A DNA stretch of 64,000 nt, taken from contig CAADGV010000045.1 in assembly GCA_900696645.1 (NCBI GenBank), forward strand, positions 30,815 through 94,814, given 5' to 3'. The stretch is from an uncultured Chlorobiota bacterium (GTDB taxonomy: Bacteria > Bacteroidota > Ignavibacteria > UBA10030 > UBA6906). Positions 1 to 64,000 of the stretch are shown here, one piece after another (the stretch's first letter is position 1; the number at the start of each line of letters is the position of its first letter). Position numbers and translations under genes: made by a program. Below the pieces are notes generated by a model that saw only the letters and a list, made by a program, of their open reading frames with translations, searched no databases and was not told the origin of the DNA.

Positions 1-246
1 AGCAGATTCGATTCTGAAAGTCGTATGCACGCTGTGGCCGAGCCTTCACTATTTCTTCATGCAGTCAATGATGAGATCATTCCAATTGAGTTCGGGCGGC
101 GATTGTTTGACGCGGCGCGGGAACCGAAGTTCTTCGTCGAAACCGCGGGAGGGCACAACACTGCGCATACTGCCGATTCGGCAAAGTTCTACGGCAGCAT
201 CACAGATTTTATACGGGAGTTGGCGCAATCCGGCAATATCGAGTAA
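1..246 (+). CDS. alpha/beta hydrolase, C-terminal fragment
   Basis: The frame is open from the first base, so the true start lies upstream of the window and only the last 81 residues are seen. The segment LHAVNDEIIP matches the strand and loop that carry the catalytic Asp of serine-type alpha/beta hydrolases, and GGHNT carries the catalytic His near the C-terminus, as in the BAAT/ABHD13/ABHD17 and S9-like families. The nucleophile Ser is not in view, so substrate cannot be inferred. It ends 24 bases before terC and may be its operon partner. Confidence 0.75.
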   Translation, partial: SRFDSESRMHAVAEPSLFLHAVNDEIIPIEFGRRLFDAAREPKFFVETAGGHNTAHTADSAKFYGSITDFIRELAQSGNIE

Positions 247-270
247 CAACACGGAGGGTTTTCCTTCTAT

Positions 271-1029
271 ATGGAAATACTGACAAGCCCTGAAGCGTGG
301 GTCGCGTTGGTGACGCTTACTGTTCTGGAAATTGTGTTGGGGATTGACAACATCATTTTCATTTCGATTCTCTCGGGCAAGCTTCCCGTTGAGCAGCAGG
401 CGAAAGCCCGCACGGTCGGGCTGGCGTTGGCGACGATTACGCGTGTTCTTCTTCTCCTTTCACTCACGTGGGTAATGAGCTTGACGGCTCCGATGTTTTC
501 CGTGCTCGGAAACGAGATCTCCGGCAGGGATTTGATTCTCCTTCTGGGCGGATTGTTTCTGATTGGGAAAAGCACGCATGAGATTCACGACAAGCTTGAA
601 GGCTCGGAGGGAAAAGCTACCGGAAAGGTGAAAGCGAAGTTTTCGAGCATCATCATTCAGATTCTCCTCCTCGATATCGTCTTCTCGCTTGACTCGGTGA
701 TCACAGCAGTCGGTATGGCACGACATATCGAGATCATGATAGCGGCCGTCGTGATTGCCGTTGTTGTGATGATGCTGTCGGCGGGCGCTATCAGCAATTT
801 TGTCGAACGTCATCCGACGGTGAAAATGCTTGCGCTGAGTTTTCTGTTGCTGATTGGCGTGACGCTGATTGCTGAAGGATTTGACCAGCACATCTCAAAA
901 GGGTACGTGTACTTTGCAATGGCATTCTCCGTGTTTGTCGAGATGCTGAACCTCCGGCTCCGCTCGAAAACAACAGAGCCCGTGAAGTTGCATTCACCGT
1001 ATAATCAAATCCGCCAGCAACAAGGATGA
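271..1029 (+). CDS. TerC family integral membrane protein
   Basis: A 252-residue protein with about seven membrane segments. The intramembrane acidic motifs LGIDNIIF (about residues 24-31) and FSLDSV (about 131-136) are the hallmark of the TerC/YoaE/Alx family, whose members are linked to tellurite resistance and export of metals such as manganese, often at the Sec translocon. The charged loop between TM3 and TM4 (HDKLEGSEGKATGKVKAK) is cytoplasmic by the positive-inside rule. A GGAGGG sequence lies upstream, with a rather long spacing of about 12 bases. Its stop overlaps the start of the cysteine desulfurase by 4 bases, indicating translational coupling. The ion transported is not known from sequence. 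Confidence 0.9.
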   Translation: MEILTSPEAWVALVTLTVLEIVLGIDNIIFISILSGKLPVEQQAKARTVGLALATITRVLLLLSLTWVMSLTAPMFSVLGNEISGRDLILLLGGLFLIGKSTHEIHDKLEGSEGKATGKVKAKFSSIIIQILLLDIVFSLDSVITAVGMARHIEIMIAAVVIAVVVMMLSAGAISNFVERHPTVKMLALSFLLLIGVTLIAEGFDQHISKGYVYFAMAFSVFVEMLNLRLRSKTTEPVKLHSPYNQIRQQQG

Positions 1030-2186
1030 AACGCGTCTATCTCGATCATACCGCAACTACCCCGCTCGATGAACGAGTCTTCGAGGCAATGCGTCCCTAC
1101 TTTTCGGAGGCGTTCGGCAACGCGTCGTCTGTTCATTCGTTTGGAAGAGAAGCAAAGTCGGCGTTAGAAAAGGCGCGGGAGACGATCGCAAAAGCGATTG
1201 GTGCGCAAAGCGGCGAAGTGTTCTTCACAAGCGGCGGAACCGAGTCCGACAACTTTGCGATTCGAGGGATAGCAAAAGCGAGTTTGAAGAAAGGGAAGAA
1301 TCATATCATCACATCGGCTGCTGAACATCCTGCCGTTCTGGAACCGTGTGAGATGTTGAGGGAGGAGGGATTTGATGTAACAGTTCTGCCGGTTGATGCG
1401 AACGGTATCGTCTCTCCTGATCAGGTGAAGCAGGCAATCACCGGCAAGACTTGCCTCGTTACGATCATGCACGCGAACAATGAAGTCGGCTCCATCTCGC
1501 CAATCAAAGAAATAGCGGAAGCGGTACATGAGAAAGGCCTGCCCCTCCACACCGACGCCGTTCAGACGCCGGGCAAGATTCCGCTGAATGTTGCAGAGTT
1601 GGGAGTAGATTTAGTGACCCTTTCCGCCCACAAATTGTACGGGCCGAAAGGTATCGGGGCGTTGTATGTGAAGAAGGGAACTGAACTTGAACCGATGCTT
1701 CACGGCGGCGGACAAGAACGAGGCAAGCGTCCGGGAACCGAGAACGTGCCTCTTGCGGTTGGTTTTGCGAAAGCCGTTGAGCTTGCGGTTTCCGAAATGG
1801 AAGTTGAAATGAAACGGCTTGCAACGATTCGCGACAATCTCCAATCCGCAATCAGCAACCAGTTCCCGTCAGCAATCATCAACGGCCACCCGACCGAACG
1901 GCTTCCGAATATCCTCAACATTTCATTCGACAGCAGCAAGATTCAACTTGAAGGGGAGATGTTAGTGATGAATATGGATTTGGAGGGAATCGCCGTTACG
2001 AGCGGGTCGGCATGTACATCGGGAAGCATGCAGCCCTCGCATGTTCTGCTGGCGATGGGACGGGACGGAAAGACGGCACGGGCGACGCTGCGGTTTGCAT
2101 TTGGAAAAAGCAACACGACGGAAGATGTTGAGTACGTTGTGGCAAAACTCCGGCATGTTATAAGCCGCATGGCCGGGCGGGCCTGA
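1026..2186 (+). CDS. cysteine desulfurase (NifS/IscS type)
   Basis: A PLP enzyme of 386 residues that takes sulfur from cysteine for Fe-S clusters and thio-modification. Visible landmarks are the N-terminal LDHTATTP (a variant of LDNAATTP), the cofactor-contacting HANNEVG and HTDAVQ, the PLP Lys in SAHKLYGPKG (about residue 205), the GGGQERGKRPGTEN block, and the active-site Cys in SGSACTSGS near the C-terminus, a long flexible loop typical of group I enzymes. No iscU, iscA or thiI neighbour is in view; it instead follows terC in an ATGA overlap. NifS, IscS and the tRNA-thiolation NifS branch cannot be separated here. Confidence 0.93.
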   Translation: MKRVYLDHTATTPLDERVFEAMRPYFSEAFGNASSVHSFGREAKSALEKARETIAKAIGAQSGEVFFTSGGTESDNFAIRGIAKASLKKGKNHIITSAAEHPAVLEPCEMLREEGFDVTVLPVDANGIVSPDQVKQAITGKTCLVTIMHANNEVGSISPIKEIAEAVHEKGLPLHTDAVQTPGKIPLNVAELGVDLVTLSAHKLYGPKGIGALYVKKGTELEPMLHGGGQERGKRPGTENVPLAVGFAKAVELAVSEMEVEMKRLATIRDNLQSAISNQFPSAIINGHPTERLPNILNISFDSSKIQLEGEMLVMNMDLEGIAVTSGSACTSGSMQPSHVLLAMGRDGKTARATLRFAFGKSNTTEDVEYVVAKLRHVISRMAGRA

Positions 2187-2192
2187 AACAAC

Positions 2193-2507
2193 CTACCTGC
2201 CTGCCCACCACATTGCGACGAAAACTGCCGTTATCGCAGCCACCACGATGCGCGTTCTACGGGCGACGCGATACTTCTGCCAACCCGCTTCATCAAGATA
2301 GTAACGGCCGTCTTCGAGACGTATCAATGCGCCGGCGTTGGTGAGACGCGGAATGCGTATGCGGCGAAGCCGTGCCGTATCAAGGGCGATCGCATGGTCG
2401 GCGCTTGTAGCGCCGGCATCCATAAGCTCCCGGACAATGCGTTTGTCCGCCCGCACCAATGCGGCAGCAAGCACAGCAAACATGGGGCCGAGTGTCTGTG
2501 GTATCAT
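2193..2507 (-). CDS. small protein with winged-helix-like N-half and C-terminal membrane helix
   Basis: A 104-residue protein, not recognised. The first 75 residues are helical with a pattern of short helices followed by LIRLEDGRYYLDEAGW, which resembles the recognition helix and wing of a winged-helix fold; residues about 86-101 (IVVAAITAVFVAMWWAG) form one membrane span after an RRTR positive patch. It lies convergent to the cysteine desulfurase, 6 bases from its stop. No good ribosome binding site precedes the ATG. A tail-anchored regulator or adaptor is possible, but the function is unknown. Confidence 0.6.
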   Translation of the reverse strand: MIPQTLGPMFAVLAAALVRADKRIVRELMDAGATSADHAIALDTARLRRIRIPRLTNAGALIRLEDGRYYLDEAGWQKYRVARRTRIVVAAITAVFVAMWWAGR

Positions 2508-2582
2508 GGTGTTTCATATGTTTTTGATGTGACTTTTTTTCCTTTGCCGTTGCGGAATCCGGTCCGCTGATGGCATCGTGAC

Positions 2583-2610
2583 GACACTGTTGCTGTCACG
2601 GTTTCTTGGA
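2583..2610 (+). repeat. imperfect direct repeat, left copy
   Basis: The 28-base stretch containing TGTTGCTGTCACGGTTTCTT is matched, with a few mismatches and one gap, by a stretch at 3493-3519 in the same orientation. The two copies bracket the broken methyltransferase gene. Confidence 0.45.
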
Positions 2611-2685
2611 CCCTGCGGGGGTACTATAGATAGCGGGAATGTCTTACAAGTACTCTGTACAGAATTGAGGAATAGCCATCCTGTA

Positions 2686-3399
2686 TTATTCTTGAATTCT
2701 GTGGTCAATCCGTGAATTCATGGAAAAAACCGCGAGAAGATTACTTCTGAGGTATTTGAGCGGTGAGAACCGTACCATCGAATACCAAAGTCCAAATACG
2801 ATGGTAAGGAGCGCTTTGTCAAAGGGGACCTGTTCAATGAAATCAAGCCTTGACAGCCTTAGTGGCGGGACTCCACGTTTCATAATCCCAAAGGAGTTGA
2901 AACGATGGTACGTCTCAAAAATGTCGTCACTCTGCACGCCAAATGTGTGTTGAATGACCCAACGTTTTACTCGGAATGAAACCAGTCGTGGGAGGAATAT
3001 CAGGGGACTCCAGCTGTTGGTTGTCAAGATGATTAAATTTCCGCCCGGTTTCAATAACCGCAACACTTCCGAGAAATCTGCTGGTATTTTCTGAAGGTGT
3101 TCCACCACAAAGCGCAATGTGATAAGGTCGGCATACTCCGAAGGAAGCGGAATGCTGCGCATGTCTGCGAGGAGAAATGGTGCTTCAACTCGCTCAGGAT
3201 GGTCGAGTACATCGATACCGATGGCCTTCTTGGCCAAATGTCCGAAATCCGCAATATTCTCGTTCTTGCCGCATCCGATATCCAACCAGATTATGTCCTT
3301 GGTAATGTACTAAGCAACAGTCTGCTCATAGATGACCCATCGATGTGGGTACTCGCGATGAAGTTTTCGAAAAATCTCTTCAGCCCGATGTGAGGTCAT
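2686..3399 (-). pseudogene. SAM-dependent methyltransferase (class I) interrupted by in-frame amber codon
   Basis: Reading the minus strand from an ATG at 3399 gives 29 residues beginning MTSHRAEEIFRKLH, then TAG at 3310-3312, then 206 residues in the same frame that begin YITKDIIWLDIGCG. LDIGCGKNENI is the glycine-rich SAM-binding motif I; IGIDV (motif II acidic residue), ADLITLRFVVEHL and VLRLLKPGGNL follow in the order of Methyltransf_11 enzymes. The motif I strand needs the residues before it, so the reading frame clearly once continued through the TAG. If intact, the protein would be about 237 residues. The only start downstream of the TAG is a TTG inside motif I, which would remove the strand. 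Substrate is unknown. Alternatives are a sequencing error or stop-codon readthrough. Confidence 0.7.
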
Positions 3400-3492
3400 A
3401 TCTTGTCACATGCATACATTGATACCTTCCATGGCTGATGTTCCTTTCGCGCGGTTCATCACGGGTTCTACGCCGCTTTTTGTACTGTTGGG

Positions 3493-3519
3493 GACAGTGT
3501 TGCTGCCACGGTTCTCGGA
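3493..3519 (+). repeat. imperfect direct repeat, right copy
   Basis: Contains TGTTGCTGCCACGGTTCTC, matching 2583-2610 in the same orientation. The 3400-3608 gap around it shows no convincing gene on either strand. Confidence 0.45.
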
Positions 3520-3608
3520 AAGTTCGCGGTTGTGTGACAGCCCGGAAAACTCCTCATGCCTTCACGGTTAATCTTTCATTTGGCCAAAATGCTGAGTATC
3601 CCTGTTGC

Positions 3609-3833
3609 CTACTGCTTTTCTTCTCCAGCAAACCCAACTCCCTCAAGTACAACCCTGCGCAGCGTCTCCTTGTTACCGAACCGCTTCATTGCATCAAGAA
3701 TTTCGATACCGGCGAGCTTTCCATCGCTGTCGTAGTCGAAGGCGATTCCCTCCGCCACGTGGTGAGGCGTAACTGTTGTCTCACGAAAAGTGATTGAGAG
3801 AGCATCAACTTCTGCGTCATAGCTTATCTTCAC
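3609..3833 (-). CDS. DUF2283 family protein, probable antitoxin partner
   Basis: A 74-residue protein starting MKISYDAEVDALSITF, the diagnostic opening of the DUF2283 family, followed by EGIAFDYDSDGKLAGIEILDA, also conserved in it. Such proteins are often found directly downstream of DUF4258 genes and are proposed antitoxins. Here it begins 12 bases after the stop of a DUF4258 gene on the same strand, which supports the pairing. The C-terminal half (residues about 50-74) is variable in the family. Family assignment is firm; the antitoxin role is inferred from context. Confidence 0.85.
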   Translation of the reverse strand: MKISYDAEVDALSITFRETTVTPHHVAEGIAFDYDSDGKLAGIEILDAMKRFGNKETLRRVVLEGVGFAGEEKQ

Positions 3834-3845
3834 TTTTATCCTCCG

Positions 3846-4100
3846 TTAGAAATAGTAGGTATAAACTGTCACTACGACAATTTCGCCCACATCTTCAACA
3901 AAAATGGGCCTTACTTGCTTAGTGTCGTATTCTTTACCGTTCCACACGTTATTGTACGCAAAGTTCTTTTTGCATTCCAATCTTCCCAGTTCTGAAGGTT
4001 CCCACGGAGTTGTGCGGATGGCATCTTCGACCTCCGAGAGTGTGAAGCCTCTCTTTTCGATGTAACCCGCTGCGTGTCTGCTGAGTCTAATCGGCTTCAT
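3846..4100 (-). CDS. DUF4258 family protein, probable toxin of a type II pair
   Basis: An 84-residue protein with LSRHAAGYIEKRGFTLSEVEDAI at its N-terminus and a beta-rich C-terminus ending IVVVTVYTYYF, the layout of DUF4258 proteins, which have a small RNase-like (BECR/RelE-like) fold by family knowledge. The conserved His of SRHA and the Arg of KRG are candidate active residues. It sits 8 bases after the homocysteine methyltransferase/MTHFR stop and 12 bases before the DUF2283 gene, so the pair may be carried on the methionine-gene transcript. Confidence 0.8.
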   Translation of the reverse strand: MKPIRLSRHAAGYIEKRGFTLSEVEDAIRTTPWEPSELGRLECKKNFAYNNVWNGKEYDTKQVRPIFVEDVGEIVVVTVYTYYF

Positions 4101-4108
4101 GTGTGTAC

Positions 4109-5941
4109 TTACTTTTTCAGGATCGAGAATATCCCCTCAATCCTGCCCATCGGCGCCGAAAGTTGCACGCCGGCGACTTCATTCTTCACACGCTCAAACG
4201 TCTCGCGGGCAATCTTCACGCCTTCGGCGAAACCTTCTTCTTTCGTCGTTGTCTTGCGCATGCGGTCCATAATATCCGGCGGCACGCTGGCGCCCGGGAC
4301 TTCGTTGTTCATGAACTCGGCGTTGCGGTATGAGACAAGCGGCCAAATGCCGCACAACAGAGGCAGTTTCACGTATTCAATCCGCTTCATTGCTTTTTCG
4401 AGAATGCGAATGTCGAACACGGGCTGCGTTACAATGTACTCGGCTCCGGCTTCAATCTTCCAATCCAATCTTCTGATTTCTTCATCAAGATTGATGGCGC
4501 CGGGGTTGAATCCGACGCCGGTGCAGAACCCCGTCGGGTCGCCGATCGGGTTGCCGGCAAGATCGAGACCGTGATTGAGACGATTGATGATGTTGACAAG
4601 TCCGATTGCGTCAACATCGAACACAGCGGTTGCGTCGGGGTAGTTGCCCAACTTCGGCGGGTCGCCGGTGATGGCGATGAGATTGCGGACGCCGAGCGCC
4701 CACGCGCCTAACAAATCCGACTGCATGCCGATCACGTTCCTGTCGCGGCAGGCAAAATGCAACACAGGCTCAATGCCGACTTTTTGAAGAATGGTAACTG
4801 CAAGAGCGAGTGCCGACATGCGGGCACTTGCACGGGGCCCGTCAGGAATGTTGATGGCGTCAATGCCAAAGTGAAACAGCTTGCGCGCCTTCTCGACTTC
4901 TTTCACAGGCAGAACACCTTTGGGTGAAACGAGTTCTACCAGCGTCACAAATTCTTTGCGAAGCAATTTGTTGGAGAGGCGGGATTTCTCGCTCATTTCG
5001 TAGACTTTCACCGCCTCGGGCGCCGTGACTTTCAAATCGGCGACACGCATCTCGACACGCTTGACGGGCTGAAGCGCCTTGACGGCACGGCGAATGGCTT
5101 TGATGTGTTCGGGATTTGTTCCGCAACACCCGCCGACAATCGCAGCGCCCGTTTGAATAAATCGCTTCGAATATTCGGCAATGTATTCGGGAGATGTCAT
5201 ATAGATGTTTCTTCCGCCGACATTTTGCGGAAGTCCCGCATTCGGCTGAACGGAAATCGGCAAGCGAGTAAGCGGCTTGAGCTGCTCAAGCGCATCGAGC
5301 ATCGTCTTCGGGCCGACGGAACAATTCATGCCGATGGCGTCAAGCTTGTAGTCTGCAACGCCGGCGACGAAACTCCGAATTGACGCTCCGCTCAACAAAT
5401 TGCCGTCGTCGTTGATGGTGACCTGGGCAATGATGGGAATGTCGGGGTTGAGTTCCTTAACTGCACGGATTGCCTGGACAAGCTCCGAGACAAGTGAGAA
5501 TGTTTCGAGAATAATCAAATCAACGCCGCCGTCGAGCAAGCCTTTGATCTGTTCCTTGAAAACATCCTTTGCTTCGTCGTACGAGAGTTTTCCAAGAGGC
5601 TCGATTTGCACGCCCAACGGTCCGACTGATCCCGCGACGAGAACGGAATCCCCGGCAACCTTCTTTGCAATCTGTGCGCCTTTGAGGTTCACTTCGTGGA
5701 CTTTTGTTTCGAGTCCGTGTGCAGCAAGTTTGAAGCGGTTAGCGCCGTAGGTGTTCGTCTCGATCACGTCCGCGCCGGCGTTCACGTAGTCGCGATGCAC
5801 CTCGCTGACGATGTCGGGATTGATGAGATTCAGTTCATCAAAGCACGTGTTGATGAAGATTCCTTTTTCGTACAAGTATGTGCCGACGCCCCCGTCAAAG
5901 AGGATGACTTCTTTGCCCAAACGTTCGCGAAATTGTTTCAT
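4109..5941 (-). CDS. bifunctional homocysteine S-methyltransferase / methylenetetrahydrofolate reductase
   Basis: A 610-residue fusion. Residues 1 to about 290 are a Pfam S-methyl_trans domain (start FDGGVGTYLYEKG; Zn-binding Cys in MNCSVGP near residue 206 and GGCCGTNP near 272); residues about 330-610 are a MetF-type TIM barrel (FVTLVELVSPKG, HFACRDRN, LIAITGDPP, AEYIVTQPVFD) that binds FAD and reduces methylene-THF. The same fusion occurs as YitJ-type proteins in other phyla. Together the halves could make 5-methyl-THF and methylate homocysteine, though many MetF-fused versions lack the cobalamin domain and may use S-methylmethionine or pass methyl-THF elsewhere. An AAGGA lies before the ATG; the upstream DNA is the left end of an inverted-repeat element that may supply the promoter. 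Confidence 0.93.
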   Translation of the reverse strand: MKQFRERLGKEVILFDGGVGTYLYEKGIFINTCFDELNLINPDIVSEVHRDYVNAGADVIETNTYGANRFKLAAHGLETKVHEVNLKGAQIAKKVAGDSVLVAGSVGPLGVQIEPLGKLSYDEAKDVFKEQIKGLLDGGVDLIILETFSLVSELVQAIRAVKELNPDIPIIAQVTINDDGNLLSGASIRSFVAGVADYKLDAIGMNCSVGPKTMLDALEQLKPLTRLPISVQPNAGLPQNVGGRNIYMTSPEYIAEYSKRFIQTGAAIVGGCCGTNPEHIKAIRRAVKALQPVKRVEMRVADLKVTAPEAVKVYEMSEKSRLSNKLLRKEFVTLVELVSPKGVLPVKEVEKARKLFHFGIDAINIPDGPRASARMSALALAVTILQKVGIEPVLHFACRDRNVIGMQSDLLGAWALGVRNLIAITGDPPKLGNYPDATAVFDVDAIGLVNIINRLNHGLDLAGNPIGDPTGFCTGVGFNPGAINLDEEIRRLDWKIEAGAEYIVTQPVFDIRILEKAMKRIEYVKLPLLCGIWPLVSYRNAEFMNNEVPGASVPPDIMDRMRKTTTKEEGFAEGVKIARETFERVKNEVAGVQLSAPMGRIEGIFSILKK

Positions 5942-5962
5942 GGTGTTCCTTAGATTGAAATC

Positions 5963-5991
5963 CTAATATCAAATATCGAAATACTAAACAA
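5963..5991 (-). promoter_or_regulatory. possible outward promoter in left inverted repeat
   Basis: On the minus strand TTGTTT (5986-5991) and TATTAG (5963-5968) are separated by exactly 17 bases and point at the methyltransferase/MTHFR gene 22 bases downstream. This is a motif match only. Confidence 0.3.
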
Positions 5992-6388
5992 ATTCAAAAT
6001 GAGAAAACCTGAACAACAAAACCGGTTCTACTGCGATTTGGTCAAGATTGCGCCAAAAGATCTTCATCAATTCGGTTGATTCTTGAATTAATGCCGCTCG
6101 TTCTGCTTCTGTGGCTTCGTTGCACTGTGTCAGTCGAAGCCAATAGCCGCTTTCTTTTGCTCCCTTTCGGCAAATCTTAATTCTCATAAGAAAGTCCTTT
6201 TTCCCTAATGCTTCGTTTGCCTCAATGTAATTTGCGCCAACCGAACCGGATGAGCGAATGAGTTGCTTGCCATATTCAAGATTCGACATTGTCTTCTGTA
6301 ATCTTTCAACAAACCCTCCAACCCTTTTTGCAAACGCCTCGGTTCGTTCCTCGAGATCATATCGTTTGGGACTTGGTTTTTCAGACAT
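5984..6388 (-). CDS. four helix bundle protein (S23 / IVP family)
   Basis: A 134-residue protein with the family signature: YDLEERTEAFAKRV, then LEYGKQLIRSSGSVGANYIEANEA, then FLMRIKICRKGAKESGYWL, and ELMKIFWRNL. Members form pentamers of four-helix bundles and include proteins encoded by intervening sequences in bacterial 23S rRNA. RSSGSVGANYIEA is the most conserved block. The biochemical role is unresolved; nucleic-acid binding has been suggested for the family. The gene is bounded by inverted repeats that include its first codons and its last four codons, so gene and repeats look like one unit. A second ATG does not compete for the start. Confidence 0.93.
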   Translation of the reverse strand: MSEKPSPKRYDLEERTEAFAKRVGGFVERLQKTMSNLEYGKQLIRSSGSVGANYIEANEALGKKDFLMRIKICRKGAKESGYWLRLTQCNEATEAERAALIQESTELMKIFWRNLDQIAVEPVLLFRFSHFEFV

Positions 6389-6412
6389 TCGAGCTTGTTT
6401 AGAGTTTCGACA

Positions 6413-7336
6413 TTAGGATTTCGAATTCTTCTCCCATTCTCGCAATACCAATCCATACCGTACTCCCCGTTCACTCACAATCATCTCTTTGAATTTGAAA
6501 TGCGCCATAATCTCGCGGAGAATCAGCACTCCCGCAACAATCACATCGTGCCGGCCTTTCATGAACGACGATTGTGCGAGAATTTCACCCGAAGGCATTG
6601 CCCGCAAGGCTCTGAACAGAAGATACACTGTGTCAAGATCGAGTCTGTAGTTTCTTATGGCATCAATTGAAAACTCCTTGAGTCCTTGAGCAAGAATCGC
6701 AAGGGATGTTGCTGTTCCTGCTACTCCCACCAATGTCGAGCCCTTGAAATCGAACCGGCCTGCTTTGGCAAGCTCGTCTTCAACCAGCGTAATAGATGCC
6801 TCCAGTTCGGGATGCGTCGGCGGATCGTGCTTCAGGAAGCGTTCGGTGACCCGAACGGAGCCGACGTCGAGACTGATGGAATCGATGATTGTCTTATCGT
6901 TACCGATGGTAATCTCTGTGCTGCCACCGCCAATATCAACCACCGTTGCTTTCGTGATTCCGGGTATGCCGCTGATTGCTCCGCGATATGTCCAGTACGC
7001 TTCATCCTCGCCGCTGAGCACTTCAAGCTCGAATCCTGTGTGGGAGTGTACGAGTTCTGCAAACGCTTGCCTGTTGGTCGCGTCACGAACTGCGCTTGTT
7101 CCGCACACGACCGTTTTTTCGACGTTGAAGGTTGAAATGATGGATTTGTATTCCTGCAAAACGCCAATCACGCGTTGCATTGCGTCGGTTTGCAAATTTC
7201 TGGAGCCGTCAACGCCTTTGCCGAGTCGAGGAATGCGCTGTTCATAGGCAAGCCGCTGAATGTCTCCATTCTTATCGACATTCGCGACAAGAAGGAGAAC
7301 GGTGTTGGTGCCGATGTCGATTGAGGCGATGCGCAT
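6413..7336 (-). CDS. ppx: Ppx/GppA exopolyphosphatase family protein
   Basis: A 307-residue protein that begins MRIASIDIGTNTVLLLVA, the phosphate-1 motif of the ASKHA fold; an upstream in-frame start would add 18 residues unrelated to the family. VVDIGGGSTEITIG (about residues 118-131) is phosphate-2 and VGVAGTATSLA the adenosine-type motif. It lacks the C-terminal HD-like domain of long Ppx enzymes, as in the short Actinobacterial and Chlorobi-type forms, and could degrade polyphosphate or pppGpp. It starts 11 bases after the prmA stop. Its last residues and stop come from the right end of the S23 element, so a native C-terminus may have been replaced. Confidence 0.88.
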   Translation of the reverse strand: MRIASIDIGTNTVLLLVANVDKNGDIQRLAYEQRIPRLGKGVDGSRNLQTDAMQRVIGVLQEYKSIISTFNVEKTVVCGTSAVRDATNRQAFAELVHSHTGFELEVLSGEDEAYWTYRGAISGIPGITKATVVDIGGGSTEITIGNDKTIIDSISLDVGSVRVTERFLKHDPPTHPELEASITLVEDELAKAGRFDFKGSTLVGVAGTATSLAILAQGLKEFSIDAIRNYRLDLDTVYLLFRALRAMPSGEILAQSSFMKGRHDVIVAGVLILREIMAHFKFKEMIVSERGVRYGLVLREWEKNSKS

Positions 7337-7347
7337 CTGAGTACAGA

Positions 7348-8217
7348 TTACTGATTGGGGATTGCGGCTTGCAGGACAAACGCAATCCATTCGTTCTCAG
7401 AAAGCGTTTCCGCAATCTGTAGTCCGTAATCCGCAATCGCTTTCCTCATGGGTTCTTCATCAATATTCAGCAAGCCCGAAAGGATGATTGTTCCTCCCGG
7501 TTTCAATCTTAATGTCATCTCCGGAAGCAACGGCTCGATCACGTTCCGCTGGATGTTGGCAACAATCAAGTCGAACGTGCCGGAGGGAACGGACGAGAGT
7601 TCTCCGAGAATAATCCGTACCGGATTCTCAACACAATTGAGCTGAAGGTTCTCAAGCGCGTTGCTGTACGACCATTCGTCGTTGTCAACACCCACGGCCG
7701 ACGATGCGCCGAGTTTGATTCCTGCAATCGCCAGGACACCTGTTCCCGTTCCCACATCCAGTAAGCTGATTCCTTGCCTCACGTACCGTTCCATCAATTT
7801 CAGAACGAGCCGCGTTGTTTCATGATAGCCCGTGCCGAAGGACATTTTCGGATCGATCACGAGAACAAGCTCGCCGAGCTGTGCTTCGTACTTGTGCCAC
7901 GTCGGTGTGATAACGATGCGATCCGTGACGTGAATGGGCCGAATAGTCTTTTCCCATTCCTCGTTCCAGTTCTTAGCTTCTAGTTCCCTGACGGAAATTG
8001 TCGGAATAACCGAATTGCCCGACCGATGCACAGTCTTGACGACACGTTCAACTTCAGCGAACAGGCCGTCACTCCACCGTTCTTTGTTCATGTAACATCG
8101 AAGGACGTTTCCTTCTTCCCAAAATCCTTCAAAGCCGAGTTGCGTGAGAATGCCGACAAGTTGTTCGCGGAGTTGCTCGTCTGCAACGAGTTCAAGTTCG
8201 GTGTACGCGGCGGACAT
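7348..8217 (-). CDS. prmA: ribosomal protein L11 methyltransferase
   Basis: A 289-residue enzyme that trimethylates ribosomal protein L11 using SAM. The N-terminal substrate-recognition domain (to about 110) is followed by the motif KMSFGTGYHETTRL and the SAM-binding LLDVGTGTGVLAIAG; NIQRNVIEPLLPEM corresponds to the NI-type catalytic loop of PrmA. The start MSAAYTELE was chosen because upstream frame sequence overlaps the peptidase gene and does not resemble PrmA. It starts 7 bases after the M28 peptidase stop, so it is likely read by coupling. Confidence 0.92.
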   Translation of the reverse strand: MSAAYTELELVADEQLREQLVGILTQLGFEGFWEEGNVLRCYMNKERWSDGLFAEVERVVKTVHRSGNSVIPTISVRELEAKNWNEEWEKTIRPIHVTDRIVITPTWHKYEAQLGELVLVIDPKMSFGTGYHETTRLVLKLMERYVRQGISLLDVGTGTGVLAIAGIKLGASSAVGVDNDEWSYSNALENLQLNCVENPVRIILGELSSVPSGTFDLIVANIQRNVIEPLLPEMTLRLKPGGTIILSGLLNIDEEPMRKAIADYGLQIAETLSENEWIAFVLQAAIPNQ

Positions 8218-8224
8218 AGGGGAG

Positions 8225-9202
8225 TCAGGGTTGCTGAGTGTACACAACGTGTGTGACGACAGTTCCGACAACTTCAAGACTTTCGGGGCTGCAATGTTCC
8301 GGCACATCCTGATGTGTGTGCCAGAAGCGGTGTGACGGGTCGGGATAGTTGAAGTCGATGATGTTGATGGTTTTGATTCCGACCATGTTGAGTTGGAGAT
8401 GATCGTCGTTGATTTCCTCGCCCGGCTCGTCCACGAATTGCGTGTACCCGAGTTCTTTCGCCTTCGACCAGACAAGATTCAAAATGTCGGGGGCGTACTT
8501 CATCGAATTCAGTTCCTTCGGAATCTCAAGATACGTGTCGCCTACCATATCCAGCAAAATCCCGAACCTCGGATTGTAGTCTGCCGGCTTTGTGTTGGCG
8601 AAATAGCGTGAGCCGAGAAAGTACTTTGAAAGATCACCTTCGTAGCCGTAGTCTTCTCCATCGAACAGAACAATATCAACCCCGATGGCAGGCGGCTGAC
8701 TCTTCAGCAGTGAGGCGATTTCCAACAAAACCGCCACTCCGCTTGCGCCGTCGTTGGCGCCGATGATCGGCTCGTTTCTTCTGCTTTTATCTTCATCATG
8801 TTCTGCACGGGGACGCGTATCCCAATGCGCGGCGAGCAGAATGCGGCTCGTTGCCTGCGAATTGAAGCGCGCAATAATGTTTGTGAGAGCAAGCGTCTCG
8901 TTGTACCCCTGGGCTTTGAATTTCTGGAGTTCAACTTCGTCGGCAAACTGCCGCAGTGTATGTTCCAGCCAAATCACACACGCCGCATGTCCGGGCGAGT
9001 TCGGATTGCGCGGGCCGAATTGAGTCTGCTTCACAAGATACTCGAATGCGCGAGTTCCGCTGAACTGTGGGATGGAAATCACTGATTTTTCCGCGGTAGG
9101 TGGTGGTTGAGGCGACTCCGGTTTTGGAGAATCCGCACTACAGCCGGCAAGAAAGCCGACAACAATGAGCAAGAGCCGATTACGTTTCAAAGAGGGGTTC
9201 AT
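8225..9202 (-). CDS. M28 family zinc peptidase / glutaminyl cyclase-like lipoprotein
   Basis: A 325-residue protein with a lipoprotein signal (hydrophobic LLLIVVGFLAGC, Cys about 22) followed by a Pro-rich linker. The zinc ligands of the M28 fold are visible: His and Asp in AAHWDTRP, Asp in GANDGASG, Glu in FDGEDYG, Asp in LLDMVGD and His in HTHQD. The spacing, and FDGEDYGY, resemble glutaminyl-peptide cyclotransferases, which share the fold with aminopeptidases; which activity applies cannot be decided by eye. It probably acts in the periplasm, tethered to a membrane. First gene of a minus-strand run with prmA and ppx. Confidence 0.88.
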   Translation of the reverse strand: MNPSLKRNRLLLIVVGFLAGCSADSPKPESPQPPPTAEKSVISIPQFSGTRAFEYLVKQTQFGPRNPNSPGHAACVIWLEHTLRQFADEVELQKFKAQGYNETLALTNIIARFNSQATSRILLAAHWDTRPRAEHDEDKSRRNEPIIGANDGASGVAVLLEIASLLKSQPPAIGVDIVLFDGEDYGYEGDLSKYFLGSRYFANTKPADYNPRFGILLDMVGDTYLEIPKELNSMKYAPDILNLVWSKAKELGYTQFVDEPGEEINDDHLQLNMVGIKTINIIDFNYPDPSHRFWHTHQDVPEHCSPESLEVVGTVVTHVVYTQQP

Positions 9203-9448
9203 CCCTGCTGTACAAGAAAGAAGGTCAATTTCTCTCAAATGGTACCGAAATAGCAGGGGAAAAGCAAAGAGCGGAGAAATAGAATAACAGCCCGCGAATC
9301 TACACTATCAACACGAATGGATCAGAAGGTTCGTGTTCATCATGCAAATTGGTGCGAGATGTGCGTCCGCTGGTGCAACCTTTTCCCCAAAAGTGCCGTC
9401 TAACAAAGTGACGTCATCCAATCAATCCAGACTTTTCAGGAGAGATCA

Positions 9449-10363
9449 ATGAATAGAACAGTCCGAATCATATTGGCAATGCTCATCATCTATGCAGTCA
9501 GTTTCATCTATGCCTGCGCGGCGGAGAAGACATTTGACAAGAAGTTTGCAGCAACGCCGGGCGGCACATTCATCATCAAGACGGACATCGGTTCGGTAGA
9601 TATTGCCGGAACGGATGCAAAGGAAGTATCGGTGTACGCAACATTGCGCGGGCGGCAACGTGATGTCGATGAATTTGAGATAACGGCATCGCAAACATCC
9701 GATGGCGTTGAAGTACGCGGGAGAAGCCCCCGTTCGGGCCGGTGGTTCAATTGGGGGAATAATGATCTTGAAGTCCGCTACACCATCAAGGTGCCGGGGG
9801 AATACAATCTCAGAATGGAAACCTCCGGCGGCAATATCACCGTCAACAGCGTCAAGGGCAAGTTGAATGGCGGTACGTCGGGCGGAGATATTTCGCTCGC
9901 CGAAATTGCCGGCTCGGTTGATTTGGAGACTTCGGGTGGGAATATCCGTGCAGAGAAGGTTGAGGGCATGCTGCGGATGGAAACGTCGGGTGGAGACATC
10001 AAAATCTCCGACGTGAAAGGCGATGTGAACGTGCATACAAGCGGCGGCAACGTAATCCTCACGACGATCGAGGGGAAGGTCCGGGCAGAGACGTCAGGTG
10101 GCAACATCACTGTGAGAGTGAAAGAATCGAATCAGGGAGTGTTTGCCGAAACATCCGGCGGCAACATTGATATCATGATGCCGAAAAACGTCAGCGCCAC
10201 GATTGATGCTTCGACGAGTGGCGGTGATGTGACATGCGACTTTCCGATTACAATGTCCGGCAAGATGAGTGACAGCCGGATTCGCGGAACGGTAAACGGC
10301 GGCGGCAACCCGATTCATGCACGGACTTCCGGCGGTGATATCCGGATTCGGGGATTTGAGTAG
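9449..10363 (+). CDS. secreted DUF4097 beta-strand repeat protein
   Basis: A 304-residue protein with signal peptide (hydrophobic IILAMLIIYAVSFIYA, cleavage near CAA). From about residue 125 it contains about nine short repeats built on TSGGNI or TSGGDI spaced about 19-22 residues, predicted to stack as a right-handed beta-helix, as in DUF4097/DUF4098 adhesin-like proteins. It may bind envelope components; no catalytic motif is visible. A good AGGAGAG lies 4 bases before the ATG, and a hairpin terminator follows. A related protein occurs at 54551. Confidence 0.85.
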   Translation: MNRTVRIILAMLIIYAVSFIYACAAEKTFDKKFAATPGGTFIIKTDIGSVDIAGTDAKEVSVYATLRGRQRDVDEFEITASQTSDGVEVRGRSPRSGRWFNWGNNDLEVRYTIKVPGEYNLRMETSGGNITVNSVKGKLNGGTSGGDISLAEIAGSVDLETSGGNIRAEKVEGMLRMETSGGDIKISDVKGDVNVHTSGGNVILTTIEGKVRAETSGGNITVRVKESNQGVFAETSGGNIDIMMPKNVSATIDASTSGGDVTCDFPITMSGKMSDSRIRGTVNGGGNPIHARTSGGDIRIRGFE

Positions 10364-10388
10364 AATCCGGCGATTTTCCGAGAGTAAC

Positions 10389-10420
10389 AAGCCCGGTTTC
10401 GTGAGGAGCCGGGCTTTCTT
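10389..10420. terminator. hairpin between convergent genes
   Basis: AAGCCCGG at 10389-10396 pairs perfectly with CCGGGCTT at 10409-10416 around a 12-base loop, followed by TTCTTGTT. It can end transcripts from the DUF4097 gene and, from the other strand, dacB. Confidence 0.7.
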
Positions 10421-10424
10421 GTTC

Positions 10425-11996
10425 TCAGAAAGCCGACCGTCTCAACCGGCTTAGAAAGACCCCAATTTGATCCTGCACGCGTCTGTATGTCTGGGATTCG
10501 GCAGGATAGTTCATCATCATCATTGAAAAAGCCAGCGGCTCGCCGTCGGCGGTAAGCATGTAGCCGGAAAGTGCAGTAACTGCCGTCAGTGTGCCGGTCT
10601 TTGAACGCATGTTTCCTTGAGCGGACGTCCGTCTCATGCGTGCGCGTGTTGTGCCGTCAATTCCGGCAATCGAAAGTGAGTTGCTGAAACGCTCGAAGTG
10701 AGGCGAGTCGTACATCTTCTCAAGCAATCGTACCACTGTAGCCGGCGAGGCAAGATTCATTCTCGACAATCCCGAACCATCGGCGATTCGTATTAAGTTG
10801 GTGTCGATGTCGAGATCGGCAAGAAATTCCTTCACAACAGACGCCCCCTTTGCAGCAGAGCCGGGCAATCCCTTCGACTCCGCTCCTAACACCTTCAGCA
10901 ATACTTCCGCAGAAAGATTGTCGCTTTCCTTGTTAGTGTAAGCGATGAGTGTGTCAAGAGGGCGGGAGATTCGGGCAACTTCGGAAGCCTCCACAGTCAC
11001 GGTGTCGATGACAATTTCAGAGACAGCAATACCGAGATTTCTCAATCGCCCGGCAAACACGTGAGTTGTGTAGCGCTCAGGTTCCAGAACGCTCAATTCC
11101 GCGGTCTGTTCCCGTGTGCCGGGCAACATCTCACCTTCAACGGTGAGGATATTCCGCCGCTCCCGCAAGACTCGTGTCAGCTTCAACGGTATTGACAATG
11201 AATCCCTTGCAGTTATTCCTTTATTCTCGATCACCACAAAATCTGTCGGAGGCTCCGTCCGTACAGCAAGCGGGGCGCCGGGCCTATTTCCCGGTGATGC
11301 AATCAGTTTTATTGAATTCCCGTTGAGTATTAGTGGACTGATGAAGGCCTGATACGGTTCCGGCTCATCATCCCAATTCCAGCCGTACCCCCAATACACG
11401 CTGTCGAAATATGATGCATCGCCCGCTACTTTCCACGTTCTTTTTGGAGGGAGGGAGGATGCTGTAAGCAGGGCGAGTGAATCCAAATCTCTCATCGAAA
11501 AAAGTGCATCGCCGAATCCTTTGATGAAAATGGTATTGGAAGAAGTATCAACGCTGACGACAGTCGGCAAGGAGAAGTCATCATCAAGAATTGCCAGCGC
11601 CGCAGCAGATGTGAAGAGCTTCTGATTTGATGCCGGATTGAACAACGAGTTGGCGTTAAGTTCGTACAACGTTTCACCTGTTCGCAACGATGTGATCTTC
11701 AGCCCGATGTGAGCGGGCGGAAACAGTGAATCCGGTATCAACGAGTCAATTCTCGCCTTGACGTGTTGATACGCCGATCCGCTGAGTGTCGTCAATGCGC
11801 TCGGTTTGACAAACACCGGTTCGGCAATGGCGAACTCGGGCATCAGCTGCATCGCTGTTGTGTCTTCTCCCGTCGGGGGTGAAGGTGGAGGAACGCGTTG
11901 CAGGGTTTTGGTCGAGCATCCCGCTATCAAAAATATGCAGAGTGCAGCGCCTGTGAACGCTTTGTATTCTCTCACAACTAATCGAGTTGAGGTCAT
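10425..11996 (-). CDS. dacB: D-alanyl-D-alanine carboxypeptidase/endopeptidase, PBP4 class (lipoprotein)
   Basis: A 523-residue S13-family penicillin-binding protein. The three catalytic motifs are SNQK (in NPASNQKLFTS), SDN (in NKESDNLSAE) and KTG (in RSKTGTLTAV), with the large insertion typical of PBP4 between the first two. The N-terminus has a lipobox (CIFLIAGC), so it is probably membrane-anchored, unlike soluble E. coli PBP4. The start at MTSTRLVVRE was chosen because further upstream frame sequence overlaps secA and lacks homology. It likely trims or cleaves peptidoglycan cross-links. It is transcribed divergently from secA. Confidence 0.92.
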   Translation of the reverse strand: MTSTRLVVREYKAFTGAALCIFLIAGCSTKTLQRVPPPSPPTGEDTTAMQLMPEFAIAEPVFVKPSALTTLSGSAYQHVKARIDSLIPDSLFPPAHIGLKITSLRTGETLYELNANSLFNPASNQKLFTSAAALAILDDDFSLPTVVSVDTSSNTIFIKGFGDALFSMRDLDSLALLTASSLPPKRTWKVAGDASYFDSVYWGYGWNWDDEPEPYQAFISPLILNGNSIKLIASPGNRPGAPLAVRTEPPTDFVVIENKGITARDSLSIPLKLTRVLRERRNILTVEGEMLPGTREQTAELSVLEPERYTTHVFAGRLRNLGIAVSEIVIDTVTVEASEVARISRPLDTLIAYTNKESDNLSAEVLLKVLGAESKGLPGSAAKGASVVKEFLADLDIDTNLIRIADGSGLSRMNLASPATVVRLLEKMYDSPHFERFSNSLSIAGIDGTTRARMRRTSAQGNMRSKTGTLTAVTALSGYMLTADGEPLAFSMMMMNYPAESQTYRRVQDQIGVFLSRLRRSAF

Positions 11997-12029
11997 AGGT
12001 GTAGTATGTTCGGCGAGCCCGTAATCGTC

Positions 12030-12058
12030 TTGTTTGACATTGAAAATCTGTCTATATT
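12030..12058 (+). promoter_or_regulatory. secA promoter, sigma-70 type
   Basis: TTGTTT (12030-12035) and TATATT (12053-12058) with 17-base spacing, 37 bases before the secA start, in the intergenic space between dacB and secA. Confidence 0.5.
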
Positions 12059-12095
12059 TAGTCGAATTTTTCAACATTAACAACTGTGGTGTGTG

Positions 12096-15000
12096 ATGCT
12101 TGGTGTTCTGAAGAAGCTTTTCGGGAGTAAGCACGAACGGGACGTGAAGGCGCTTGAGCCGCTTGTCGGGCAGATAAACGCCTTCTACGAAGAATATCAA
12201 AAGCTCTCTGACAACCAGTTGCGGGCGAAGACGGATGAATTCCGCGCCCGCATTCATGAAGCCATCAAAGATATCGAAGCAGAAATCGAAACAACCAAGC
12301 AGCAACTCGCCGGACTTGAAGGTGCCGAGCGCGAAGCAGTTGCCACAAAGCTCGATGAACTGGAAAAAGAACGCGACGAGATAACCTCGGACACGCTGGA
12401 TGAAATGCTTCCGGAAGCGTTCGCGGCGGTGAAGGATGCCTGCCGCAGGCTTGTGGGTCAGAAGTTCGACATCATGGGCAACACGGTTGTGTGGGACATG
12501 ATCCCGTTTGACGTGCAGTTGATCGGCGGAGCGGTTTTGCATCAGGGCAAAATAGCCGAAATGGCAACAGGTGAAGGAAAAACCCTCGTTGCAACAATGC
12601 CCGTATATCTTAACGCCCTGCCGGGCCGCGGCGTGCATATCGTGACAGTGAACGATTACCTTGCCAAGCGCGACAGCGTCTGGATGGGGAAGGTGTACGA
12701 GTTTCTCGGACTCACCGTCGGGTGCATCCAGAACACGATGGATTCCTTCCAGCGGCGGAAGGAATATGCTTGTGATATTACTTACGGAACCAACAACGAA
12801 TTCGGTTTCGACTATCTCCGCGACAACATGGTGGTGGACAAAGTCGATCTCGTTCATCGTGAATACTACTACGCCATCGTCGACGAAGTTGACTCGGTAT
12901 TGATTGATGAGGCAAGAACCCCTCTCATCATCAGCGGACCGACCTCGCAGGAAGATCATAAGTTTGACGAGATGAAACCACGAGTCGAGCGGCTTGTCAA
13001 TGCACAACACACCTTCGTATCAAAGATCGTTGCTGAAGCCGAGAAACTTCTCGAAGCGGGAAAAGAGGATGAAGCCGGCGTATTGTTGCTGCGGGCCAAC
13101 CGGGGCTTGCCGAAACATCCGCGCTTGATGAAGGTTCTGTCAGAACCCGCGCATAAGAGACTCGTTCAAACCACCGAGGTGGAATACTTGCGCGATCAAT
13201 CGGCTCGCATGCACGAAATTGACGACGAGTTGTATTACGCAATCGATGAAAAGAACCATCAGATCAACTTGACGGATAAGGGGCGTGAGCTTCTCGCGCC
13301 GATGGTGACCGACAAGGACTTTTTTGTGCTGCCCGACTTGGGGACGGAGTTCAGCATTCTGGAAAACGACGACTCGTTGACACCGGAACAACGTCAGCAG
13401 AAGAAGGATGAACTGAATCGCTTGTATGCTGAACGCAGCGACAGGATTCACACGGTCACGCAATTGTTGCGGGCGTACTCCCTCTATGCAAGAGATGACG
13501 AGTATGTCGTTACCGACGACGGGAAAGTGCAAATTGTTGACGAGTTTACCGGACGCCTTCTGCCCGGCCGCCGCTATTCGGATGGTTTGCATCAGGCGAT
13601 CGAAGCAAAAGAGGGTGTCAAGGTTGAGCGTGATATGCAGACTCTTGCAACAATCACGCTACAGAATTATTTCCGCCTCTACAAGAAATTAGCGGGCATG
13701 ACGGGTACAGCAGAAACGGAGGCGGGAGAGTTTTTCGATATTTATAAACTCGACGTTGTCGTTGTTCCGACAAACAAGCCGATGATCCGCGTGGACATGA
13801 ACGATCTTGTTTACAAGACGAAGCGCGAAAAATACAACGCCGTTCTTGAGAATATTGAGGAGATGCGTTCAAAGCAGCGTCCCGTTCTTGTGGGAACCAC
13901 CAGCGTCGAAGTATCCGAAACCATCAGCCGCATGTTGAAGCGCAAAGGTGTGCCGCACAACGTGCTGAACGCGAAACAGCATCAGCGCGAAGCGGAAATT
14001 GTGTCGCATGCCGGTAACCCCGGCGCAATCACGATTGCCACGAACATGGCAGGCCGCGGAACGGACATCAAACTCGGGCCCGGTGTCCGCGAAGCGGGCG
14101 GGTTGCACATCATCGGCACCGAGCGGCACGAAGCGCGCCGCATTGACAGGCAGTTGCGTGGTCGTGCAGGCAGGCAAGGCGATCCCGGCTCGTCGTTGTT
14201 CTTCCTCTCTCTTGAAGATGATCTTATGCGTCTCTTCGGAAGTGAGCGCATCGCAAGCATTATGCAGCGGATGGGTTTGGAGGAGGGCGAAGTCATCACC
14301 CATCCTCTCATCACAAAATCCGTTGAGCGTGCGCAGAAGAAGGTCGAGGAAAACAACTTCGGCATCCGCAAACGATTGCTGGAATATGACAACGTCATGA
14401 ATCAACAGCGCGAGGTCGTGTATACACGCCGTCGCAGGGCGCTGGTGAGTGATCGCATCAAAGAAGATATTCTCGATCTCCTTGATGACCAGGCACAAAA
14501 GCTTGTTGATACGTACTACGAAGAAGGAGATATCGAAGGTCTGGTCAACGATCTGCGCTCGCAACTTCTTGTTGACTTCCAGATACTGCCGCAACGATTC
14601 CGGGATATCGGCAAAGAGGGTGTAAAGAACGAGATCATCAACGCTGCACGTGAGTTCTACAAGCGCAAGGAAGAGAAGCTCGGCGTCGAAATGATGACAC
14701 AAATCGAGAAGATGGTTGTTCTCCGTGTCATCGACGAAAAATGGAAAGATCATCTGCGCGAAATGGATGACCTGAAAGAGGGAATCCATCTGCGCGCCTA
14801 CGGTCAGAAAGATCCGATCGTGGAGTACAAGACGGAGGCGTTCCGCATGTTCATGGAGTTCCTCGATCAGGTGAACACGGAAATCGTTACAACGGCCTTC
14901 AAGCTGTTTCCGGTGGAACAGCAGCAGTTGCCGTTGCGCGGACCCCGACGCCCGCAACAGATGCGGACAAGTCATGAAGCGGCTACCGGCATGGGCTTCC

Positions 15001-15158
15001 AGGGAAATCGCGAGCCGGTTCCCGGCGGAGCAGCGCAGGCTCCGGCTGAAGCAAAGGCCGGCAAGCCCCAGCCGATTCACGTCGGAGAAAAGATCGGGCG
15101 CAACGATCCGTGTCCGTGCGGAAGCGGGAAAAAATACAAGCAATGCCATGGCAAATGA
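12096..15158 (+). CDS. secA: preprotein translocase ATPase SecA
   Basis: A 1020-residue motor of the Sec pathway. In order: nucleotide-binding domain 1 with ATGEGKT (about residue 156) and [14 protein letters not shown] (about 260), preprotein cross-linking domain, a second helicase domain with [18 protein letters not shown] and [13 protein letters not shown], helical scaffold, and a C-terminal SEC-C zinc site [16 protein letters not shown] binding SecB or ribosomes. It is longer than E. coli SecA (901) because of charged insertions near residues 60-105 and 310-390, the latter typical of FCB SecAs. An in-frame GTG lies directly before the ATG; the ATG is preferred. glnB follows after 25 bases. 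Confidence 0.97.
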
Positions 15159-15171
15159 GACAATTCGATAA

Positions 15172-15522
<351 letters not shown>

Positions 15523-15551
15523 GGTCAGCAGTCATTAGTCATGGTCAGGTG

Positions 15552-15580
15552 CCCCGTTGAGTCAACGGGGTTTTTGTTTT
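15552..15580 (+). terminator. intrinsic terminator after glnB
   Basis: CCCCGTTG (15552-15559), a 3-base loop, CAACGGGG (15563-15570), then TTTTTGTTTT. A perfect 8-bp stem with U-run. It ends only 10 bases before the era start codon. Confidence 0.92.
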
Positions 15581-15590
15581 CAGAAATCGC

Positions 15591-16514
15591 ATGAATGAAG
15601 AGCAAAACATCTCCGCAGATTTCCGCTGTGGCTACGTTGCCATCATCGGCGAGCCGAACGTCGGCAAGTCCACGCTACTGAATGCGTTGTTGCAGCAAAG
15701 AATCTCGATTGTGACGCCGAAGGCGCAGACGACGCGGCACAAGATTCTGGGCATCCTCTCAACCGAAGCGTATCAAATGATCTTTCTCGATACGCCGGGC
15801 ATCATCAAGCCGAAGTACCTCCTTCAAGAAGTGATGATGGAGTTCGCCACCTCGGCCATTCAGGATGCGGACGTGTTATTCTTTATGATCGATGCGACGA
15901 AGCCCGGCATTGACGACGACCTTGTACACGCGGAAGCGTTTGGAAAGCTCGAGGGACTGAACAAGCCGGTCTTCCTTCTTATTAACAAAGTCGATGCGGT
16001 GGATAAGCGTGAAGTTCTGCCCGTGATTGATTTCTATTCAAAGGCTTTTTCTTTCAAGGAGATTTTTCCGATCTCGGCCCTGAAGGCGGAGGGAACAAAC
16101 GAGTTGCTTGCAACAGCGGCTCATTTGCTGCCGAAACACCCGCCGTTCTATCCTCTCGATATTGTGAGTGAACATAGCGAGCGGTTTTTTGTGAGCGAGA
16201 TTATCCGGGAGAAGATATTTCTCTGTACGAAGGAGGAGATTCCCTACTCGACGGCGGTGGAGATTATTGAGTTCAAGGAACGGGAAGCAGGGAAGACATT
16301 CATCAGCGCGGAAATTTACGTCGAGCGCGATTCACAGAAAGGAATCCTCATCGGCAAGAAGGGGGCGATGCTGAAGGAGATTGGGGCGAAGGCGCGGAAG
16401 AGCATTGAAGAGTTCTTGCAACACCCCGTGTTTCTCGAACTGCATGTGAAAGTGCAAAAGGAGTGGCGTGAGAACGCCGCCGCGCTCGGTCGCCTTGGCT
16501 ACAAATCTCAGTGA
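15591..16514 (+). CDS. era: GTPase Era
   Basis: A 307-residue ribosome-assembly GTPase. G1 GEPNVGKST, G3 DTPG, G4 NKVD and SAL (G5) are present, followed by a KH domain with GILIGKKGAMLKEIG that binds the 3' end of 16S rRNA. Starts at the ATG at 15591, 10 bases after the glnB terminator U-run; there is no room for a separate promoter and no clear Shine-Dalgarno, so expression depends on read-through, an internal promoter or an unusual leader. Confidence 0.96.
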   Translation: MNEEQNISADFRCGYVAIIGEPNVGKSTLLNALLQQRISIVTPKAQTTRHKILGILSTEAYQMIFLDTPGIIKPKYLLQEVMMEFATSAIQDADVLFFMIDATKPGIDDDLVHAEAFGKLEGLNKPVFLLINKVDAVDKREVLPVIDFYSKAFSFKEIFPISALKAEGTNELLATAAHLLPKHPPFYPLDIVSEHSERFFVSEIIREKIFLCTKEEIPYSTAVEIIEFKEREAGKTFISAEIYVERDSQKGILIGKKGAMLKEIGAKARKSIEEFLQHPVFLELHVKVQKEWRENAAALGRLGYKSQ

Positions 16515-16522
16515 ACCGTTCG

Positions 16523-16681
16523 CTACCGCTCAAAAATCAGATAATACACCACATACAGCCACGAGAAAAATCCGTGCACAATCGCCCACAGCACGGATTT
16601 GTGCAACGACCACGAGATGCAAATCGAAAGCGCCGTGCCGAAGCTGACGCCGTTACGGATGATCTCTTTTCTGATTTCCAT
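16523..16681 (-). CDS. 52-residue single-span membrane protein
   Basis: The minus strand encodes MEIRKEIIRNGVSFGTALSI and continues to a C-terminus VYYLIFER, 52 residues in all, preceded by a perfect AGGAGG at ideal spacing. Charged N-terminus, then two short hydrophobic stretches (about residues 12-24 and 31-49). It is convergent to era with 8 bases between the stops. Function unknown; similar tiny membrane proteins accompany FCB housekeeping genes. Base patterning and the ribosome binding site make a real gene likely. Confidence 0.75.
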   Translation of the reverse strand: MEIRKEIIRNGVSFGTALSICISWSLHKSVLWAIVHGFFSWLYVVYYLIFER

Positions 16682-16703
16682 TTTTCCTCCTGTTAGAAAG
16701 ATC

Positions 16704-16746
16704 TTGCCACCAAGTCACCAAGGCTCAAAGTTTCACAAGGAAAGCC
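16704..16746 (+). repeat. purine-rich palindromic-type intergenic element (half)
   Basis: CCACCAAGTCACCAAGG followed by CTCAAAGTTTCACAAGG: tandem A/G-rich 8-10-mers of the same class as elements at 22171, 44245 and 44929. Only one arm is clear here. Confidence 0.45.
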
Positions 16747-16758
16747 AACGATGAGGTT

Positions 16759-17214
16759 TCACTCCTCTCCAATATCTTCATTCCAAATTGCCGGGTGTTG
16801 TTTGATGTATGCCGAAAGCATGTCGATACATTCTTGAGAACTGATGTCAATCACTTCCACGCCGTTCTCGCGCAACCACTCAATCCCGCCCGAAAAATTC
16901 ACCGACTCTCCGACGATGACTTTCCCGATGTTGAATTGGCGGATTAAACCGGAACAATACCAGCACGGAGCAAGAGTCGTCACCATAATCTTATCCCGAT
17001 ACGTTCGCTGCCTGCCTGCTTTGCGGAACGCATCCGTCTCGCCATGAACGGACGGGTCGTTTTCCTGTATGCGACGGTTGTGCCCCTTGCCGAGCAGAGT
17101 ACCGTCGCCGTCGAACAGCGCGGCGCCGATAGGGATTCCTCCCTCTTGCAAACCGAGCCGGGCTTCATCCATCGCAACAGAGAGAAGTTGCGTGTAGTCA
17201 AGGTTCTGTTTCAT
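16759..17214 (-). CDS. nucleoside/cytosine deaminase (FCY1-like)
   Basis: A 151-residue zinc deaminase: HGETDAF holds the His ligand and catalytic Glu (about residues 57-59), and APCWYCSG the two Cys ligands. The length, GGIPIGAALFDGDG and the C-terminal SAYIKQHPAIWNEDIGEE tail match fungal-type cytosine deaminases, whose C-terminal acidic WxEDIGE segment caps the active site. It likely deaminates cytosine (or another pyrimidine/guanine base) for salvage. The gene starts 5 bases after the TauE stop on the same strand. Confidence 0.9.
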   Translation of the reverse strand: MKQNLDYTQLLSVAMDEARLGLQEGGIPIGAALFDGDGTLLGKGHNRRIQENDPSVHGETDAFRKAGRQRTYRDKIMVTTLAPCWYCSGLIRQFNIGKVIVGESVNFSGGIEWLRENGVEVIDISSQECIDMLSAYIKQHPAIWNEDIGEE

Positions 17215-17219
17215 ATGGA

Positions 17220-17990
17220 CTATCCGGCAACGAAATTATCGTAGAAGAGTTTCAGGATCATTACAATCACGACCGTTAAGAAAATCGGGCGTACGAAAGA
17301 TGCGCCTCGTTTAATTACTAATCCCGAACCGAGTCGTGCGCCGAGAATCTGCCCTGCCGCCATTGCAAGTCCGGACGTGAACCATACATGTCCGCCGATG
17401 GCAAACACAACAAGCGAGACAATATTACTGGTGAAGTTCATCAACTTTGTGTAGCCCGTCGCTTTTGCGAGATTGAACCCGAGCAGGACCACGAACGAGA
17501 TTGCCCAAAACGAACCGACGCCGGGCCCGAAGAATCCGTCGTAGAATCCGAAGCAGACTCCGGTGAGAATAAATGCGGGATTGTTTGACATCCTCGGTCG
17601 CTGATCGATTTCTCCCAATTTCGGAGTGAAGAATGTATAGATCAAAATCCCCGCCAGCATAAACGGGATGACTTTGCCGAGGATAGCCGCATCAATTTGC
17701 TGAACAGCCCACGCGCCAAGCGCGGCACCAACAAGCGTGCTGATGATGCCGCTGCGCGCCGTACGCAAATCAATGTTCCTCTTGCGAACATGATAGGCTG
17801 TTGCTGTGAAGCTGCCGAAGCTTGATTGGAACTTGTTCGTACCGAGCGCAACTTGGGGAGGAAGTCCGATGCCCAACAAAACGGGAAGCGTAATCAGTCC
17901 GCCGCCGCCTGCGATGGAATCAACAAGTCCGGCTGCTGCACCGGCAAGAAAGAGAAGAAGCGTTACCCAGAAGGTGTCAAGCATTTTCAC
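17220..17990 (-). CDS. TauE/SafE family sulfite/anion exporter-like permease
   Basis: A 256-residue membrane protein with about eight spans and the family's two half repeats, including GLVDSIAGGGGLITLPVLL near the N-terminus and FYDGFFGPGVGSF near residue 150. TauE/SafE proteins are implicated in export of sulfite, sulfoacetate and related anions. GTG at 17990 and ATG at 17984 are both possible starts (two residues apart). The deaminase gene follows after 5 bases; the pair gives no obvious shared pathway. Confidence 0.9.
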   Translation of the reverse strand: MKMLDTFWVTLLLFLAGAAAGLVDSIAGGGGLITLPVLLGIGLPPQVALGTNKFQSSFGSFTATAYHVRKRNIDLRTARSGIISTLVGAALGAWAVQQIDAAILGKVIPFMLAGILIYTFFTPKLGEIDQRPRMSNNPAFILTGVCFGFYDGFFGPGVGSFWAISFVVLLGFNLAKATGYTKLMNFTSNIVSLVVFAIGGHVWFTSGLAMAAGQILGARLGSGLVIKRGASFVRPIFLTVVIVMILKLFYDNFVAG

Positions 17991-18047
17991 TTGGAGAGTC
18001 GTTCTTGGGTATCAAGGTAAGGGAGATGAGGCAAAAAACAAACTGTC

Positions 18048-18539
18048 TCAGGTTTCTTTCACCGCGACCGAAATTCTATGAACCTCGAGGCAGGCAAGGA
18101 GATCGGTAGGAGATATTTCAACGAGGAATCCCCGCTTTCCTCCGTTGATGAAAATGTTGTCGAGATCGAAGATTGTTTTCTCTGCATACACCGGCAACGG
18201 CTTGAGAGTCCCGAACGGGCTCGTTCCTCCCACCATGTACCCTGTGTGTCGCTGAGCGGTCTGCGGATTGCAGGGAGAAACACTCTTGACATCGAGAATG
18301 CGGGCGAGAGATTTCGTGGAGATTTCACAATCGCCGTGCATCAGCACAATCAGCGGATTCTTCTCATGTGTTTCGAGAACAATCGTCTTGATAACATTGT
18401 GTTCAGGAACGCCGAGCGATTTCGAGGAGAGTGTCGTTCCACCATGTTCTTGGTACGTGTAGAAGTGAGGGATGAAGGGAATGTTCTTGTTTCGAAGAAA
18501 GCGGATGGCTTGCGTTACAGGGATGTCCTGCTTACTCAT
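18048..18539 (-). CDS. ybaK: Cys-tRNA(Pro)/(Cys) deacylase, YbaK family
   Basis: A 163-residue trans-editing factor that hydrolyses mischarged Cys-tRNA(Pro). Family landmarks are YQEHGGTTLSSKSLGVP near residues 30-45, the catalytic-type Lys in HNVIKTIVL, and GYMVGGTSPFGTLKPLPVYAE around 100-120. The start ATG overlaps the stop of the SGNH hydrolase gene by 8 bases, so it is coupled to it. Confidence 0.93.
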   Translation of the reverse strand: MSKQDIPVTQAIRFLRNKNIPFIPHFYTYQEHGGTTLSSKSLGVPEHNVIKTIVLETHEKNPLIVLMHGDCEISTKSLARILDVKSVSPCNPQTAQRHTGYMVGGTSPFGTLKPLPVYAEKTIFDLDNIFINGGKRGFLVEISPTDLLACLEVHRISVAVKET

Positions 18540-19512
18540 GTGAGGCAAAGTCGTAGCCTTTCAGGTGTTCCAGAACCTGATAGGCAACGTATTCGTGGCC
18601 TTTGGCATTCCAATGTCCATCTATCTCAAAATTTAATTCGGGGTGAGTCTCCCGTGAGGGAATGCGGATGATGGGTGTTTTGTATTCGGCCACCACCACT
18701 TCCAACTCGTTGAGTTGGTGTTCATTCAGGTCTGCGCTCAGGAGAACAATCGGCCAACCGTTACGCTCGCAGATAGCGACAATTTCGTGAATCAAGCGGT
18801 AGGTAAGTTGGTTATTGCGCTGTACTTCCTCCTCGCTTGGCATCGCTTGCGGTGCTGCGGCGGTGAACGACATAACATCCCTGACGAGGCAAATCAGGTA
18901 CGAATACGCGAGTCCGGGGACTGCATCAATTATTTTTTGAACATGACGGAGCGAGCCGGGTGAACGGGGAGAGTTCTCCACAAGCGAATCGTTATCAGCA
19001 AGGTGGAACAGTCCTTCGGCTAAATTGTCGTAGAAATCGTTATCAGAAAGCTGAAGCACGACAAGCCGCGGGTTGTATCGCTTGCCCTCGTTTCTCAGGA
19101 ACTTCACCCATCTGCCGTTGCCCAAGTTGCCGATGCCGGCATTAACAACGGGAATTGGTCGGGCGGTATTCTGCTTGGCCAACGTGCTGCGAACCAGGTC
19201 GGGAAATTCTTCGCCGTCATTGACGCCGTAGCCTTCCGTGAATGAATCTCCCAAGAACAAGATGCCGCGTTCGGGAAAAGATGACGGCTCAGGTCCGCGA
19301 AAGCCGAGAGAATTTGTGGTGAACTGCATGCGGAACTCCGGGGCGATGCGAACACACGAGAGATTCGCCTTCAATCGCTTCCCGTACTCCGGGTCGTATT
19401 CACTGAAAGTTGGCCCGACGTTGCGGACGGGAATGAACGCACGGACCATCAACTCGCCAAGCATCAACGAGAAAATTACACTTGCAACAAACAATCGTAC
19501 CGTGCGATACAT
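18532..19512 (-). CDS. SGNH/GDSL hydrolase, membrane-anchored or secreted
   Basis: A 326-residue protein with an N-terminal hydrophobic segment (LFVASVIFSLMLGEL). Block I is LFLGDSFTEGYGV with the nucleophile Ser (about residue 92), followed by NAGIGNLGNG (block II Gly region), LQLSDND (block III Asn-like) and C-terminal DGHWNAKGH with the Asp-His pair. Such enzymes de-esterify or esterify sugars and lipids; FTTNSLGFRGPE before block I is common in acyl-glycan-associated SGNH proteins. GGAG lies 5 bases from the ATG. First gene of a two-gene operon with ybaK. Confidence 0.88.
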   Translation of the reverse strand: MYRTVRLFVASVIFSLMLGELMVRAFIPVRNVGPTFSEYDPEYGKRLKANLSCVRIAPEFRMQFTTNSLGFRGPEPSSFPERGILFLGDSFTEGYGVNDGEEFPDLVRSTLAKQNTARPIPVVNAGIGNLGNGRWVKFLRNEGKRYNPRLVVLQLSDNDFYDNLAEGLFHLADNDSLVENSPRSPGSLRHVQKIIDAVPGLAYSYLICLVRDVMSFTAAAPQAMPSEEEVQRNNQLTYRLIHEIVAICERNGWPIVLLSADLNEHQLNELEVVVAEYKTPIIRIPSRETHPELNFEIDGHWNAKGHEYVAYQVLEHLKGYDFASHE

Positions 19513-19641
19513 CTACTCTCCAGTAACTGTTGCCTGAAGTTGCCTCACAGGCCGCGGGCGACGCGTGATTTTGTTTAGTAAAGAACTGGAAAAACGTAAG
19601 TGGAAGAATCGATCCCCTCGGTTCCGGCAGGCTCCTCCGAC

Positions 19642-19670
19642 AAAATAAATCAGGCGGATGAGTATTGCAA
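19642..19670 (-). promoter_or_regulatory. possible promoter for SGNH-ybaK operon
   Basis: On the minus strand TTGCAA (19665-19670) and TATTTT (19642-19647) are 17 bases apart. It sits about 130 bases before the SGNH start in a 247-base gap where no gene or RNA was recognised. Confidence 0.35.
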
Positions 19671-19759
19671 GCAGAATTCCCAAAAAAAAAGGAGCTGTGT
19701 TACGTATGATTGTACAGCAATTTCACGCAGAAATGCGGGTTTCGGTGAGCAACTCCCTT

Positions 19760-21112
19760 TTACATGTGCTCAGCAGCAATTCGCAACATGGCGGCAAGAC
19801 TCATTTCAACATCTTCATCCGTTGTTGCCCACGACGATACACTTATGCGCATTGCGGTTCTTCCCTGCCATACCGTTCCGCCGCACCAACATGTCCCGTC
19901 GTGCTGAATCTCTTCAATAATCTTGTTTGTTTTAGAAGGATCGCCGAACGAAACGAGTACTTGATTCAGAACGACATCGTTCAGAATGTCGAAACCCGCT
20001 TTTGAAAATCCGTCGGCAAATCTCCGTGCATGACGGCAGGTTCGCTCGATCATTTCTGCAACACCGGAACGGCCCAGCGAACGCAGCACCGCCCAGACCT
20101 CAACACCGCGTGCCCGACGCGACAGTTCGGGTGTGTAGTCGGAGGGATTTCTATGCTCTGTTTCTGTTGGCAAGTACTCGGCAGTGATTGCCATTGCCGC
20201 CCGGAGTGCTTCTCTGTTGCGAACGAATGCAATGCCGCAGTCGTACGGCACATTCAACCATTTGTGGGCATCGGTTGCCCATGAATCTGCTTTTTCTATT
20301 CCTGCAACAAGACGTGCCCGCGTGGGAGCCGCTACCGCCCACAAGCCGAATGCTCCGTCGATGTGAACCCACGCCCCGGACTTCTTTGCCCGATCGCAAA
20401 TCAGATCAACCGGGTCACACGCTCCGGTATTGACGTTTCCGACTTGCGCGCAAATGATTTTCGGGCCGGAAAATTCAGGCAACGCCCCGGCAATCATTCG
20501 TCCCTGATCATCCACGGGAATCTTCACGACTCTGTTTCGACCGAGTCCAAGCAAGCCCAACGATTTGATGAGAGTAGGATGTGCCTCGGTGCCGATTACG
20601 ACAGTGATGGGCGGAGCGCCGAAAAGTCCGTCTGCTTCAACATTCCATCCTGCTTGCTTGAGAACAGAATGACGTGCCGCAGCAAGGCACGTAAAGTTGG
20701 CAACAGTTGCCCCCGTAACACATCCGCATCCCGTTTCCGGCGGCAACTTCAGGATATCGACGAGCCAGCGGAGTACAACTTGTTCGAGATAGGCCGTTGC
20801 GGGAGTGATGTTGAAGAGTCCCGTGTTCTGATCCCACGCGCCCGCAAGCCAGTTGGCAGCGAGAGAAACAGGCAACGATCCGCCGATGACAAATCCAAAA
20901 AACCGGCGTCTTGCAATGCCCATTGTGGCAGGCGAACCGATTTCGTCGAGTTGTTGCAGAACCTTTTCCGGCTCGGTCGGATTCTCCGGCAGCGGTTCAT
21001 CGAACAGTCTCAGATTTGCAACAGCCTCTGCCGTAGGCCCGACGTTGCGGGTTTGAATAGATTGAAGATAGTTGAGAGAACGTTTTGTCGCTGCTTCAAA
21101 GAGAGAACTCAT
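19760..21112 (-). CDS. group II PLP-dependent decarboxylase
   Basis: A 450-residue fold-type I decarboxylase of the aromatic amino acid / glutamate decarboxylase group. PLP Lys is in DAHKWLNVPYDCG; the His stacking on PLP is in EAHPTLIKSLGLLG; HIDGAFGLWA carries the Asp that bonds the pyridine nitrogen. GCVTGATVANFTCLAAAR corresponds to the phosphate-binding TGGT/AN block with the first positions changed. Start at MSSLFEAATKR because GGAG lies 6 bases upstream; an ATG 12 bases earlier is the alternative. The substrate (Tyr, Trp, Phe, DOPA or another) cannot be told. Divergent from an EamA transporter. Confidence 0.9.
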   Translation of the reverse strand: MSSLFEAATKRSLNYLQSIQTRNVGPTAEAVANLRLFDEPLPENPTEPEKVLQQLDEIGSPATMGIARRRFFGFVIGGSLPVSLAANWLAGAWDQNTGLFNITPATAYLEQVVLRWLVDILKLPPETGCGCVTGATVANFTCLAAARHSVLKQAGWNVEADGLFGAPPITVVIGTEAHPTLIKSLGLLGLGRNRVVKIPVDDQGRMIAGALPEFSGPKIICAQVGNVNTGACDPVDLICDRAKKSGAWVHIDGAFGLWAVAAPTRARLVAGIEKADSWATDAHKWLNVPYDCGIAFVRNREALRAAMAITAEYLPTETEHRNPSDYTPELSRRARGVEVWAVLRSLGRSGVAEMIERTCRHARRFADGFSKAGFDILNDVVLNQVLVSFGDPSKTNKIIEEIQHDGTCWCGGTVWQGRTAMRISVSSWATTDEDVEMSLAAMLRIAAEHM

Positions 21113-21149
21113 CTGATTCTCCATACAATGCTGATAAAATGCGTTGCAA

Positions 21150-21178
21150 AATATATCCTTAATCTCAGACCCAATCAA
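21150..21178 (-). promoter_or_regulatory. promoter of the PLP decarboxylase, sigma-70 type
   Basis: On the minus strand TTGATT (21173-21178) and TATATT (21150-21155) with exactly 17 bases between, 38 bases before the chosen start. Confidence 0.55.
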
Positions 21179-21251
21179 CAAATAGCTTTCCTCGCTCGCA
21201 CATTCTTCGTAACTTATTCCCAAACTCTATTCACGAATCACGTATCATTCG

Positions 21252-22160
21252 CTGAACTCCGAACGCATAAAAATCTATCTGGCTTTCGTCACCGCTTGTC
21301 TTGTATGGGGATCGACGTGGCTTGCCATCAAGATCGGGCTTACCAGCATTCCGCCGTTTCTTGGCGCCGGACTCCGTTTCTCGATTGCCTCGGTGCTCCT
21401 GTTCGTGATTGTGAGAACAAGACGCATCGAAGTACCGATGACGGCCGATGCAAAGAAAGTCTACTTGGTTCTTATTCTTTTCGCCTACACTCTTCCGTTT
21501 GCATTTGTGTACTGGGCTCAACAGCATATCGCAACAGGACTTGCGAGCATCCTGTTTGCGGCGTATCCGTTCTTTGTTGCCATCTTTTCCCAGATCATGT
21601 TGAAAAGCGAGAGTCTCAATTTATTCAAGGTAACGGGAATCGTTCTCGGCTTCATCGGCATTGTCGTGATCTTTGCCGGCGACATTCATGTGTCCGAGCC
21701 CCGGTCCGTAATAGCGATGGGACTGATTCTGGCAAATTCACTTATGCAGGCATATTGTCTCGTGCTGGTGAAGAAGTTTGGCCAGCCGTTAAGTCCGTTT
21801 GCCGTGAATCTTGTCGGGATGTTCTGGAGCGGCGCGGCGCTGATCGGGCTGAGTTTTGCCGTTGAATCGCATGTAAGTATTGTGTGGGACACAGCGGCAA
21901 TCGGTTCAATCATCTATCTTTCAACTATTGGTTCTGTGCTGGTTTTTGTAGCGTATTTCTGGCTGTTGAAGCGGGTCGAGGCTGTGTATTTGTCGTTGAT
22001 CAGTTTCATTACGCCTATTGTAGCAGTAATTCTTGGAGCAGTAGTGTTGGGAGAGAAGTTGGAAACGAACGTGTTTATCGGCGCGGCATGCGTTCTGGTC
22101 GGATTGTTGATCGCGAATGGCAAGGCTTTTTATCGGAGGATGAGTGAATCGGTGGGATAG
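21252..22160 (+). CDS. EamA/DMT family transporter, apparent CTG start
   Basis: A ten-span drug/metabolite transporter. The reading frame is open from 21213, and FVTACLVWGSTWLAIKIGL, the typical first span, lies in it, but there is no ATG, GTG or TTG before a GTG at 21393, which would delete the first two spans. CTG at 21252 gives LNSERIKIYLAF, the usual EamA N-terminal layout with Leu in place of Met, and 302 residues, the family's normal length. Either an unusual start codon is used or an A-to-C change (mutation or read error) hit the ATG. Two EamA repeats are complete. The stop overlaps the M1 peptidase start by 17 bases. Confidence 0.8.
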   Translation: MNSERIKIYLAFVTACLVWGSTWLAIKIGLTSIPPFLGAGLRFSIASVLLFVIVRTRRIEVPMTADAKKVYLVLILFAYTLPFAFVYWAQQHIATGLASILFAAYPFFVAIFSQIMLKSESLNLFKVTGIVLGFIGIVVIFAGDIHVSEPRSVIAMGLILANSLMQAYCLVLVKKFGQPLSPFAVNLVGMFWSGAALIGLSFAVESHVSIVWDTAAIGSIIYLSTIGSVLVFVAYFWLLKRVEAVYLSLISFITPIVAVILGAVVLGEKLETNVFIGAACVLVGLLIANGKAFYRRMSESVG

Positions 22161-24204
22161 CTTAACACAATTAAAACACGAGGACACGAAGTCGCGTGGT
22201 TTTTTTCGAAGATGTAATTCTTGGTGCCTTTGTGCCTTGGTGGTTTGCTTTACGTTGCCAACGCTTGGTCAATCGCTGCAATTTGCTTTTGAGAAAGAAG
22301 GGCGATTCATTGCTCCTGAGCAGCGTTTTGCCTTATCATTTGCACGCGGGATTGACGCGTACGAAGGTCCGCAGCCGTTCGATATGCTTCACTATAGGCT
22401 CGATATCAACCTTCCCATGACTGTCGATGCGTTGGAGGGCAGTGTGAGAATGTTGATGAGATTGAAAGAGAATGCAGACTCTCTCGTCTTGCATTCCGTC
22501 GGGTTATCACTTGATACAGTTCGTGTTGACGGGGTTCTCAAATCAACATCAAGAGATTCTGCAACCGAGTCATTTACCATTCACTTCAACGGAACGAGAA
22601 CTGCGGGTGAAACACTTCAGATTGACATTGACTATCATCGTATCCCCGGCTATCCTCGGCCAAGCTCGCGCCGGGGGTTCTACTTCTTCCGTGACACCAT
22701 CGGATTGCCGTCGAATCTCGGATACACATTCTCCGAACCCTCCGATGCACGATTCTGGTTTCCGTGCTATGATGAGCCGTGGGAAAAGGCAACCGCTGAA
22801 CTGAACATTACTGCGCCCAATGGCTATGTTGCCGCCTCCAACGGCAAACTCATCGGCACAACGAATAATGGCAACAGCACAACAACTTGGCGATGGCGGC
22901 AAAATCAGCCGATCACGACGTATTTGATGTGCATGACGGTTTCACGCTTCAGCGTCTCGATGATTCCGTATGTTAAGTCGACAGGGGATACAATTCCTCT
23001 TCAGTACTACACGTGGAATGCTCCGCCGTTTATCGATTCGGCATGGACCGCGAGCTTTCTTACGACTGTCGGGCAGATGGTGTCGGCATATTCCGGATTG
23101 TTCGGTGAGTATCCGTTTGACAAATACGGCATGACGTGTATTGTTCCGTTTGGGTATTTGGGGATGGAACATCAAACCATCACAACGATGAATCGTTACT
23201 ATGCTACGAGTCATCGCGTCGTCTCGCACGAACTTGCGCATCAGTGGTGGGGCAACGATGTGACATGTGGAACGTGGGCGGACATTTGGCTGAACGAAAG
23301 CTTTGCCACCTACAGCGAGGCGTTGTGGCGTGAACATCTCTACGGTTTCGATTCGCTGAAAGCCTATATGCGAGACACGCTCAGCGGGTTCCAATTCGGT
23401 TCGTGGCAGGGGGCGATTTACGACCCGGTTGGACAAGGTTTCAATCTGTTCGATCAGGTCGTATATACCAAAGGAGGTTGGGTGTTGCATACGCTTCGCG
23501 GAGTTGTCGGGGATTCGGCATTCTTCAGCATGCTGCGCGCATATCGAGACAAGTATCAAGGGAAAAGCGCCGTTACCTCGGAGTTGAAAGCAGTTGCCGA
23601 CTCAGTTGTTGGGAGTGATATGAGTTGGTTCTTCAATCAATGGATCTTCGGCAAAGGCTGGCCGAAATACTCCTCGCGCTTCACAGGGGCGGCGGACACA
23701 ATCTCTCTGACCATTCAACAGCAACAGGATGTGTTGTGGCCGACATACAAGATGCCGATACGTGTCCGGGCGTATCATGGAATGAACCGCACGGACTACA
23801 TTGTGCAGGATAGTCTTCGCGTGCAGACATTCTTACTTCCTCTTTCTGTTCAGCCGGACAGCGTTGTCCTCGATCCCGACGGATGGATTCTGAAGCAAAT
23901 TGTCGCGCCGACGAATGTCGGTGAGGAGAAAGGAAAGCCCGGCGAGTTTCGGTTGTTTCAGAACTATCCCAATCCGTTCAATCCGGGCACAACCTTGTCA
24001 TTCGTTATTGGTCATGTGTCATTGGTTTCGTTGAAAGTATATGATGTGTTGGGCAGGGAAGTAGCCATGCTTGTGCATGAGGTGAAGAATCCGGGTGCAT
24101 ACACGCTTCAGTTCGATGCGTCTGATCTGGCGAGCGGCGTGTACTACTACAGAATGACATCCGGGAGTTTTTCTGAAACCAAAAAGATGTTGCTCGTGCG
24201 TTGA
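22144..24204 (+). CDS. secreted M1 family aminopeptidase with T9SS C-terminal sorting domain
   Basis: A 686-residue protein. After a signal peptide (WCLCALVVCFTLPTLG, about residues 27-42) comes an M1 N-domain, the exopeptidase motif GMEHQ (variant of GAMEN), and the zinc motif HELAHQWWGN with the second Glu ligand in WLNESFATYSE 19 residues on. The last about 80 residues are a T9SS type A sorting domain (LFQNYPNPFNPGTTLSF to KMLLVR), so it is exported across the outer membrane. GGAGG lies 4 bases before the GTG start, which overlaps the EamA gene. The N-terminal 35 codons coincide with a palindromic repeat, so the signal peptide appears to be derived from it. Confidence 0.92.
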   Translation: MNRWDSLTQLKHEDTKSRGFFRRCNSWCLCALVVCFTLPTLGQSLQFAFEKEGRFIAPEQRFALSFARGIDAYEGPQPFDMLHYRLDINLPMTVDALEGSVRMLMRLKENADSLVLHSVGLSLDTVRVDGVLKSTSRDSATESFTIHFNGTRTAGETLQIDIDYHRIPGYPRPSSRRGFYFFRDTIGLPSNLGYTFSEPSDARFWFPCYDEPWEKATAELNITAPNGYVAASNGKLIGTTNNGNSTTTWRWRQNQPITTYLMCMTVSRFSVSMIPYVKSTGDTIPLQYYTWNAPPFIDSAWTASFLTTVGQMVSAYSGLFGEYPFDKYGMTCIVPFGYLGMEHQTITTMNRYYATSHRVVSHELAHQWWGNDVTCGTWADIWLNESFATYSEALWREHLYGFDSLKAYMRDTLSGFQFGSWQGAIYDPVGQGFNLFDQVVYTKGGWVLHTLRGVVGDSAFFSMLRAYRDKYQGKSAVTSELKAVADSVVGSDMSWFFNQWIFGKGWPKYSSRFTGAADTISLTIQQQQDVLWPTYKMPIRVRAYHGMNRTDYIVQDSLRVQTFLLPLSVQPDSVVLDPDGWILKQIVAPTNVGEEKGKPGEFRLFQNYPNPFNPGTTLSFVIGHVSLVSLKVYDVLGREVAMLVHEVKNPGAYTLQFDASDLASGVYYYRMTSGSFSETKKMLLVR
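22171..22246 (+). repeat. palindromic purine-rich element within the M1 peptidase start
   Basis: Left arm AACACGAGGACACGAAG (22173-22190 region) and right arm CTTGGTGCCTTTGTGCCTTGG (22220-22240), which is the complementary form of the same CACxAAGG-type repeat. Similar elements at 16704, 44245 and 44929 are intergenic. Confidence 0.55.
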
Positions 24205-24274
24205 GCCGGGTTGTGGTTGTGTTGCAAGTTGCCGCATGTTTGTTTATCATTTTCTCAGAAAGATTGAGGCGCGT

Positions 24275-24835
24275 ATGAACAAGATTGCCGATGAACTTAA
24301 GGTAACATACGAAGATCTACTTGCATTGGGGGAATCTAACAAGAGAGTCGAATTGTTCGACGGAGAACCTGTTATGGCTGCTGCGATGCCAAAGATTTCT
24401 CATCAACTCATCGCCAAGAATTTAGGCAAAGCGCTTGACGCCTACGTTGAGCGAAACAATCGCGGGCTTATGCTGATACATCCCGTGGATGTTGTACTTT
24501 CACAGCACAACGTTGTTCAGCCTGATCTTTCGTACCTAACCAATGATCAATTGCCGTTGGAAAGTGATTCAGAACTGAATCAGGTGCCCGCAATGGTGGT
24601 GGAGATTCTTTCCCCTTCCACGGAAGAGAGGGATCGAAAAATCAAGTTCAAGGAATATGCCCGGTTTGGAGTGAAGGAGTACTGGCTCGTTTCGCCGAAC
24701 GACCATCGAATTGAAGTATACGCGAGGTCAGACAAAGGATTTCTCTTGTTCAAATCTTTCAGCCGGGATGATGAGCTGAATACTCCCTTGTTTCCCGACA
24801 TTCATCTCAAAGTCGATTCGATTTTCCCGCAATGA
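24275..24835 (+). CDS. Uma2 family (DUF820) putative restriction endonuclease-fold protein
   Basis: A 186-residue protein starting MNKIADELKVTYEDLLAL; GAGG lies 6 bases upstream. HQLIAKNLGKAL and VVQPDLSYL, VPAMVVEILSPST and KFKEYARFGVKEYWLVSP follow the Uma2 family order. The PD-(D/E)xK nuclease core would be D in QPDLSY, E in VVEILS and the downstream Lys. Family members are numerous in Cyanobacteria and Chloroflexi and have no settled function. A terminator follows. Confidence 0.9.
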   Translation: MNKIADELKVTYEDLLALGESNKRVELFDGEPVMAAAMPKISHQLIAKNLGKALDAYVERNNRGLMLIHPVDVVLSQHNVVQPDLSYLTNDQLPLESDSELNQVPAMVVEILSPSTEERDRKIKFKEYARFGVKEYWLVSPNDHRIEVYARSDKGFLLFKSFSRDDELNTPLFPDIHLKVDSIFPQ

Positions 24836-24857
24836 AGCAAATTGTCTTGCGAACGAT

Positions 24858-24889
24858 GCCAATCCAGCGGGATTGGCTTTTCCTTTTTT
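24858..24889 (+). terminator. intrinsic terminator between Uma2 gene and uvrC
   Basis: GCCAATCC (24858-24865), a 4-base loop, GGATTGGC (24870-24877), then TTTTCCTTTTTT. An 8-bp perfect stem. The U-run ends 7 bases before the uvrC ATG. Confidence 0.88.
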
Positions 24890-24896
24890 GGGAATT

Positions 24897-26789
24897 ATGC
24901 CTCACCAATCCCTCAATGTAAGAATCACTGCCGAAGCGGCCACTGTACGAGAGAAGCTGGAGAATCTTCCTACCGGTCCCGGTGTTTACCAGCACAAAGA
25001 TGCCGATGGAAAAGTCCTGTACGTTGGCAAAGCCAAAAACCTGCGCAACCGCGTCCGGCAATACTTTCAGAAGTCGCGTAACGTTGAAGCCCGGATCGAA
25101 CGGATGCTGGCGAAGGCAACCGACCTCGAAATCATCGTGACGGATTCAGAAGTCGAGGCACTGATTCTTGAAGCAAATATCATCAAGAAACTCAAGCCCC
25201 GGTACAACGTCAATCTGAAAGACGACAAAAGCTATCCCTATATTGTCATCACCAACGAACCGTATCCGCGAGTCTTCGTCACCCGACAGATACGCCGCGA
25301 TGGCTCGCGTTACTTCGGCCCGTACACGGACGTAAAGAACGTCCGTTCGGCGCTCAAGGCGGTACGCGATATCTTCATGATTCGCAGTTGCAACTACTTC
25401 ATCGATGATGAAGTCATCAAAAAAAGGAAAATCAAAATCTGCCTCGATTATCATATCAAAAAGTGCGAAGGGCCATGTGAAGGACTCGTATCTCAGGTGA
25501 AATATAATGCGATGATCGATCAAGTTGCGTCCGTGTTGCAGGGGAAGACGGAGACGTTGATCCAGTTGTTGCGTGAAGAAATGGATCGGCTTGCCGGGGA
25601 GATGAAGTTTGAGGAGGCGGCAGTGTTGCGTGATCGCATCAAGGGGCTTGAGGCTTACTCCGGGAAGCAGAAAGCTGTCGATCTCGATCAGATTGACAGG
25701 GATATTTTTGCATTTGCCTCGGAAGGGGACGATGCGTGCGGCGTAATTTTCAAGATTCGTGACGGAAAGCTGATAGGCAGGCAACATTATTATATGGGGA
25801 ATGTGGAGGAGAAACCGGAAGCTGAGATTCTGGAAACGTTGCTTCAGCAATACTACCTTGAAGCAGACTACGTTCCCAAAGAGATCTTTCTTCCGTCTGA
25901 AATTGAAGACAACAATGCTGTGCAGCGATGGCTTTCTGAAAAACGGCGTGAGGCAGTATCACTCATTCATCCGACGGAAGGCGAGGAAGCTAAGCTTGTC
26001 CGGCTCTCGCAAAGCAACGCAAAGTTTCTGCTGGATGAATTGAAGATTCAGAAAATGAAGCGTGCCGATTATGTTCCGCATGCCGTGAAAGCGTTGCAGC
26101 GGGATTTGCGCCTCGAAAAACTTCCACGCCGCATCGAGTGTTTCGACAATTCGAACATTCAGGGAAGCGATCCGGTTGCATCGCTGGTTGTGTTTGTTGA
26201 CGGCAAGCCCAGGAAAAGCGAGTATCGAAAATTCAAAATCAAATCCGTTGTCGGGCCGGATGACTTTGCCAGCATGCGTGAAATTGTTGAACGGAGATAT
26301 ACCCGCGTGTTGAACGAAGGACTTGAATTGCCCGACCTCATCATGGTTGATGGCGGAAAGGGACAACTCTCAAGCGCCGTTGAAGTGCTGACGAACATCG
26401 GTCTGAAGCAACAACCGATCATCGGGCTTGCGAAGCGGCTCGAGGAGGTTTTCATTCCCGGAAAGAGCGAGCCTGAATTGCTTCCGAAGTCGTCAACGGG
26501 ATTACGGTTGTTGCAGCAAATCCGCGATGAAGCGCACAGATTTGCCATCACGTTCCACCGCTCAAGGCGAACAAAGCGGACATTGCAAACCGAGTTGGAC
26601 TTGATAGAGGGAATCGGCAAAAAGCGGGCGAAGGAGTTATTGGAGATTTTTGGCTCGGTTCAAGGGGTGAAGTTTGCAACACCTGAACAGATTGCAGAAG
26701 TTGTCGGTGAGAAGGTCGCCGGAAAAATTGCGGAATACTTCTCGGACACTGAACCCGAAACAACCATTGAGCATAAAGTTGAGAACTGA
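24897..26789 (+). CDS. uvrC: excinuclease ABC subunit C
   Basis: A 630-residue nucleotide-excision-repair nuclease. N-terminal GIY-YIG domain (PGVYQHKDADGKVLYVGKAK), a Cys cluster near residues 150-180 (CLDYHIKKCEGPCEG), a UVR motif (EMKFEEAAVLRDRI), the RNase H-like 5' nuclease domain (IECFDNSNIQGSDPVASLVV, with DGGKGQL), and two C-terminal HhH motifs (IEGIGKKRAKELLEIFGS). The ATG at 24897 is chosen; a TTG 24 bases earlier lies inside the terminator stem. uvrA and uvrB are not in the window. Confidence 0.96.
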   Translation: MPHQSLNVRITAEAATVREKLENLPTGPGVYQHKDADGKVLYVGKAKNLRNRVRQYFQKSRNVEARIERMLAKATDLEIIVTDSEVEALILEANIIKKLKPRYNVNLKDDKSYPYIVITNEPYPRVFVTRQIRRDGSRYFGPYTDVKNVRSALKAVRDIFMIRSCNYFIDDEVIKKRKIKICLDYHIKKCEGPCEGLVSQVKYNAMIDQVASVLQGKTETLIQLLREEMDRLAGEMKFEEAAVLRDRIKGLEAYSGKQKAVDLDQIDRDIFAFASEGDDACGVIFKIRDGKLIGRQHYYMGNVEEKPEAEILETLLQQYYLEADYVPKEIFLPSEIEDNNAVQRWLSEKRREAVSLIHPTEGEEAKLVRLSQSNAKFLLDELKIQKMKRADYVPHAVKALQRDLRLEKLPRRIECFDNSNIQGSDPVASLVVFVDGKPRKSEYRKFKIKSVVGPDDFASMREIVERRYTRVLNEGLELPDLIMVDGGKGQLSSAVEVLTNIGLKQQPIIGLAKRLEEVFIPGKSEPELLPKSSTGLRLLQQIRDEAHRFAITFHRSRRTKRTLQTELDLIEGIGKKRAKELLEIFGSVQGVKFATPEQIAEVVGEKVAGKIAEYFSDTEPETTIEHKVEN

Positions 26790-26949
26790 CAACATTATCG
26801 CACGATTTACGTCTTTTGACGTACTCAAATTGTCTTGGATGTCAACTAAATATGGATAACGCAAGAACAGGCAGTTTTGATGCAAAAGAAAAAGAAGTAC
26901 CTTCTTAAAGACAACAAATCCAACTAACACTATCAGCAACGGAGTGACA

Positions 26950-29463
26950 ATGTTGAAGCCGAATTCCATGTTGTTCATTTCTTTCTTTTCTCTGCTTCTT
27001 TCTGTACAGTCAACAAATGCCCAGTGGGGGAATCCGCATCATCGTGAAGAAGGCGAGGATGAGACAGGAGAAGAAATTCTTGCCCGTGAGCAATACTATA
27101 TTGAGCATCGTGCCGGCGGGCCGGGCAGAATAATACCGTTCGATGCGTACGCAAATGCCGTGCGGCAGCACCTCGCGATGCCGCGTGATGAGGATTTTCT
27201 TGCCAACCCGACAGCGGTGGTAACATGGGAAACACGCAATCCCGTGGGGATGTTCTACGCGAGAACGAACAACAACTACATCGCGGGAAGAACAAACTTC
27301 ATGGTGTTTCACCCGACAGATCCCGACAAGTTCTACTGCGCTGCAGCCGGTGGTGGAATCTGGAAAACAACGGATGGCGGCGCGAACTGGGTTCCGCTGA
27401 CAGATTTTCTTACATCGCTTGCCTCGGGCGGTTTGGCGCTCGACCCCAACAATCCGGCAGTGCTGTACTACGGCACAGGTGAGCTGAATTTTTCCGGCGA
27501 TAGTTGGTACGGTGACGGGATCTACAAAACGACAAATGAAGGCGATTCGTGGACGAAGGTTGCCACCACTGCGGTCGGTCAACGATTTTCGCAGTTGGTG
27601 GTTGATCCCACAAACTCGAACATCGTTTATGCTGCCGGGTCGCTTGGGGTTTTCAAATCAACGAATGCCGGAGGAATCTGGAACTCCACCACGACAGGCA
27701 ACAATGCAAATTGCCTGATTATGGATCCGACCGACACACAAGTTTTGTACACATCGGTCGGCGGTTCCGGGACGAATACAATCAGGAAATCAACGAATGG
27801 CGGTGGTTCATGGACGACGTTAACTGGCGGGCTTCCCACCGATGGAAGGCGTTCCCAGCTTGCCATGGCTCCGAGCAACAACCTGATTCTCTATGCAAGT
27901 ATTGCCAACACCAGCGGCGGTTTGCGCGGATTGTATAAAACAACCGACGGCGGTGAGAACTGGACCTTGCAAGCATCATCACCGAACTATCTCGGTTCGC
28001 AGGGCTGGTATGATAATTCTGTCTGCGTGCATCCGACAAATCCTGACTTTGTTGTTGTCGGCGGAATCGACATCTACTCATCATCCAACAGCGGCGTGAC
28101 GCTCACTCAGCGAACATCATGGTCAACGACATCGTCGAGCAACATGTCACATGCGGATATTCACTTTCTGCAATACAACGGTTCTGTGTTGTACTGCGGC
28201 TCGGATGGCGGCGTGTACAAATCGACGAACAATGCGGTTACCTGGACTGATCTCAATGCTACAATGTCAACACTGCAATATCAAAGCGCCGATTACGACC
28301 CGACCGATCCCCTGAAATTGTACGGGGGAACCCAGGACAATAATCTTGAAACATCGACGAACGGCGGGCTTGTGTGGATTCAACGAACAACCGGTGATGG
28401 AGGATATTCCATTGTCGATCCTGTAACACCCAATTATGTGTACGGACAGTACGTTCAGGGTTCGTTGAAACGTTCGTCGAACTACGGGGTGAGCTTCACC
28501 GAGATCGCCCCGACCGGCTCGACCGGCGGCCTCTTCTACAATCCGTATGAGATGGCACCGGGCGACAACAATACAATCGTGTATTGTGAGGGAGATGTGT
28601 GGAAGGCGACTTCGGTCAAAACAGCAACAACAAGCAGCGGCTGGACCCAGCTTGCCACAACTGCCGTGATTGGCGGATCCGTCTCGGCAATTGGAATCAG
28701 CCATTCGAATCCCGACAAAATCTACATCGGCACAAGCAACGGACGAATTCACGTTACGACGAATAACGGCACAAACTGGACGACGACGACGGGGTTTGCA
28801 AAGGTAAGCGACTTCGCCGTCGATCCGGCAAACGACAACATCTGTTATGCGACGTTTACCGGCTTCACTTCTACAATGCATGTTTACAAGACGACGAATG
28901 GCGGCACGTCGTGGTTCAGCGTCACAGGCAATCTGCCGAACATTCCCACCAGTACCATTGTACTGCGCGCCAACGCTCCGCGCACGCTTTTCGTTGGCAC
29001 CGATCTCGGCGTGTACAAGTCAACGGATGATGGCATCTCGTGGGTTGTATTCAGTAACGGCCTCCCCACGGCAACTGTGTATGACATGAAGTACAAGGAG
29101 GGAAACCAGTTGCTGCTCGTCGCCACACACGGCCGGGGTTGCTGGATGTTCGACTATGGCGCGTACCTTGTGACAAGTGTTCCTGAAGCACAGATACCGA
29201 AGGAATTTGCGTTGCATCAAAACTACCCCAATCCGTTCAATCCGGGTACGACATTCAGATTCGATTTGCCCAAAACGTCAAACGTATCACTGAGAGTGTT
29301 TGATGTTATGGGAAAAGAAGTGGCAACCGTTGTCAACGACATTCGCGAGGCAGGCGAACATCGCGAGACGTGGAGCGCTGTCGGACTTGCCAGCGGCGTG
29401 TACTACTACCGCTTGATCGCCGAATCGTTTGTACAAACGGGGAAGATGTTGCTGTTGAAATAA
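26950..29463 (+). CDS. secreted BNR/sortilin-type beta-propeller protein with T9SS sorting domain
   Basis: An 837-residue protein: signal peptide (MLFISFFSLLLSVQSTNAQ), a short acidic linker, about a dozen Asp-box/BNR repeats of the type GGIWKTTDGGANW, GIYKTTNEGDSW and GVYKSTDDGISW that fold as large beta-propellers, and a C-terminal T9SS sorting domain (LHQNYPNPFNPGTTFRF to KMLLLK). Asp-box propellers occur in sialidases, xyloglucanases and VPS10 proteins; no sialidase Arg triad or other active site could be picked out, so binding or a glycan hydrolase role is open. GGAG lies 5 bases before the ATG; the GTG 6 bases earlier overlaps that site and is less likely. Confidence 0.88.
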   Translation: MLKPNSMLFISFFSLLLSVQSTNAQWGNPHHREEGEDETGEEILAREQYYIEHRAGGPGRIIPFDAYANAVRQHLAMPRDEDFLANPTAVVTWETRNPVGMFYARTNNNYIAGRTNFMVFHPTDPDKFYCAAAGGGIWKTTDGGANWVPLTDFLTSLASGGLALDPNNPAVLYYGTGELNFSGDSWYGDGIYKTTNEGDSWTKVATTAVGQRFSQLVVDPTNSNIVYAAGSLGVFKSTNAGGIWNSTTTGNNANCLIMDPTDTQVLYTSVGGSGTNTIRKSTNGGGSWTTLTGGLPTDGRRSQLAMAPSNNLILYASIANTSGGLRGLYKTTDGGENWTLQASSPNYLGSQGWYDNSVCVHPTNPDFVVVGGIDIYSSSNSGVTLTQRTSWSTTSSSNMSHADIHFLQYNGSVLYCGSDGGVYKSTNNAVTWTDLNATMSTLQYQSADYDPTDPLKLYGGTQDNNLETSTNGGLVWIQRTTGDGGYSIVDPVTPNYVYGQYVQGSLKRSSNYGVSFTEIAPTGSTGGLFYNPYEMAPGDNNTIVYCEGDVWKATSVKTATTSSGWTQLATTAVIGGSVSAIGISHSNPDKIYIGTSNGRIHVTTNNGTNWTTTTGFAKVSDFAVDPANDNICYATFTGFTSTMHVYKTTNGGTSWFSVTGNLPNIPTSTIVLRANAPRTLFVGTDLGVYKSTDDGISWVVFSNGLPTATVYDMKYKEGNQLLLVATHGRGCWMFDYGAYLVTSVPEAQIPKEFALHQNYPNPFNPGTTFRFDLPKTSNVSLRVFDVMGKEVATVVNDIREAGEHRETWSAVGLASGVYYYRLIAESFVQTGKMLLLK

Positions 29464-29484
29464 CTCCGCAGGATTCGGAGATGG

Positions 29485-29525
29485 AAAAGGCTTGAGCTCA
29501 GATCTTCAAGCCTTTTGCTTTTCTT
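29485..29525 (+). terminator. intrinsic terminator
   Basis: AAAAGGCTTGA (29485-29495) pairs with TCAAGCCTTTT (29506-29516) around a 10-base loop; GCTTTTCTT follows. Confidence 0.88.
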
Positions 29526-29600
29526 GTGCGTGTCGTTGACTATCGAACCAACCGTTTGTAGATTACTTGTGTCATTATCAAAGGTTTCGAGGTTACAAAG

Positions 29601-30905
29601 ATGTTGCGAGCGTACATAGTATTGTTGCTGATTCTCGGTAGCTTCGCGGCGGGTCAGCCTTCGTACAGCCAGGATCAATGGAGGCCGCTTCCCCGCCCGA
29701 CAAATGAGATCCTTTTCAGACTCTCTTTTCTTGACAGTTTGCGGGGCTGGGTGTGCGGCTTCAATGGTACGATGTTAAAAACCACGAACGGTGGGAATTC
29801 GTGGGAGACCCAAAATTCGGGAATCAATACGGATATCCGGCGGGTGTTTGCACTGAATGATCGCTTCGCCTGGGCGTTGAGCTTTGTCCATTGGGTTGAC
29901 ACATCAACGTGGTTTGGCACTAAAATTCTGAAAACCACTAACGGCGGAACAGTATGGACAAACACAGAGTACCCCGATTGGGGCGAGTTTTTCAACTCGA
30001 TTGTCTTCAAAGATTCACTCAACGGGTGGATGGGAGGCGAGTTTGGCCGGATGGTGCGCACTACAAATGGCGGCGAAACCTGGATTCCCGTTAATGTGAA
30101 CCCGCCTTCTCCCTGGTCCCTTATCAATATCAAGTTTCTGACGCCGGAGTTGGGGTTCGCGATGGGCGGGCGAATTGACATCATCGGAACAATCTGGAAA
30201 ACAACAGATGGGGGGTTGAACTGGAGAACTCAAGGGTTTCCCGATCCGCCAAGCCCTGAGCCTGTCCATGATGTGCATATGGTGGATTCATTGCACATCG
30301 TTGGCATTACCGGCGACCAGGATTACGGGGCGAGCATGTTACGATCGCGCAATGCCGGGGAGGATTGGGACTATACGTTCCTGAATATTTTCGGCGAGCC
30401 GCTTGCGCTTTCCTTCCGGACGGAAAAAGAAGCATGGGTTCCGCTTGGTTTCGCCGCACGTATGATGTACACTCCCGACACACTGCACACGTGGATCGAA
30501 ATGGACACGCCCGGCAGGCGGGCGATTTACGACCTGGTTTTTACTGATTCACTGACGGGGTATGCGGTGGGTGATTCGGGGACGATTCTGAAATTCAAGC
30601 CGAAAGCCACAAGCGTGTCGGAGAAAAACAGTCATGCTTCCGGCACGTTCACACTATTTCAGAACTACCCGAACCCGTTCAATCCGGCGACAACTATTTC
30701 TTTTGATCTTCCCCTACAGTCATTTGTTACGCTGCGTGTATTCAATCTGCTTGGCCAGGAGGTTCGTACGCTCGTGAACCAGGTAAGAGAGCCGGGCAGG
30801 CATCACGTAACATTCAATGCCGGAGACTTGCCGAGCGGCATCTACATCTCTCGCATTCGGGCGGGAACAGCCGTACAAAGTTCCAAAATGATGTTGTTGA
30901 GATAG
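29601..30905 (+). CDS. secreted YCF48-like propeller protein with T9SS sorting domain
   Basis: A 434-residue protein: signal peptide (IVLLLILGSFAAGQPSYS), then repeats of the form GTMLKTTNGGNSWE, KILKTTNGGTVW, RMVRTTNGGETW and TIWKTTDGGLNW, spaced about 45-50 residues as in YCF48/HCF136-type seven-bladed propellers, then a T9SS type A domain (LFQNYPNPFNPATTISF to KMMLLR). It looks like a shorter relative of the 26950 protein, arising by duplication or exchange of modules. GAGG lies 8 bases before the ATG. Function unknown; extracellular. Confidence 0.87.
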   Translation: MLRAYIVLLLILGSFAAGQPSYSQDQWRPLPRPTNEILFRLSFLDSLRGWVCGFNGTMLKTTNGGNSWETQNSGINTDIRRVFALNDRFAWALSFVHWVDTSTWFGTKILKTTNGGTVWTNTEYPDWGEFFNSIVFKDSLNGWMGGEFGRMVRTTNGGETWIPVNVNPPSPWSLINIKFLTPELGFAMGGRIDIIGTIWKTTDGGLNWRTQGFPDPPSPEPVHDVHMVDSLHIVGITGDQDYGASMLRSRNAGEDWDYTFLNIFGEPLALSFRTEKEAWVPLGFAARMMYTPDTLHTWIEMDTPGRRAIYDLVFTDSLTGYAVGDSGTILKFKPKATSVSEKNSHASGTFTLFQNYPNPFNPATTISFDLPLQSFVTLRVFNLLGQEVRTLVNQVREPGRHHVTFNAGDLPSGIYISRIRAGTAVQSSKMMLLR

Positions 30906-30928
30906 GGGTTGTAGAGAGTTACAGCATC

Positions 30929-30951
30929 GGCGCCGGGGTAATCCCGGCGCC
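30929..30951. terminator. GC-rich hairpin between convergent genes
   Basis: GGCGCCGGG (30929-30937), 5-base loop, CCCGGCGCC (30943-30951), a perfect 9-bp stem. The T-run is weak (AATGTTTCT on the plus strand; none strong on the minus). Confidence 0.6.
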
Positions 30952-30972
30952 AATGTTTCTGCATGTTGGTTT

Positions 30973-33123
30973 CTACATCGAGTATCCCAACGTAATCCCA
31001 CCGAAGTACGTTTTCGGTTCGCCCGCTTCGTAGAATTCCTTTCGTGTTGAGTTAATGTTGATGAATGCGACGTATCTCTTGTCGGCAACATTGTTAATGC
31101 CACCGGAGATGAGGAGGTTGAACTTGTCAAACACAAAATCCACCCCGCCTGAGATATTCAGGAGTTGATATCCCGACGTCTTATCCGAATTAAAATCATC
31201 AACATACATTCCGCTTATGCTCATGAGATGCGTCTTAAGAAATCCCGTGATGTTATCATGCAGCACGCGTGTGTAGGAGAGTGCCAATGAGATATTATGT
31301 TTCGGAACGCTCGGCACGACATTGCCGGAGAATCTGCTATCCTGAATAACAAAATCTCCCTGCTGATTCAACACGATGTTGCGTGCAACGTATTCCGAGT
31401 ATGTGAAGTTGGAATACGTGTACGCAGCCTTCATTCGTAAACCGTACAGTAACTCGGCATCTGCCCCAACTTCAAGTCCCGTGCGGTTGGTTCTCGCCGC
31501 GTTGCGGAAGAAAACGTCGCCTTCGAGCTCGAAGGGAACGACCTCATCATCTATTTTCGTGTTGAAGAACGTCACTTCAAAGAATATCCTTCTGAAAAAA
31601 TCGAGATCATCAACGGAATGACTCCCTTTGATGCCCAACTCGAAGTTCTTGGATCGTTGTGGTTCCAGATCCGGATTGAGCATAACTTCGGGTTTTGTAC
31701 TAAGCGGAAAATTGCCGAGCTCATTGCCTGCCGGCGTGTCAAATCCAAGTCCGTACGATGTGTAAAGGGCGATTCTCGGAGTGAGCTTGTAATTGAGAGC
31801 CGCCTTCGGGGTGAACTTGCCAAACGTTCGACGGGAGTTTCGTACTTCCAACAGTTGATTGTTATTGATGAAGACGACATTGTCATACCGGCCTGTCAGC
31901 AGAAGGTTCATCCTGTCATTGATAATACCGAAGGAATTCTGCACGTAGAAGCCGGCGTTACTGATTGTCTCGTCGGTCAAATCCCTAAGCAAATCCCCCT
32001 TCTTTCCGCTGATATTGTTGTACTCTTCAATCGGCCCCGACTGATAGAACACGTCGCCGCCGAGTGAGAATTCATTCTTGTGCCCTCCCAACTCCGTACG
32101 ATTCGTCCAGCGGGCGCTCGCTCCGATACCGTTGCGGTTGAAGACACGGTACGTGGCCGCAGTACGGTGGAAGTATTTCATCGTGCCGTACCCTGTAACC
32201 TCCACTTCATTCTTTCGATCCTCGTCGAGAGCGGTCTCGAAGCGAACACCCAACCGTCCCTTCTGCGTGACACGTTTCGCATCGCGGCCAACATCCCGCG
32301 GGTTCGGCTGGAAAGGATCCTGGTCATAGCGTGCACGCGTCAGCGATCCGGGAAGTCTGATCAAGCCTGAAACATAGTACCCGACCAGCGTCAGGCGTGA
32401 GAGTTCGGACGGCTGCGTTTCAACGGCTGAATTGAAAATATGCCAATAGTCCTGGCTGTGCTCGCGGTACCCGCGGGCCGAGTGATAGTTATATGTTGCC
32501 AGAAACCGGTACTGATCGGTCTTTACCGCCGCTTTGAAACCGTTGCTGCTGAGGCCGAACGAACCGAATTCGTTGAACTGTGTTACATGCGATCGTGTGA
32601 AGTTCAGGTCGCTGATGAAGTTGATAACGCCGCCCGGTGCGTTCGTATACAGCGAAGAGGCATTTCCTTTGACGATTTCGATCGCCCCGACATTTTGAAA
32701 GTCAATGGACTCAATGCGGGTCTGTCCGTCAGGCTCGGATTCGGGAATGCCGTCCTGCAATATCCGGACACCCCGGATGCCTGTGTTCGACCTGCTTCCG
32801 AAACCGCGAATCGAAATGCGTACGTCGTGGTTGCCGTAACGCGATTGCATGAACAACCCCGGCGTTCCGCCCAACACATCGCTGATGCTTACTTTCTTAT
32901 CGTATTTGTATTCATAATTGCTGACACGTTGAACCGAGTACGGGATGTCAATCACTTTCGTTCGCGTACGCGTACCGCTGCTGATGATCTCATCGATCTG
33001 GTACGTGCGAAGAGTGTCTTCATCCGACGCCCTCTCCCTTTGGGCAAATGTAATGCCGGGAGATACGGTCAGCAGCATGAGGAATACCAACACCCCATGC
33101 ATAACCAATCTGAAGTATTCCAT
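30973..33123 (-). CDS. TonB-dependent outer membrane receptor
   Basis: A 716-residue receptor: signal peptide (LVFLMLLTVSPGITFAQ), plug domain (VISDVLGGTPGLFMQ-like SISDVLGGTPGLFMQ, VRISIRGFGSRSNTGIRGV, GGVINFIS) and a 22-strand barrel ending in the aromatic YFGGITLGYSM. The ISSGTRTRTKVIDIPYSV entry and SRSNTGIRG plug resemble FecA-like iron-chelate and PcoX-type receptors. No CarboxypepD-like domain or SusD partner is present, so it is not a SusCD system. Substrate not determined; ferric chelate is the leading guess. The gene upstream on the same strand encodes a small membrane-anchored protein of unknown function. Confidence 0.92.
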   Translation of the reverse strand: MEYFRLVMHGVLVFLMLLTVSPGITFAQRERASDEDTLRTYQIDEIISSGTRTRTKVIDIPYSVQRVSNYEYKYDKKVSISDVLGGTPGLFMQSRYGNHDVRISIRGFGSRSNTGIRGVRILQDGIPESEPDGQTRIESIDFQNVGAIEIVKGNASSLYTNAPGGVINFISDLNFTRSHVTQFNEFGSFGLSSNGFKAAVKTDQYRFLATYNYHSARGYREHSQDYWHIFNSAVETQPSELSRLTLVGYYVSGLIRLPGSLTRARYDQDPFQPNPRDVGRDAKRVTQKGRLGVRFETALDEDRKNEVEVTGYGTMKYFHRTAATYRVFNRNGIGASARWTNRTELGGHKNEFSLGGDVFYQSGPIEEYNNISGKKGDLLRDLTDETISNAGFYVQNSFGIINDRMNLLLTGRYDNVVFINNNQLLEVRNSRRTFGKFTPKAALNYKLTPRIALYTSYGLGFDTPAGNELGNFPLSTKPEVMLNPDLEPQRSKNFELGIKGSHSVDDLDFFRRIFFEVTFFNTKIDDEVVPFELEGDVFFRNAARTNRTGLEVGADAELLYGLRMKAAYTYSNFTYSEYVARNIVLNQQGDFVIQDSRFSGNVVPSVPKHNISLALSYTRVLHDNITGFLKTHLMSISGMYVDDFNSDKTSGYQLLNISGGVDFVFDKFNLLISGGINNVADKRYVAFININSTRKEFYEAGEPKTYFGGITLGYSM

Positions 33124-33287
33124 ACATTATTCCTTATACTTGTAGGTATTTGTGTAATAGCACAGCCACACGCTATTCGGAAGCGCAGATGTGGACATTC
33201 GCGCATTCAATCCGAAACGGCGTGACAAAGCATCCGATGCCCGTATTGAGGACGCCGGGTTACCGTAAGTGACGGCAGCGGTGAGAA

Positions 33288-33824
33288 TTACGTCAGAAAG
33301 GGTCGGGGTGGATGAAACAATGCCGTCGAGTCGGGAGGAATATAACGGATGGTTGCTTGTTCGGAGACTGTCCCCTCGCAGTACAATATGCCGGTTGGAA
33401 GCTGAAACAGCGCAAGCGAATCCTTGAACACATCTTTGAATGAGTCGTACTTGCCTGGCTGGCCGGAATCGCCCATGTGCCGTTGAACGTGAAGGTCAAG
33501 ATGGGCAAACAGCATTTCTTCCTGTACGTCGTTGATGCACTCAAAGTAGGTGGAATCTCCGGAGGTGTGTGTGCGAAGGATATCATACATGCTGCCGTTG
33601 TACCGGAACTCATGCGGCTCAATCCACTGTAATGCGTAGCCGCCTCGTTCGAGTGATTCGGTATGGAAAGTCAGGGTGAGGAGTTCACCTTCCGGTACAG
33701 TTGCCTTGAGCATCTTCTTGACTTCGCTGCGAACCCGATACTGAAGCACAGTGAATACGGCAAGGTATCCTACAATGTTGTAGAGATAGAGGGAGAGAAA
33801 GACGAAGACGAAGAAGCGCTTCAT
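33288..33824 (-). CDS. conserved membrane-anchored protein of unknown function, TonB-receptor neighbour
   Basis: A 178-residue protein with one N-terminal span (FFVFVFLSLYLYNIVGYLAVF) followed by a soluble, probably periplasmic domain. Landmarks QWIEPHEFRYNGSMYDILR and YFECINDVQEEMLFAHLDLHVQRH (with three His) match a family of FCB hypothetical proteins that I recall next to TonB receptors for metals; the name and role are not known to me. It lies 164 bases upstream of the receptor on the same strand, with nothing else recognised in that gap. Confidence 0.7.
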   Translation of the reverse strand: MKRFFVFVFLSLYLYNIVGYLAVFTVLQYRVRSEVKKMLKATVPEGELLTLTFHTESLERGGYALQWIEPHEFRYNGSMYDILRTHTSGDSTYFECINDVQEEMLFAHLDLHVQRHMGDSGQPGKYDSFKDVFKDSLALFQLPTGILYCEGTVSEQATIRYIPPDSTALFHPPRPFLT

Positions 33825-33908
33825 GGAAGTGAAATATGCATCCGCAGAATTGCCTGTGAAATCTACAAAGAAATATGTATGAGTTCAACATTCACGATTT
33901 GCCGGTTC

Positions 33909-35531
33909 TTACTTGAGCAGTAGCATCTTCATCGTTTGAGAATGTTGCCCGCTTTGCAGCCGGTAGAAATATACGCCGCCTCCCAGTCCGTATGCGTCGA
34001 ATGCCCTCGAGTGATTTCCGGCCTGCAAGCGTTCATCGACAAGAGTCGAAACCTCTCTACCGAGAACGTCATAAATCCTGAGCGTAACGTCACCCCCTTC
34101 AGCCAACCTGAAACTGATTTGCGTTGTCGGATTGAAAGGGTTTGGAAAATTCTGCAACAGTTCAAAGGCCGACGGCAGGGCCGATTCATCAACGTTGAGT
34201 GCAACAAGATCAATCGGGCATGCCCACATCTGATAAATGCCGGACGAATTATCCATCCAAATCGGCCACAACGTTGTACCGACAGACGTCATCCCGATGT
34301 TGTCTGCAAGGTTCAGTGCTACGAAGGATGGTTTGAAGCGTTGAGTTCCAATCGGATGGTCGCTCCAAGTATCGCCCCCATCAGTCGACCTTGAGAGGTA
34401 TACACCCGTTGAATCGGGTGTGGTGTCTCTATCGTCGTAGTAGATCACATTGATTCCGCCACCATCATCGATATGAATCGCAGGAAAGAACTGCGTCTTT
34501 CCGTTATTCAGCGGGTCCTGGTTAACGCGTATGCCGCCCGACCATGTGTGTCCGTTATTCGATGATCGGTTTAGGATGATATCCGGATCGGATCCGGCAG
34601 GCAACAAATTCCGTTGTGTTGTCACAATGTATATCCACCCATGACGCGGGCCGCCCGTGTTATCGGTATCGATCTTGGGCAAGCCGTTGACTCGGATATT
34701 TCCCTTTTGCGGAAACGTGCCTTGAATGCCGTTTACATCGAAGGCATTTTCGCTGATTGACCAATTCGCTCCGCCGTCCGTAGACGTGGCAAAACCGACA
34801 AAATCCTCGATATAAGGGGAGATATTTACCACCCTCGCCCAGCAAAGACTAGTTCTTCCGTTTGGGCCGATTGAAAGCTCTGCACCTTGACTTCGTGGCG
34901 ACGGTGAATTGACCTGCGCCGGTGCTGACCAGTTGGCCCCGCCGTCATCCGTGTACGAGTAGTAGACAGGATAGGGACTGGAAAGTCGAACCCACGCGGC
35001 ATAAGAGCGACCGTAGAAGCTGCTGGCGGGAATTATGTCGGAAACCAAAGAAGCCCGATCGGCATCTTGGGAGGTAATGGTCCTTTGTGAGGACCACGTA
35101 AGGCCAAGGTCTGTCGAGGAATGGAAGTAGATTCCCGTCGGCGGGCCAGGAAATCCATAGCGGGTTAGAAGAAATGTGCCGTTTTTATCAATTGCAATGG
35201 CAGGGTCTCCGCGATGAAAAGAGATGGGTGCCCCTGTGCAGGTATCGTTTCCCCTCCAAGTCTGTCCGGCATTTGTGGAAACATATATGCCCTCGCTTGT
35301 GAATCCACTGCCAAGATTGATAGTGCTTGCACTGGCGAACAGTATGTTCGAATTCAACGGGTGTCGAACAACGAATGTTTCGGTTTGCATTACGTTGCTC
35401 GGGTAAACTCTAAACGGCTGGCCGACACGTAATGATTGAGCCTGAACGATGTCTGTGCCGATGCCGCTTACCAATATCATGGCTGCAAGCAGGGCGAGAA
35501 AGCTGAAATGTGATGTTGTACTTCTAATCAT
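33909..35531 (-). CDS. secreted sialidase-like (BNR) propeller protein with T9SS sorting domain
   Basis: A 540-residue protein: signal peptide (FLALLAAMILVSGIGTDIVQA), four or more Asp-boxes (VSTNAGQTWRG, SSTDLGLTWSS, TDDGGANWSAP, SSNNGHTWSG, SRSTDGGDTWS) and a T9SS type A domain (LLQNFPNPFNPTTQISF to KMLLLK). It follows the exo-alpha-sialidase layout, but the conserved N-terminal Arg-Ile-Pro of true sialidases is not evident, so activity is uncertain. The start MIRSTTSHF is chosen; upstream in-frame residues have no signal-peptide character. It ends 84 bases from the start of the TonB neighbour gene. Confidence 0.87.
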   Translation of the reverse strand: MIRSTTSHFSFLALLAAMILVSGIGTDIVQAQSLRVGQPFRVYPSNVMQTETFVVRHPLNSNILFASASTINLGSGFTSEGIYVSTNAGQTWRGNDTCTGAPISFHRGDPAIAIDKNGTFLLTRYGFPGPPTGIYFHSSTDLGLTWSSQRTITSQDADRASLVSDIIPASSFYGRSYAAWVRLSSPYPVYYSYTDDGGANWSAPAQVNSPSPRSQGAELSIGPNGRTSLCWARVVNISPYIEDFVGFATSTDGGANWSISENAFDVNGIQGTFPQKGNIRVNGLPKIDTDNTGGPRHGWIYIVTTQRNLLPAGSDPDIILNRSSNNGHTWSGGIRVNQDPLNNGKTQFFPAIHIDDGGGINVIYYDDRDTTPDSTGVYLSRSTDGGDTWSDHPIGTQRFKPSFVALNLADNIGMTSVGTTLWPIWMDNSSGIYQMWACPIDLVALNVDESALPSAFELLQNFPNPFNPTTQISFRLAEGGDVTLRIYDVLGREVSTLVDERLQAGNHSRAFDAYGLGGGVYFYRLQSGQHSQTMKMLLLK

Positions 35532-35860
35532 TACACCAATCCTTTTTGTATTGATTTCCGGCAGACGAGAGACGTTGAAAGAGGGTGATATACTGCAATA
35601 AGTGTAAGACACTCTCCAATAAGATGCAAACATACGGCAACGTTTTTTTGACGGTGGAGGAAAACGAAACACATCGCCTGATGTCATGCAATTTTCTTAC
35701 ACACGAACAGGAATGAGTGACAGGTGAGCAGATGCAGAAATCCGCATTTGAGCAACAGAATCAGCAGTACAGTGTGTTTCGAGACTGGCAGGTGTTTTGC
35801 ATTGGATGTTTTACCACTTAATATTTTCAAATCTGATTCACCTTCAGAAAGGAAAGAAAA

Positions 35861-36070
35861 ATGAGGCTTCAGCAGATAGTTGGCAGAGCATCTGTTTCAG
35901 ATCTTGTGCGTCAGCGACTTGAAGGCAGCTACTTCCATAGTGCCCAATCAGCGGAAAAAGTTCTTCAGAGGGAGTTTCCCAACCACGTCATCAAGCGGGA
36001 GCCCGGAAAGCTCGCGGTTCAAGTGAAGGACAGGAGTTTTGCGGTTGCCGTGTTTCGTGAGTTGCAATGA
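35861..36070 (+). CDS. small basic protein of unknown function
   Basis: A 69-residue protein starting MRLQQIVGRASVSDLV, preceded by AGAAAGGAAAG at a suitable distance. Predicted helix-rich N-half and a beta C-half (KLAVQVKDRSFAVAVF). It is not recognised and no neighbour explains it. The 330 bases before it, back to the T9SS gene start at 35531, show no other gene. The ribosome binding site is the main support. Confidence 0.55.
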   Translation: MRLQQIVGRASVSDLVRQRLEGSYFHSAQSAEKVLQREFPNHVIKREPGKLAVQVKDRSFAVAVFRELQ

Positions 36071-36148
36071 TGTGACGCCGTTACTTGCTTTTATTTCAAT
36101 AGCTCCATAATTTTGCCCCAGTACTTTGTTCGTATTGGATACGCAACT

Positions 36149-36715
36149 ATGCAACCGAGCCGAATTCGCCATCATTCGGTTATCATATTCCTTCTAAGCT
36201 TCCTCCTCTTCTCGCCGGATGATAAGTCTGCAAAGGCCCAGTTTTCCGCCGACAAAATCGAAGTTCGTGTCGGAAAAGGCTGGTCAATAACCACACCGGG
36301 CTTGAGGAGTGTCTACCTCTCCGTGCCGTCGCGCAGGCTCGACGAAATCAGTTCGTCCGTCAACCTCTATCTGAACCAAAGTGTCACGCTCATCGAGCAA
36401 CATCGCCATGTCGAATACATCGTCGGGGCGGCCCCAATGGTATTGTTTGAGTTGGGGATCGACTTTCCCCGAGTTTCTTTCGAAGCCGGGGTCGGGGCGA
36501 ACTACATCAGCATAAGGGAAATTGACGGAAGACGGCTCGGCAGCAACTTTCTCTTTAGCCCCACTTTCAGCGCCGGGATCGAAGTCCCGTGGCTGAGCAA
36601 CGTCATCGGGGTTCACTATTCGTTCAGGCACCTTTCCAATGCGGGATTGTTTGAAGATAATGACGGGGTGAATTTCCAGTACATCATCTTCTCGATGACA
36701 TTCGGCAGTTTCTGA
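36149..36715 (+). CDS. PagL-like outer membrane lipid A 3-O-deacylase family protein
   Basis: A 188-residue protein with signal peptide (VIIFLLSFLLF, cleavage near AKAQ) and an even run of amphipathic beta strands as in the 8-strand PagL barrel. The C-terminal SFRHLSNAGLFEDNDGVNFQY matches the catalytic HxSNAG motif (His and Ser) and following Asn-x-Gly pattern of PagL/acyloxyacyl hydrolase family proteins. The likely action is removal of the 3-linked acyl chain from lipid A. Start at the ATG 36149; a TTG upstream would add 12 residues in front of a good signal peptide. Next to the envelope genes and GH47. Confidence 0.75.
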   Translation: MQPSRIRHHSVIIFLLSFLLFSPDDKSAKAQFSADKIEVRVGKGWSITTPGLRSVYLSVPSRRLDEISSSVNLYLNQSVTLIEQHRHVEYIVGAAPMVLFELGIDFPRVSFEAGVGANYISIREIDGRRLGSNFLFSPTFSAGIEVPWLSNVIGVHYSFRHLSNAGLFEDNDGVNFQYIIFSMTFGSF

Positions 36716-36806
36716 ACCCTCGCGTTTCTGCCAACTTGCTAATCTGCACCTCATTCGCTATCGTTTTACAGAGCTTTCCTCATCCCCCATCAATCCAGAG
36801 CATCAC

Positions 36807-38153
36807 ATGATAATCCGACTTTTACTTCTGGTTCTGATGTATGCTCTCTGCATTTCAGGAGCGCAAACGCAAACCCGAACCGTTACTCATGAAAGCGTCA
36901 AAGCCGAATTCCTTCACGCGTGGAATGCTTACAAGCAGTATGCTTGGGGGCATGATGCGCTGAAGCCTCTAAGCATGAAACCGCATAACTGGTACGGAAC
37001 CTCGCTTCTCATGACACCTGTTGATGCATTCGATACAATGATGCTGATGGGATTGAAGGAGGAAGCCGCAGAAGCCAAGAAGTTAATTCTGGAGAATCTT
37101 TCGTTCGACAAGAATATCGAAGTTCAGAGTTTCGAAATCACCATCCGGCTTTTGGGCGGACTTCTTTCCGCGTATCAGATGGATGGGGATGAAAGATTCT
37201 TGATATTGGCAGAGGATTTAGGCAACCGGCTGTTGCCGGTATTTAATTCTTCGACGGGAATGCCGTACCGGTTTGTTCATTTTCAAACGGGAAAGATTCG
37301 CGATTCACTCAACAATCCGGCGGAAATCGGCACATGCCTGATTGAATTCGGGACACTGAGCAAGTTGACTGGCAAGCCCGTTTACTACGACAAAGCAAAG
37401 AATGCCCTTGTCCAGCTTTACAACCGCCGCTCAGAGATCGGATTGGTAGGCTCACTTATTAATGTTGAAACAGGCGAGTGGGTCCGAACAACAAGTCACA
37501 TTGCCGGCGGAATTGATTCGTACTACGAGTATCTCCTGAAGGCCGCGCTGTTGTTCGACGATGACGAGTGCAGAACAATGTGGGAGGATGCTCTTCGTTC
37601 CGTCAATGAGTATCTGTCGGATTCAACGCATGGCGGACTCTGGTACGGGCAGGCCGATATGTATACGGGCAAGCGAACAGGAACAACCTTCGGCTCGCTT
37701 GATGCATTTTTTCCCGCTGTGCTTGCGATGGGAGGAGACCTTGAACGGGCCGCGAAGTTGCAAGAGTCTTGCCTTAAGATGTGGAATCTTCACGGCATCG
37801 AGCCGGAAAGGATTGATTACGCAAAGATGGCCGTTACGAGACCACAGTATTACCTGCGTCCCGAAATCATCGAATCTGCATACTACCTCCACCACTACAC
37901 ACGCGACGAAGCGTATCTGAAAATGGGGGAGACCTTCTTTGACGGACTCGTGAACCATTGCAGAACTGAAGCCGGCTACGCCTATCTTGAAGACGTCGTT
38001 GTGAAAAAGCAAGGCGACGATATGGAAAGCTTCTTCCTTGCCGAAACATTGAAATATCTCTACCTGCTGTTCGCTCCCGCCGACACACTCCCTTTTGAGG
38101 ATGTCATCTTCAACACGGAAGCTCATCCCATTCGCAAGACGTGGAAGTACTAA
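36807..38153 (+). CDS. glycoside hydrolase family 47 (alpha-1,2-mannosidase type), secreted
   Basis: A 448-residue protein with signal peptide (LLLLVLMYALCISGAQ) followed by an (alpha/alpha)7 barrel typical of class I alpha-mannosidases. Diagnostic blocks: NWYGTSLLMTPVDAFDTMML near residue 60, SFEITIRLLGGLLSAY, AEIGTCLIEFGTLSKLTG, LRPEIIESAYYL (catalytic-acid region), MESFFLAETLKYLYLLF and VIFNTEAHP (calcium-binding Thr). GH47 is best known from the eukaryotic ER and Golgi (ERManI, EDEM); bacterial forms are fewer. It probably trims alpha-1,2-mannose from glycans in the periplasm or outside the cell. Confidence 0.92.
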   Translation: MIIRLLLLVLMYALCISGAQTQTRTVTHESVKAEFLHAWNAYKQYAWGHDALKPLSMKPHNWYGTSLLMTPVDAFDTMMLMGLKEEAAEAKKLILENLSFDKNIEVQSFEITIRLLGGLLSAYQMDGDERFLILAEDLGNRLLPVFNSSTGMPYRFVHFQTGKIRDSLNNPAEIGTCLIEFGTLSKLTGKPVYYDKAKNALVQLYNRRSEIGLVGSLINVETGEWVRTTSHIAGGIDSYYEYLLKAALLFDDDECRTMWEDALRSVNEYLSDSTHGGLWYGQADMYTGKRTGTTFGSLDAFFPAVLAMGGDLERAAKLQESCLKMWNLHGIEPERIDYAKMAVTRPQYYLRPEIIESAYYLHHYTRDEAYLKMGETFFDGLVNHCRTEAGYAYLEDVVVKKQGDDMESFFLAETLKYLYLLFAPADTLPFEDVIFNTEAHPIRKTWKY

Positions 38154-38174
38154 TGTCATATACCTGCATGCCGT

Positions 38175-39059
38175 ATGCCCTTTCTCGGTGAGTTGAGCGC
38201 CCTTCTGACCGCATGCTTCTGGTCCGGCAGTGCATTGGTTTTCGCGTCGGCTACAAAGCGGGCGGGTTCGTTCGATGTCAACATCACCCGCCTCATTCTG
38301 GCAACAGTATATCTTGTTCTGCTCATTGTTGTGCTTCAGTTGAATATTCACCTTTCCGGCTCACAGATTCTGAATCTCGCGATCAGCGGCGTGATCGGGC
38401 TTTCGTTGGGCGATACATTTCTGTTTCGTGCGTTTCAGGAGATCGGGGCACGGGTGACAATGCTGATCATGTCGCTTGCGCCCGCCATTGCTGCTATGCT
38501 TGCGTACTTCGTTCTTGGCGAAACTATCCCGATGATGGGAATAATCGGGATTGCAATTACCGTTGCGGGGATTGGCATTGTTGTGCTCGACCGGAGAACC
38601 GAGCAGGCAACCATCATCACAACGCTGGGCCTCGCGCTTGCATTACTGGCAGCAGTCGGGCAGGGTGCCGGACTCGTCTTTGCGAAGATGGCATTTCAAG
38701 AAGGAGACGTAAACGGATTCGTTGCCACGGCAATACGGATTGTTGCTTCATTGGTTGTGCTGCTTCCTGTCGCTGTGATGACGAAGCGCTACGCATCTCC
38801 GTGGAAACTCTTCCGCGACGACCGGACGGCTTTCAAGCTCACGGCGCTCGGATCTGTGCTGGGGCCGTTTCTCGGAATTTCCTTCAGCCTTTTCGCAATC
38901 GAACATACAAAGGTCGGCATAGCGGCAACCATCATGGCGATTGTACCGATTCTTATGCTGCCGCTTGTCCGATATATCTACAAAGAAAGACTGACGTGGC
39001 GTGCCATTGTCGGGGCAGTAGTCGCGGTTGCTGGGGTTGGCGTACTGTTTTTGAGATAG
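38175..39059 (+). CDS. EamA/DMT family transporter
   Basis: A 294-residue ten-span transporter with two EamA repeats (first ELSALLTACFWSGSALVFASA, second LALALLAAVGQGAGLVFAKMA). The first repeat ends with FLFRAFQEIGARVTMLIMSLAPAIA-type span, typical of the family. Substrate unknown. It lies 21 bases after the GH47 stop and may be its operon partner. It is not a close copy of the transporter at 21252. Confidence 0.9.
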   Translation: MPFLGELSALLTACFWSGSALVFASATKRAGSFDVNITRLILATVYLVLLIVVLQLNIHLSGSQILNLAISGVIGLSLGDTFLFRAFQEIGARVTMLIMSLAPAIAAMLAYFVLGETIPMMGIIGIAITVAGIGIVVLDRRTEQATIITTLGLALALLAAVGQGAGLVFAKMAFQEGDVNGFVATAIRIVASLVVLLPVAVMTKRYASPWKLFRDDRTAFKLTALGSVLGPFLGISFSLFAIEHTKVGIAATIMAIVPILMLPLVRYIYKERLTWRAIVGAVVAVAGVGVLFLR

Positions 39060-39138
39060 AAGGGATGCCGTAAAGATGGAATTCTATCGAGAGGTTTTGT
39101 ACTTTGAAGTAGTCGAATAATGCATCAGGAGTGGAAAA

Positions 39139-39372
39139 ATGAATAAATGGGACGATCGCATTGTTGTTGACCCTGCGATTCTTGTGGGGAAGCCGCTGGT
39201 AAAGGGAACCCGAATTGCCGTGGAATTCGTCGTTGATCTGCTGGCTCAAGGATGGGACGAAGCTGCCATATTGCAGAATTATCCCGGTCTGACGCACGAT
39301 GATATTCAGGCATGCCTTGGCTATGCGAGTGCACGGTTACGAGATGAGAAAATATATCCCTTGGCTTCCTGA
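39139..39372 (+). CDS. DUF433 family antitoxin
   Basis: A 77-residue protein: DRIVVDPAILVGKPLVKGTR, then VEFVVDLLAQGWDEAAILQNYPGLTHDDIQACLGYA, the complete DUF433 signature with a helix-turn-helix-like fold. GGAG is 6 bases before the ATG. It is followed after 8 bases by a DUF5615 gene, the usual order for this pair (VapB45/VapC45-like). It likely neutralises the partner and represses the operon. Confidence 0.92.
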   Translation: MNKWDDRIVVDPAILVGKPLVKGTRIAVEFVVDLLAQGWDEAAILQNYPGLTHDDIQACLGYASARLRDEKIYPLAS

Positions 39373-39380
39373 GAACTATT

Positions 39381-39743
39381 GTGAGAATTCTTGCAAACGA
39401 GAATCTTCCTGCCGCGGCAGTCATAGCCTTGAGGGAGGCGGGACATGATGTTACTTGGGTTCGAGAAGAATCGCCCGGGGAGTCTGATACAGCAATTCTT
39501 GATCGGGCCCAACGGGAAGAACGGATACTTCTAACTTTCGATAAGGATTTTGGTGAACTTGCGTTTCGATTGCGTCTTCCATCATTGCAGGGCATCATTC
39601 TTCTTAGGATTTCTGCTCCCTCGCCGGAACATGTCGCGACGAAGTCTGTTGAAGCAATTTCTACCCGGACTGATTGGCACAGTCACTTTTCAGTTATTGA
39701 GGACAACCGAATACGAATGACCCGCTTGCCAAGAAACCGTTGA
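39381..39743 (+). CDS. DUF5615 PIN-like toxin
   Basis: A 120-residue protein starting (GTG) MRILANENLPAAAVIALREAGHDVTWV, then DTAILDRAQREERILLTFDKDFGEL. The acidic residues at N7/E8-D28 region, D56 area and DKDFG form the PIN-like Mg site of the DUF5615/Mut7-C group; here the first acidic position is LANEN where most members have LLDEN or FDEN. It is predicted to be an RNase toxin paired with the DUF433 protein. Confidence 0.9.
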   Translation: MRILANENLPAAAVIALREAGHDVTWVREESPGESDTAILDRAQREERILLTFDKDFGELAFRLRLPSLQGIILLRISAPSPEHVATKSVEAISTRTDWHSHFSVIEDNRIRMTRLPRNR

Positions 39744-39765
39744 TTTCCGCAATTGATCAATCTCC

Positions 39766-40251
39766 ATGAACTACATCCGCTTAATCGTCAGTATCGTTTT
39801 GTGCCAGAGTGCCGGGATGATAGCCGCAATCCTCACAGCGCAATCTGTTCAAACTTGGTATCCGACACTTCTCAAGCCATCGTTTAATCCGCCCAATTGG
39901 CTGTTCGGTCCGGTGTGGATTGTTCTCTACCTGATGATGGGAATTGCGCTGTACCTTGTCTGGCAAAGAAGCTCAACGGGTCAGAACGTGCAAACAGCGG
40001 TGATCTTTTTCATCATTCAACTTGTTCTCAATGCTGCCTGGTCGTTGATTTTCTTTGGGTTACAGTCGCCGTTCTGGGCATTCGTCGAGATTGTTGTCTT
40101 GTGGGTTGCCATACTCATTACCATCATTCTTTTCTGGGAAATCTCCCGCACAGCCTCATACCTTCTTGTTCCGTATATTCTCTGGGTTACGTTCGCCGCG
40201 ATTCTCAACTTCTCCATTTGGAGATTGAACGCAGCCGGCCCGACCGTTTAA
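39766..40251 (+). CDS. TspO/MBR (peripheral benzodiazepine receptor-like) protein
   Basis: A 161-residue protein with five membrane spans. WYPTLLKPSFNPPNWLFGPVW is the conserved TspO segment, followed by MGIALYLVW and LNAAWSLIFFGLQSPFWAFVEI, which lines the porphyrin/cholesterol cavity. TspO binds porphyrins and helps regulate stress or tetrapyrrole levels. It begins 22 bases after the toxin gene and 26 bases before hrpB; no shared pathway is evident. Confidence 0.95.
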   Translation: MNYIRLIVSIVLCQSAGMIAAILTAQSVQTWYPTLLKPSFNPPNWLFGPVWIVLYLMMGIALYLVWQRSSTGQNVQTAVIFFIIQLVLNAAWSLIFFGLQSPFWAFVEIVVLWVAILITIILFWEISRTASYLLVPYILWVTFAAILNFSIWRLNAAGPTV

Positions 40252-40277
40252 TCAAATCTCTCACAATCCTCTTCTGA

Positions 40278-42764
40278 ATGCCGACGCTTCCCATTGAAAA
40301 CGTCTTGCCTGAGTTGCGCCGTGCGCTTGCAAGCAACACGAACGCGGTTCTCTCGGCAGATCCCGGTGCAGGAAAGACGACCCGCGTACCTGTTGCGCTT
40401 CTTGATGAATCGTGGCTTTCCGGAAAGAAGATCATCATGCTGGAGCCGCGCAGACTTGCCGCCCAACGTGCTGCGGCATACATGGCTCAACAGCGCGGCG
40501 AAAAAGTTGGCGAGACAATCGGCTACCGGATTCGCGGAGAAAGCAGAGTCAGTTCCCGAACACGAATCGAAGTCGTGACCGAAGGCATACTTACCCGCAT
40601 GCTGCAATCCGATCAATCTCTTCCTGATGTCGGCCTTGTTATCTTTGACGAATTTCATGAGAGAAGTATTCACGCCGATCTCGGCCTCGCCTTTGCGCTT
40701 GATGCACAGCAACATCTACGCAATGACCTGCGCATTCTCGTCATGTCGGCAACGTTGGACGGGCTTGCTGTCGCGGAATTGTTGGGGAAAGCCCCGGTCA
40801 TCAAGAGTGAGGGGAGAGCTTTTCCTGTCGAAACATTCTACGCACAGCACGAAGAAACCGACCGCCTCGAACAGCGTGTAGCTGCGGCAATTCTGCGTGC
40901 ACTACGTGAGCAGGAGGGAGATATTCTGGTTTTTCTTCCCGGCCGACGTGAAATCCGCCGAGTTGATGCGCTGCTTCTCAAAGGCAACCTTCCCGAAAAC
41001 GTCTCCGTTCACTTGCTCTACGGCGAGGCTTCGCCTGACAAGCAACAGGCGGCTCTTGCTCCGGCAATACTTGGTAACCGCAAGGTGATTCTTTCAACAA
41101 GCATAGCTGAAACGAGTCTCACGATAGACGGTGTTCGTGTTGTGATAGATTCGGGTCTTTCACGCAACTCACATTTTGATGCGCGTCGCGGCATGTCCGG
41201 GCTTGTTACGACTCCCGTCTCCCGGGCCTCCGCCGATCAACGCAGGGGGCGTGCGGGAAGGCAGCAACCCGGCGCTTGCTACAGACTATGGACTGAGCGG
41301 CAGCATACGCAACTTCCGCAATTCGCCCGGCCTGAAATCAGTGTTGCCGATCTTGCGCCGCTGGCGCTGGAGCTTGCGTATTGGGGCGATCCGAAGGGCG
41401 AGAGCCTTCGTTTCTTGAGTCCGCCTCCTTCAGCGAATCTCTCGCAAGCCCGCGAATTGCTGCAACGTCTCGGCGCGCTTGACGGAAACGGAACGCTAAC
41501 TCCCCACGGCAGGGCAATGGAGGAGCTTGCCGTTCACCCGCGGCTTGCACACATGCTTGTTCGGGGAAAAGAACTCGGCATAGGCGCGCTTGCGTGCGAT
41601 GTTGCGGCGCTTCTTGAGGAAGCCGACCTGCTTCGCGGCGAATCGGATTCCGACATTGACCTCTACTCGCGGTGGTACGTTCTGCAACACGGAGGCGGGC
41701 GTGACAGGTTTGCGCTCGAGCGGGCACGCACGCAGGCAAAACGCCTGCGCGGGCTGATCGGGGTTGCAACGGAAAAATCTGACGTTGAAAAACTCGGCCT
41801 TTTGCTGGCGCTCGCTTATCCCGAACGGGTTGGAAAGCAGCGCGAAGCCGGCGGTTTGTACTACCGGCTTGCAGGCGGAACGGGCACAGTCTTGCCGAAA
41901 GGGAGCCTCCTTGCCCGCGAGCCGTATCTTGCAATCGGTGATGTTGACGGAGTCGGGAACGACGTCCGCGTTTTTCTCGCTGCACCGCTCAGCGAGGCCG
42001 ACATCCGCACAGCGTTCACGGATCAACTGCAGAGTACCGAAGAGGTTTTGTGGGATGAAAAAACTGAGGCCGTTATTGCCCGCCGCGTAACGCGATTCGG
42101 CGGAATAGAACTTACAACGGCCACCGTTGCGCCTGAGCCGGAGAAGCTCGTCGCTACCCTCATCGATGGAATCCGGCAGATGGGTATCAGCGTTCTGCCC
42201 TGGACGCGCGACGCCGAATCAATCAGACAAAGAAGCGAATGGCTCCGTTCAGCGGGAGTTACCCTCGATGACTGGCCCGATCTTTCCGACCAGCATCTAA
42301 TAGACACGCTCGAACAGTGGCTTGCGCCATACCTCGAAGGTCTGACGGGCAAGGCGCATCTGAAGAGACTCGACATGGGCAGAATAATCCGTGCGCAATT
42401 CGCCCACACACAACTCAGGGAATTGGAACGCCTCGCGCCGACACATCTTACCGTGCCGACGGGTTCACGCATTCCGCTTGAATACAGTTCAAGTTCTCAA
42501 CCTGTGCTTGCTGTTCGTCTTCAGGAAATGTTCGGAGAAACCGATACGCCGGCAGTTTGCGGCGGAAAGGTGAAGGTTGTGCTGCATTTGCTTTCGCCTG
42601 CACACAGGCCGCTTGCCGTTACGCAGGATCTTCCGAGTTTCTGGAAGAATGCGTACCTCGAGGTTCGTAAAGATATGCGCGGACGATACCCGAAACATTA
42701 CTGGCCGGAAAATCCGCTGGAGGCGGAGCCGACGAAGAGAAGCAAGAGAAGAAGCACGAAGTAG
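40278..42764 (+). CDS. hrpB: ATP-dependent RNA helicase HrpB
   Basis: An 828-residue DEAH/RHA-type helicase. Walker A in DPGAGKTTRVPVAL, DEFH box in FDEFHERS, SATLDG motif III, STSIAETSLTIDGV and QRRGRAGRQQPGACYRLW motif VI. The C-terminal HrpB_C domain (KVVLHLLSPAHRPLAVTQDL and FWKNAYLEVRKDMRGRYPKHYWPENP) is distinctive and separates it from HrpA. Role in RNA metabolism is not settled for the family. Confidence 0.96.
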   Translation: MPTLPIENVLPELRRALASNTNAVLSADPGAGKTTRVPVALLDESWLSGKKIIMLEPRRLAAQRAAAYMAQQRGEKVGETIGYRIRGESRVSSRTRIEVVTEGILTRMLQSDQSLPDVGLVIFDEFHERSIHADLGLAFALDAQQHLRNDLRILVMSATLDGLAVAELLGKAPVIKSEGRAFPVETFYAQHEETDRLEQRVAAAILRALREQEGDILVFLPGRREIRRVDALLLKGNLPENVSVHLLYGEASPDKQQAALAPAILGNRKVILSTSIAETSLTIDGVRVVIDSGLSRNSHFDARRGMSGLVTTPVSRASADQRRGRAGRQQPGACYRLWTERQHTQLPQFARPEISVADLAPLALELAYWGDPKGESLRFLSPPPSANLSQARELLQRLGALDGNGTLTPHGRAMEELAVHPRLAHMLVRGKELGIGALACDVAALLEEADLLRGESDSDIDLYSRWYVLQHGGGRDRFALERARTQAKRLRGLIGVATEKSDVEKLGLLLALAYPERVGKQREAGGLYYRLAGGTGTVLPKGSLLAREPYLAIGDVDGVGNDVRVFLAAPLSEADIRTAFTDQLQSTEEVLWDEKTEAVIARRVTRFGGIELTTATVAPEPEKLVATLIDGIRQMGISVLPWTRDAESIRQRSEWLRSAGVTLDDWPDLSDQHLIDTLEQWLAPYLEGLTGKAHLKRLDMGRIIRAQFAHTQLRELERLAPTHLTVPTGSRIPLEYSSSSQPVLAVRLQEMFGETDTPAVCGGKVKVVLHLLSPAHRPLAVTQDLPSFWKNAYLEVRKDMRGRYPKHYWPENPLEAEPTKRSKRRSTK

Positions 42765-42809
42765 GACTTCGCTTGAATGCAAGAACCGTAGAGCCGAAGC
42801 TCAGTCCGG

Positions 42810-42944
42810 CTATTCTTCTCCGTCAGACGAATACTGATGCAGCAATCGTTCTGCAATCAGATCGGAACGTTTCGCCGACCGGAAGAGCCGCAAGAGAGCG
42901 GCAACCAACAAAACATAGCACGCGATACCAAGTAGCGTTGCCAT
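42810..42944 (-). CDS. 44-residue putative single-span membrane protein
   Basis: Minus-strand frame MATLLGIACYVLLVAALLRL followed by a charged tail ending SSDGEE. One clear membrane span and a cytoplasmic tail. There is no good ribosome binding site, so the call rests on the protein-like composition only. Confidence 0.4.
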   Translation of the reverse strand: MATLLGIACYVLLVAALLRLFRSAKRSDLIAERLLHQYSSDGEE

Positions 42945-43318
42945 AGGTTGTACCAAATGTGGAATACAAAAGTTGAAGAACTGTGCGGCAGAATTCTCGG
43001 GACGCGGATAGGGGATTGAGGTTCCCGCTTACATCTTCATGCAGACCGGAGGAAAGGTTGAGGCAGGAATCCGGTCAGCGCCTCTGCACATCCGCGTCAC
43101 TTGTCCCCCCAGCAGAATCTGAAGCCGTAAAAATCTACGACAAGAAGCAGGAAATGTCAATACGCTGAATAGCGTAGATTGCAGTTGATTTTGGTCGCGT
43201 GGTTTTGTACTGTTTCTGCACGAGAACTCAGATATTTCCTTCTCCGTTGTTCACATGAGTTCTTGGTAGTCAATCTTTTTGCGATTCATTATCCTCACCA
43301 TGAACACGGGGGTGTAAG
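42945..43318. other. gap with no recognised feature
   Basis: The 374 bases contain only short frames without ribosome binding sites; no tRNA, terminator or known riboswitch pattern was recognised. Confidence 0.5.
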
Positions 43319-43729
43319 ATGTTCGTGAGTGCATTTCGTTGCTTTCTGCTTCTTGTTTTTTCCTTATCAATTGTTTTTGCAGGCGAAGTTGTCGGCAACA
43401 GGAACTCGAAGAAGTATCACAAACCAGCCTGCGGATGGGGGCAAAAGATCAGTCCGAGCAACTTGGTCATGTTTCAGAATGTTGATGAGGCACTTGCCGC
43501 CGGATATGTTCCCTGCAAAGTGTGCAGACCTTCGGGCGGGAGGGCCGCAAACTCAAATCAAATGAACGTCACTCCGCAGACAAAAAACAGCTCAAAGACA
43601 TATTCAACAGAACGCTGCTTGGCAAGAACGAAAAAAGGGACGCAGTGCAGCAGACGAGCAAGGGCTGGTTCAAGTTATTGTTGGCAACACACAATTGAAG
43701 CATCGAAAGAGGAATTCTATGTCCCTTAG
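43319..43729 (+). CDS. secreted two-site Cys-rich protein: Ada-like metal-binding plus DUF5763
   Basis: A 136-residue protein with signal peptide (FLLLVFSLSIVFAG). Residues about 23-65 (GNRNSKKYHKPACGWGQKI to AGYVPCKVCRP) match the Ada-type metal-binding fold found fused to nucleases and secreted proteins, with Cys in PAC and CKVC as probable zinc ligands. Residues about 98-125 (RCLARTKKGTQCSRRARAGS, then YCWQH) match DUF5763, with another CCCH set. It has no enzyme domain. A possible role is binding metal or DNA outside the cytoplasm. The next small frame starts on the overlapping stop codon. Confidence 0.8.
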   Translation: MFVSAFRCFLLLVFSLSIVFAGEVVGNRNSKKYHKPACGWGQKISPSNLVMFQNVDEALAAGYVPCKVCRPSGGRAANSNQMNVTPQTKNSSKTYSTERCLARTKKGTQCSRRARAGSSYCWQHTIEASKEEFYVP

Positions 43730-43911
43730 AAATTCTTTCGGCCTATTGACTTTGTTTATGCTTGAGTCTCAAGTGGATGCGATACCAATCGAAAGACGAA
43801 ATAGTCAATTTGCAGATAGATTCGCTGAAGACAGAGTTGGACTCTCTCAAAGCTGCGATAGAAGCTGTAAGGTGGAACCAGTCATGGCGAGAATTTTCTG
43901 AGAAGTCTTGA
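43719..43911 (+). pseudogene. small membrane/coiled-coil protein gene, frameshifted
   Basis: An ATG at 43719 with GAGG 6 bases upstream overlaps the stop of the previous gene and begins MSLRNSFGLLTLF. In the +1 frame a hydrophobic-to-coiled-coil continuation runs LSLKWMRYQSKDEIVNLQID and on to SWREFSEKS, stop at 43909-43911. Joining the frames near 43758-43763 gives a about 63-residue protein with one span and a heptad-like coiled coil (Leu at regular spacing). In the original frame the reading goes to nonsense. A mutation or read error of one base explains this; a programmed shift is not indicated because no slippery heptamer is apparent. Confidence 0.5.
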
Positions 43912-43988
43912 TGAGGTGGCGTATCTAACTCCTGGCTCGTGGTGCCGCTTCGTGGAGACATCCTGCGAAGACACGGATCCAAGGGTGT

Positions 43989-44017
43989 TTGACTTTTCCG
44001 CCATCAATCCGTATTTT
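43989..44017 (+). promoter_or_regulatory. promoter of tRNA-Val and probably the pyr operon
   Basis: TTGACT (43989-43994), 17 bases, TATTTT (44012-44017). The predicted start is near 44024, eight bases before the mature tRNA. Confidence 0.65.
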
Positions 44018-44031
44018 CAGTCAGCACTCTT

Positions 44032-44106
44032 GGACGCTTAGCTCAGTTGGTTCAGAGCGTACGCCTCACACGCGTAAGGTCGCAGGTTCAAATCCCGCAG
44101 CGTCCA
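44032..44106 (+). tRNA. tRNA-Val (CAC anticodon)
   Basis: A 75-base cloverleaf: acceptor GGACGCT/AGCGTCC, D stem GCTC/GAGC, anticodon stem TACGC/GCGTA enclosing CTCACAC, T stem GCAGG/CCCGC with TTCAAAT loop, discriminator A. The CCA end is not encoded. The pyr attenuator begins 20 bases downstream. Confidence 0.96.
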
Positions 44107-44125
44107 CAACCTAAGCAACGAAACA

Positions 44126-44159
44126 CCCTTTAAATCCTGCACAGAGAGGCAGGCAAGGG
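44126..44159 (+). promoter_or_regulatory. PyrR-binding RNA element (anti-antiterminator)
   Basis: Lower stem CCCTT (44126-44130) / AAGGG (44155-44159), internal bulge TAAAT, upper stem CCTGC (44136-44140) / GCAGG (44149-44153), loop ACAGAGAG. Loop and flank (CAGAGAGGC) match the conserved PyrR-binding sequence of Bacillus pyr leaders. Expected effect: UMP-bound PyrR stabilises this hairpin and allows the downstream terminator to form. Confidence 0.85.
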
Positions 44160-44195
44160 AAAAGATGATTACAGATTACCGATTTTTGATGACAG

Positions 44196-44230
44196 ACCTC
44201 GGTCCCGCAAGGGATGCGAGGTTTTTTTAT
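44196..44230 (+). terminator. pyr attenuator terminator, also terminator for tRNA-Val
   Basis: CCTCG (44197-44201) / CGAGG and TCCC / GGGA with a GCAA loop, a one-by-two internal loop between, followed by TTTTTTT (44222-44228). CCTC here can alternatively pair with GAGG of the PyrR-binding hairpin, as expected for an antiterminator. Confidence 0.85.
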
Positions 44231-44244
44231 TTCCAATAAGAAGG

Positions 44245-44345
44245 AAAACCGCGAAGGCGCTAAAACGCAAAGCGCCAATTTACGCCCGGCGTTTCTTCGT
44301 GCCTGCACGCCGAAGTGCCGGGAGTTTCGGCACGCAGGCGTGATT
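44245..44345 (+). repeat. palindromic GCGAAGGCGC-type element in pyr leader
   Basis: Left arm AACCGCGAAGGCGCTAAAAC then GCAAAGCGCC (to 44276); right arm GGCGTTTCTTCGTGCC (44288-44303), followed by nested hairpin GTGCCG/CGGCAC at 44316-44331. Between the attenuator and pyrR. The same class of element lies between pyrR and pyrB. Confidence 0.5.
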
Positions 44346-44368
44346 TTCTTTAGAAAAAGGAACCCGCA

Positions 44369-44920
44369 ATGAGAAAACTCAAAGCCAGAATCATCGACGC
44401 CTCCGGAATGGAACGAACTGTCACGCGTCTTTCCCATGAAATTCTTGAGCGGAACAAAGGTGCCGGCAACATCGTCATCGTCGGCATCCGCACACGGGGC
44501 GAGCCGCTGGCGAAGCGCATAGCCAACCGAATCGAGGCCTCCGAAAAGGTAAAGCTCAACATCGGCTTTCTTGACATTACTCTCTACCGGGACGATCTGT
44601 TGGGCAAGTTAGAACAGCCCGAAATGAAGGGAACTGACATCCTCTTCGACATCAACGGAAAAGATGTTGTGCTGGTAGATGATGTGCTGTACACCGGCAG
44701 GACAATCCGCGCTGCGCTCGACGGGTTGACGGATATCGGCAGGCCGCGAAGCATTCAGCTTGCCGTGCTCATTGATAGAGGCCATCGCCAACTGCCGATC
44801 AAAGCGGATTTTGTAGGGAAGAATGTACCGACTTCAGCCGATGAATCGATTCGTGTTCATCTAAAAGAAGTAGACGGGGAAGATGAGGTGCTTCTTATGC
44901 ATCCTGATATTCCTGAGTAA
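44369..44920 (+). CDS. pyrR: pyr operon RNA-binding regulator / uracil phosphoribosyltransferase
   Basis: A 183-residue Pyr[20 protein letters not shown] is the PRPP loop, [17 protein letters not shown] and DITLYRDD are the family's uracil and RNA-side segments, and [17 protein letters not shown] completes the signature. It senses UMP/UTP and PRPP and binds pyr mRNA; it may also have UPRTase activity. The binding hairpin and terminator are in its own leader, so it is autoregulated. pyrB follows after about 95 bases, then pyrC. Confidence 0.97.
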
Positions 44921-44928
44921 AACATTCA

Positions 44929-44998
44929 CCGCGGAGACGCAGAGCATCGCAGAGTAGAAATCAGAAATCCGCTGCGCGTTCTGTGCCTCCGTGGCAAA
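44929..44998 (+). repeat. palindromic GCGGAGACGCAGAG element between pyrR and pyrB
   Basis: Left arm CACCGCGGAGACGCAGAG (44929-44946) then ATCGCAGAG; right arm GCGCGTTCTGTGCCTCCGTGGC (44973-44994), its complement. A common but uncharacterised intergenic hairpin type of many bacterial genomes. It makes up most of the pyrR-pyrB spacer. Confidence 0.65.
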
Positions 44999-45015
44999 CC
45001 AAATCCAAACAGACT

Positions 45016-45936
45016 ATGCCACTAAAAAGTAAACATCTGCTCGGACTCGACGGAATGCCGAAGGAGGATATTCAGCTCATCCTCGATACTGCTGTATCGT
45101 TCCGCGAGGTTCTCGAGCGTCCGATCAAAAAAGTGCCGCCGTTGCAAGGGAAGACGATAGCAAATTTATTTTTCGAGAGCTCGACGCGTACGCGGCTCTC
45201 GTTCGAGCTTGCCGAGCGGAGACTCTCGGCCGATGTGCTGGGATTTCAGGCCGCCGGCTCGAGTGTATCGAAAGGCGAAACGCTGAAAGATACCGCCCGC
45301 AACATCGAAGCAATGAAAATCGACATGGTGGTGATGCGGCACGCTGCGTCCGGGGCGCCGCATTATCTCTCAACAGTCATCGAATCGGCTGTGATTAACG
45401 CAGGAGACGGCGGGCACGAACACCCGACGCAGGCGCTGCTCGACATGTACACGCTGCGCGAGAAATTCAACAAACTACAGGATCTACATATTTGCATCGT
45501 CGGCGATATATCCCACAGCCGCGTTGCCCGCTCGAATATCTACGGGCTGAAAACGATGGGGGCGAAGGTGTCCGTCTGCGGCCCGGCAACTCTCATTCCC
45601 CGCGACGTCGAACGCCTCGGCGTGGATGTGTACCATCATATCGACGACGTACTGCCGAAAGTCGATGCGCTAAACATTCTCCGCATTCAGCTTGAGCGGG
45701 ATGCGGGAAGATTGTTTCCCTCCATTCGTGAATATCATAATTACTATGGAATTACGCGCCAGCGATTAGACAAGGCCGGAGGAGAGGTCGTTATTATGCA
45801 CCCCGGCCCGATCAATCGTGACGTCGAAATCTCCGCCGATGTTGCCGATGGCGAGAATTCCGTGATTCTTCAGCAGGTACTCAACGGCGTTGCGGTGAGG
45901 ATGGCCGTACTGTACTTGCTCGGCACAAGAAACTGA
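45016..45936 (+). CDS. pyrB: aspartate carbamoyltransferase catalytic subunit
   Basis: A 306-residue enzyme joining carbamoyl phosphate and aspartate in pyrimidine synthesis. FFESSTRTRLSFE is the carbamoyl-phosphate site (SxRT), GDGGHEHPTQALLDMYTL and VGDISHSRVARSN follow, and MHPGPINRDVEI is near the C-terminus. An upstream in-frame ATG 33 bases earlier lies in the palindromic repeat; MPLKSKHLLGLDGM is the natural start. No pyrI regulatory subunit follows, as in class B/C enzymes that assemble with dihydroorotase. Confidence 0.97.
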   Translation: MPLKSKHLLGLDGMPKEDIQLILDTAVSFREVLERPIKKVPPLQGKTIANLFFESSTRTRLSFELAERRLSADVLGFQAAGSSVSKGETLKDTARNIEAMKIDMVVMRHAASGAPHYLSTVIESAVINAGDGGHEHPTQALLDMYTLREKFNKLQDLHICIVGDISHSRVARSNIYGLKTMGAKVSVCGPATLIPRDVERLGVDVYHHIDDVLPKVDALNILRIQLERDAGRLFPSIREYHNYYGITRQRLDKAGGEVVIMHPGPINRDVEISADVADGENSVILQQVLNGVAVRMAVLYLLGTRN

Positions 45937-45966
45937 ACAGCAATCTGACATTAAAGAGAATGTGAC

Positions 45967-47247
45967 ATGAACATACTACTCAAGAACGGCCGCCTGATTG
46001 ACCCAGTTTCAGGGCGTGATGAAACGGTTGATATACATATTGTGAACGGGAGAATCGACAAACTGGGTCACAACATAACGGCATCCGGTTCAACGCAATC
46101 AATCGATCTCAAAGGGAAGATTGTAGCTCCGGGATTTTTTGACATGCACGTTCATTTGAGAGAACCGGGATTTGAACACAAGGAAACCATTCTCACCGGA
46201 TGTACGTCTGCGGCGGCGGGCGGTTTTACGGCGGTAGCGTGCATGCCGAACACGAAACCTGCCATTGATGACGAATCAGTGATCAAGTTTATTCACGAGC
46301 GGGCAAAAATTGCGCTGAACGGATTGGTTGATGTGTATCCGATTGGCGCCGTAACTCTCGGAAGAAAGGGGGAACATCTTGCCCCGCTTGCGGAGCTTGC
46401 TTCAGCCGGGGCTGTTGCATTTACCGACGACGGCGACCCCGTACATGATGCCGAAATCATGCGTCGGGCTCTCGAGTATTCAAGCATGTTCAAGAAGGCC
46501 GTCATTCAGCACGCGCAGGATCTGCCGCTGACGAAAGGCGGCGTCATGAATGAAGGCTTCAACTCGACTACGCTCGGTCTGCCTGGTATGCCCTCCGTTG
46601 CGGAGGATTTGATGGTGGCGAGGGATATTCAGCTTGCGAAGTACACGAATGCCCAATATCACGTTGCTCATTTGAGTACGGCGGGCTGCGTCGAATTGGT
46701 GAGGGATGCCAAGAAAAACGGCCTGCACGTGACATGTGAGGTAACCCCGCATCATTTCACATTAACGGATGATGCTGTCCGGACGTACGACACGAACACG
46801 AAAATGAACCCGCCCCTTCGTTCGCGAGATGATGTCGAGGCGATGAAAGAGGGTTTGCGGGATGGTACCATCGACGCAATTGCAACGGATCATGCGCCGC
46901 ATTCGTTTGACGAGAAGCAGGTGGAATTCCAGCAGGCGCCGTTCGGCATCGTCGGGCTTGAGACAGCAATCGGCCTGGCAATTACAGAACTGTTCGAGAA
47001 GAACATCCTCTCGCTTTTCCAACTGATCGAAAAATTCTCGACAAACCCGCGGCGCATTCTCCATCTCCACGAAATCAAAATTCAAGAAGGAGAATCCGCC
47101 AACTTTACTTTATTTGACCCGTCGGTTGAGTGGAAGGTTGACGTACAGAAATTCAAATCAAAATCGAAGAATTCTCCTTTCGGTGGATATGTTTTGCGCG
47201 GAAAGGCAGTGGGCATCATCAACAACGGTCAGGCATACTGGAACTGA
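45967..47247 (+). CDS. pyrC: dihydroorotase (class I, multifunctional-type)
   Basis: A 426-residue amidohydrolase. Metal ligands in DMHVHLREPG (about residues 59-68), a carboxylated-Lys-free type with VIQHAQDLPL and HVAHLST, HHFTLTDDAV and the catalytic Asp in ATDHAPHSFDEK. It closes the pyrimidine ring of carbamoyl-aspartate. It is 30 bases downstream of pyrB, the last readable gene of the PyrR operon. Confidence 0.95.
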   Translation: MNILLKNGRLIDPVSGRDETVDIHIVNGRIDKLGHNITASGSTQSIDLKGKIVAPGFFDMHVHLREPGFEHKETILTGCTSAAAGGFTAVACMPNTKPAIDDESVIKFIHERAKIALNGLVDVYPIGAVTLGRKGEHLAPLAELASAGAVAFTDDGDPVHDAEIMRRALEYSSMFKKAVIQHAQDLPLTKGGVMNEGFNSTTLGLPGMPSVAEDLMVARDIQLAKYTNAQYHVAHLSTAGCVELVRDAKKNGLHVTCEVTPHHFTLTDDAVRTYDTNTKMNPPLRSRDDVEAMKEGLRDGTIDAIATDHAPHSFDEKQVEFQQAPFGIVGLETAIGLAITELFEKNILSLFQLIEKFSTNPRRILHLHEIKIQEGESANFTLFDPSVEWKVDVQKFKSKSKNSPFGGYVLRGKAVGIINNGQAYWN

Positions 47248-47277
47248 GAGTTCGCTATTCTCTCAAAAAAGTCCGGC

Positions 47278-47290
47278 TGTGTGACACACA
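47278..47290. promoter_or_regulatory. palindromic candidate enhancer site upstream of sigma-54 promoter
   Basis: TGTGTGACACACA, perfect 6-base half sites around one base, about 96 bases upstream of the -24 box at 47386, a usual distance for a sigma-54 activator site. Only one palindrome was found. Confidence 0.4.
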
Positions 47291-47385
47291 TTCTGCGTCC
47301 TCCATTTTAGACGACTGCATACCTGAAGCTACACTTCGGCGTCAAAATCCTTCCATCATCCCCCAAAACCGCATTGTTTTCGAGG

Positions 47386-47400
47386 TGGCACACGCTTTGC
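47386..47400 (+). promoter_or_regulatory. sigma-54 (RpoN) promoter
   Basis: TGGCACACGCTTTGC matches consensus TGGCACG-N4-TTGC with the exact GG-to-GC spacing, 53 bases before the GTG start of the FnIII lipoprotein. Confidence 0.75.
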
Positions 47401-47452
47401 CTTAAAGCAGTTAGCTGTTTGTAAGAGTCCGGTCAATAACAAGGAGCAAACT

Positions 47453-48259
47453 GTGAAAAGTCTGAAGGCGATGTGGGTTCTGTTCTTGATATTGTTCGCA
47501 AGCGGTTGTCAGCAGCTCGTCAACGATATTACCGACTACTCGCCTCCTGCGCCCCCAACCGGATTGTGGACGGAAACCGGCGACAACTTCATTGAATTGT
47601 TCTGGAATAAGAACAGGGAAAGCGACGTTGCCGGCTACAATGTATTCGTGAGCGGGTCGTACAACGGCCGTTATGATCTTATCGGTTCGGTTCGAACGCC
47701 GTACTTCAAAGATACCGGCGCACGAAATGGCGCAACATACTACTATGCAGTAACGGCGTACGATTACGATGGCAACGAAAGCGAGCTGAGCAGGGACGTC
47801 ATCTACGATGTTCCGCGTCCCGAAGGATACGGAGTTGTGCTGGACGATTACAGGCGGGTAACGGCAACGTCAGGTTATGATTTCTCGCGCTATGCAGTTG
47901 TGCCGTACAACGATTTGTATGCAGACATGTACTTTGAAAATTATCAAGGCACATACTATATGAACGTTCGCAGCGATACGGACATTCAGGATATGGGCCC
48001 GACGAATTCGATACTTGATATTCGGGAAGCCCCGAATTCAGGATGGTCGCCGACACGGGACGTACAGCTTATTCCCGGCCATACGTATGTTGTCTGGACG
48101 TGGGATGATCACTATGCAAAGTTCAGAGTGTCCAATATTTCGCCAAGCAGGGTAACCTTCGATTGGGCGTATCAGTTGCAGAAATCAAACCCGATGCTGA
48201 AGGCGGGAAAAAGTGCAGGAGGGGAAAGGGCGGCGGTACATTCTGATCATCAGCGTTGA
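47453..48259 (+). CDS. FnIII-containing lipoprotein with C-terminal domain shared with the next gene
   Basis: A 268-residue lipoprotein (lipobox LFASGC, Cys 19) starting at GTG with AAGGAG 6 bases upstream. Residues about 30-115 form a fibronectin type III domain (PPAPPTGLWTETGDNFIELF to YYYAVTAYDYDGNES). Residues about 125-250 form an uncharacterised domain containing VRSDTDIQDMG, TRDVQLIPGHTYVVWTWD and SPSRVTFDW; the same pattern ends the next protein. Likely a surface or periplasmic protein under sigma-54 control. No catalytic residue is evident. Confidence 0.8.
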   Translation: MKSLKAMWVLFLILFASGCQQLVNDITDYSPPAPPTGLWTETGDNFIELFWNKNRESDVAGYNVFVSGSYNGRYDLIGSVRTPYFKDTGARNGATYYYAVTAYDYDGNESELSRDVIYDVPRPEGYGVVLDDYRRVTATSGYDFSRYAVVPYNDLYADMYFENYQGTYYMNVRSDTDIQDMGPTNSILDIREAPNSGWSPTRDVQLIPGHTYVVWTWDDHYAKFRVSNISPSRVTFDWAYQLQKSNPMLKAGKSAGGERAAVHSDHQR

Positions 48260-48485
48260 TTGACATCTCAACGTTGCTCCGGTGCTGATGGTGTTGTTGT
48301 GGCTGAAGTGGTTGGTTAGGGTGAAGTGGTGGGTGAAGTAAACGAAGCAGAGGCGGGGCACGTTGAATACAGTGGAGAAGCAGGTGCCGCTCGTACGGAC
48401 TTGATGGTGGCCGGATGGGTGGTGCCGTTCTCCATTGTTTGTTTCTACGGATTTGTTCACGTCTCACATACATAGAAGAAATGCC

Positions 48486-49247
48486 ATGAAGAGAATCGTG
48501 TTGACAATTGCAGTCGCAACGTTGTTTGTTGCCGTGGATGGATTTGGCCAGAGAAAAATCGGGAACACGCGTGACCCTGCAACAACTGAAACCGGATCCC
48601 GAAATCCGGGCGGACGTTCTGCGGAAGCACGTCCAGCCGAACAACCGGCAACTTCGCCGCCGCCACCCGAAACACATCGGCTGCCGGTGCATCCGCATCC
48701 GATTGCGCCTCGGCCGCCGGAGTTGACAGGAGGGGCGGTTTGCATTCTTCCTGTGCCACCTGTGCCCGTAGTTGTTATCGATCGGGCAGAAAGACGGCAG
48801 GAGCCTGAAACGAATGAGATTATCCTTCGAGATAAGGAGAATTCTCCGGACAAGTCGGGCTTTGATTTTTCCGGGGAAGATGTGGTGAGTTTTGCCGATG
48901 AAGGAGCCGATGTGTATTTCTCGGTCAATGACGAGGGTGCGGAGTTTGTCGTCAGGTATGATTCAGATATTCAGGTTTTGGGGCAGATGGATTACTTCCC
49001 CGAAGGTGATGCCATTCCTGCATCGGAATGGTCTGCAACGCGGCGGGTACATGCCGAGCCGGAGAATATGTATGTTGTGTGGACGTGGGACAACCAATAC
49101 TATGCGTTTCGTGTGATTGCGATTTCGGAGAGCAGAGTATCATTCGACTGGAAGAAAGTCTCAGTCGGGGCGAGAGTTCCTTCCGATCTCTCCTACAGAA
49201 ACGGCGAAACCCGACGCAATACCCTGATCGCTATGTTCGGCAAGTGA
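48486..49247 (+). CDS. secreted protein with Pro-rich linker and the shared C-terminal domain
   Basis: A 253-residue protein with signal peptide (VLTIAVATLFVAVDGFGQ), a Pro/Glu-rich low-complexity region at about 40-100 (SPPPPETHRLPVHPHPIAPR), and a C-terminal domain (about 120-235) with YDSDIQVLGQMD, TRRVHAEPENMYVVWTWDN and SESRVSFDWKK, paralogous to the upstream lipoprotein. It has no lipobox. The 226 bases between the two genes are GT-rich on the plus strand and hold no recognised gene. Function unknown. Confidence 0.75.
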   Translation: MKRIVLTIAVATLFVAVDGFGQRKIGNTRDPATTETGSRNPGGRSAEARPAEQPATSPPPPETHRLPVHPHPIAPRPPELTGGAVCILPVPPVPVVVIDRAERRQEPETNEIILRDKENSPDKSGFDFSGEDVVSFADEGADVYFSVNDEGAEFVVRYDSDIQVLGQMDYFPEGDAIPASEWSATRRVHAEPENMYVVWTWDNQYYAFRVIAISESRVSFDWKKVSVGARVPSDLSYRNGETRRNTLIAMFGK

Positions 49248-49301
49248 ATTGACTTTTGGATGGATTACTTTTACTTTAATGTATCGTTGATGAGAGTTGC
49301 T

Positions 49302-49727
49302 ATGCGATTTGTTCTACCCATTGCGGTGTTTCTTCACATCTGTTCCGCTCCGGTTGGAAATGCGCAGGAAATTCCAACGGGATCGAAGGATTTCCGCGTT
49401 GTTTTCGAAGACATACAGCACGGGTTCGAGATCTCAAAAGTCTCCGTATTTTCGCCGTACTTGGGACTCAAAGTTCAGGTAACGTTGAAAGGCGAGGAGA
49501 GCGGCTACTTCAGCTCGAATCATGCGTACTACATTCTTGAAAACTTTCTCAAATCCCGCAAAGTCATAAGCTTCGAATTCTCTGCTGTCGGCGAAACCGA
49601 AGCGATGCCCTACGCAACCGGAACCGCCGTATTCAGCCACAAAGGCACTCGTGAAATCGCCCAGGTTTACGTGGCGCTGATGAAGTCTGCAGACAAGTGG
49701 GTGATTTCCGAAATCAATATCTACTGA
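49302..49727 (+). CDS. secreted DUF4783 family protein
   Basis: A 141-residue protein with signal peptide (FVLPIAVFLHICSAPVGNAQ). The mature part matches DUF4783 (SNTF2/NTF2-like): KVQVTLKGEESGYFSSNHAYYILENF, then ATGTAVFSHKGTREIAQVYVAL and KWVISEINIY at the end. ATGs at 49260 and 49290 are alternative upstream starts. It ends 5 bases before the histidine kinase gene, so the two are likely co-transcribed. Confidence 0.85.
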   Translation: MRFVLPIAVFLHICSAPVGNAQEIPTGSKDFRVVFEDIQHGFEISKVSVFSPYLGLKVQVTLKGEESGYFSSNHAYYILENFLKSRKVISFEFSAVGETEAMPYATGTAVFSHKGTREIAQVYVALMKSADKWVISEINIY

Positions 49728-49732
49728 AATAG

Positions 49733-52700
49733 ATGGTCGCAAGACTGCGGTCTTACATTGAATCCTTATCCGTGCAAAGACGATCCCTCGGCATCGTCTT
49801 TTTTGTTATCGGGATGCTGGCGCTGTTACAGGTTGCAGAATACGCGACAGTATCCTATTACACGCATAACTGGGACACGATTGCCGAGTCGAAAAGCAAT
49901 GAACAACTTGCCGCGATACGGACAGAATTCAGCAGCGTTCAGCGCAAAGCCCGGCGCATTGCCGCGGAGCTTGCGCGTCATGAAGATGTGACACGCTACC
50001 TGACGGGGAAAACGAATGATGTTGACGTTCTCTTTTCCCAGTGCGCGAGAATATCCCGCAATCAGGATGTGGGGACTGAAGTGTTTGATAAGCGAGGCAT
50101 GTTGGTTGCGTGGCACGGCAGAAGCGGTATTGTCAATCAGCGGGAGATTACGGTTGCCCTTCAGGGCGTGCTCACTTCGTATGTGACACGCGGGCCGATA
50201 TTCTCCCAGCTTTTCGTTATCACTCCGGTCCGTGTTGAGGGCGAGGTCGTAGGTGCCGTTCTCATCCGACAGACAATTGAAGTCAATTATCCCCTCAGCA
50301 ATAAGTTCATTACTCCTGCCGGTTTGGCAAAGAAACTGAGTGAAGATTTCGGAGTAAACGTTGACATCAACTACTCTGAAAACGCGGAACCTCCCAAAGA
50401 TGGCCGCTACGCTTCGACAGTTCTTTCAGGTATTGATGGGAGAAAGCTCGGCGTTGCAAGCATCCTGAAACTCTCCCGCTCAGCGTACTTGGAGTTGATA
50501 GCCGCACGCTTTCACAAAGTGAAGGTTGGATTGTTGCTGTTAGGCATGTTTGTTCTGACCCTCTACGCCGCCAGGGTTGTATCCAACCTCAAATCGTTGT
50601 TTTTCCGAATAGTCGGAATCACAGCCGTCATTTGGATTGTCCGCTATCTTCTGCTTTGGCTTGAAGTGCCTCCGATACTTGTCCAATGGAGTATCTTCGA
50701 TCCAAGCCATTTTGCATCCAAATTCGGCAACGGGCTTGCGAAATCGGTTGGGGAGGTGACGCTTACTTCCCTTGCGCTCGGAATCAACGTGGCGGGCGTT
50801 CTCAGGTTTATTCAGGAAAAACCCTCGGGAATGGTTGAGAAAAAGATGTGGCTGCCGCTGCGCATTCTTGCCGCCGCCGGAGTCACAGCAATCATGTACC
50901 TGCTTCTCAGAGGATACGCCGCCACGATACGAAGCGCTGTCATTGATTCCAACTTCCGGTTCAACGACCCGACAGTGATCGTCCCGTCGCTTGAGTTGGC
51001 ACTGATGGTGTTCAATCTCTTCGTCATTAGTGTATCGCTGATTGTTGTTTCCGTCGCGCTTACGAGATTTGTTGTCTCTTGGTTTGAACGCGACAGAACA
51101 GGTCGTGACATCAAGCCCTGGATCGTCATGGCGCTACTGTATGTTCTTGCCTCGATCCTGCTTGACGTTGTGCAGGAAACACCTCTCATGTCAACATCGT
51201 TTCGGCTGTTCTTCGGTGCCGGAATACTCATCTTCGCATTGTTCGTTCACCGGAACAGACGCTACAGACAAAGGCCGATTCTTCTGGGAAATGCCGTAAG
51301 TGTGCTGGCGCTGTCTGCAATCTTTTTTTATCCTCTCCTCAGTCAGGTGATACAGGAAAGAGATCGGGAACGAGTCGAGCTCTTTGCCCGCGACGTTCTT
51401 CGCCCGACGGATGCGTGGTTCACCTTCAGCATCAACGAGGCCTTGCAGAGTTTTGTTACCGACGATGCGTTTGATGTGTTGCTGCACGGCGACAAAGAGG
51501 AACTGGAGCGGCTTGCTTTTACGAGTTGGGCGGGAAGTAACGCTGCGCAGCAGGGCTTCAACTGTTCCTTTACCATCTATGCACCCGACGGGCGTGAAAT
51601 CAGCCGTTTTGCCATCGGTGAGCAATCGGCGGCGGCTCAGGAGGCAAGCCTTGCCGTGTTGAGAAATCACTCGACGCAGATTGATGTGCGAGAAGCCGGA
51701 TCAGGGATGGAGGCGATAAAAGTGTATGCAGGGGCTCTGCCAATCCGTGCGGCTGACGAGTTGCTCGGGTACGGCGTTGTGGTGATCTCGGCTGCGCAAC
51801 AATCGCTATTTCGGGGTGAATCGCCGCGCGTGTTTCAGACGGCTTCGCACGAGAAAATCGAATCATTCTACCGCCCTATTTCGGTTGCCGAGTTCAAGGG
51901 CGAGCGGGCGTTATCCTCCGGCGATCTGACGCTGCCGGTAGGTTATAGCATTCCCGCGAAAGTTCGCGAGCGCTTCAAGGATTCGACCGTAACATCGCTG
52001 TGGATTCATGAGACGATTGCCGGGAAAGACTACGAGACGTACTTTGCGCGACGGCTCCCTTCCGCTGATCGGGTTGTAGCGCTGCGCATGGAGGCGCTGG
52101 GTTTCTTCTGGCACGTCTTCGGTATTGTGCGCTCGCTGGTGTATTTCGGCTTTGTGCTGATAGGTGGATTTGCAGTATTCCTGGTTGTGCAGTGGGCAAG
52201 AGGGAAGCCCTATCGCTTCACGTTTCGTGACAGATTGCTGGTTGCGTTGTTGATTGTGTCGGCTCTTCCCGTGATCATCATCTCGAATTACACACGAAGC
52301 TTTGCACGCGAACGTGTGGAAGAATATCTCGCACAACGGCTGAGTCAGGAAACGCAAATGATTGAGGACAAACTCGCGCCGGTCGCATCACGGGACAGCC
52401 TCATCGGACACCTCGCGAGCGATGCTTCAACGGAGAATTTAGTTTCAGAGATGAAATCCGATTTCAATATTTATGTCGGAAATACGCTGTTCGTCAGCAG
52501 CAGGCCCGAACTGTACGAGTCGGGCATACTCGACCGGCGGCTGAGCGGCACAGCCTACGCGGAGGTTTTTGTCGTGGGAAAACGCTTCCATTTCGAGATG
52601 GAGAATATCGGATTGTACAGATACGCGGTCGGCTACAAGCCCATTGTTGATGCAGCGGAGAGTATCATCGGGGTCATTGCTGTTCCCACGCTATACAGGC

Positions 52701-53668
52701 AGGACCAGATTGATGAGGATGTTGCACGGACGAACGCGTTCCTGTTCGGCGTCTCGGCAATCATCTTTATCGGCATGGCGTTGTTAGCGATCGCCTTTGC
52801 AAATCGAATCGCTGCACCGATTCAGAAACTCACCGAAGCAACGAAGCGCGTATCACAAGGCGACCTTGACGTCAAAGTCGGCATCAAAGCCGTCGGTGAG
52901 ATCGAGGAGTTGGTTCGCTCGTTCGAAACTATGACAAAAGACCTCAAACGAAACAGAGAGAATCTTGTCCAATACGAACGTGAACTTGCCTGGAAAGAAA
53001 TGGCAAAACAAGTCGCACACGAAATCAAGAATCCGCTGACGCCGATGAAGCTTGCGATTCAGCATCTTCGGCAAACATACCGCGACAAAGTTGAGAATTT
53101 CGATGAAATATTCGAAGAAATCAGTCAAATGGTAATCCGTCAAGTGGACGCGTTGGGGCGAATTGCCTCTGAGTTTTCGAGCTTTGCCCGCATGCCGAGC
53201 GCACGGCTTGAACGGTGCAGCATAAACGATATTGTGCGCGAAGCGGCTTATCTTTTTGAACAGGATCAGAAAGTGGAATTCAGCATCACGCTTGAGCAAC
53301 ATCTCCCTCCAATCATGGCTGATCGGGAGGAACTGCGCAGGGCATTCATCAACATCATACGCAACGGCATTCAGGCGATGGACGGAGAGGGAAGAGTTGA
53401 GGTATCAAGCGCCGACGCAGGAACCGACATTGAAATTCGCATCCGCGATTTTGGCTGCGGCATTGCGGATGACATCAGAAGCAAACTCTTTCAGCCCAAC
53501 TTCTCCACCAAGACGGACGGAATGGGACTTGGCCTTGCAATCGTGAAGAAAACGATTGAAGATATGAACGGCAGCATTACAATCGAAAGCATCGTCAACG
53601 AAGGAACAACTGTGATTATTCGAATACCGAAAGTAACCGCTGATGATGGCAGAGATACCAATCATTAG
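49733..53668 (+). CDS. very large NtrY-like membrane sensor histidine kinase
   Basis: A 1311-residue kinase. N-terminal span (about 18-42), a periplasmic CACHE-like domain (45-260), a cluster of about eight spans (263-540), a second extracytoplasmic domain (545-785), two spans (about 790-850), a third extracytoplasmic segment (855-1000), a span (1000-1022), HAMP (IQKLTEATKRVSQGDLDVKV), HisKA with MAKQVAHEIKNPLTPMKLAI (His about 1096) and HATPase_c (FINIIRNGIQAM, DFGCGI, GMGLGLAIVKK). The HEIKNPLTPMKLAIQHL H-box is NtrY-specific. No response regulator is next to it; an NtrC-type partner is expected. It could act through sigma-54, fitting the promoter upstream of this gene group. Confidence 0.93.
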   Translation: MVARLRSYIESLSVQRRSLGIVFFVIGMLALLQVAEYATVSYYTHNWDTIAESKSNEQLAAIRTEFSSVQRKARRIAAELARHEDVTRYLTGKTNDVDVLFSQCARISRNQDVGTEVFDKRGMLVAWHGRSGIVNQREITVALQGVLTSYVTRGPIFSQLFVITPVRVEGEVVGAVLIRQTIEVNYPLSNKFITPAGLAKKLSEDFGVNVDINYSENAEPPKDGRYASTVLSGIDGRKLGVASILKLSRSAYLELIAARFHKVKVGLLLLGMFVLTLYAARVVSNLKSLFFRIVGITAVIWIVRYLLLWLEVPPILVQWSIFDPSHFASKFGNGLAKSVGEVTLTSLALGINVAGVLRFIQEKPSGMVEKKMWLPLRILAAAGVTAIMYLLLRGYAATIRSAVIDSNFRFNDPTVIVPSLELALMVFNLFVISVSLIVVSVALTRFVVSWFERDRTGRDIKPWIVMALLYVLASILLDVVQETPLMSTSFRLFFGAGILIFALFVHRNRRYRQRPILLGNAVSVLALSAIFFYPLLSQVIQERDRERVELFARDVLRPTDAWFTFSINEALQSFVTDDAFDVLLHGDKEELERLAFTSWAGSNAAQQGFNCSFTIYAPDGREISRFAIGEQSAAAQEASLAVLRNHSTQIDVREAGSGMEAIKVYAGALPIRAADELLGYGVVVISAAQQSLFRGESPRVFQTASHEKIESFYRPISVAEFKGERALSSGDLTLPVGYSIPAKVRERFKDSTVTSLWIHETIAGKDYETYFARRLPSADRVVALRMEALGFFWHVFGIVRSLVYFGFVLIGGFAVFLVVQWARGKPYRFTFRDRLLVALLIVSALPVIIISNYTRSFARERVEEYLAQRLSQETQMIEDKLAPVASRDSLIGHLASDASTENLVSEMKSDFNIYVGNTLFVSSRPELYESGILDRRLSGTAYAEVFVVGKRFHFEMENIGLYRYAVGYKPIVDAAESIIGVIAVPTLYRQDQIDEDVARTNAFLFGVSAIIFIGMALLAIAFANRIAAPIQKLTEATKRVSQGDLDVKVGIKAVGEIEELVRSFETMTKDLKRNRENLVQYERELAWKEMAKQVAHEIKNPLTPMKLAIQHLRQTYRDKVENFDEIFEEISQMVIRQVDALGRIASEFSSFARMPSARLERCSINDIVREAAYLFEQDQKVEFSITLEQHLPPIMADREELRRAFINIIRNGIQAMDGEGRVEVSSADAGTDIEIRIRDFGCGIADDIRSKLFQPNFSTKTDGMGLGLAIVKKTIEDMNGSITIESIVNEGTTVIIRIPKVTADDGRDTNH

Positions 53669-54377
53669 TGCCAAGTGTTTCCGGAGATTTCCGTCAATTC
53701 AATTCGGGATGAGTACAGGAGTCGGCGGTGTGCCGCCGTTCGGCATGAACCTTTCGTTCAGTGTAGGAGACAGGGAGGAGAATGTCAGGAAGAATCGGGA
53801 ACGGTTCTTCGGCTCGCTGCAAATACAACTTGCCGAACTTGCCATTCCCCGCCAGGTTCACAGTACTGTTGCAAAAATTGCACACGGACCGGGATCGTAC
53901 CCGGATTGTGATGCGTTGGTCACGGCATCGCGTCGCGTCTTTCTCTGCGTCAGCGTGGCGGATTGCGTTCCGGTGTTTGTATATGATCCGAAGAACCACG
54001 CCGTCGCGGCAATTCATGCAGGGTGGCGCGGCACGGCCGGAAGCCTCGTCTCTCAAACACTTGACCTGATGCAGCGTGAATGCGGTACGCGCCCGTCAGA
54101 TTGTACAGCGTTTGTCGGTCCCGGCGCAAGCGTCTGCTGTTATTGCGTCGGAGAGGAAGTCGCATCTCAATTCGACAACGAATTCGTGTTGCGCCAAAAC
54201 GGGACAACTTTCGTCGACCTCAAATCTGCCAATGCCCGACAACTTGAACGAAGTGGCGTTCCTTATTCGGCAATTGAAGTGAGCCCTCTTTGCACAATCT
54301 CGGAGCCATCCCTTCACTCATATCGAAGGGATAAGGAGAAGTCGGGCCGCATGATGGGAACAATCGGGATTCTTTAG
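53643..54377 (+). CDS. YfiH/DUF152 family multicopper-type purine nucleoside phosphorylase
   Basis: A 244-residue protein with QVHST (His), VSVADCVPVFVYD (Cys) and HAGWRGTAGS (His) as the zinc-binding and catalytic motifs of the YfiH/LACC1 family, and FVGPGASVCCYCVG near residue 155. The family splits nucleosides (adenosine, inosine, methylthioadenosine); older notes as laccase or polyphenol oxidase are superseded. Two adjacent ATGs (53643 and 53646) overlap the kinase stop by 26 bases, so coupled translation is likely. Confidence 0.93.
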   Translation: MMAEIPIISAKCFRRFPSIQFGMSTGVGGVPPFGMNLSFSVGDREENVRKNRERFFGSLQIQLAELAIPRQVHSTVAKIAHGPGSYPDCDALVTASRRVFLCVSVADCVPVFVYDPKNHAVAAIHAGWRGTAGSLVSQTLDLMQRECGTRPSDCTAFVGPGASVCCYCVGEEVASQFDNEFVLRQNGTTFVDLKSANARQLERSGVPYSAIEVSPLCTISEPSLHSYRRDKEKSGRMMGTIGIL

Positions 54378-54550
54378 CAGATTTTGACCTGATTACGGGT
54401 TGACAGGAATATCATCTCTATCACAATCTATCTGCGCAATACATCGTATACTGGGTGGTTCTTTGTAAATCAGTTGCAATTTGCCGCCAGATTTCAGTTT
54501 TTCTATCATTACTAAAGCATCTTTTTCCGGACTATCTGACTGAGGAGTGA

Positions 54551-55339
54551 ATGAAGGATTACATTGCGTGTTTTGCCATTGTTTTTGCAACATTCGTGTC
54601 AGGATGTACGCGTGACCTTCCGAACGAAGTTACAGAACCCGTCAGCGCAAACGACAGAATCGCGGGCGTTGCTCCCTTGGACTCGGGACTTCATGTCAAC
54701 ATCAGAAACTCTGCCGGATCGGTCGTGTTGAAATGGGCCGGGGTGGAAGACTCGGTCCGCTGGACGCTGAGCCGCCAAACATCGGGGAAGAATCGAGGGG
54801 ATGCCGTGGCACTATTGAATCTGATTCAACTGATCCGTCAGCCCATTGGCGATACAGTCCGGTACTTCCCGCAGACTCCGGCCGGGGTTGTTGGATATAC
54901 CGTTTCTGCAGACCTGGCGATCGGCGTTCCGTTCCTGACTCCGTGCATTGTCGAAGGCGTGCAGGGAACGACAACGGTCTCTGATCTTGGCGCAGATCTC
55001 ACCATGCGAAATGTTCACGGTGTTCTTGTAAAGAGGTTGAACGCCTCATGCAATATCGCATCACTCGACGGCGGCGTTGATTGCGAAGTAGCTATCCCGC
55101 AGGGAGGGTCGTGCACAATTACGGCAGTGAGGGGAACAATCATTCTCAAAATTCCTACAAACACATCAGCGGATATTACTGCGCGAACCACAAACGGAAC
55201 AATCAGCAGTTCATATCTCACGTTCACAACAATCAATCAACAACCAAGCGTATTGACGGGAAGGCTCGGTACCGGGAACGGCCAGATTATTGTCGAGACG
55301 GGGGAAGGTAGCATCATTCTTCAGGGGGTTCTGCCGTAA
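54551..55339 (+). CDS. DUF4097-like lipoprotein
   Basis: A 262-residue protein with lipobox ATFVSGC (Cys about 19). The C-terminal half is an Ile/Val/Thr-rich beta repeat with VQGTTTVSDLGADLTMRNVHG, ITAVRGTIILKI and NGTISSSYLTF, spaced about 20 residues, like the DUF4097 beta helix of the protein at 9449 but without the TSGG signature. GAGGAG precedes the ATG at close spacing. It is followed by glmS; function unknown. Confidence 0.75.
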   Translation: MKDYIACFAIVFATFVSGCTRDLPNEVTEPVSANDRIAGVAPLDSGLHVNIRNSAGSVVLKWAGVEDSVRWTLSRQTSGKNRGDAVALLNLIQLIRQPIGDTVRYFPQTPAGVVGYTVSADLAIGVPFLTPCIVEGVQGTTTVSDLGADLTMRNVHGVLVKRLNASCNIASLDGGVDCEVAIPQGGSCTITAVRGTIILKIPTNTSADITARTTNGTISSSYLTFTTINQQPSVLTGRLGTGNGQIIVETGEGSIILQGVLP

Positions 55340-55356
55340 TCGGCGGATTCGGTTCG

Positions 55357-55385
55357 TTGATTCTCTGTCGTGATTTGGGTATCTT
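55357..55385 (+). promoter_or_regulatory. glmS promoter, sigma-70 type
   Basis: TTGATT (55357-55362) and TATCTT (55380-55385) with 17-base spacing, 31 bases before the ATG. The short leader leaves no space for a glmS ribozyme. Confidence 0.5.
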
Positions 55386-55416
55386 ATGACACCTTTCTTG
55401 AAGGGGAAGCGTAACT

Positions 55417-57261
55417 ATGTGCGGTATAGTAGGTTATGTCGGTTCACGGAACTGTGTACCGATTATTCTTGAAGGATTGAAACGACTCGAGTATCGCGGC
55501 TACGATTCAGCCGGGATTGCGTTGGTGAAGGATGGCTTGTTCAGTATCGACAAGAAGGCAGGAAAAGTCGCGGATCTCGTACAGCATTTAAGCCACTATA
55601 ACGGCTCGTTGAGTGCCCAACTTGGTATGGGGCATACACGGTGGGCAACGCACGGTGAACCGAACGATATCAATGCCCATCCGCATTGGGACTCGGAAGA
55701 GAAGATTGCCGTCATTCACAACGGCATCATCGAAAACTACTCCACCATCAAAACGAAACTCGTACGTGAAGGCCATGTGTTTCGCAGCGCAACGGACACC
55801 GAGGTTCTGGCCCATCTCATCGAAGAAATGTACAAACGGACGCAGAATCTTGCATCCGCTGTTCGTCATGCCCTTGCCGAAGTAGAGGGAACCTACGGAC
55901 TTGTTGTTCTTTCGACGCACGAATCTGACAGAATGATTGCCGCAAGAAAGGGAAGTCCGCTGATTATTGGTGTGGGGGATGGAGAGAATTTTGTCGCTTC
56001 CGATGCCGCAGCTATTGTTGATCATACGCGGCAGGTGATTTATATGAAAGATGGTGAAGTGGCGGAAATCACCGCAACGAACATTCGAACGATGACAATC
56101 GATGATGAGGACACAGAGCGTGAGATCGAGGAAATAACATTCGAGCTCTCACAAATTGAACGCGGCGGCTACGATCATTTCATGCTCAAGGAGATTCACG
56201 AGCAGCCCGAGACAATCACTAATGCAATGCGGGGCCGCCTTCAGGTTGATGAAGGAACTGTGGTTCTCGGCGGATTGCGCGACGTCCAGGACAAATTACT
56301 CAAGGCACGTCGTATCGTCATCACCGCATGCGGAACGTCGTGGCACGCCGGACTCGTCGGGGAGTATTTGTTTGAAGAAATTGCCCGTATTCCGACCGAA
56401 GTGGAGTATGCATCAGAGTTCCGCTACCGCAACCCGATTATCAACAGCGACGATGTTGTATTTCTGATCAGTCAAAGCGGCGAAACGGCGGATACGCTTG
56501 CGGCCGGTCGGGAAGCGAAACAAAAGGGCGCAACCGTGCTTGGCATTGTCAATGTTGTGGGAAGTACGATTGCACGTGAGTCGCACGGTGGCGTGTATGT
56601 GCATGCCGGCCCGGAAATTGGCGTGGCCTCAACAAAGGCGTTTACATCGCAACTTACCGTTTTGTCGCTGATTACGCTGATGATAGCCCGCGCAAAGGGA
56701 ACTATCACGGAAAAACATGCGCAGGTTCTTTCACAAGAGCTGGCTGCAATTCCTGAAAAAGTGAGCAGGATTCTCGCCAAGACGACGGAGCAGATCAAGG
56801 AGATTGCCGAAGAATTCCGGAATGCCCAGAACTTCCTGTACCTTGGCCGCGGAGCAAATTTCCCCGTGGCGTTGGAAGGTGCGCTGAAGCTGAAGGAAAT
56901 CTCCTACATTCATGCCGAAGGATATCCGGCAGCGGAAATGAAGCACGGTCCGATTGCATTGATTGATGAGAATATGCCGGTCGTGTTCGTCGTTCCGAAG
57001 GACGGGATCTACGAAAAAGTCATCAGCAACCTGCAGGAAGTGAAAGCACGTCGCGGACGCATTATTGCCGTTGCAAACGAAGATGATCATGAAATTGAGG
57101 AGTTAGCCGATTTCGTGATTCGTGTACCGCGTACGTACGGATATTTCGGCCCGATCGTGAACATCATCCCTCTGCAACTTCTGTCGTATTATATGGCGGT
57201 AGCGAGAGGTACGAATGTGGACCAGCCGCGAAATCTTGCAAAGAGCGTAACCGTAGAATAG
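55417..57261 (+). CDS. glmS: glutamine-fructose-6-phosphate aminotransferase (isomerizing)
   Basis: A 614-residue enzyme making glucosamine-6-phosphate for peptidoglycan and LPS. Ntn glutaminase starts with Cys2 (MCGIVGYVG), with HTRWATHGEP and NGIIENY; two SIS domains follow with ACGTSWHAGL and ISQSGETADTL, and GRGANFPVALEGALKLKEISYIHAEGY, and LAKSVTVE at the C-terminus. GAAGGGGAAG precedes the start. Likely operon partner of the downstream reductase, 22 bases away. Confidence 0.97.
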   Translation: MCGIVGYVGSRNCVPIILEGLKRLEYRGYDSAGIALVKDGLFSIDKKAGKVADLVQHLSHYNGSLSAQLGMGHTRWATHGEPNDINAHPHWDSEEKIAVIHNGIIENYSTIKTKLVREGHVFRSATDTEVLAHLIEEMYKRTQNLASAVRHALAEVEGTYGLVVLSTHESDRMIAARKGSPLIIGVGDGENFVASDAAAIVDHTRQVIYMKDGEVAEITATNIRTMTIDDEDTEREIEEITFELSQIERGGYDHFMLKEIHEQPETITNAMRGRLQVDEGTVVLGGLRDVQDKLLKARRIVITACGTSWHAGLVGEYLFEEIARIPTEVEYASEFRYRNPIINSDDVVFLISQSGETADTLAAGREAKQKGATVLGIVNVVGSTIARESHGGVYVHAGPEIGVASTKAFTSQLTVLSLITLMIARAKGTITEKHAQVLSQELAAIPEKVSRILAKTTEQIKEIAEEFRNAQNFLYLGRGANFPVALEGALKLKEISYIHAEGYPAAEMKHGPIALIDENMPVVFVVPKDGIYEKVISNLQEVKARRGRIIAVANEDDHEIEELADFVIRVPRTYGYFGPIVNIIPLQLLSYYMAVARGTNVDQPRNLAKSVTVE

Positions 57262-57283
57262 TTGAATTAAAGAAAGGAACTCT

Positions 57284-58129
57284 GTGAAATCAACCTTCTC
57301 CTACAGCAAGAACCAATGGGGGCTTATTCTTGGCGCGTCCAGCGGGTTCGGTGCGGCCACTGCACGCGAACTTGCACGGCACGGCATGAGCATTATCGGC
57401 GTCCATTTCGATCGCGCTGCAGGGATGCCTGCCGTTGAAGCGTTAATCGGGGAGTTGCAGGGATACGGAGTTCATGTACGCTTCTTCAACGTGAATGCCT
57501 CGGACCCGCAGAAGCGTGCAGAGGTACTGGATACGATGAAAGAAGAGTTTCGATCCGATTCAACTAATACGATTCGAGTGTTAATGCACTCGCTCGCATT
57601 CGGAAGCCTGAAACCTCTTGTTTCACCAAAGTCCGGCGTATCGCTCACTCAGGCCCAGATCGAAATGACTATGGATGTAATGGCGAATTCGTTGGTGTAT
57701 TGGACGCAGGCTGTTATGGAGAGGGGATTGATGAAACGCGGCGGCCGGATCTATGCAATGACGTCATCGGGCGGGCATTCGTCGCTGTTGAATTACGGCG
57801 CAGTTTCCGCCGCAAAAGCGGCGCTGGAATCATATATCAGGCAGATTTCGCTTGAGCTTGGCCCGTTGGGCATTACTGCCAACACGATTCTTGGTGGCGT
57901 TACCGATACTCCTGCGCTCAAGAAGATTCCGGGGGCAATGGAGATGCTTGAGGTCGCGCGAGCGCGCAATCCTTCAATGCGCAACTGCACGCCCGAAGAT
58001 GTTGCAAAGGCCATCGCCTTGCTTGCACACGACGACGCATATTTCATCTCAGGAAACGTTATCAGGGTGGATGGCGGCGAGGACTACGTGCAGTATATCG
58101 GTAAGAAAAGTGTCGAAAAGCCGGACTGA
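57284..58129 (+). CDS. enoyl-ACP reductase-like SDR oxidoreductase
   Basis: A 281-residue short-chain dehydrogenase with GASSGFGAATARELA (nucleotide-binding) near residue 17, MHSLAFG (in place of NAG), YGAVSAAKAALESY (Tyr and Lys of the catalytic site) and ITANTILGGVTDTPAL. HSLAFG and ITANTILGGVTDTPAL resemble FabL/FabI-type enoyl-ACP reductases, which reduce the double bond in fatty-acid elongation. Starts at GTG with AAAGGAAC upstream. A general SDR cannot be excluded. Between glmS and rocD in the same direction. Confidence 0.8.
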   Translation: MKSTFSYSKNQWGLILGASSGFGAATARELARHGMSIIGVHFDRAAGMPAVEALIGELQGYGVHVRFFNVNASDPQKRAEVLDTMKEEFRSDSTNTIRVLMHSLAFGSLKPLVSPKSGVSLTQAQIEMTMDVMANSLVYWTQAVMERGLMKRGGRIYAMTSSGGHSSLLNYGAVSAAKAALESYIRQISLELGPLGITANTILGGVTDTPALKKIPGAMEMLEVARARNPSMRNCTPEDVAKAIALLAHDDAYFISGNVIRVDGGEDYVQYIGKKSVEKPD

Positions 58130-58209
58130 AGAACCTCGGCGAAGCGTCAATGGCGGCAGATTTTCTCCACACGTTCACAACTCAATTCAACTAACACAAC
58201 AGAACTCGA

Positions 58210-59418
58210 ATGGGCAAGACTTCAAAAACACGGTCATTGATTGCGCTTGAAGAAAAATTCGGCGCGCACAACTATCATCCACTCGATGTCGTGATTCAAA
58301 AAGCACGAGGCGTATGGGTTTATGATGTCGACGGAAAGAAATACCTCGATTGTCTCGCCGCGTACTCTGCGGTCAATCAGGGTCACTGCCATCCCAAAAT
58401 CACGGAAGCCTTTGTCAAGCAAGCAAAGCGGGTTACGCTTACAAGCCGCGCATTTCGTAACGACCAACTCCCGTTGCTGTACAAAGCATTGCATGATATG
58501 ACGGGCTATGATATGTCGCTCCCGATGAACTCAGGAGCAGAAGCGGTTGAAACGGCTGTGAAAGCCGCTCGCAAGTGGGGATACAAGGTGAAGGGTATTC
58601 CCGAAAACCAGGCGGAAATCATTTGCTGTTCCGACAACTTTCATGGGCGCACGACCACCATTGTCAGTTTTTCGACTGATACACAATATCGCGACGGCTT
58701 CGGGCCCTTCACTCCCGGTTTTCGTATAGTGAAATACGGCGACATCGAAGACTTGAGAAGAAACATTACTCCTAACACGGCGGCATTTTTGGTTGAACCT
58801 ATCCAAGGTGAATCGGGAATCGTGGTTCCGCCGGAGGGATATTTGCGGGAAGCTGCTGCACTCTGCAAGGAAAACAATGTTCTTCTCATTGTTGATGAAA
58901 TTCAGTCCGGCTTGGGAAGGACAGGGAAGTTGTTTGCTTTTGAACATGAAAATGTCCGGCCCGACATGGTGATCATCGGCAAGGCATTGGGTGGCGGGTT
59001 CTATCCTGTTTCGGCAGTGCTTGCCAGCAAAGAAATCCTCGGCGTATTTCATCCCGGTGATCACGGCTCGACCTTCGGTGGAAATCCGCTTGCCGCAGCC
59101 GTTGCCGTTGCTGCACTGAGAGTTCTTGTAAAAGAAAAACTCATAGCTCGATCCAAAACTCTCGGGCAGTATTTTATGGAGCAACTTCGAGCAATGAAGA
59201 ATCCGCATATTGTTACAGTCCGCGGACGCGGATTGTGGATCGGGCTTGTACTTGACACGAAGGCACGGCCCTATTGTGAAGCACTGATGAAACGTGGCGT
59301 TCTTTGCAAGGAAACACATGAGAATGTTATCCGGTTTGCCCCGCCGCTTGTAATCAAAAAGTCGGAAGTGAAGTGGGTGTGCAAACAGATTGCCTCCGTC
59401 ATGAAAGAGCTGTCCTGA
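58210..59418 (+). CDS. rocD: ornithine aminotransferase
   Basis: A 402-residue class III aminotransferase. FGAHNYHPLDVVIQKARGVW, MNSGAEAVETAVKAARKWGY, FHGRTTTIVSFSTD and GKALGGGFYPVSAVLASKEI (PLP Lys) match ornithine 5-aminotransferases, with TFGGNPLAAAVAVAALRVL closing the site. The product, glutamate-semialdehyde, feeds proline. It lies 80 bases after the reductase, with no clear terminator between. Confidence 0.93.
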   Translation: MGKTSKTRSLIALEEKFGAHNYHPLDVVIQKARGVWVYDVDGKKYLDCLAAYSAVNQGHCHPKITEAFVKQAKRVTLTSRAFRNDQLPLLYKALHDMTGYDMSLPMNSGAEAVETAVKAARKWGYKVKGIPENQAEIICCSDNFHGRTTTIVSFSTDTQYRDGFGPFTPGFRIVKYGDIEDLRRNITPNTAAFLVEPIQGESGIVVPPEGYLREAAALCKENNVLLIVDEIQSGLGRTGKLFAFEHENVRPDMVIIGKALGGGFYPVSAVLASKEILGVFHPGDHGSTFGGNPLAAAVAVAALRVLVKEKLIARSKTLGQYFMEQLRAMKNPHIVTVRGRGLWIGLVLDTKARPYCEALMKRGVLCKETHENVIRFAPPLVIKKSEVKWVCKQIASVMKELS

Positions 59419-59470
59419 TTTGGTCAGTAACTCCGGATGTGATGTCGAAGTTGATCGATACCGCATGACT

Positions 59471-59499
59471 TTGGAAATTTATCTTCAAACCCATATATT
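59471..59499 (+). promoter_or_regulatory. promoter of tRNA-Phe, sigma-70 type
   Basis: TTGGAA (59471-59476) and TATATT (59494-59499) with 17-base spacing, 24 bases before the mature tRNA end. Confidence 0.6.
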
Positions 59500-59523
59500 T
59501 AGTCGGCAGCAAGACATAGTAGC

Positions 59524-59596
59524 GGACAGGTAGCTCAGTTGGTAGAGCAATGGACTGAAAATCCATGTGTCGGGGGTTCAATTCCCTCCCTGTCCA
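59524..59596 (+). tRNA. tRNA-Phe (GAA anticodon)
   Basis: A 73-base cloverleaf: acceptor GGACAGG/CCTGTCC, D stem GCTC/GAGC, anticodon stem ATGGA/TCCAT enclosing CTGAAAA, T stem GGGGG/CCCTC with TTCAATT loop, discriminator A. CCA is not encoded. A hairpin terminator follows 6 bases later. Confidence 0.97.
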
Positions 59597-59602
59597 CACA
59601 AC

Positions 59603-59630
59603 AAAACGTCAGCGTGAGTTGACGTTTTCT
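59603..59630 (+). terminator. terminator after tRNA-Phe
   Basis: AAAACGTCA (59603-59611) pairs with TGACGTTTT (59620-59628) around an 8-base loop, ending in a short T-run. The 205 bases from here to the ABC exporter start hold no recognised gene. Confidence 0.75.
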
Positions 59631-59835
59631 AGTTTGGAGAGGAGTCAGAGGTCTGCGCCAAAGGCGCTCGCCTGCTCAACGAGTCGAACAGCCCTCAAGC
59701 GCAGATATATCCCTGTCACCCCTTCTACTGATACTTCCACCCGGCTGCTACGTTCCAAGATCAATGCAGTTACCGGCGGGATTTTGATGCGGCAATTATC
59801 TATCTTCAGTGCATCAGAAATTTCCCCGACGTTCT

Positions 59836-61617
59836 ATGAAACTTCTTTTTTCTTACCTGAGACAGTATTGGAAACTGTCTCTCCTGGCACTTCTGCTTGC
59901 CACCATCAATCAAACCTTCTCGCTGCTTGATCCCCTCATTTTCCGGCATATCATCGATGAGTACGTCACTCGCTTTCAGGAGTATACGCGCAGCGACTTT
60001 CTCAAAGGAGTTGGTCTGTTACTTCTTGCGGCAATGGGTGTAGCGTTTGTTTCCCGTGTGGCAAAGAATTTTCAGGATTACGTCACAAACGTTATTACGC
60101 AGCGACTGGGTGCTCAAATTTATTCGGACGGCTTGCGCCATTCGCTTGAACTCCCGTATCAAGTATTTGAAGATCAGCGCAGCGGGGAAACCTTAGGCAA
60201 ATTGCAGAAAGTACGCTCCGACGTTGAGCGAATGATTAATGCATTCATCAATATTGTGTTCATGTCACTTGTCGGTGTCATCTTTGTTATGATTTATGCC
60301 TTCAGCGTGCATTGGTTGATTGCAACCGTGTACTTTTCAACGGTACCGATGCTTGCATGGCTGAGCTCAACATTGAGCAAGAAAATCAAGACTCTGCAAA
60401 AAGTCATTGTCGCTGAAACGACGGCCCTCGCCGGCTCGACCACGGAATCTCTCAGGAACATCGAATTGGTAAAGAGCTTGGGACTCGCGCAACAGGAGAT
60501 TTCACGGCTGAACAATACAACTGACAAGATTCTCAAGCTTGAACTCAAGAAAGTCCGGTATCTGCGCAGTCTCAGTTTCATTCAGGGTACATCGGTGAAT
60601 TTCTTGAGAACGACAATACTCGGCATGATGCTATTCATGATTTTCGACCAGCAGATCACATTCGGGCAGTTCTTTTCGTTGTGGATTTACTCGTTCTTCA
60701 TTTTCGGGCCGTTGCAGGAGCTCGGCAATGTCATTAACATTTATCGTGAAACCGAGGTGTCCCTGAAGAATTTCGAGGACATTCTGAATGCTCCCAAAGA
60801 GGTGAAGCCTGCGAATCCCGTACGCGTTACGGATCTCGAGACTCTTGCTTTTGACAAAGTGAGTTTCAAGCATCAATCAGCTTCCCTTCACGCGCTCAAC
60901 GATATTTCGTTCTCGGTGGAAATGGGCGAGACTGTTGCTTTTGTCGGTCCGTCCGGGTCAGGCAAATCGACACTTGTGAAGTTGCTGATCGGGTTGTACG
61001 CACCGCAGTCGGGTAGAATTCTCTACAACGGGTCGTCACGCGAGCATGTTGACCTTGAACATATGCGGGAACGGATCGGATTCGTTACGCAAGACACACA
61101 GTTGTTCTCTGGAACGATCAAGGAGAATCTCCTTTTTGTCAACCCGGGGGCAACAGATGAGGAATGTCTTGAGGTGCTGGAAATGGCCGCGTGTCAATCA
61201 TTGCTTGTTCGGGCGGACAAGGGGCTGCTCACCCTTATCGGTGAAGGTGGTGTGAAGGTATCGGGAGGGGAGAAACAACGGCTTTCCATTGCACGGGCAC
61301 TTTTGCGACGCCCGAACTTGCTGGTTTTCGATGAAGCAACATCATCGCTCGATTCTTTGACGGAGGAGGAAATCAGCGAAACTATCCGCGACGTATCGAT
61401 GCGCAAGGACCTTATTACGATTCTGATTGCCCACCGGCTTTCAACTGTAATGCATGCAGACAGAATCCATGTTCTTGAACGGGGCCACATTGTTGAAGTG
61501 GGAGATCATCAAACACTTCTCGACCTGAAGGGCCTATACTATGCCATGTGGCGGCAGCAAATCGGTGAAGGCGGGAACGGGGTGCTGCATGCAGTAAAGG
61601 ATTCGATCAAGAACTGA
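59836..61617 (+). CDS. ABC transporter, fused membrane and ATPase domains (exporter type)
   Basis: A 593-residue half transporter. Six spans in residues 10-310 (KLSLLALLLATINQTFSLL, then IVFMSLVGVIFVMIYAFSV, and others), then NBD with VGPSGSGKSTLVKLL (Walker A), VSGGEKQRLSIARAL (signature), LLVFDEATSSLD (Walker B) and IAHRLST (H loop). It works as a homo- or heterodimer exporting lipids, peptides or drugs (MsbA/MDR type); substrate unknown. The ATG at 59836 is preferred over a GTG 27 bases upstream. Its stop overlaps the convergent ATPase gene by 11 bases. Confidence 0.93.
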   Translation: MKLLFSYLRQYWKLSLLALLLATINQTFSLLDPLIFRHIIDEYVTRFQEYTRSDFLKGVGLLLLAAMGVAFVSRVAKNFQDYVTNVITQRLGAQIYSDGLRHSLELPYQVFEDQRSGETLGKLQKVRSDVERMINAFINIVFMSLVGVIFVMIYAFSVHWLIATVYFSTVPMLAWLSSTLSKKIKTLQKVIVAETTALAGSTTESLRNIELVKSLGLAQQEISRLNNTTDKILKLELKKVRYLRSLSFIQGTSVNFLRTTILGMMLFMIFDQQITFGQFFSLWIYSFFIFGPLQELGNVINIYRETEVSLKNFEDILNAPKEVKPANPVRVTDLETLAFDKVSFKHQSASLHALNDISFSVEMGETVAFVGPSGSGKSTLVKLLIGLYAPQSGRILYNGSSREHVDLEHMRERIGFVTQDTQLFSGTIKENLLFVNPGATDEECLEVLEMAACQSLLVRADKGLLTLIGEGGVKVSGGEKQRLSIARALLRRPNLLVFDEATSSLDSLTEEEISETIRDVSMRKDLITILIAHRLSTVMHADRIHVLERGHIVEVGDHQTLLDLKGLYYAMWRQQIGEGGNGVLHAVKDSIKN

Positions 61618-62386
61618 GTCGTGAATCGGCAAACAGTTGTGCGGTGTACGGATGTTTGTGAGAGGTGAAAAGTTCATTTGCCGGACCCTCATCGACAATC
61701 TTTCCTTGATTGAGGATGGCGATCCTGTCACAGAGGAACAATGCCAGTTTCACATCGTGGGTTATAAGGAGAAGAGAAAGCCGTTCTCTCTGTCGGATCG
61801 ACTGCAACAGTGAGATGATCTCTGCTTGTGTCAGCAGATCGAGTGCCGAAGTTGGCTCGTCCAGTATTAGCAGGCGTGGCTTTGCAGCGAGCGCACGGGC
61901 GATGGCAACACGTTGACGTTCACCCCCGCTTAGTTGAGATGGATATCGTGAAAGCAGATCAGGCCGCAAGCCGACGGAATCGAGGAGTAAGTTCGGTGTA
62001 ACACCATCTTGCTTGCTGCTTGCAAGTTCTTGTACCGCAATTCCCTCCAACAAACACTCCTTTATACTCATCGTCGGATCAAGCGAGGCCCCGCCTGCCT
62101 GGAACACCATCTGCAACTCAAGAGGGAAATGTCTTCGATTTTCTCTCTGAGGAAACAGGTTGACGTTCTTATATATAATCTCTCCTTTATCCGGCTGCTG
62201 TAATCCTGCTACACATCGGGCGAGAGTCGATTTTCCGGTTCCGCTTTCGCCTAATAATCCGAAACTCTCGTCTTCCTCGATGGAGAATGAGACGCTATCC
62301 AACACAAGTTTCCGGCTGATTCTGAATCCTGCCGATGAGCCAATTCTGACCGATGTGGAGAGGTGTGTCACTTCAAGCAGTGCCAT
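61607..62386 (-). CDS. ABC transporter ATP-binding protein, oligopeptide-type (OppF/DppF-like)
   Basis: A 259-residue ATPase: LGESGTGKSTLARC (Walker A), LSGGERQRVAIARAL (signature), LLILDEPTSALD (Walker B) and LLITHDVKLALFLCDRI. The YKNVNLFPQRENRRHFPLELQMVFQ Q-loop layout is that of peptide/nickel importer ATPases. ATG at 62386 is taken; a GTG 6 bases earlier is an alternative. It overlaps the end of the upstream ATPase gene, so the two form a coupled pair, but no permease or binding protein is in the window. Confidence 0.9.
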   Translation of the reverse strand: MALLEVTHLSTSVRIGSSAGFRISRKLVLDSVSFSIEEDESFGLLGESGTGKSTLARCVAGLQQPDKGEIIYKNVNLFPQRENRRHFPLELQMVFQAGGASLDPTMSIKECLLEGIAVQELASSKQDGVTPNLLLDSVGLRPDLLSRYPSQLSGGERQRVAIARALAAKPRLLILDEPTSALDLLTQAEIISLLQSIRQRERLSLLLITHDVKLALFLCDRIAILNQGKIVDEGPANELFTSHKHPYTAQLFADSRLSS

Positions 62387-63191
62387 CGTCACTCTTTCCT
62401 TTGGCCAAGTGTCGTTTGTCGCTGTTGGTCATTGTCATAGCTTCGATCAATAAGTTCGAGTAGGTATGTTGGGGAGAACTAAAGAAATCGTCGGTTGTTC
62501 TGTATTCGATGATTTGGCCGTTTCGAAGCACGGCAATGTCATCAGCATAGAGTTGTGCAAGTTCAAGGTCGTGCGTTACAAGAATCATCGCCATTTTGTG
62601 TTGAGTTTGAATCGACCTGATAAGATCAAGAAGTTTGTAACGTTGTGAAGCATCGAGAGCGCTTGTCGGTTCGTCGGCAATAAGCAAGGAAGGCTGTGGC
62701 AAAACTGCCATGGCAATCATGACGCGCTGTGCCATTCCAATGCTAAGTTTGTGCGGGTACGATCTGAGCACTTCCTGTGTCTGTTGTAGTCCCACGGCGG
62801 CCAACACGTTGTGCAGATCATCGGTTGCATGTGTTTTCCTGCTGGAAGAAAGCAACAGTTGTGTGCGAATTGAGAGAGCGGGATTCAGCGCCTGCTGGGG
62901 TTCCTGAAAGATATAGCGTATGCGGTGGCGGCATATGTCTCGCAGTATTTGATGTTTGCATGTCAGAAGCTCCTTCGAGTCAAACCTGACAATTCCATTC
63001 GTTGTAAACGAGGGTGGATTGAGTCGTGTCAACGCTTTGCAAATGGTAGTTTTTCCGCTTCCACTTTCTCCAACCAATGCAATGACCTGCCCGGGACGTA
63101 GCGAGAAACTGACATCCTCTACCACCGTTCGGGCAACACCCATCTCCGGTGTAGTTACGGTCAGATGTTCAACAGATAGAATCGCTTCCAT
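62373..63191 (-). CDS. ABC transporter ATP-binding protein, oligopeptide-type (OppD/DppD-like)
   Basis: A 272-residue ATPase: LVGESGSGKTTICKALT (Walker A), YIFQEPQQALNP (Q loop), LSIGMAQRVMIAMAV (signature with Ile-Gly in place of Gly-Gly), LLIADEPTSALDAS (Walker B) and LVTHDLELAQLYAD. Start at MEAILSVEHL, since upstream in-frame sequence lacks homology. Paired with the following ATPase. The altered signature is common in OppD-type subunits. Confidence 0.9.
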   Translation of the reverse strand: MEAILSVEHLTVTTPEMGVARTVVEDVSFSLRPGQVIALVGESGSGKTTICKALTRLNPPSFTTNGIVRFDSKELLTCKHQILRDICRHRIRYIFQEPQQALNPALSIRTQLLLSSSRKTHATDDLHNVLAAVGLQQTQEVLRSYPHKLSIGMAQRVMIAMAVLPQPSLLIADEPTSALDASQRYKLLDLIRSIQTQHKMAMILVTHDLELAQLYADDIAVLRNGQIIEYRTTDDFFSSPQHTYSNLLIEAMTMTNSDKRHLAKGKSDDGTA

Positions 63192-63344
63192 GGTCACAAA
63201 ATTAGAAGATTCCTGCCCTATTGCCACGTCCCAGAGCACAGGGATATTTTGCCAAAAACCAGTCGAATTCGACATTCTCTACGCTATACAACGTAGATAA
63301 CTGTAAGGAATCGTAAAAAAATACGTAATTTCGGCGCGAAAGTA

Positions 63345-63373
63345 TTGATAGTGATTGGTGAATATCCTATGTT
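63345..63373 (+). promoter_or_regulatory. promoter of the repeat-protein gene, sigma-70 type
   Basis: TTGATA (63345-63350) and TATGTT (63368-63373) with 17-base spacing; a leader of about 76 bases to the ATG. Confidence 0.5.
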
Positions 63374-63455
63374 TTTCTGCGAAAGGGAGCGGATTTCTAA
63401 GGCGCCGCTTAACAAACATAATTCACTGAAGTCCCACTAGTGAAGGAAGTCCCCC

Positions 63456-64000
63456 ATGAGGAAAACCAAATTCATCATGGCTATCCTTGCGGTTTTGGTT
63501 TTCGCAGGGAGCGCCATCAGCCACGAGAACGTGGAACAAGCTACACGCGTTCGAGTGGCTCAACTCGTCACACCCGTTGCCCAGGTTGTCTCACAGCCTG
63601 CAAGCGACGTAGCAGTAACACAATTCAATCAGCTTGTGCTGAGTTCCAATTCACAAATCGAAGCGCTTGGTAGCGCGTACATCTTCGGTCGTTCGGCGTC
63701 ACAGGTGGAAGCACTCGGTAGCGCGTACATCTTCGGCCGTTCAGCATCGCAGGTGGAAGCACTCGGTAGCGCGTACATCTTCGGTCGTTCGGCGTCACAG
63801 GTGGAAGCACTCGGTAGCGCGTACATCTTCGGACGTTCGGCATCGCAGGTGGAAGCACTCGGTAGCGCGTACATCTTCGGTCGTTCGGCATCGCAGGTGG
63901 AAGCACTCGGTAGCGCGTACATCTTCGGACGTTCGGCGTCACAGGTGGAAGCACTCGGTAGCGCGTACATCTTCGGACGTTCGGCGTCACAGGTGGAAGC
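63456..64000 (+). CDS. secreted tandem 16-residue repeat protein, 5' part
   Basis: The frame runs off the window end with at least 181 residues. AAGGAAG precedes the ATG. Residues 1-22 are a signal peptide (FIMAILAVLVFAGSAIS), residues 23-70 a short helical linker rich in Val, Ala and Gln. From about residue 72 the protein consists of the unit GSAYIFGRSASQVEAL, seven times here, identical in amino-acid sequence although the codons differ at third positions. Such a regular Gly/Ser/aromatic unit suggests a beta-solenoid or fibre; the family is not known to me. The C-terminus and number of units are unseen. Confidence 0.85.
   Translation, partial: MRKTKFIMAILAVLVFAGSAISHENVEQATRVRVAQLVTPVAQVVSQPASDVAVTQFNQLVLSSNSQIEALGSAYIFGRSASQVEALGSAYIFGRSASQVEALGSAYIFGRSASQVEALGSAYIFGRSASQVEALGSAYIFGRSASQVEALGSAYIFGRSASQVEALGSAYIFGRSASQVE
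63669..64000 (+). repeat. 48-bp tandem repeat array in coding sequence
   Basis: Units begin at 63669, 63717, 63765, 63813, 63861, 63909 and 63957 (the last is cut at 64000). Each begins GGTAGCGCGTACATCTTCGG with variation only at synonymous positions (GGT/GGC/GGA, TCG/TCA, GCG/GCA). Confidence 0.98.

Follow-up and report, generated by a model that had tools for sequence, protein, structure and literature searches.

What might a bacterium do with an exported protein that repeats one 16-residue unit almost exactly, while the DNA encoding it varies at silent positions? The question is raised by the 3' end of the window, the whole 64,000-nucleotide stretch of DNA that was analysed.

The array gene, its variation and its upstream region

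The ATG at 63456 starts a frame that is open through the window's end, and this is the 5' part of the array gene (63456..64000, + strand), which has a full-length orthologue in a sister species (G001). Its first 63 codons (63456..63644, +) encode a putative signal peptide, assigned by inspection, and a leader with the family motif NVE.A.RxR. Tandem units of the type S[AN]SQ[VI]EALGSAYIFGR follow (63645..64000, +), seven of them complete and the eighth partial, and the first is divergent (SNSQIEALGSAYIFGR, 63645-63692). TRF reported 7.1 copies of a 48-bp repeat (63660-64000) with a score of 591; in the register GSAYIFGRSASQVEAL this gives six whole units and 44 nt of a seventh, and in the register of the protein's end the unit reads SASQVEALGSAYIFGR. 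The copies in the window of this genome (G000) vary only at four codons of the GSAYIFGRSASQVEAL register (7, 9, 10 and 11), always at silent third positions, so that the encoded protein is identical in every copy and the seven silent-only 48-bp units of the sequence-only reading are borne out.

The window ends with its contig (C45:94814), within the array, and the gene runs on into another contig of G000 (C27), where a damaged Illumina adapter of about 57 nt (its alignment scores 84, the best of 500 shuffles 27) is followed by four units in unbroken frame, by GSAYIFGR-TAA as the end of the gene and by a terminator. The fusion of the damaged adapter to the array at the end of C27 (L007:7580-7638) is an error in the public genome assembly. 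Overlapping silent variants suggest a copy number of about 9.5 in G000. In G001 the gene is assembled through and encodes 239 aa, namely 63 leader residues and 11 units; the array is therefore no assembly artefact, a possibility that the sequence-only reading had left standing, and the artefacts are the contig break and the adapter. The third species of the genus (G002) has a leader that is 45% identical and a variant, SYYIFGR, and its contig ends within the first units. About one-third of the array-bearing contigs (L195-L214, G002:C271) end inside or just past the array, so that databases will under-report the family.

All seven distinct substitution states among the units of G000 and G001 are silent, which has a chance of about 1e-4 under neutrality, and the first six units of the two species give a dN of 0 at a dS of 0.457; the neighbouring genes, OppD left aside, give dS values of 0.36-0.57 and dN values of 0.02-0.09. 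Codon variants in the inner units of 21 arrays are silent in 114 cases vs replacing in 10, and unit identity is 99% inside a genome and 56% across genomes. Protein-level constraint together with homogenisation of the array, as had been proposed from the window, is well supported by these sequence comparisons. A neutral minisatellite, expanded in frame and homogenised while its protein has no function, would draw on the capacity of slippage and conversion to expand and homogenise tandem DNA arrays, and on the location of divergent units at the edges. However, the silent excess (114 vs 10) already contradicts this explanation, the absence of replacements at a dS of 0.457 and the class-wide conservation of position, promoter and unit consensus speak against it too, and we consider it very improbable.

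Upstream of the gene, a palindrome (CTACGCTATACAACGTAG, 63279..63296, no strand assigned) lies between oppD and the array gene, is conserved in all three species of the genus and is a candidate operator; when it was tried as a regulon marker, its exact pattern was found in G001 and G002 only at the array locus. A sigma-70-like match, TTGATA-17-TATGTT (63345..63373, +), is a candidate promoter, and GGAAGTCCCCC (63445..63455, +), which abuts the ATG and is identical in the three species, is a candidate ribosome-binding region. With the sigma-70-like match and the strong conservation of the upstream region against G001, an own promoter in G000 is likely, as was claimed before; the signal peptide claimed with it is plausible by inspection. 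The stretch 63279-63680, comprising promoter, 5' region and leader codons, is 88-100% identical to G001, mostly 95% or more, with a dS of only 0.034 in the leader codons; most of the DNA around this palindrome-to-array block is 60-90% identical between the two species, and the flanking genes have a dS of about 0.45. Folded as RNA, the hyper-conserved 5' region scored z -3.8 in G000, z -3.3 in G001 and z -2.0 in G002, and a conserved RNA element was dropped as a candidate, the structure of G002 being weaker and different; Rfam gave no match.

A class-wide family and its neighbours

The order-restricted search found the family in the window's genus only and misses it elsewhere, whereas the class-wide profile search revealed it outside the genus, with 27 of 391 genomes matched, 24 of them new and one of these new ones (G171) a weak match. 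All matches in a phylum sample fall in the Ignavibacteria-like class. The 20 array proteins examined share one plan, in which a signal-peptide-like start, a variable spacer and 4-16 copies of a species-specific 16-mer follow one another; a motif near NVE.A.RYR is usual, and the arrays mostly stop exactly at a unit end. The unit consensus is S-N-S-Q-L-[ED]-E-L-G-S-R-Y-G-[FW]-x-[RK], in which Q4, L8 and G9 do not vary among the 21 arrays compared; two genomes have T in place of the basic residue at position 16. One genome (G271, L207) has 15-residue units (SSALNELGSRYGFVR) and has lost the Gln (Q4) that is invariant elsewhere.

No family in Pfam or NCBIfam fits the array proteins consistently, and the chance matches differ from member to member. 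The ALTTAQ repeat (PF20080) scored above its cut-off for G000 and G001, but in 24-residue pieces only; other members match different, unrelated profiles in its place, and the PF20080 match is therefore probably an artefact of summing over repeats. A search for related loci in genome and viral collections gave no relatives, a plasmid search gave 33% identical low-complexity proteins as its matches, and a PDB sequence search found nothing.

The neighbourhood contains an oligopeptide permease (SBP_bac_5, OppB, OppC, OppD and OppF, adjacent). In the window, its ATPases are encoded on the - strand, the OppF type at 61607..62392 and the OppD type at 62373..63275, the latter with a true start probably near 63191. 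The order in G000 is rearranged, with the array and the gene for an exported HExxH protein between OppD and the binding protein; after OppC come a kinase, an activator, a GAF-HATPase, TPR genes and a PP2C-like protein, assigned by inspection. Most of the 20 class loci have the binding protein, OppB, OppC and a large Ser/Thr kinase-AAA-TPR protein, the kinase being present in 18, and a sigma-54 activator immediately precedes the array in 14 loci and stands one gene off in 2 more. Pfam recognises Pkinase, AAA_16 and TPR in the kinase protein and Sigma54_activat with HTH_8 in the activator. A sigma-54 site of the TGGCAY-N5-TTGC type lies 49-119 nt 5' of the array gene in 17 of 20 cases (1.5 expected from shuffles). 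In the window's genus, the array has been relocated beside oppD and is without the sigma-54 motif, and Opp, kinase and activator are retained in array-less members of the family and order.

Relatives that lack the array have one or two lipoproteins in its slot after the activator. These, too, lie behind sigma-54-type sites, and we take them to be ZU5-like; Pfam gives no match for them. G002 has both, with the array beside oppD and a lipoprotein in the activator slot. The lipoproteins end in ...PHFS[AR]YAFGR in most species and carry a short tail past the R in the window's genus. Unit and lipoprotein C-terminus may co-vary, since both proteins have SAY in G000 and G001 and both have RWG in G381, although these genomes are too few for more than a hint. 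The C-terminal pattern S.[YFW].[FWY].[RK] occurs in 17 of the 1,158 ORFs at the loci that have 130 aa or more, all of them array proteins or ZU5-like lipoproteins, and alignment of the lipoprotein and array-family profiles revealed no homology beyond this short C-terminal motif. ZU5-like domains also commonly end in HFSxYA, so that the motif common to the two types could be partly convergent. Further ZU5-like lipoproteins ending in HFSxYxFGR are encoded at dispersed places (L223-L241), several with strong sigma-54-type sites, and may belong to a candidate regulon.

An exported HExxH/propeller/barrel-like protein is encoded directly 3' of the array in 11 of the 14 loci whose sequence extends past the array and not in the other 3; the HExxH motif and a downstream Glu are conserved, and the two array-linked proteins compared are 47-50% identical to that of G000. 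In an alternative without a diffusible signal, this HExxH-propeller-barrel protein could have the array as its ligand, substrate or anchor partner, for example in a relay for envelope integrity. The tight pairing and the conserved HExxH and Glu residues are in keeping with such a partnership, as are paralogues elsewhere in the order, every one of which follows another exported repeat protein amid ECF-sigma, anti-sigma and PrsW genes; however, the partner is absent from three array loci, genomes that lack the HExxH protein have lipoproteins ending in the shared motif, and we regard this explanation as unlikely. The repeat proteins preceding those paralogues (L042-L053) are TM-anchored and have the motif GTIGA..KKYR..Q, in a degenerate repeat that differs in nearly every genus; the genes around them encode ECF sigma, anti-sigma-like and PrsW proteins. 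The idea that the array replaced these GTIGA..KKYR repeat proteins was rejected, since profile comparison gave nothing. The two arrangements are paralogous pairs rather than orthologous slots, because the HExxH protein of G000 shares 47-50% identity with the array-linked proteins vs about 33% with the GTIGA-linked ones.

Two proposed readings: released peptides or stacked coils

The reading that we prefer, at a probability of about 0.4, is that the array gene encodes the precursor of a peptide signal, RRNPP-like in its working but no member of that group. We infer cleavage, uptake, sensing and feedback as follows. The precursor would leave the cytoplasm via its signal peptide, and a protease, possibly the neighbouring HExxH protein, could cut it near the conserved basic residue to release units ending in S-x-Y-x-[FW]-x-[RK]. 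Opp may import the released unit peptides, the TPR-bearing kinase may sense them, and the sigma-54 activator could then turn on the promoter 5' of the array gene, closing the loop. The wider circuit as a whole is somewhat less probable than the precursor: in a diderm cell, a polyprotein would supply many species-specific 16-mers (or its C-terminal SxYxFxR part) for Opp import, kinase-AAA-TPR sensing and sigma-54 feedback, and lipoproteins of relatives would bear the motif once.

The precursor reading is preferred because it best unites the importer, the TPR-kinase, the sigma-54 activator with its promoter and the motif on two unrelated exported scaffolds, and because RRNPPA propeptides with repeated C-terminal pheromones offer a precedent (PMC9765709). 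Several observations argue against it. With T at position 16 in two genomes, one fixed cut site cannot fit all members; Opp, kinase and activator are also present where there is no array; the array of the window's genus stands beside oppD, where the sigma-54 motif is absent; three array loci have no adjoining HExxH gene; and AlphaFold2 prefers a rigid beta-helix.

This last point leads to a structural alternative, in which the array is a repetitive envelope or surface protein, its units stacking as coils of a parallel beta-helix or forming an amyloid-like fibre, expressed on demand via sigma-54 and kept exact because identical coils stack best. AlphaFold2 predicted a solenoid with two strands per 16-residue unit and a pLDDT of about 95 in the repeat (mean pLDDT 68-78 in four of five models), whereas a control read from the antisense frame, whose 16-residue repeats are just as perfect, scored 61 at its best and 24-32 in the rest, although that control contains prolines; the much lower score favours a real beta preference of the array. 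VIA-align ranked beta-helices highest, the autotransporter-type adhesin TibA first (Z 15.2) and tailspikes at 12-13, the alternation along the strands would let charged residues face outwards, and the unit length of 16 is fixed in nearly all members. Against this, AlphaFold2 is over-confident on perfect repeats and yields confident false beta-solenoids even for random ones (PMC11795689), and Foldseek returned nothing significant, with E-values above 2. TibA, the best structural match of the model, differs from the array protein, which lacks a barrel domain and is 15% identical, in a comparison biased by perfect repeats. Furthermore, the protein lacks a terminal cap, most arrays halting with a complete unit; the units of one member have 15 residues; and the importer, the TPR-kinase neighbourhood and the motif shared with the lipoproteins are left unexplained. 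A beta-helix thus accounts for the exact repeats but not for the neighbourhood, and we hold the envelope role to be possible, at slightly lower odds than the peptide-signal precursor.

Likeness to known systems and meaning

The sequence-only reading had likened the repeat to ice-nucleation-type beta-solenoids; a beta-solenoid is compatible with the AlphaFold2 model (pLDDT about 95, antisense control at best 61), but the ice-nucleation kind is not supported. Near-identical 16-residue tandem units and a predicted beta-solenoid are common to both, the coils of the array being predicted only. Ice nucleation proteins have TxT and SxT motifs that organise water (PMC10727499), whereas the unit SASQVEALGSAYIFGR is without threonine and so has neither; the array also lacks R-coils and a cap, has far fewer units and is unrelated in sequence (PMC10727499), and the Pfam ice-nucleation profile gave no match at E up to 1. 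Thiovarsolin is a repeat-core RiPP whose precursor holds several near-identical cores (PMC6511847). Unlike precursors of that type, the array protein has a plausible signal peptide and no modifying enzyme among its neighbours; none for RiPPs was found within about 12 kb (Opp, kinase, PP2C-like, GAF-HATPase, TPR, HExxH), and the NCBIfam thiovarsolin model scored 12.1 against a cut-off of 35.

RRNPPA propeptides carry a C-terminal pheromone in up to six copies, which is taken up by Opp and bound by TPR receptors (PMC9765709). The array locus resembles the RRNPP(A) systems (Rap, NprR, PlcR, PrgX, AimR) in having the gene of a putative exported propeptide by a TPR-bearing protein and an Opp importer, and several RRNPP(A) propeptides likewise hold up to six identical copies of the peptide at the C-terminus (PMC9765709, PMC4873490). 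In contrast to these systems, the array hosts are diderm Ignavibacteria-like bacteria, the units have 16 residues in 4-16 copies, and the TPR is on a Ser/Thr kinase-AAA protein as putative receptor, with output via a sigma-54 activator. The TPRs near the array, in the kinase-AAA-TPR protein and in a separate TPR gene, are known from their domains and not from kinship with RRNPP receptors.

Pfam and NCBIfam do not describe the array proteins consistently, yet these occur class-wide with conserved position and promoter, and under either reading the C-terminal motif common to two unrelated exported proteins offers experiments a concrete starting point. If the array is structural, its members would be a ready natural set of beta-repeats, with 4-16 copies and silent-only variation, for testing the folding of perfect repeats. 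If the units are signals, they would make up a peptide pheromone system outside Firmicutes, multi-copy and read out through a kinase and sigma-54, in which species-specific, internally identical units may serve as a specificity code.
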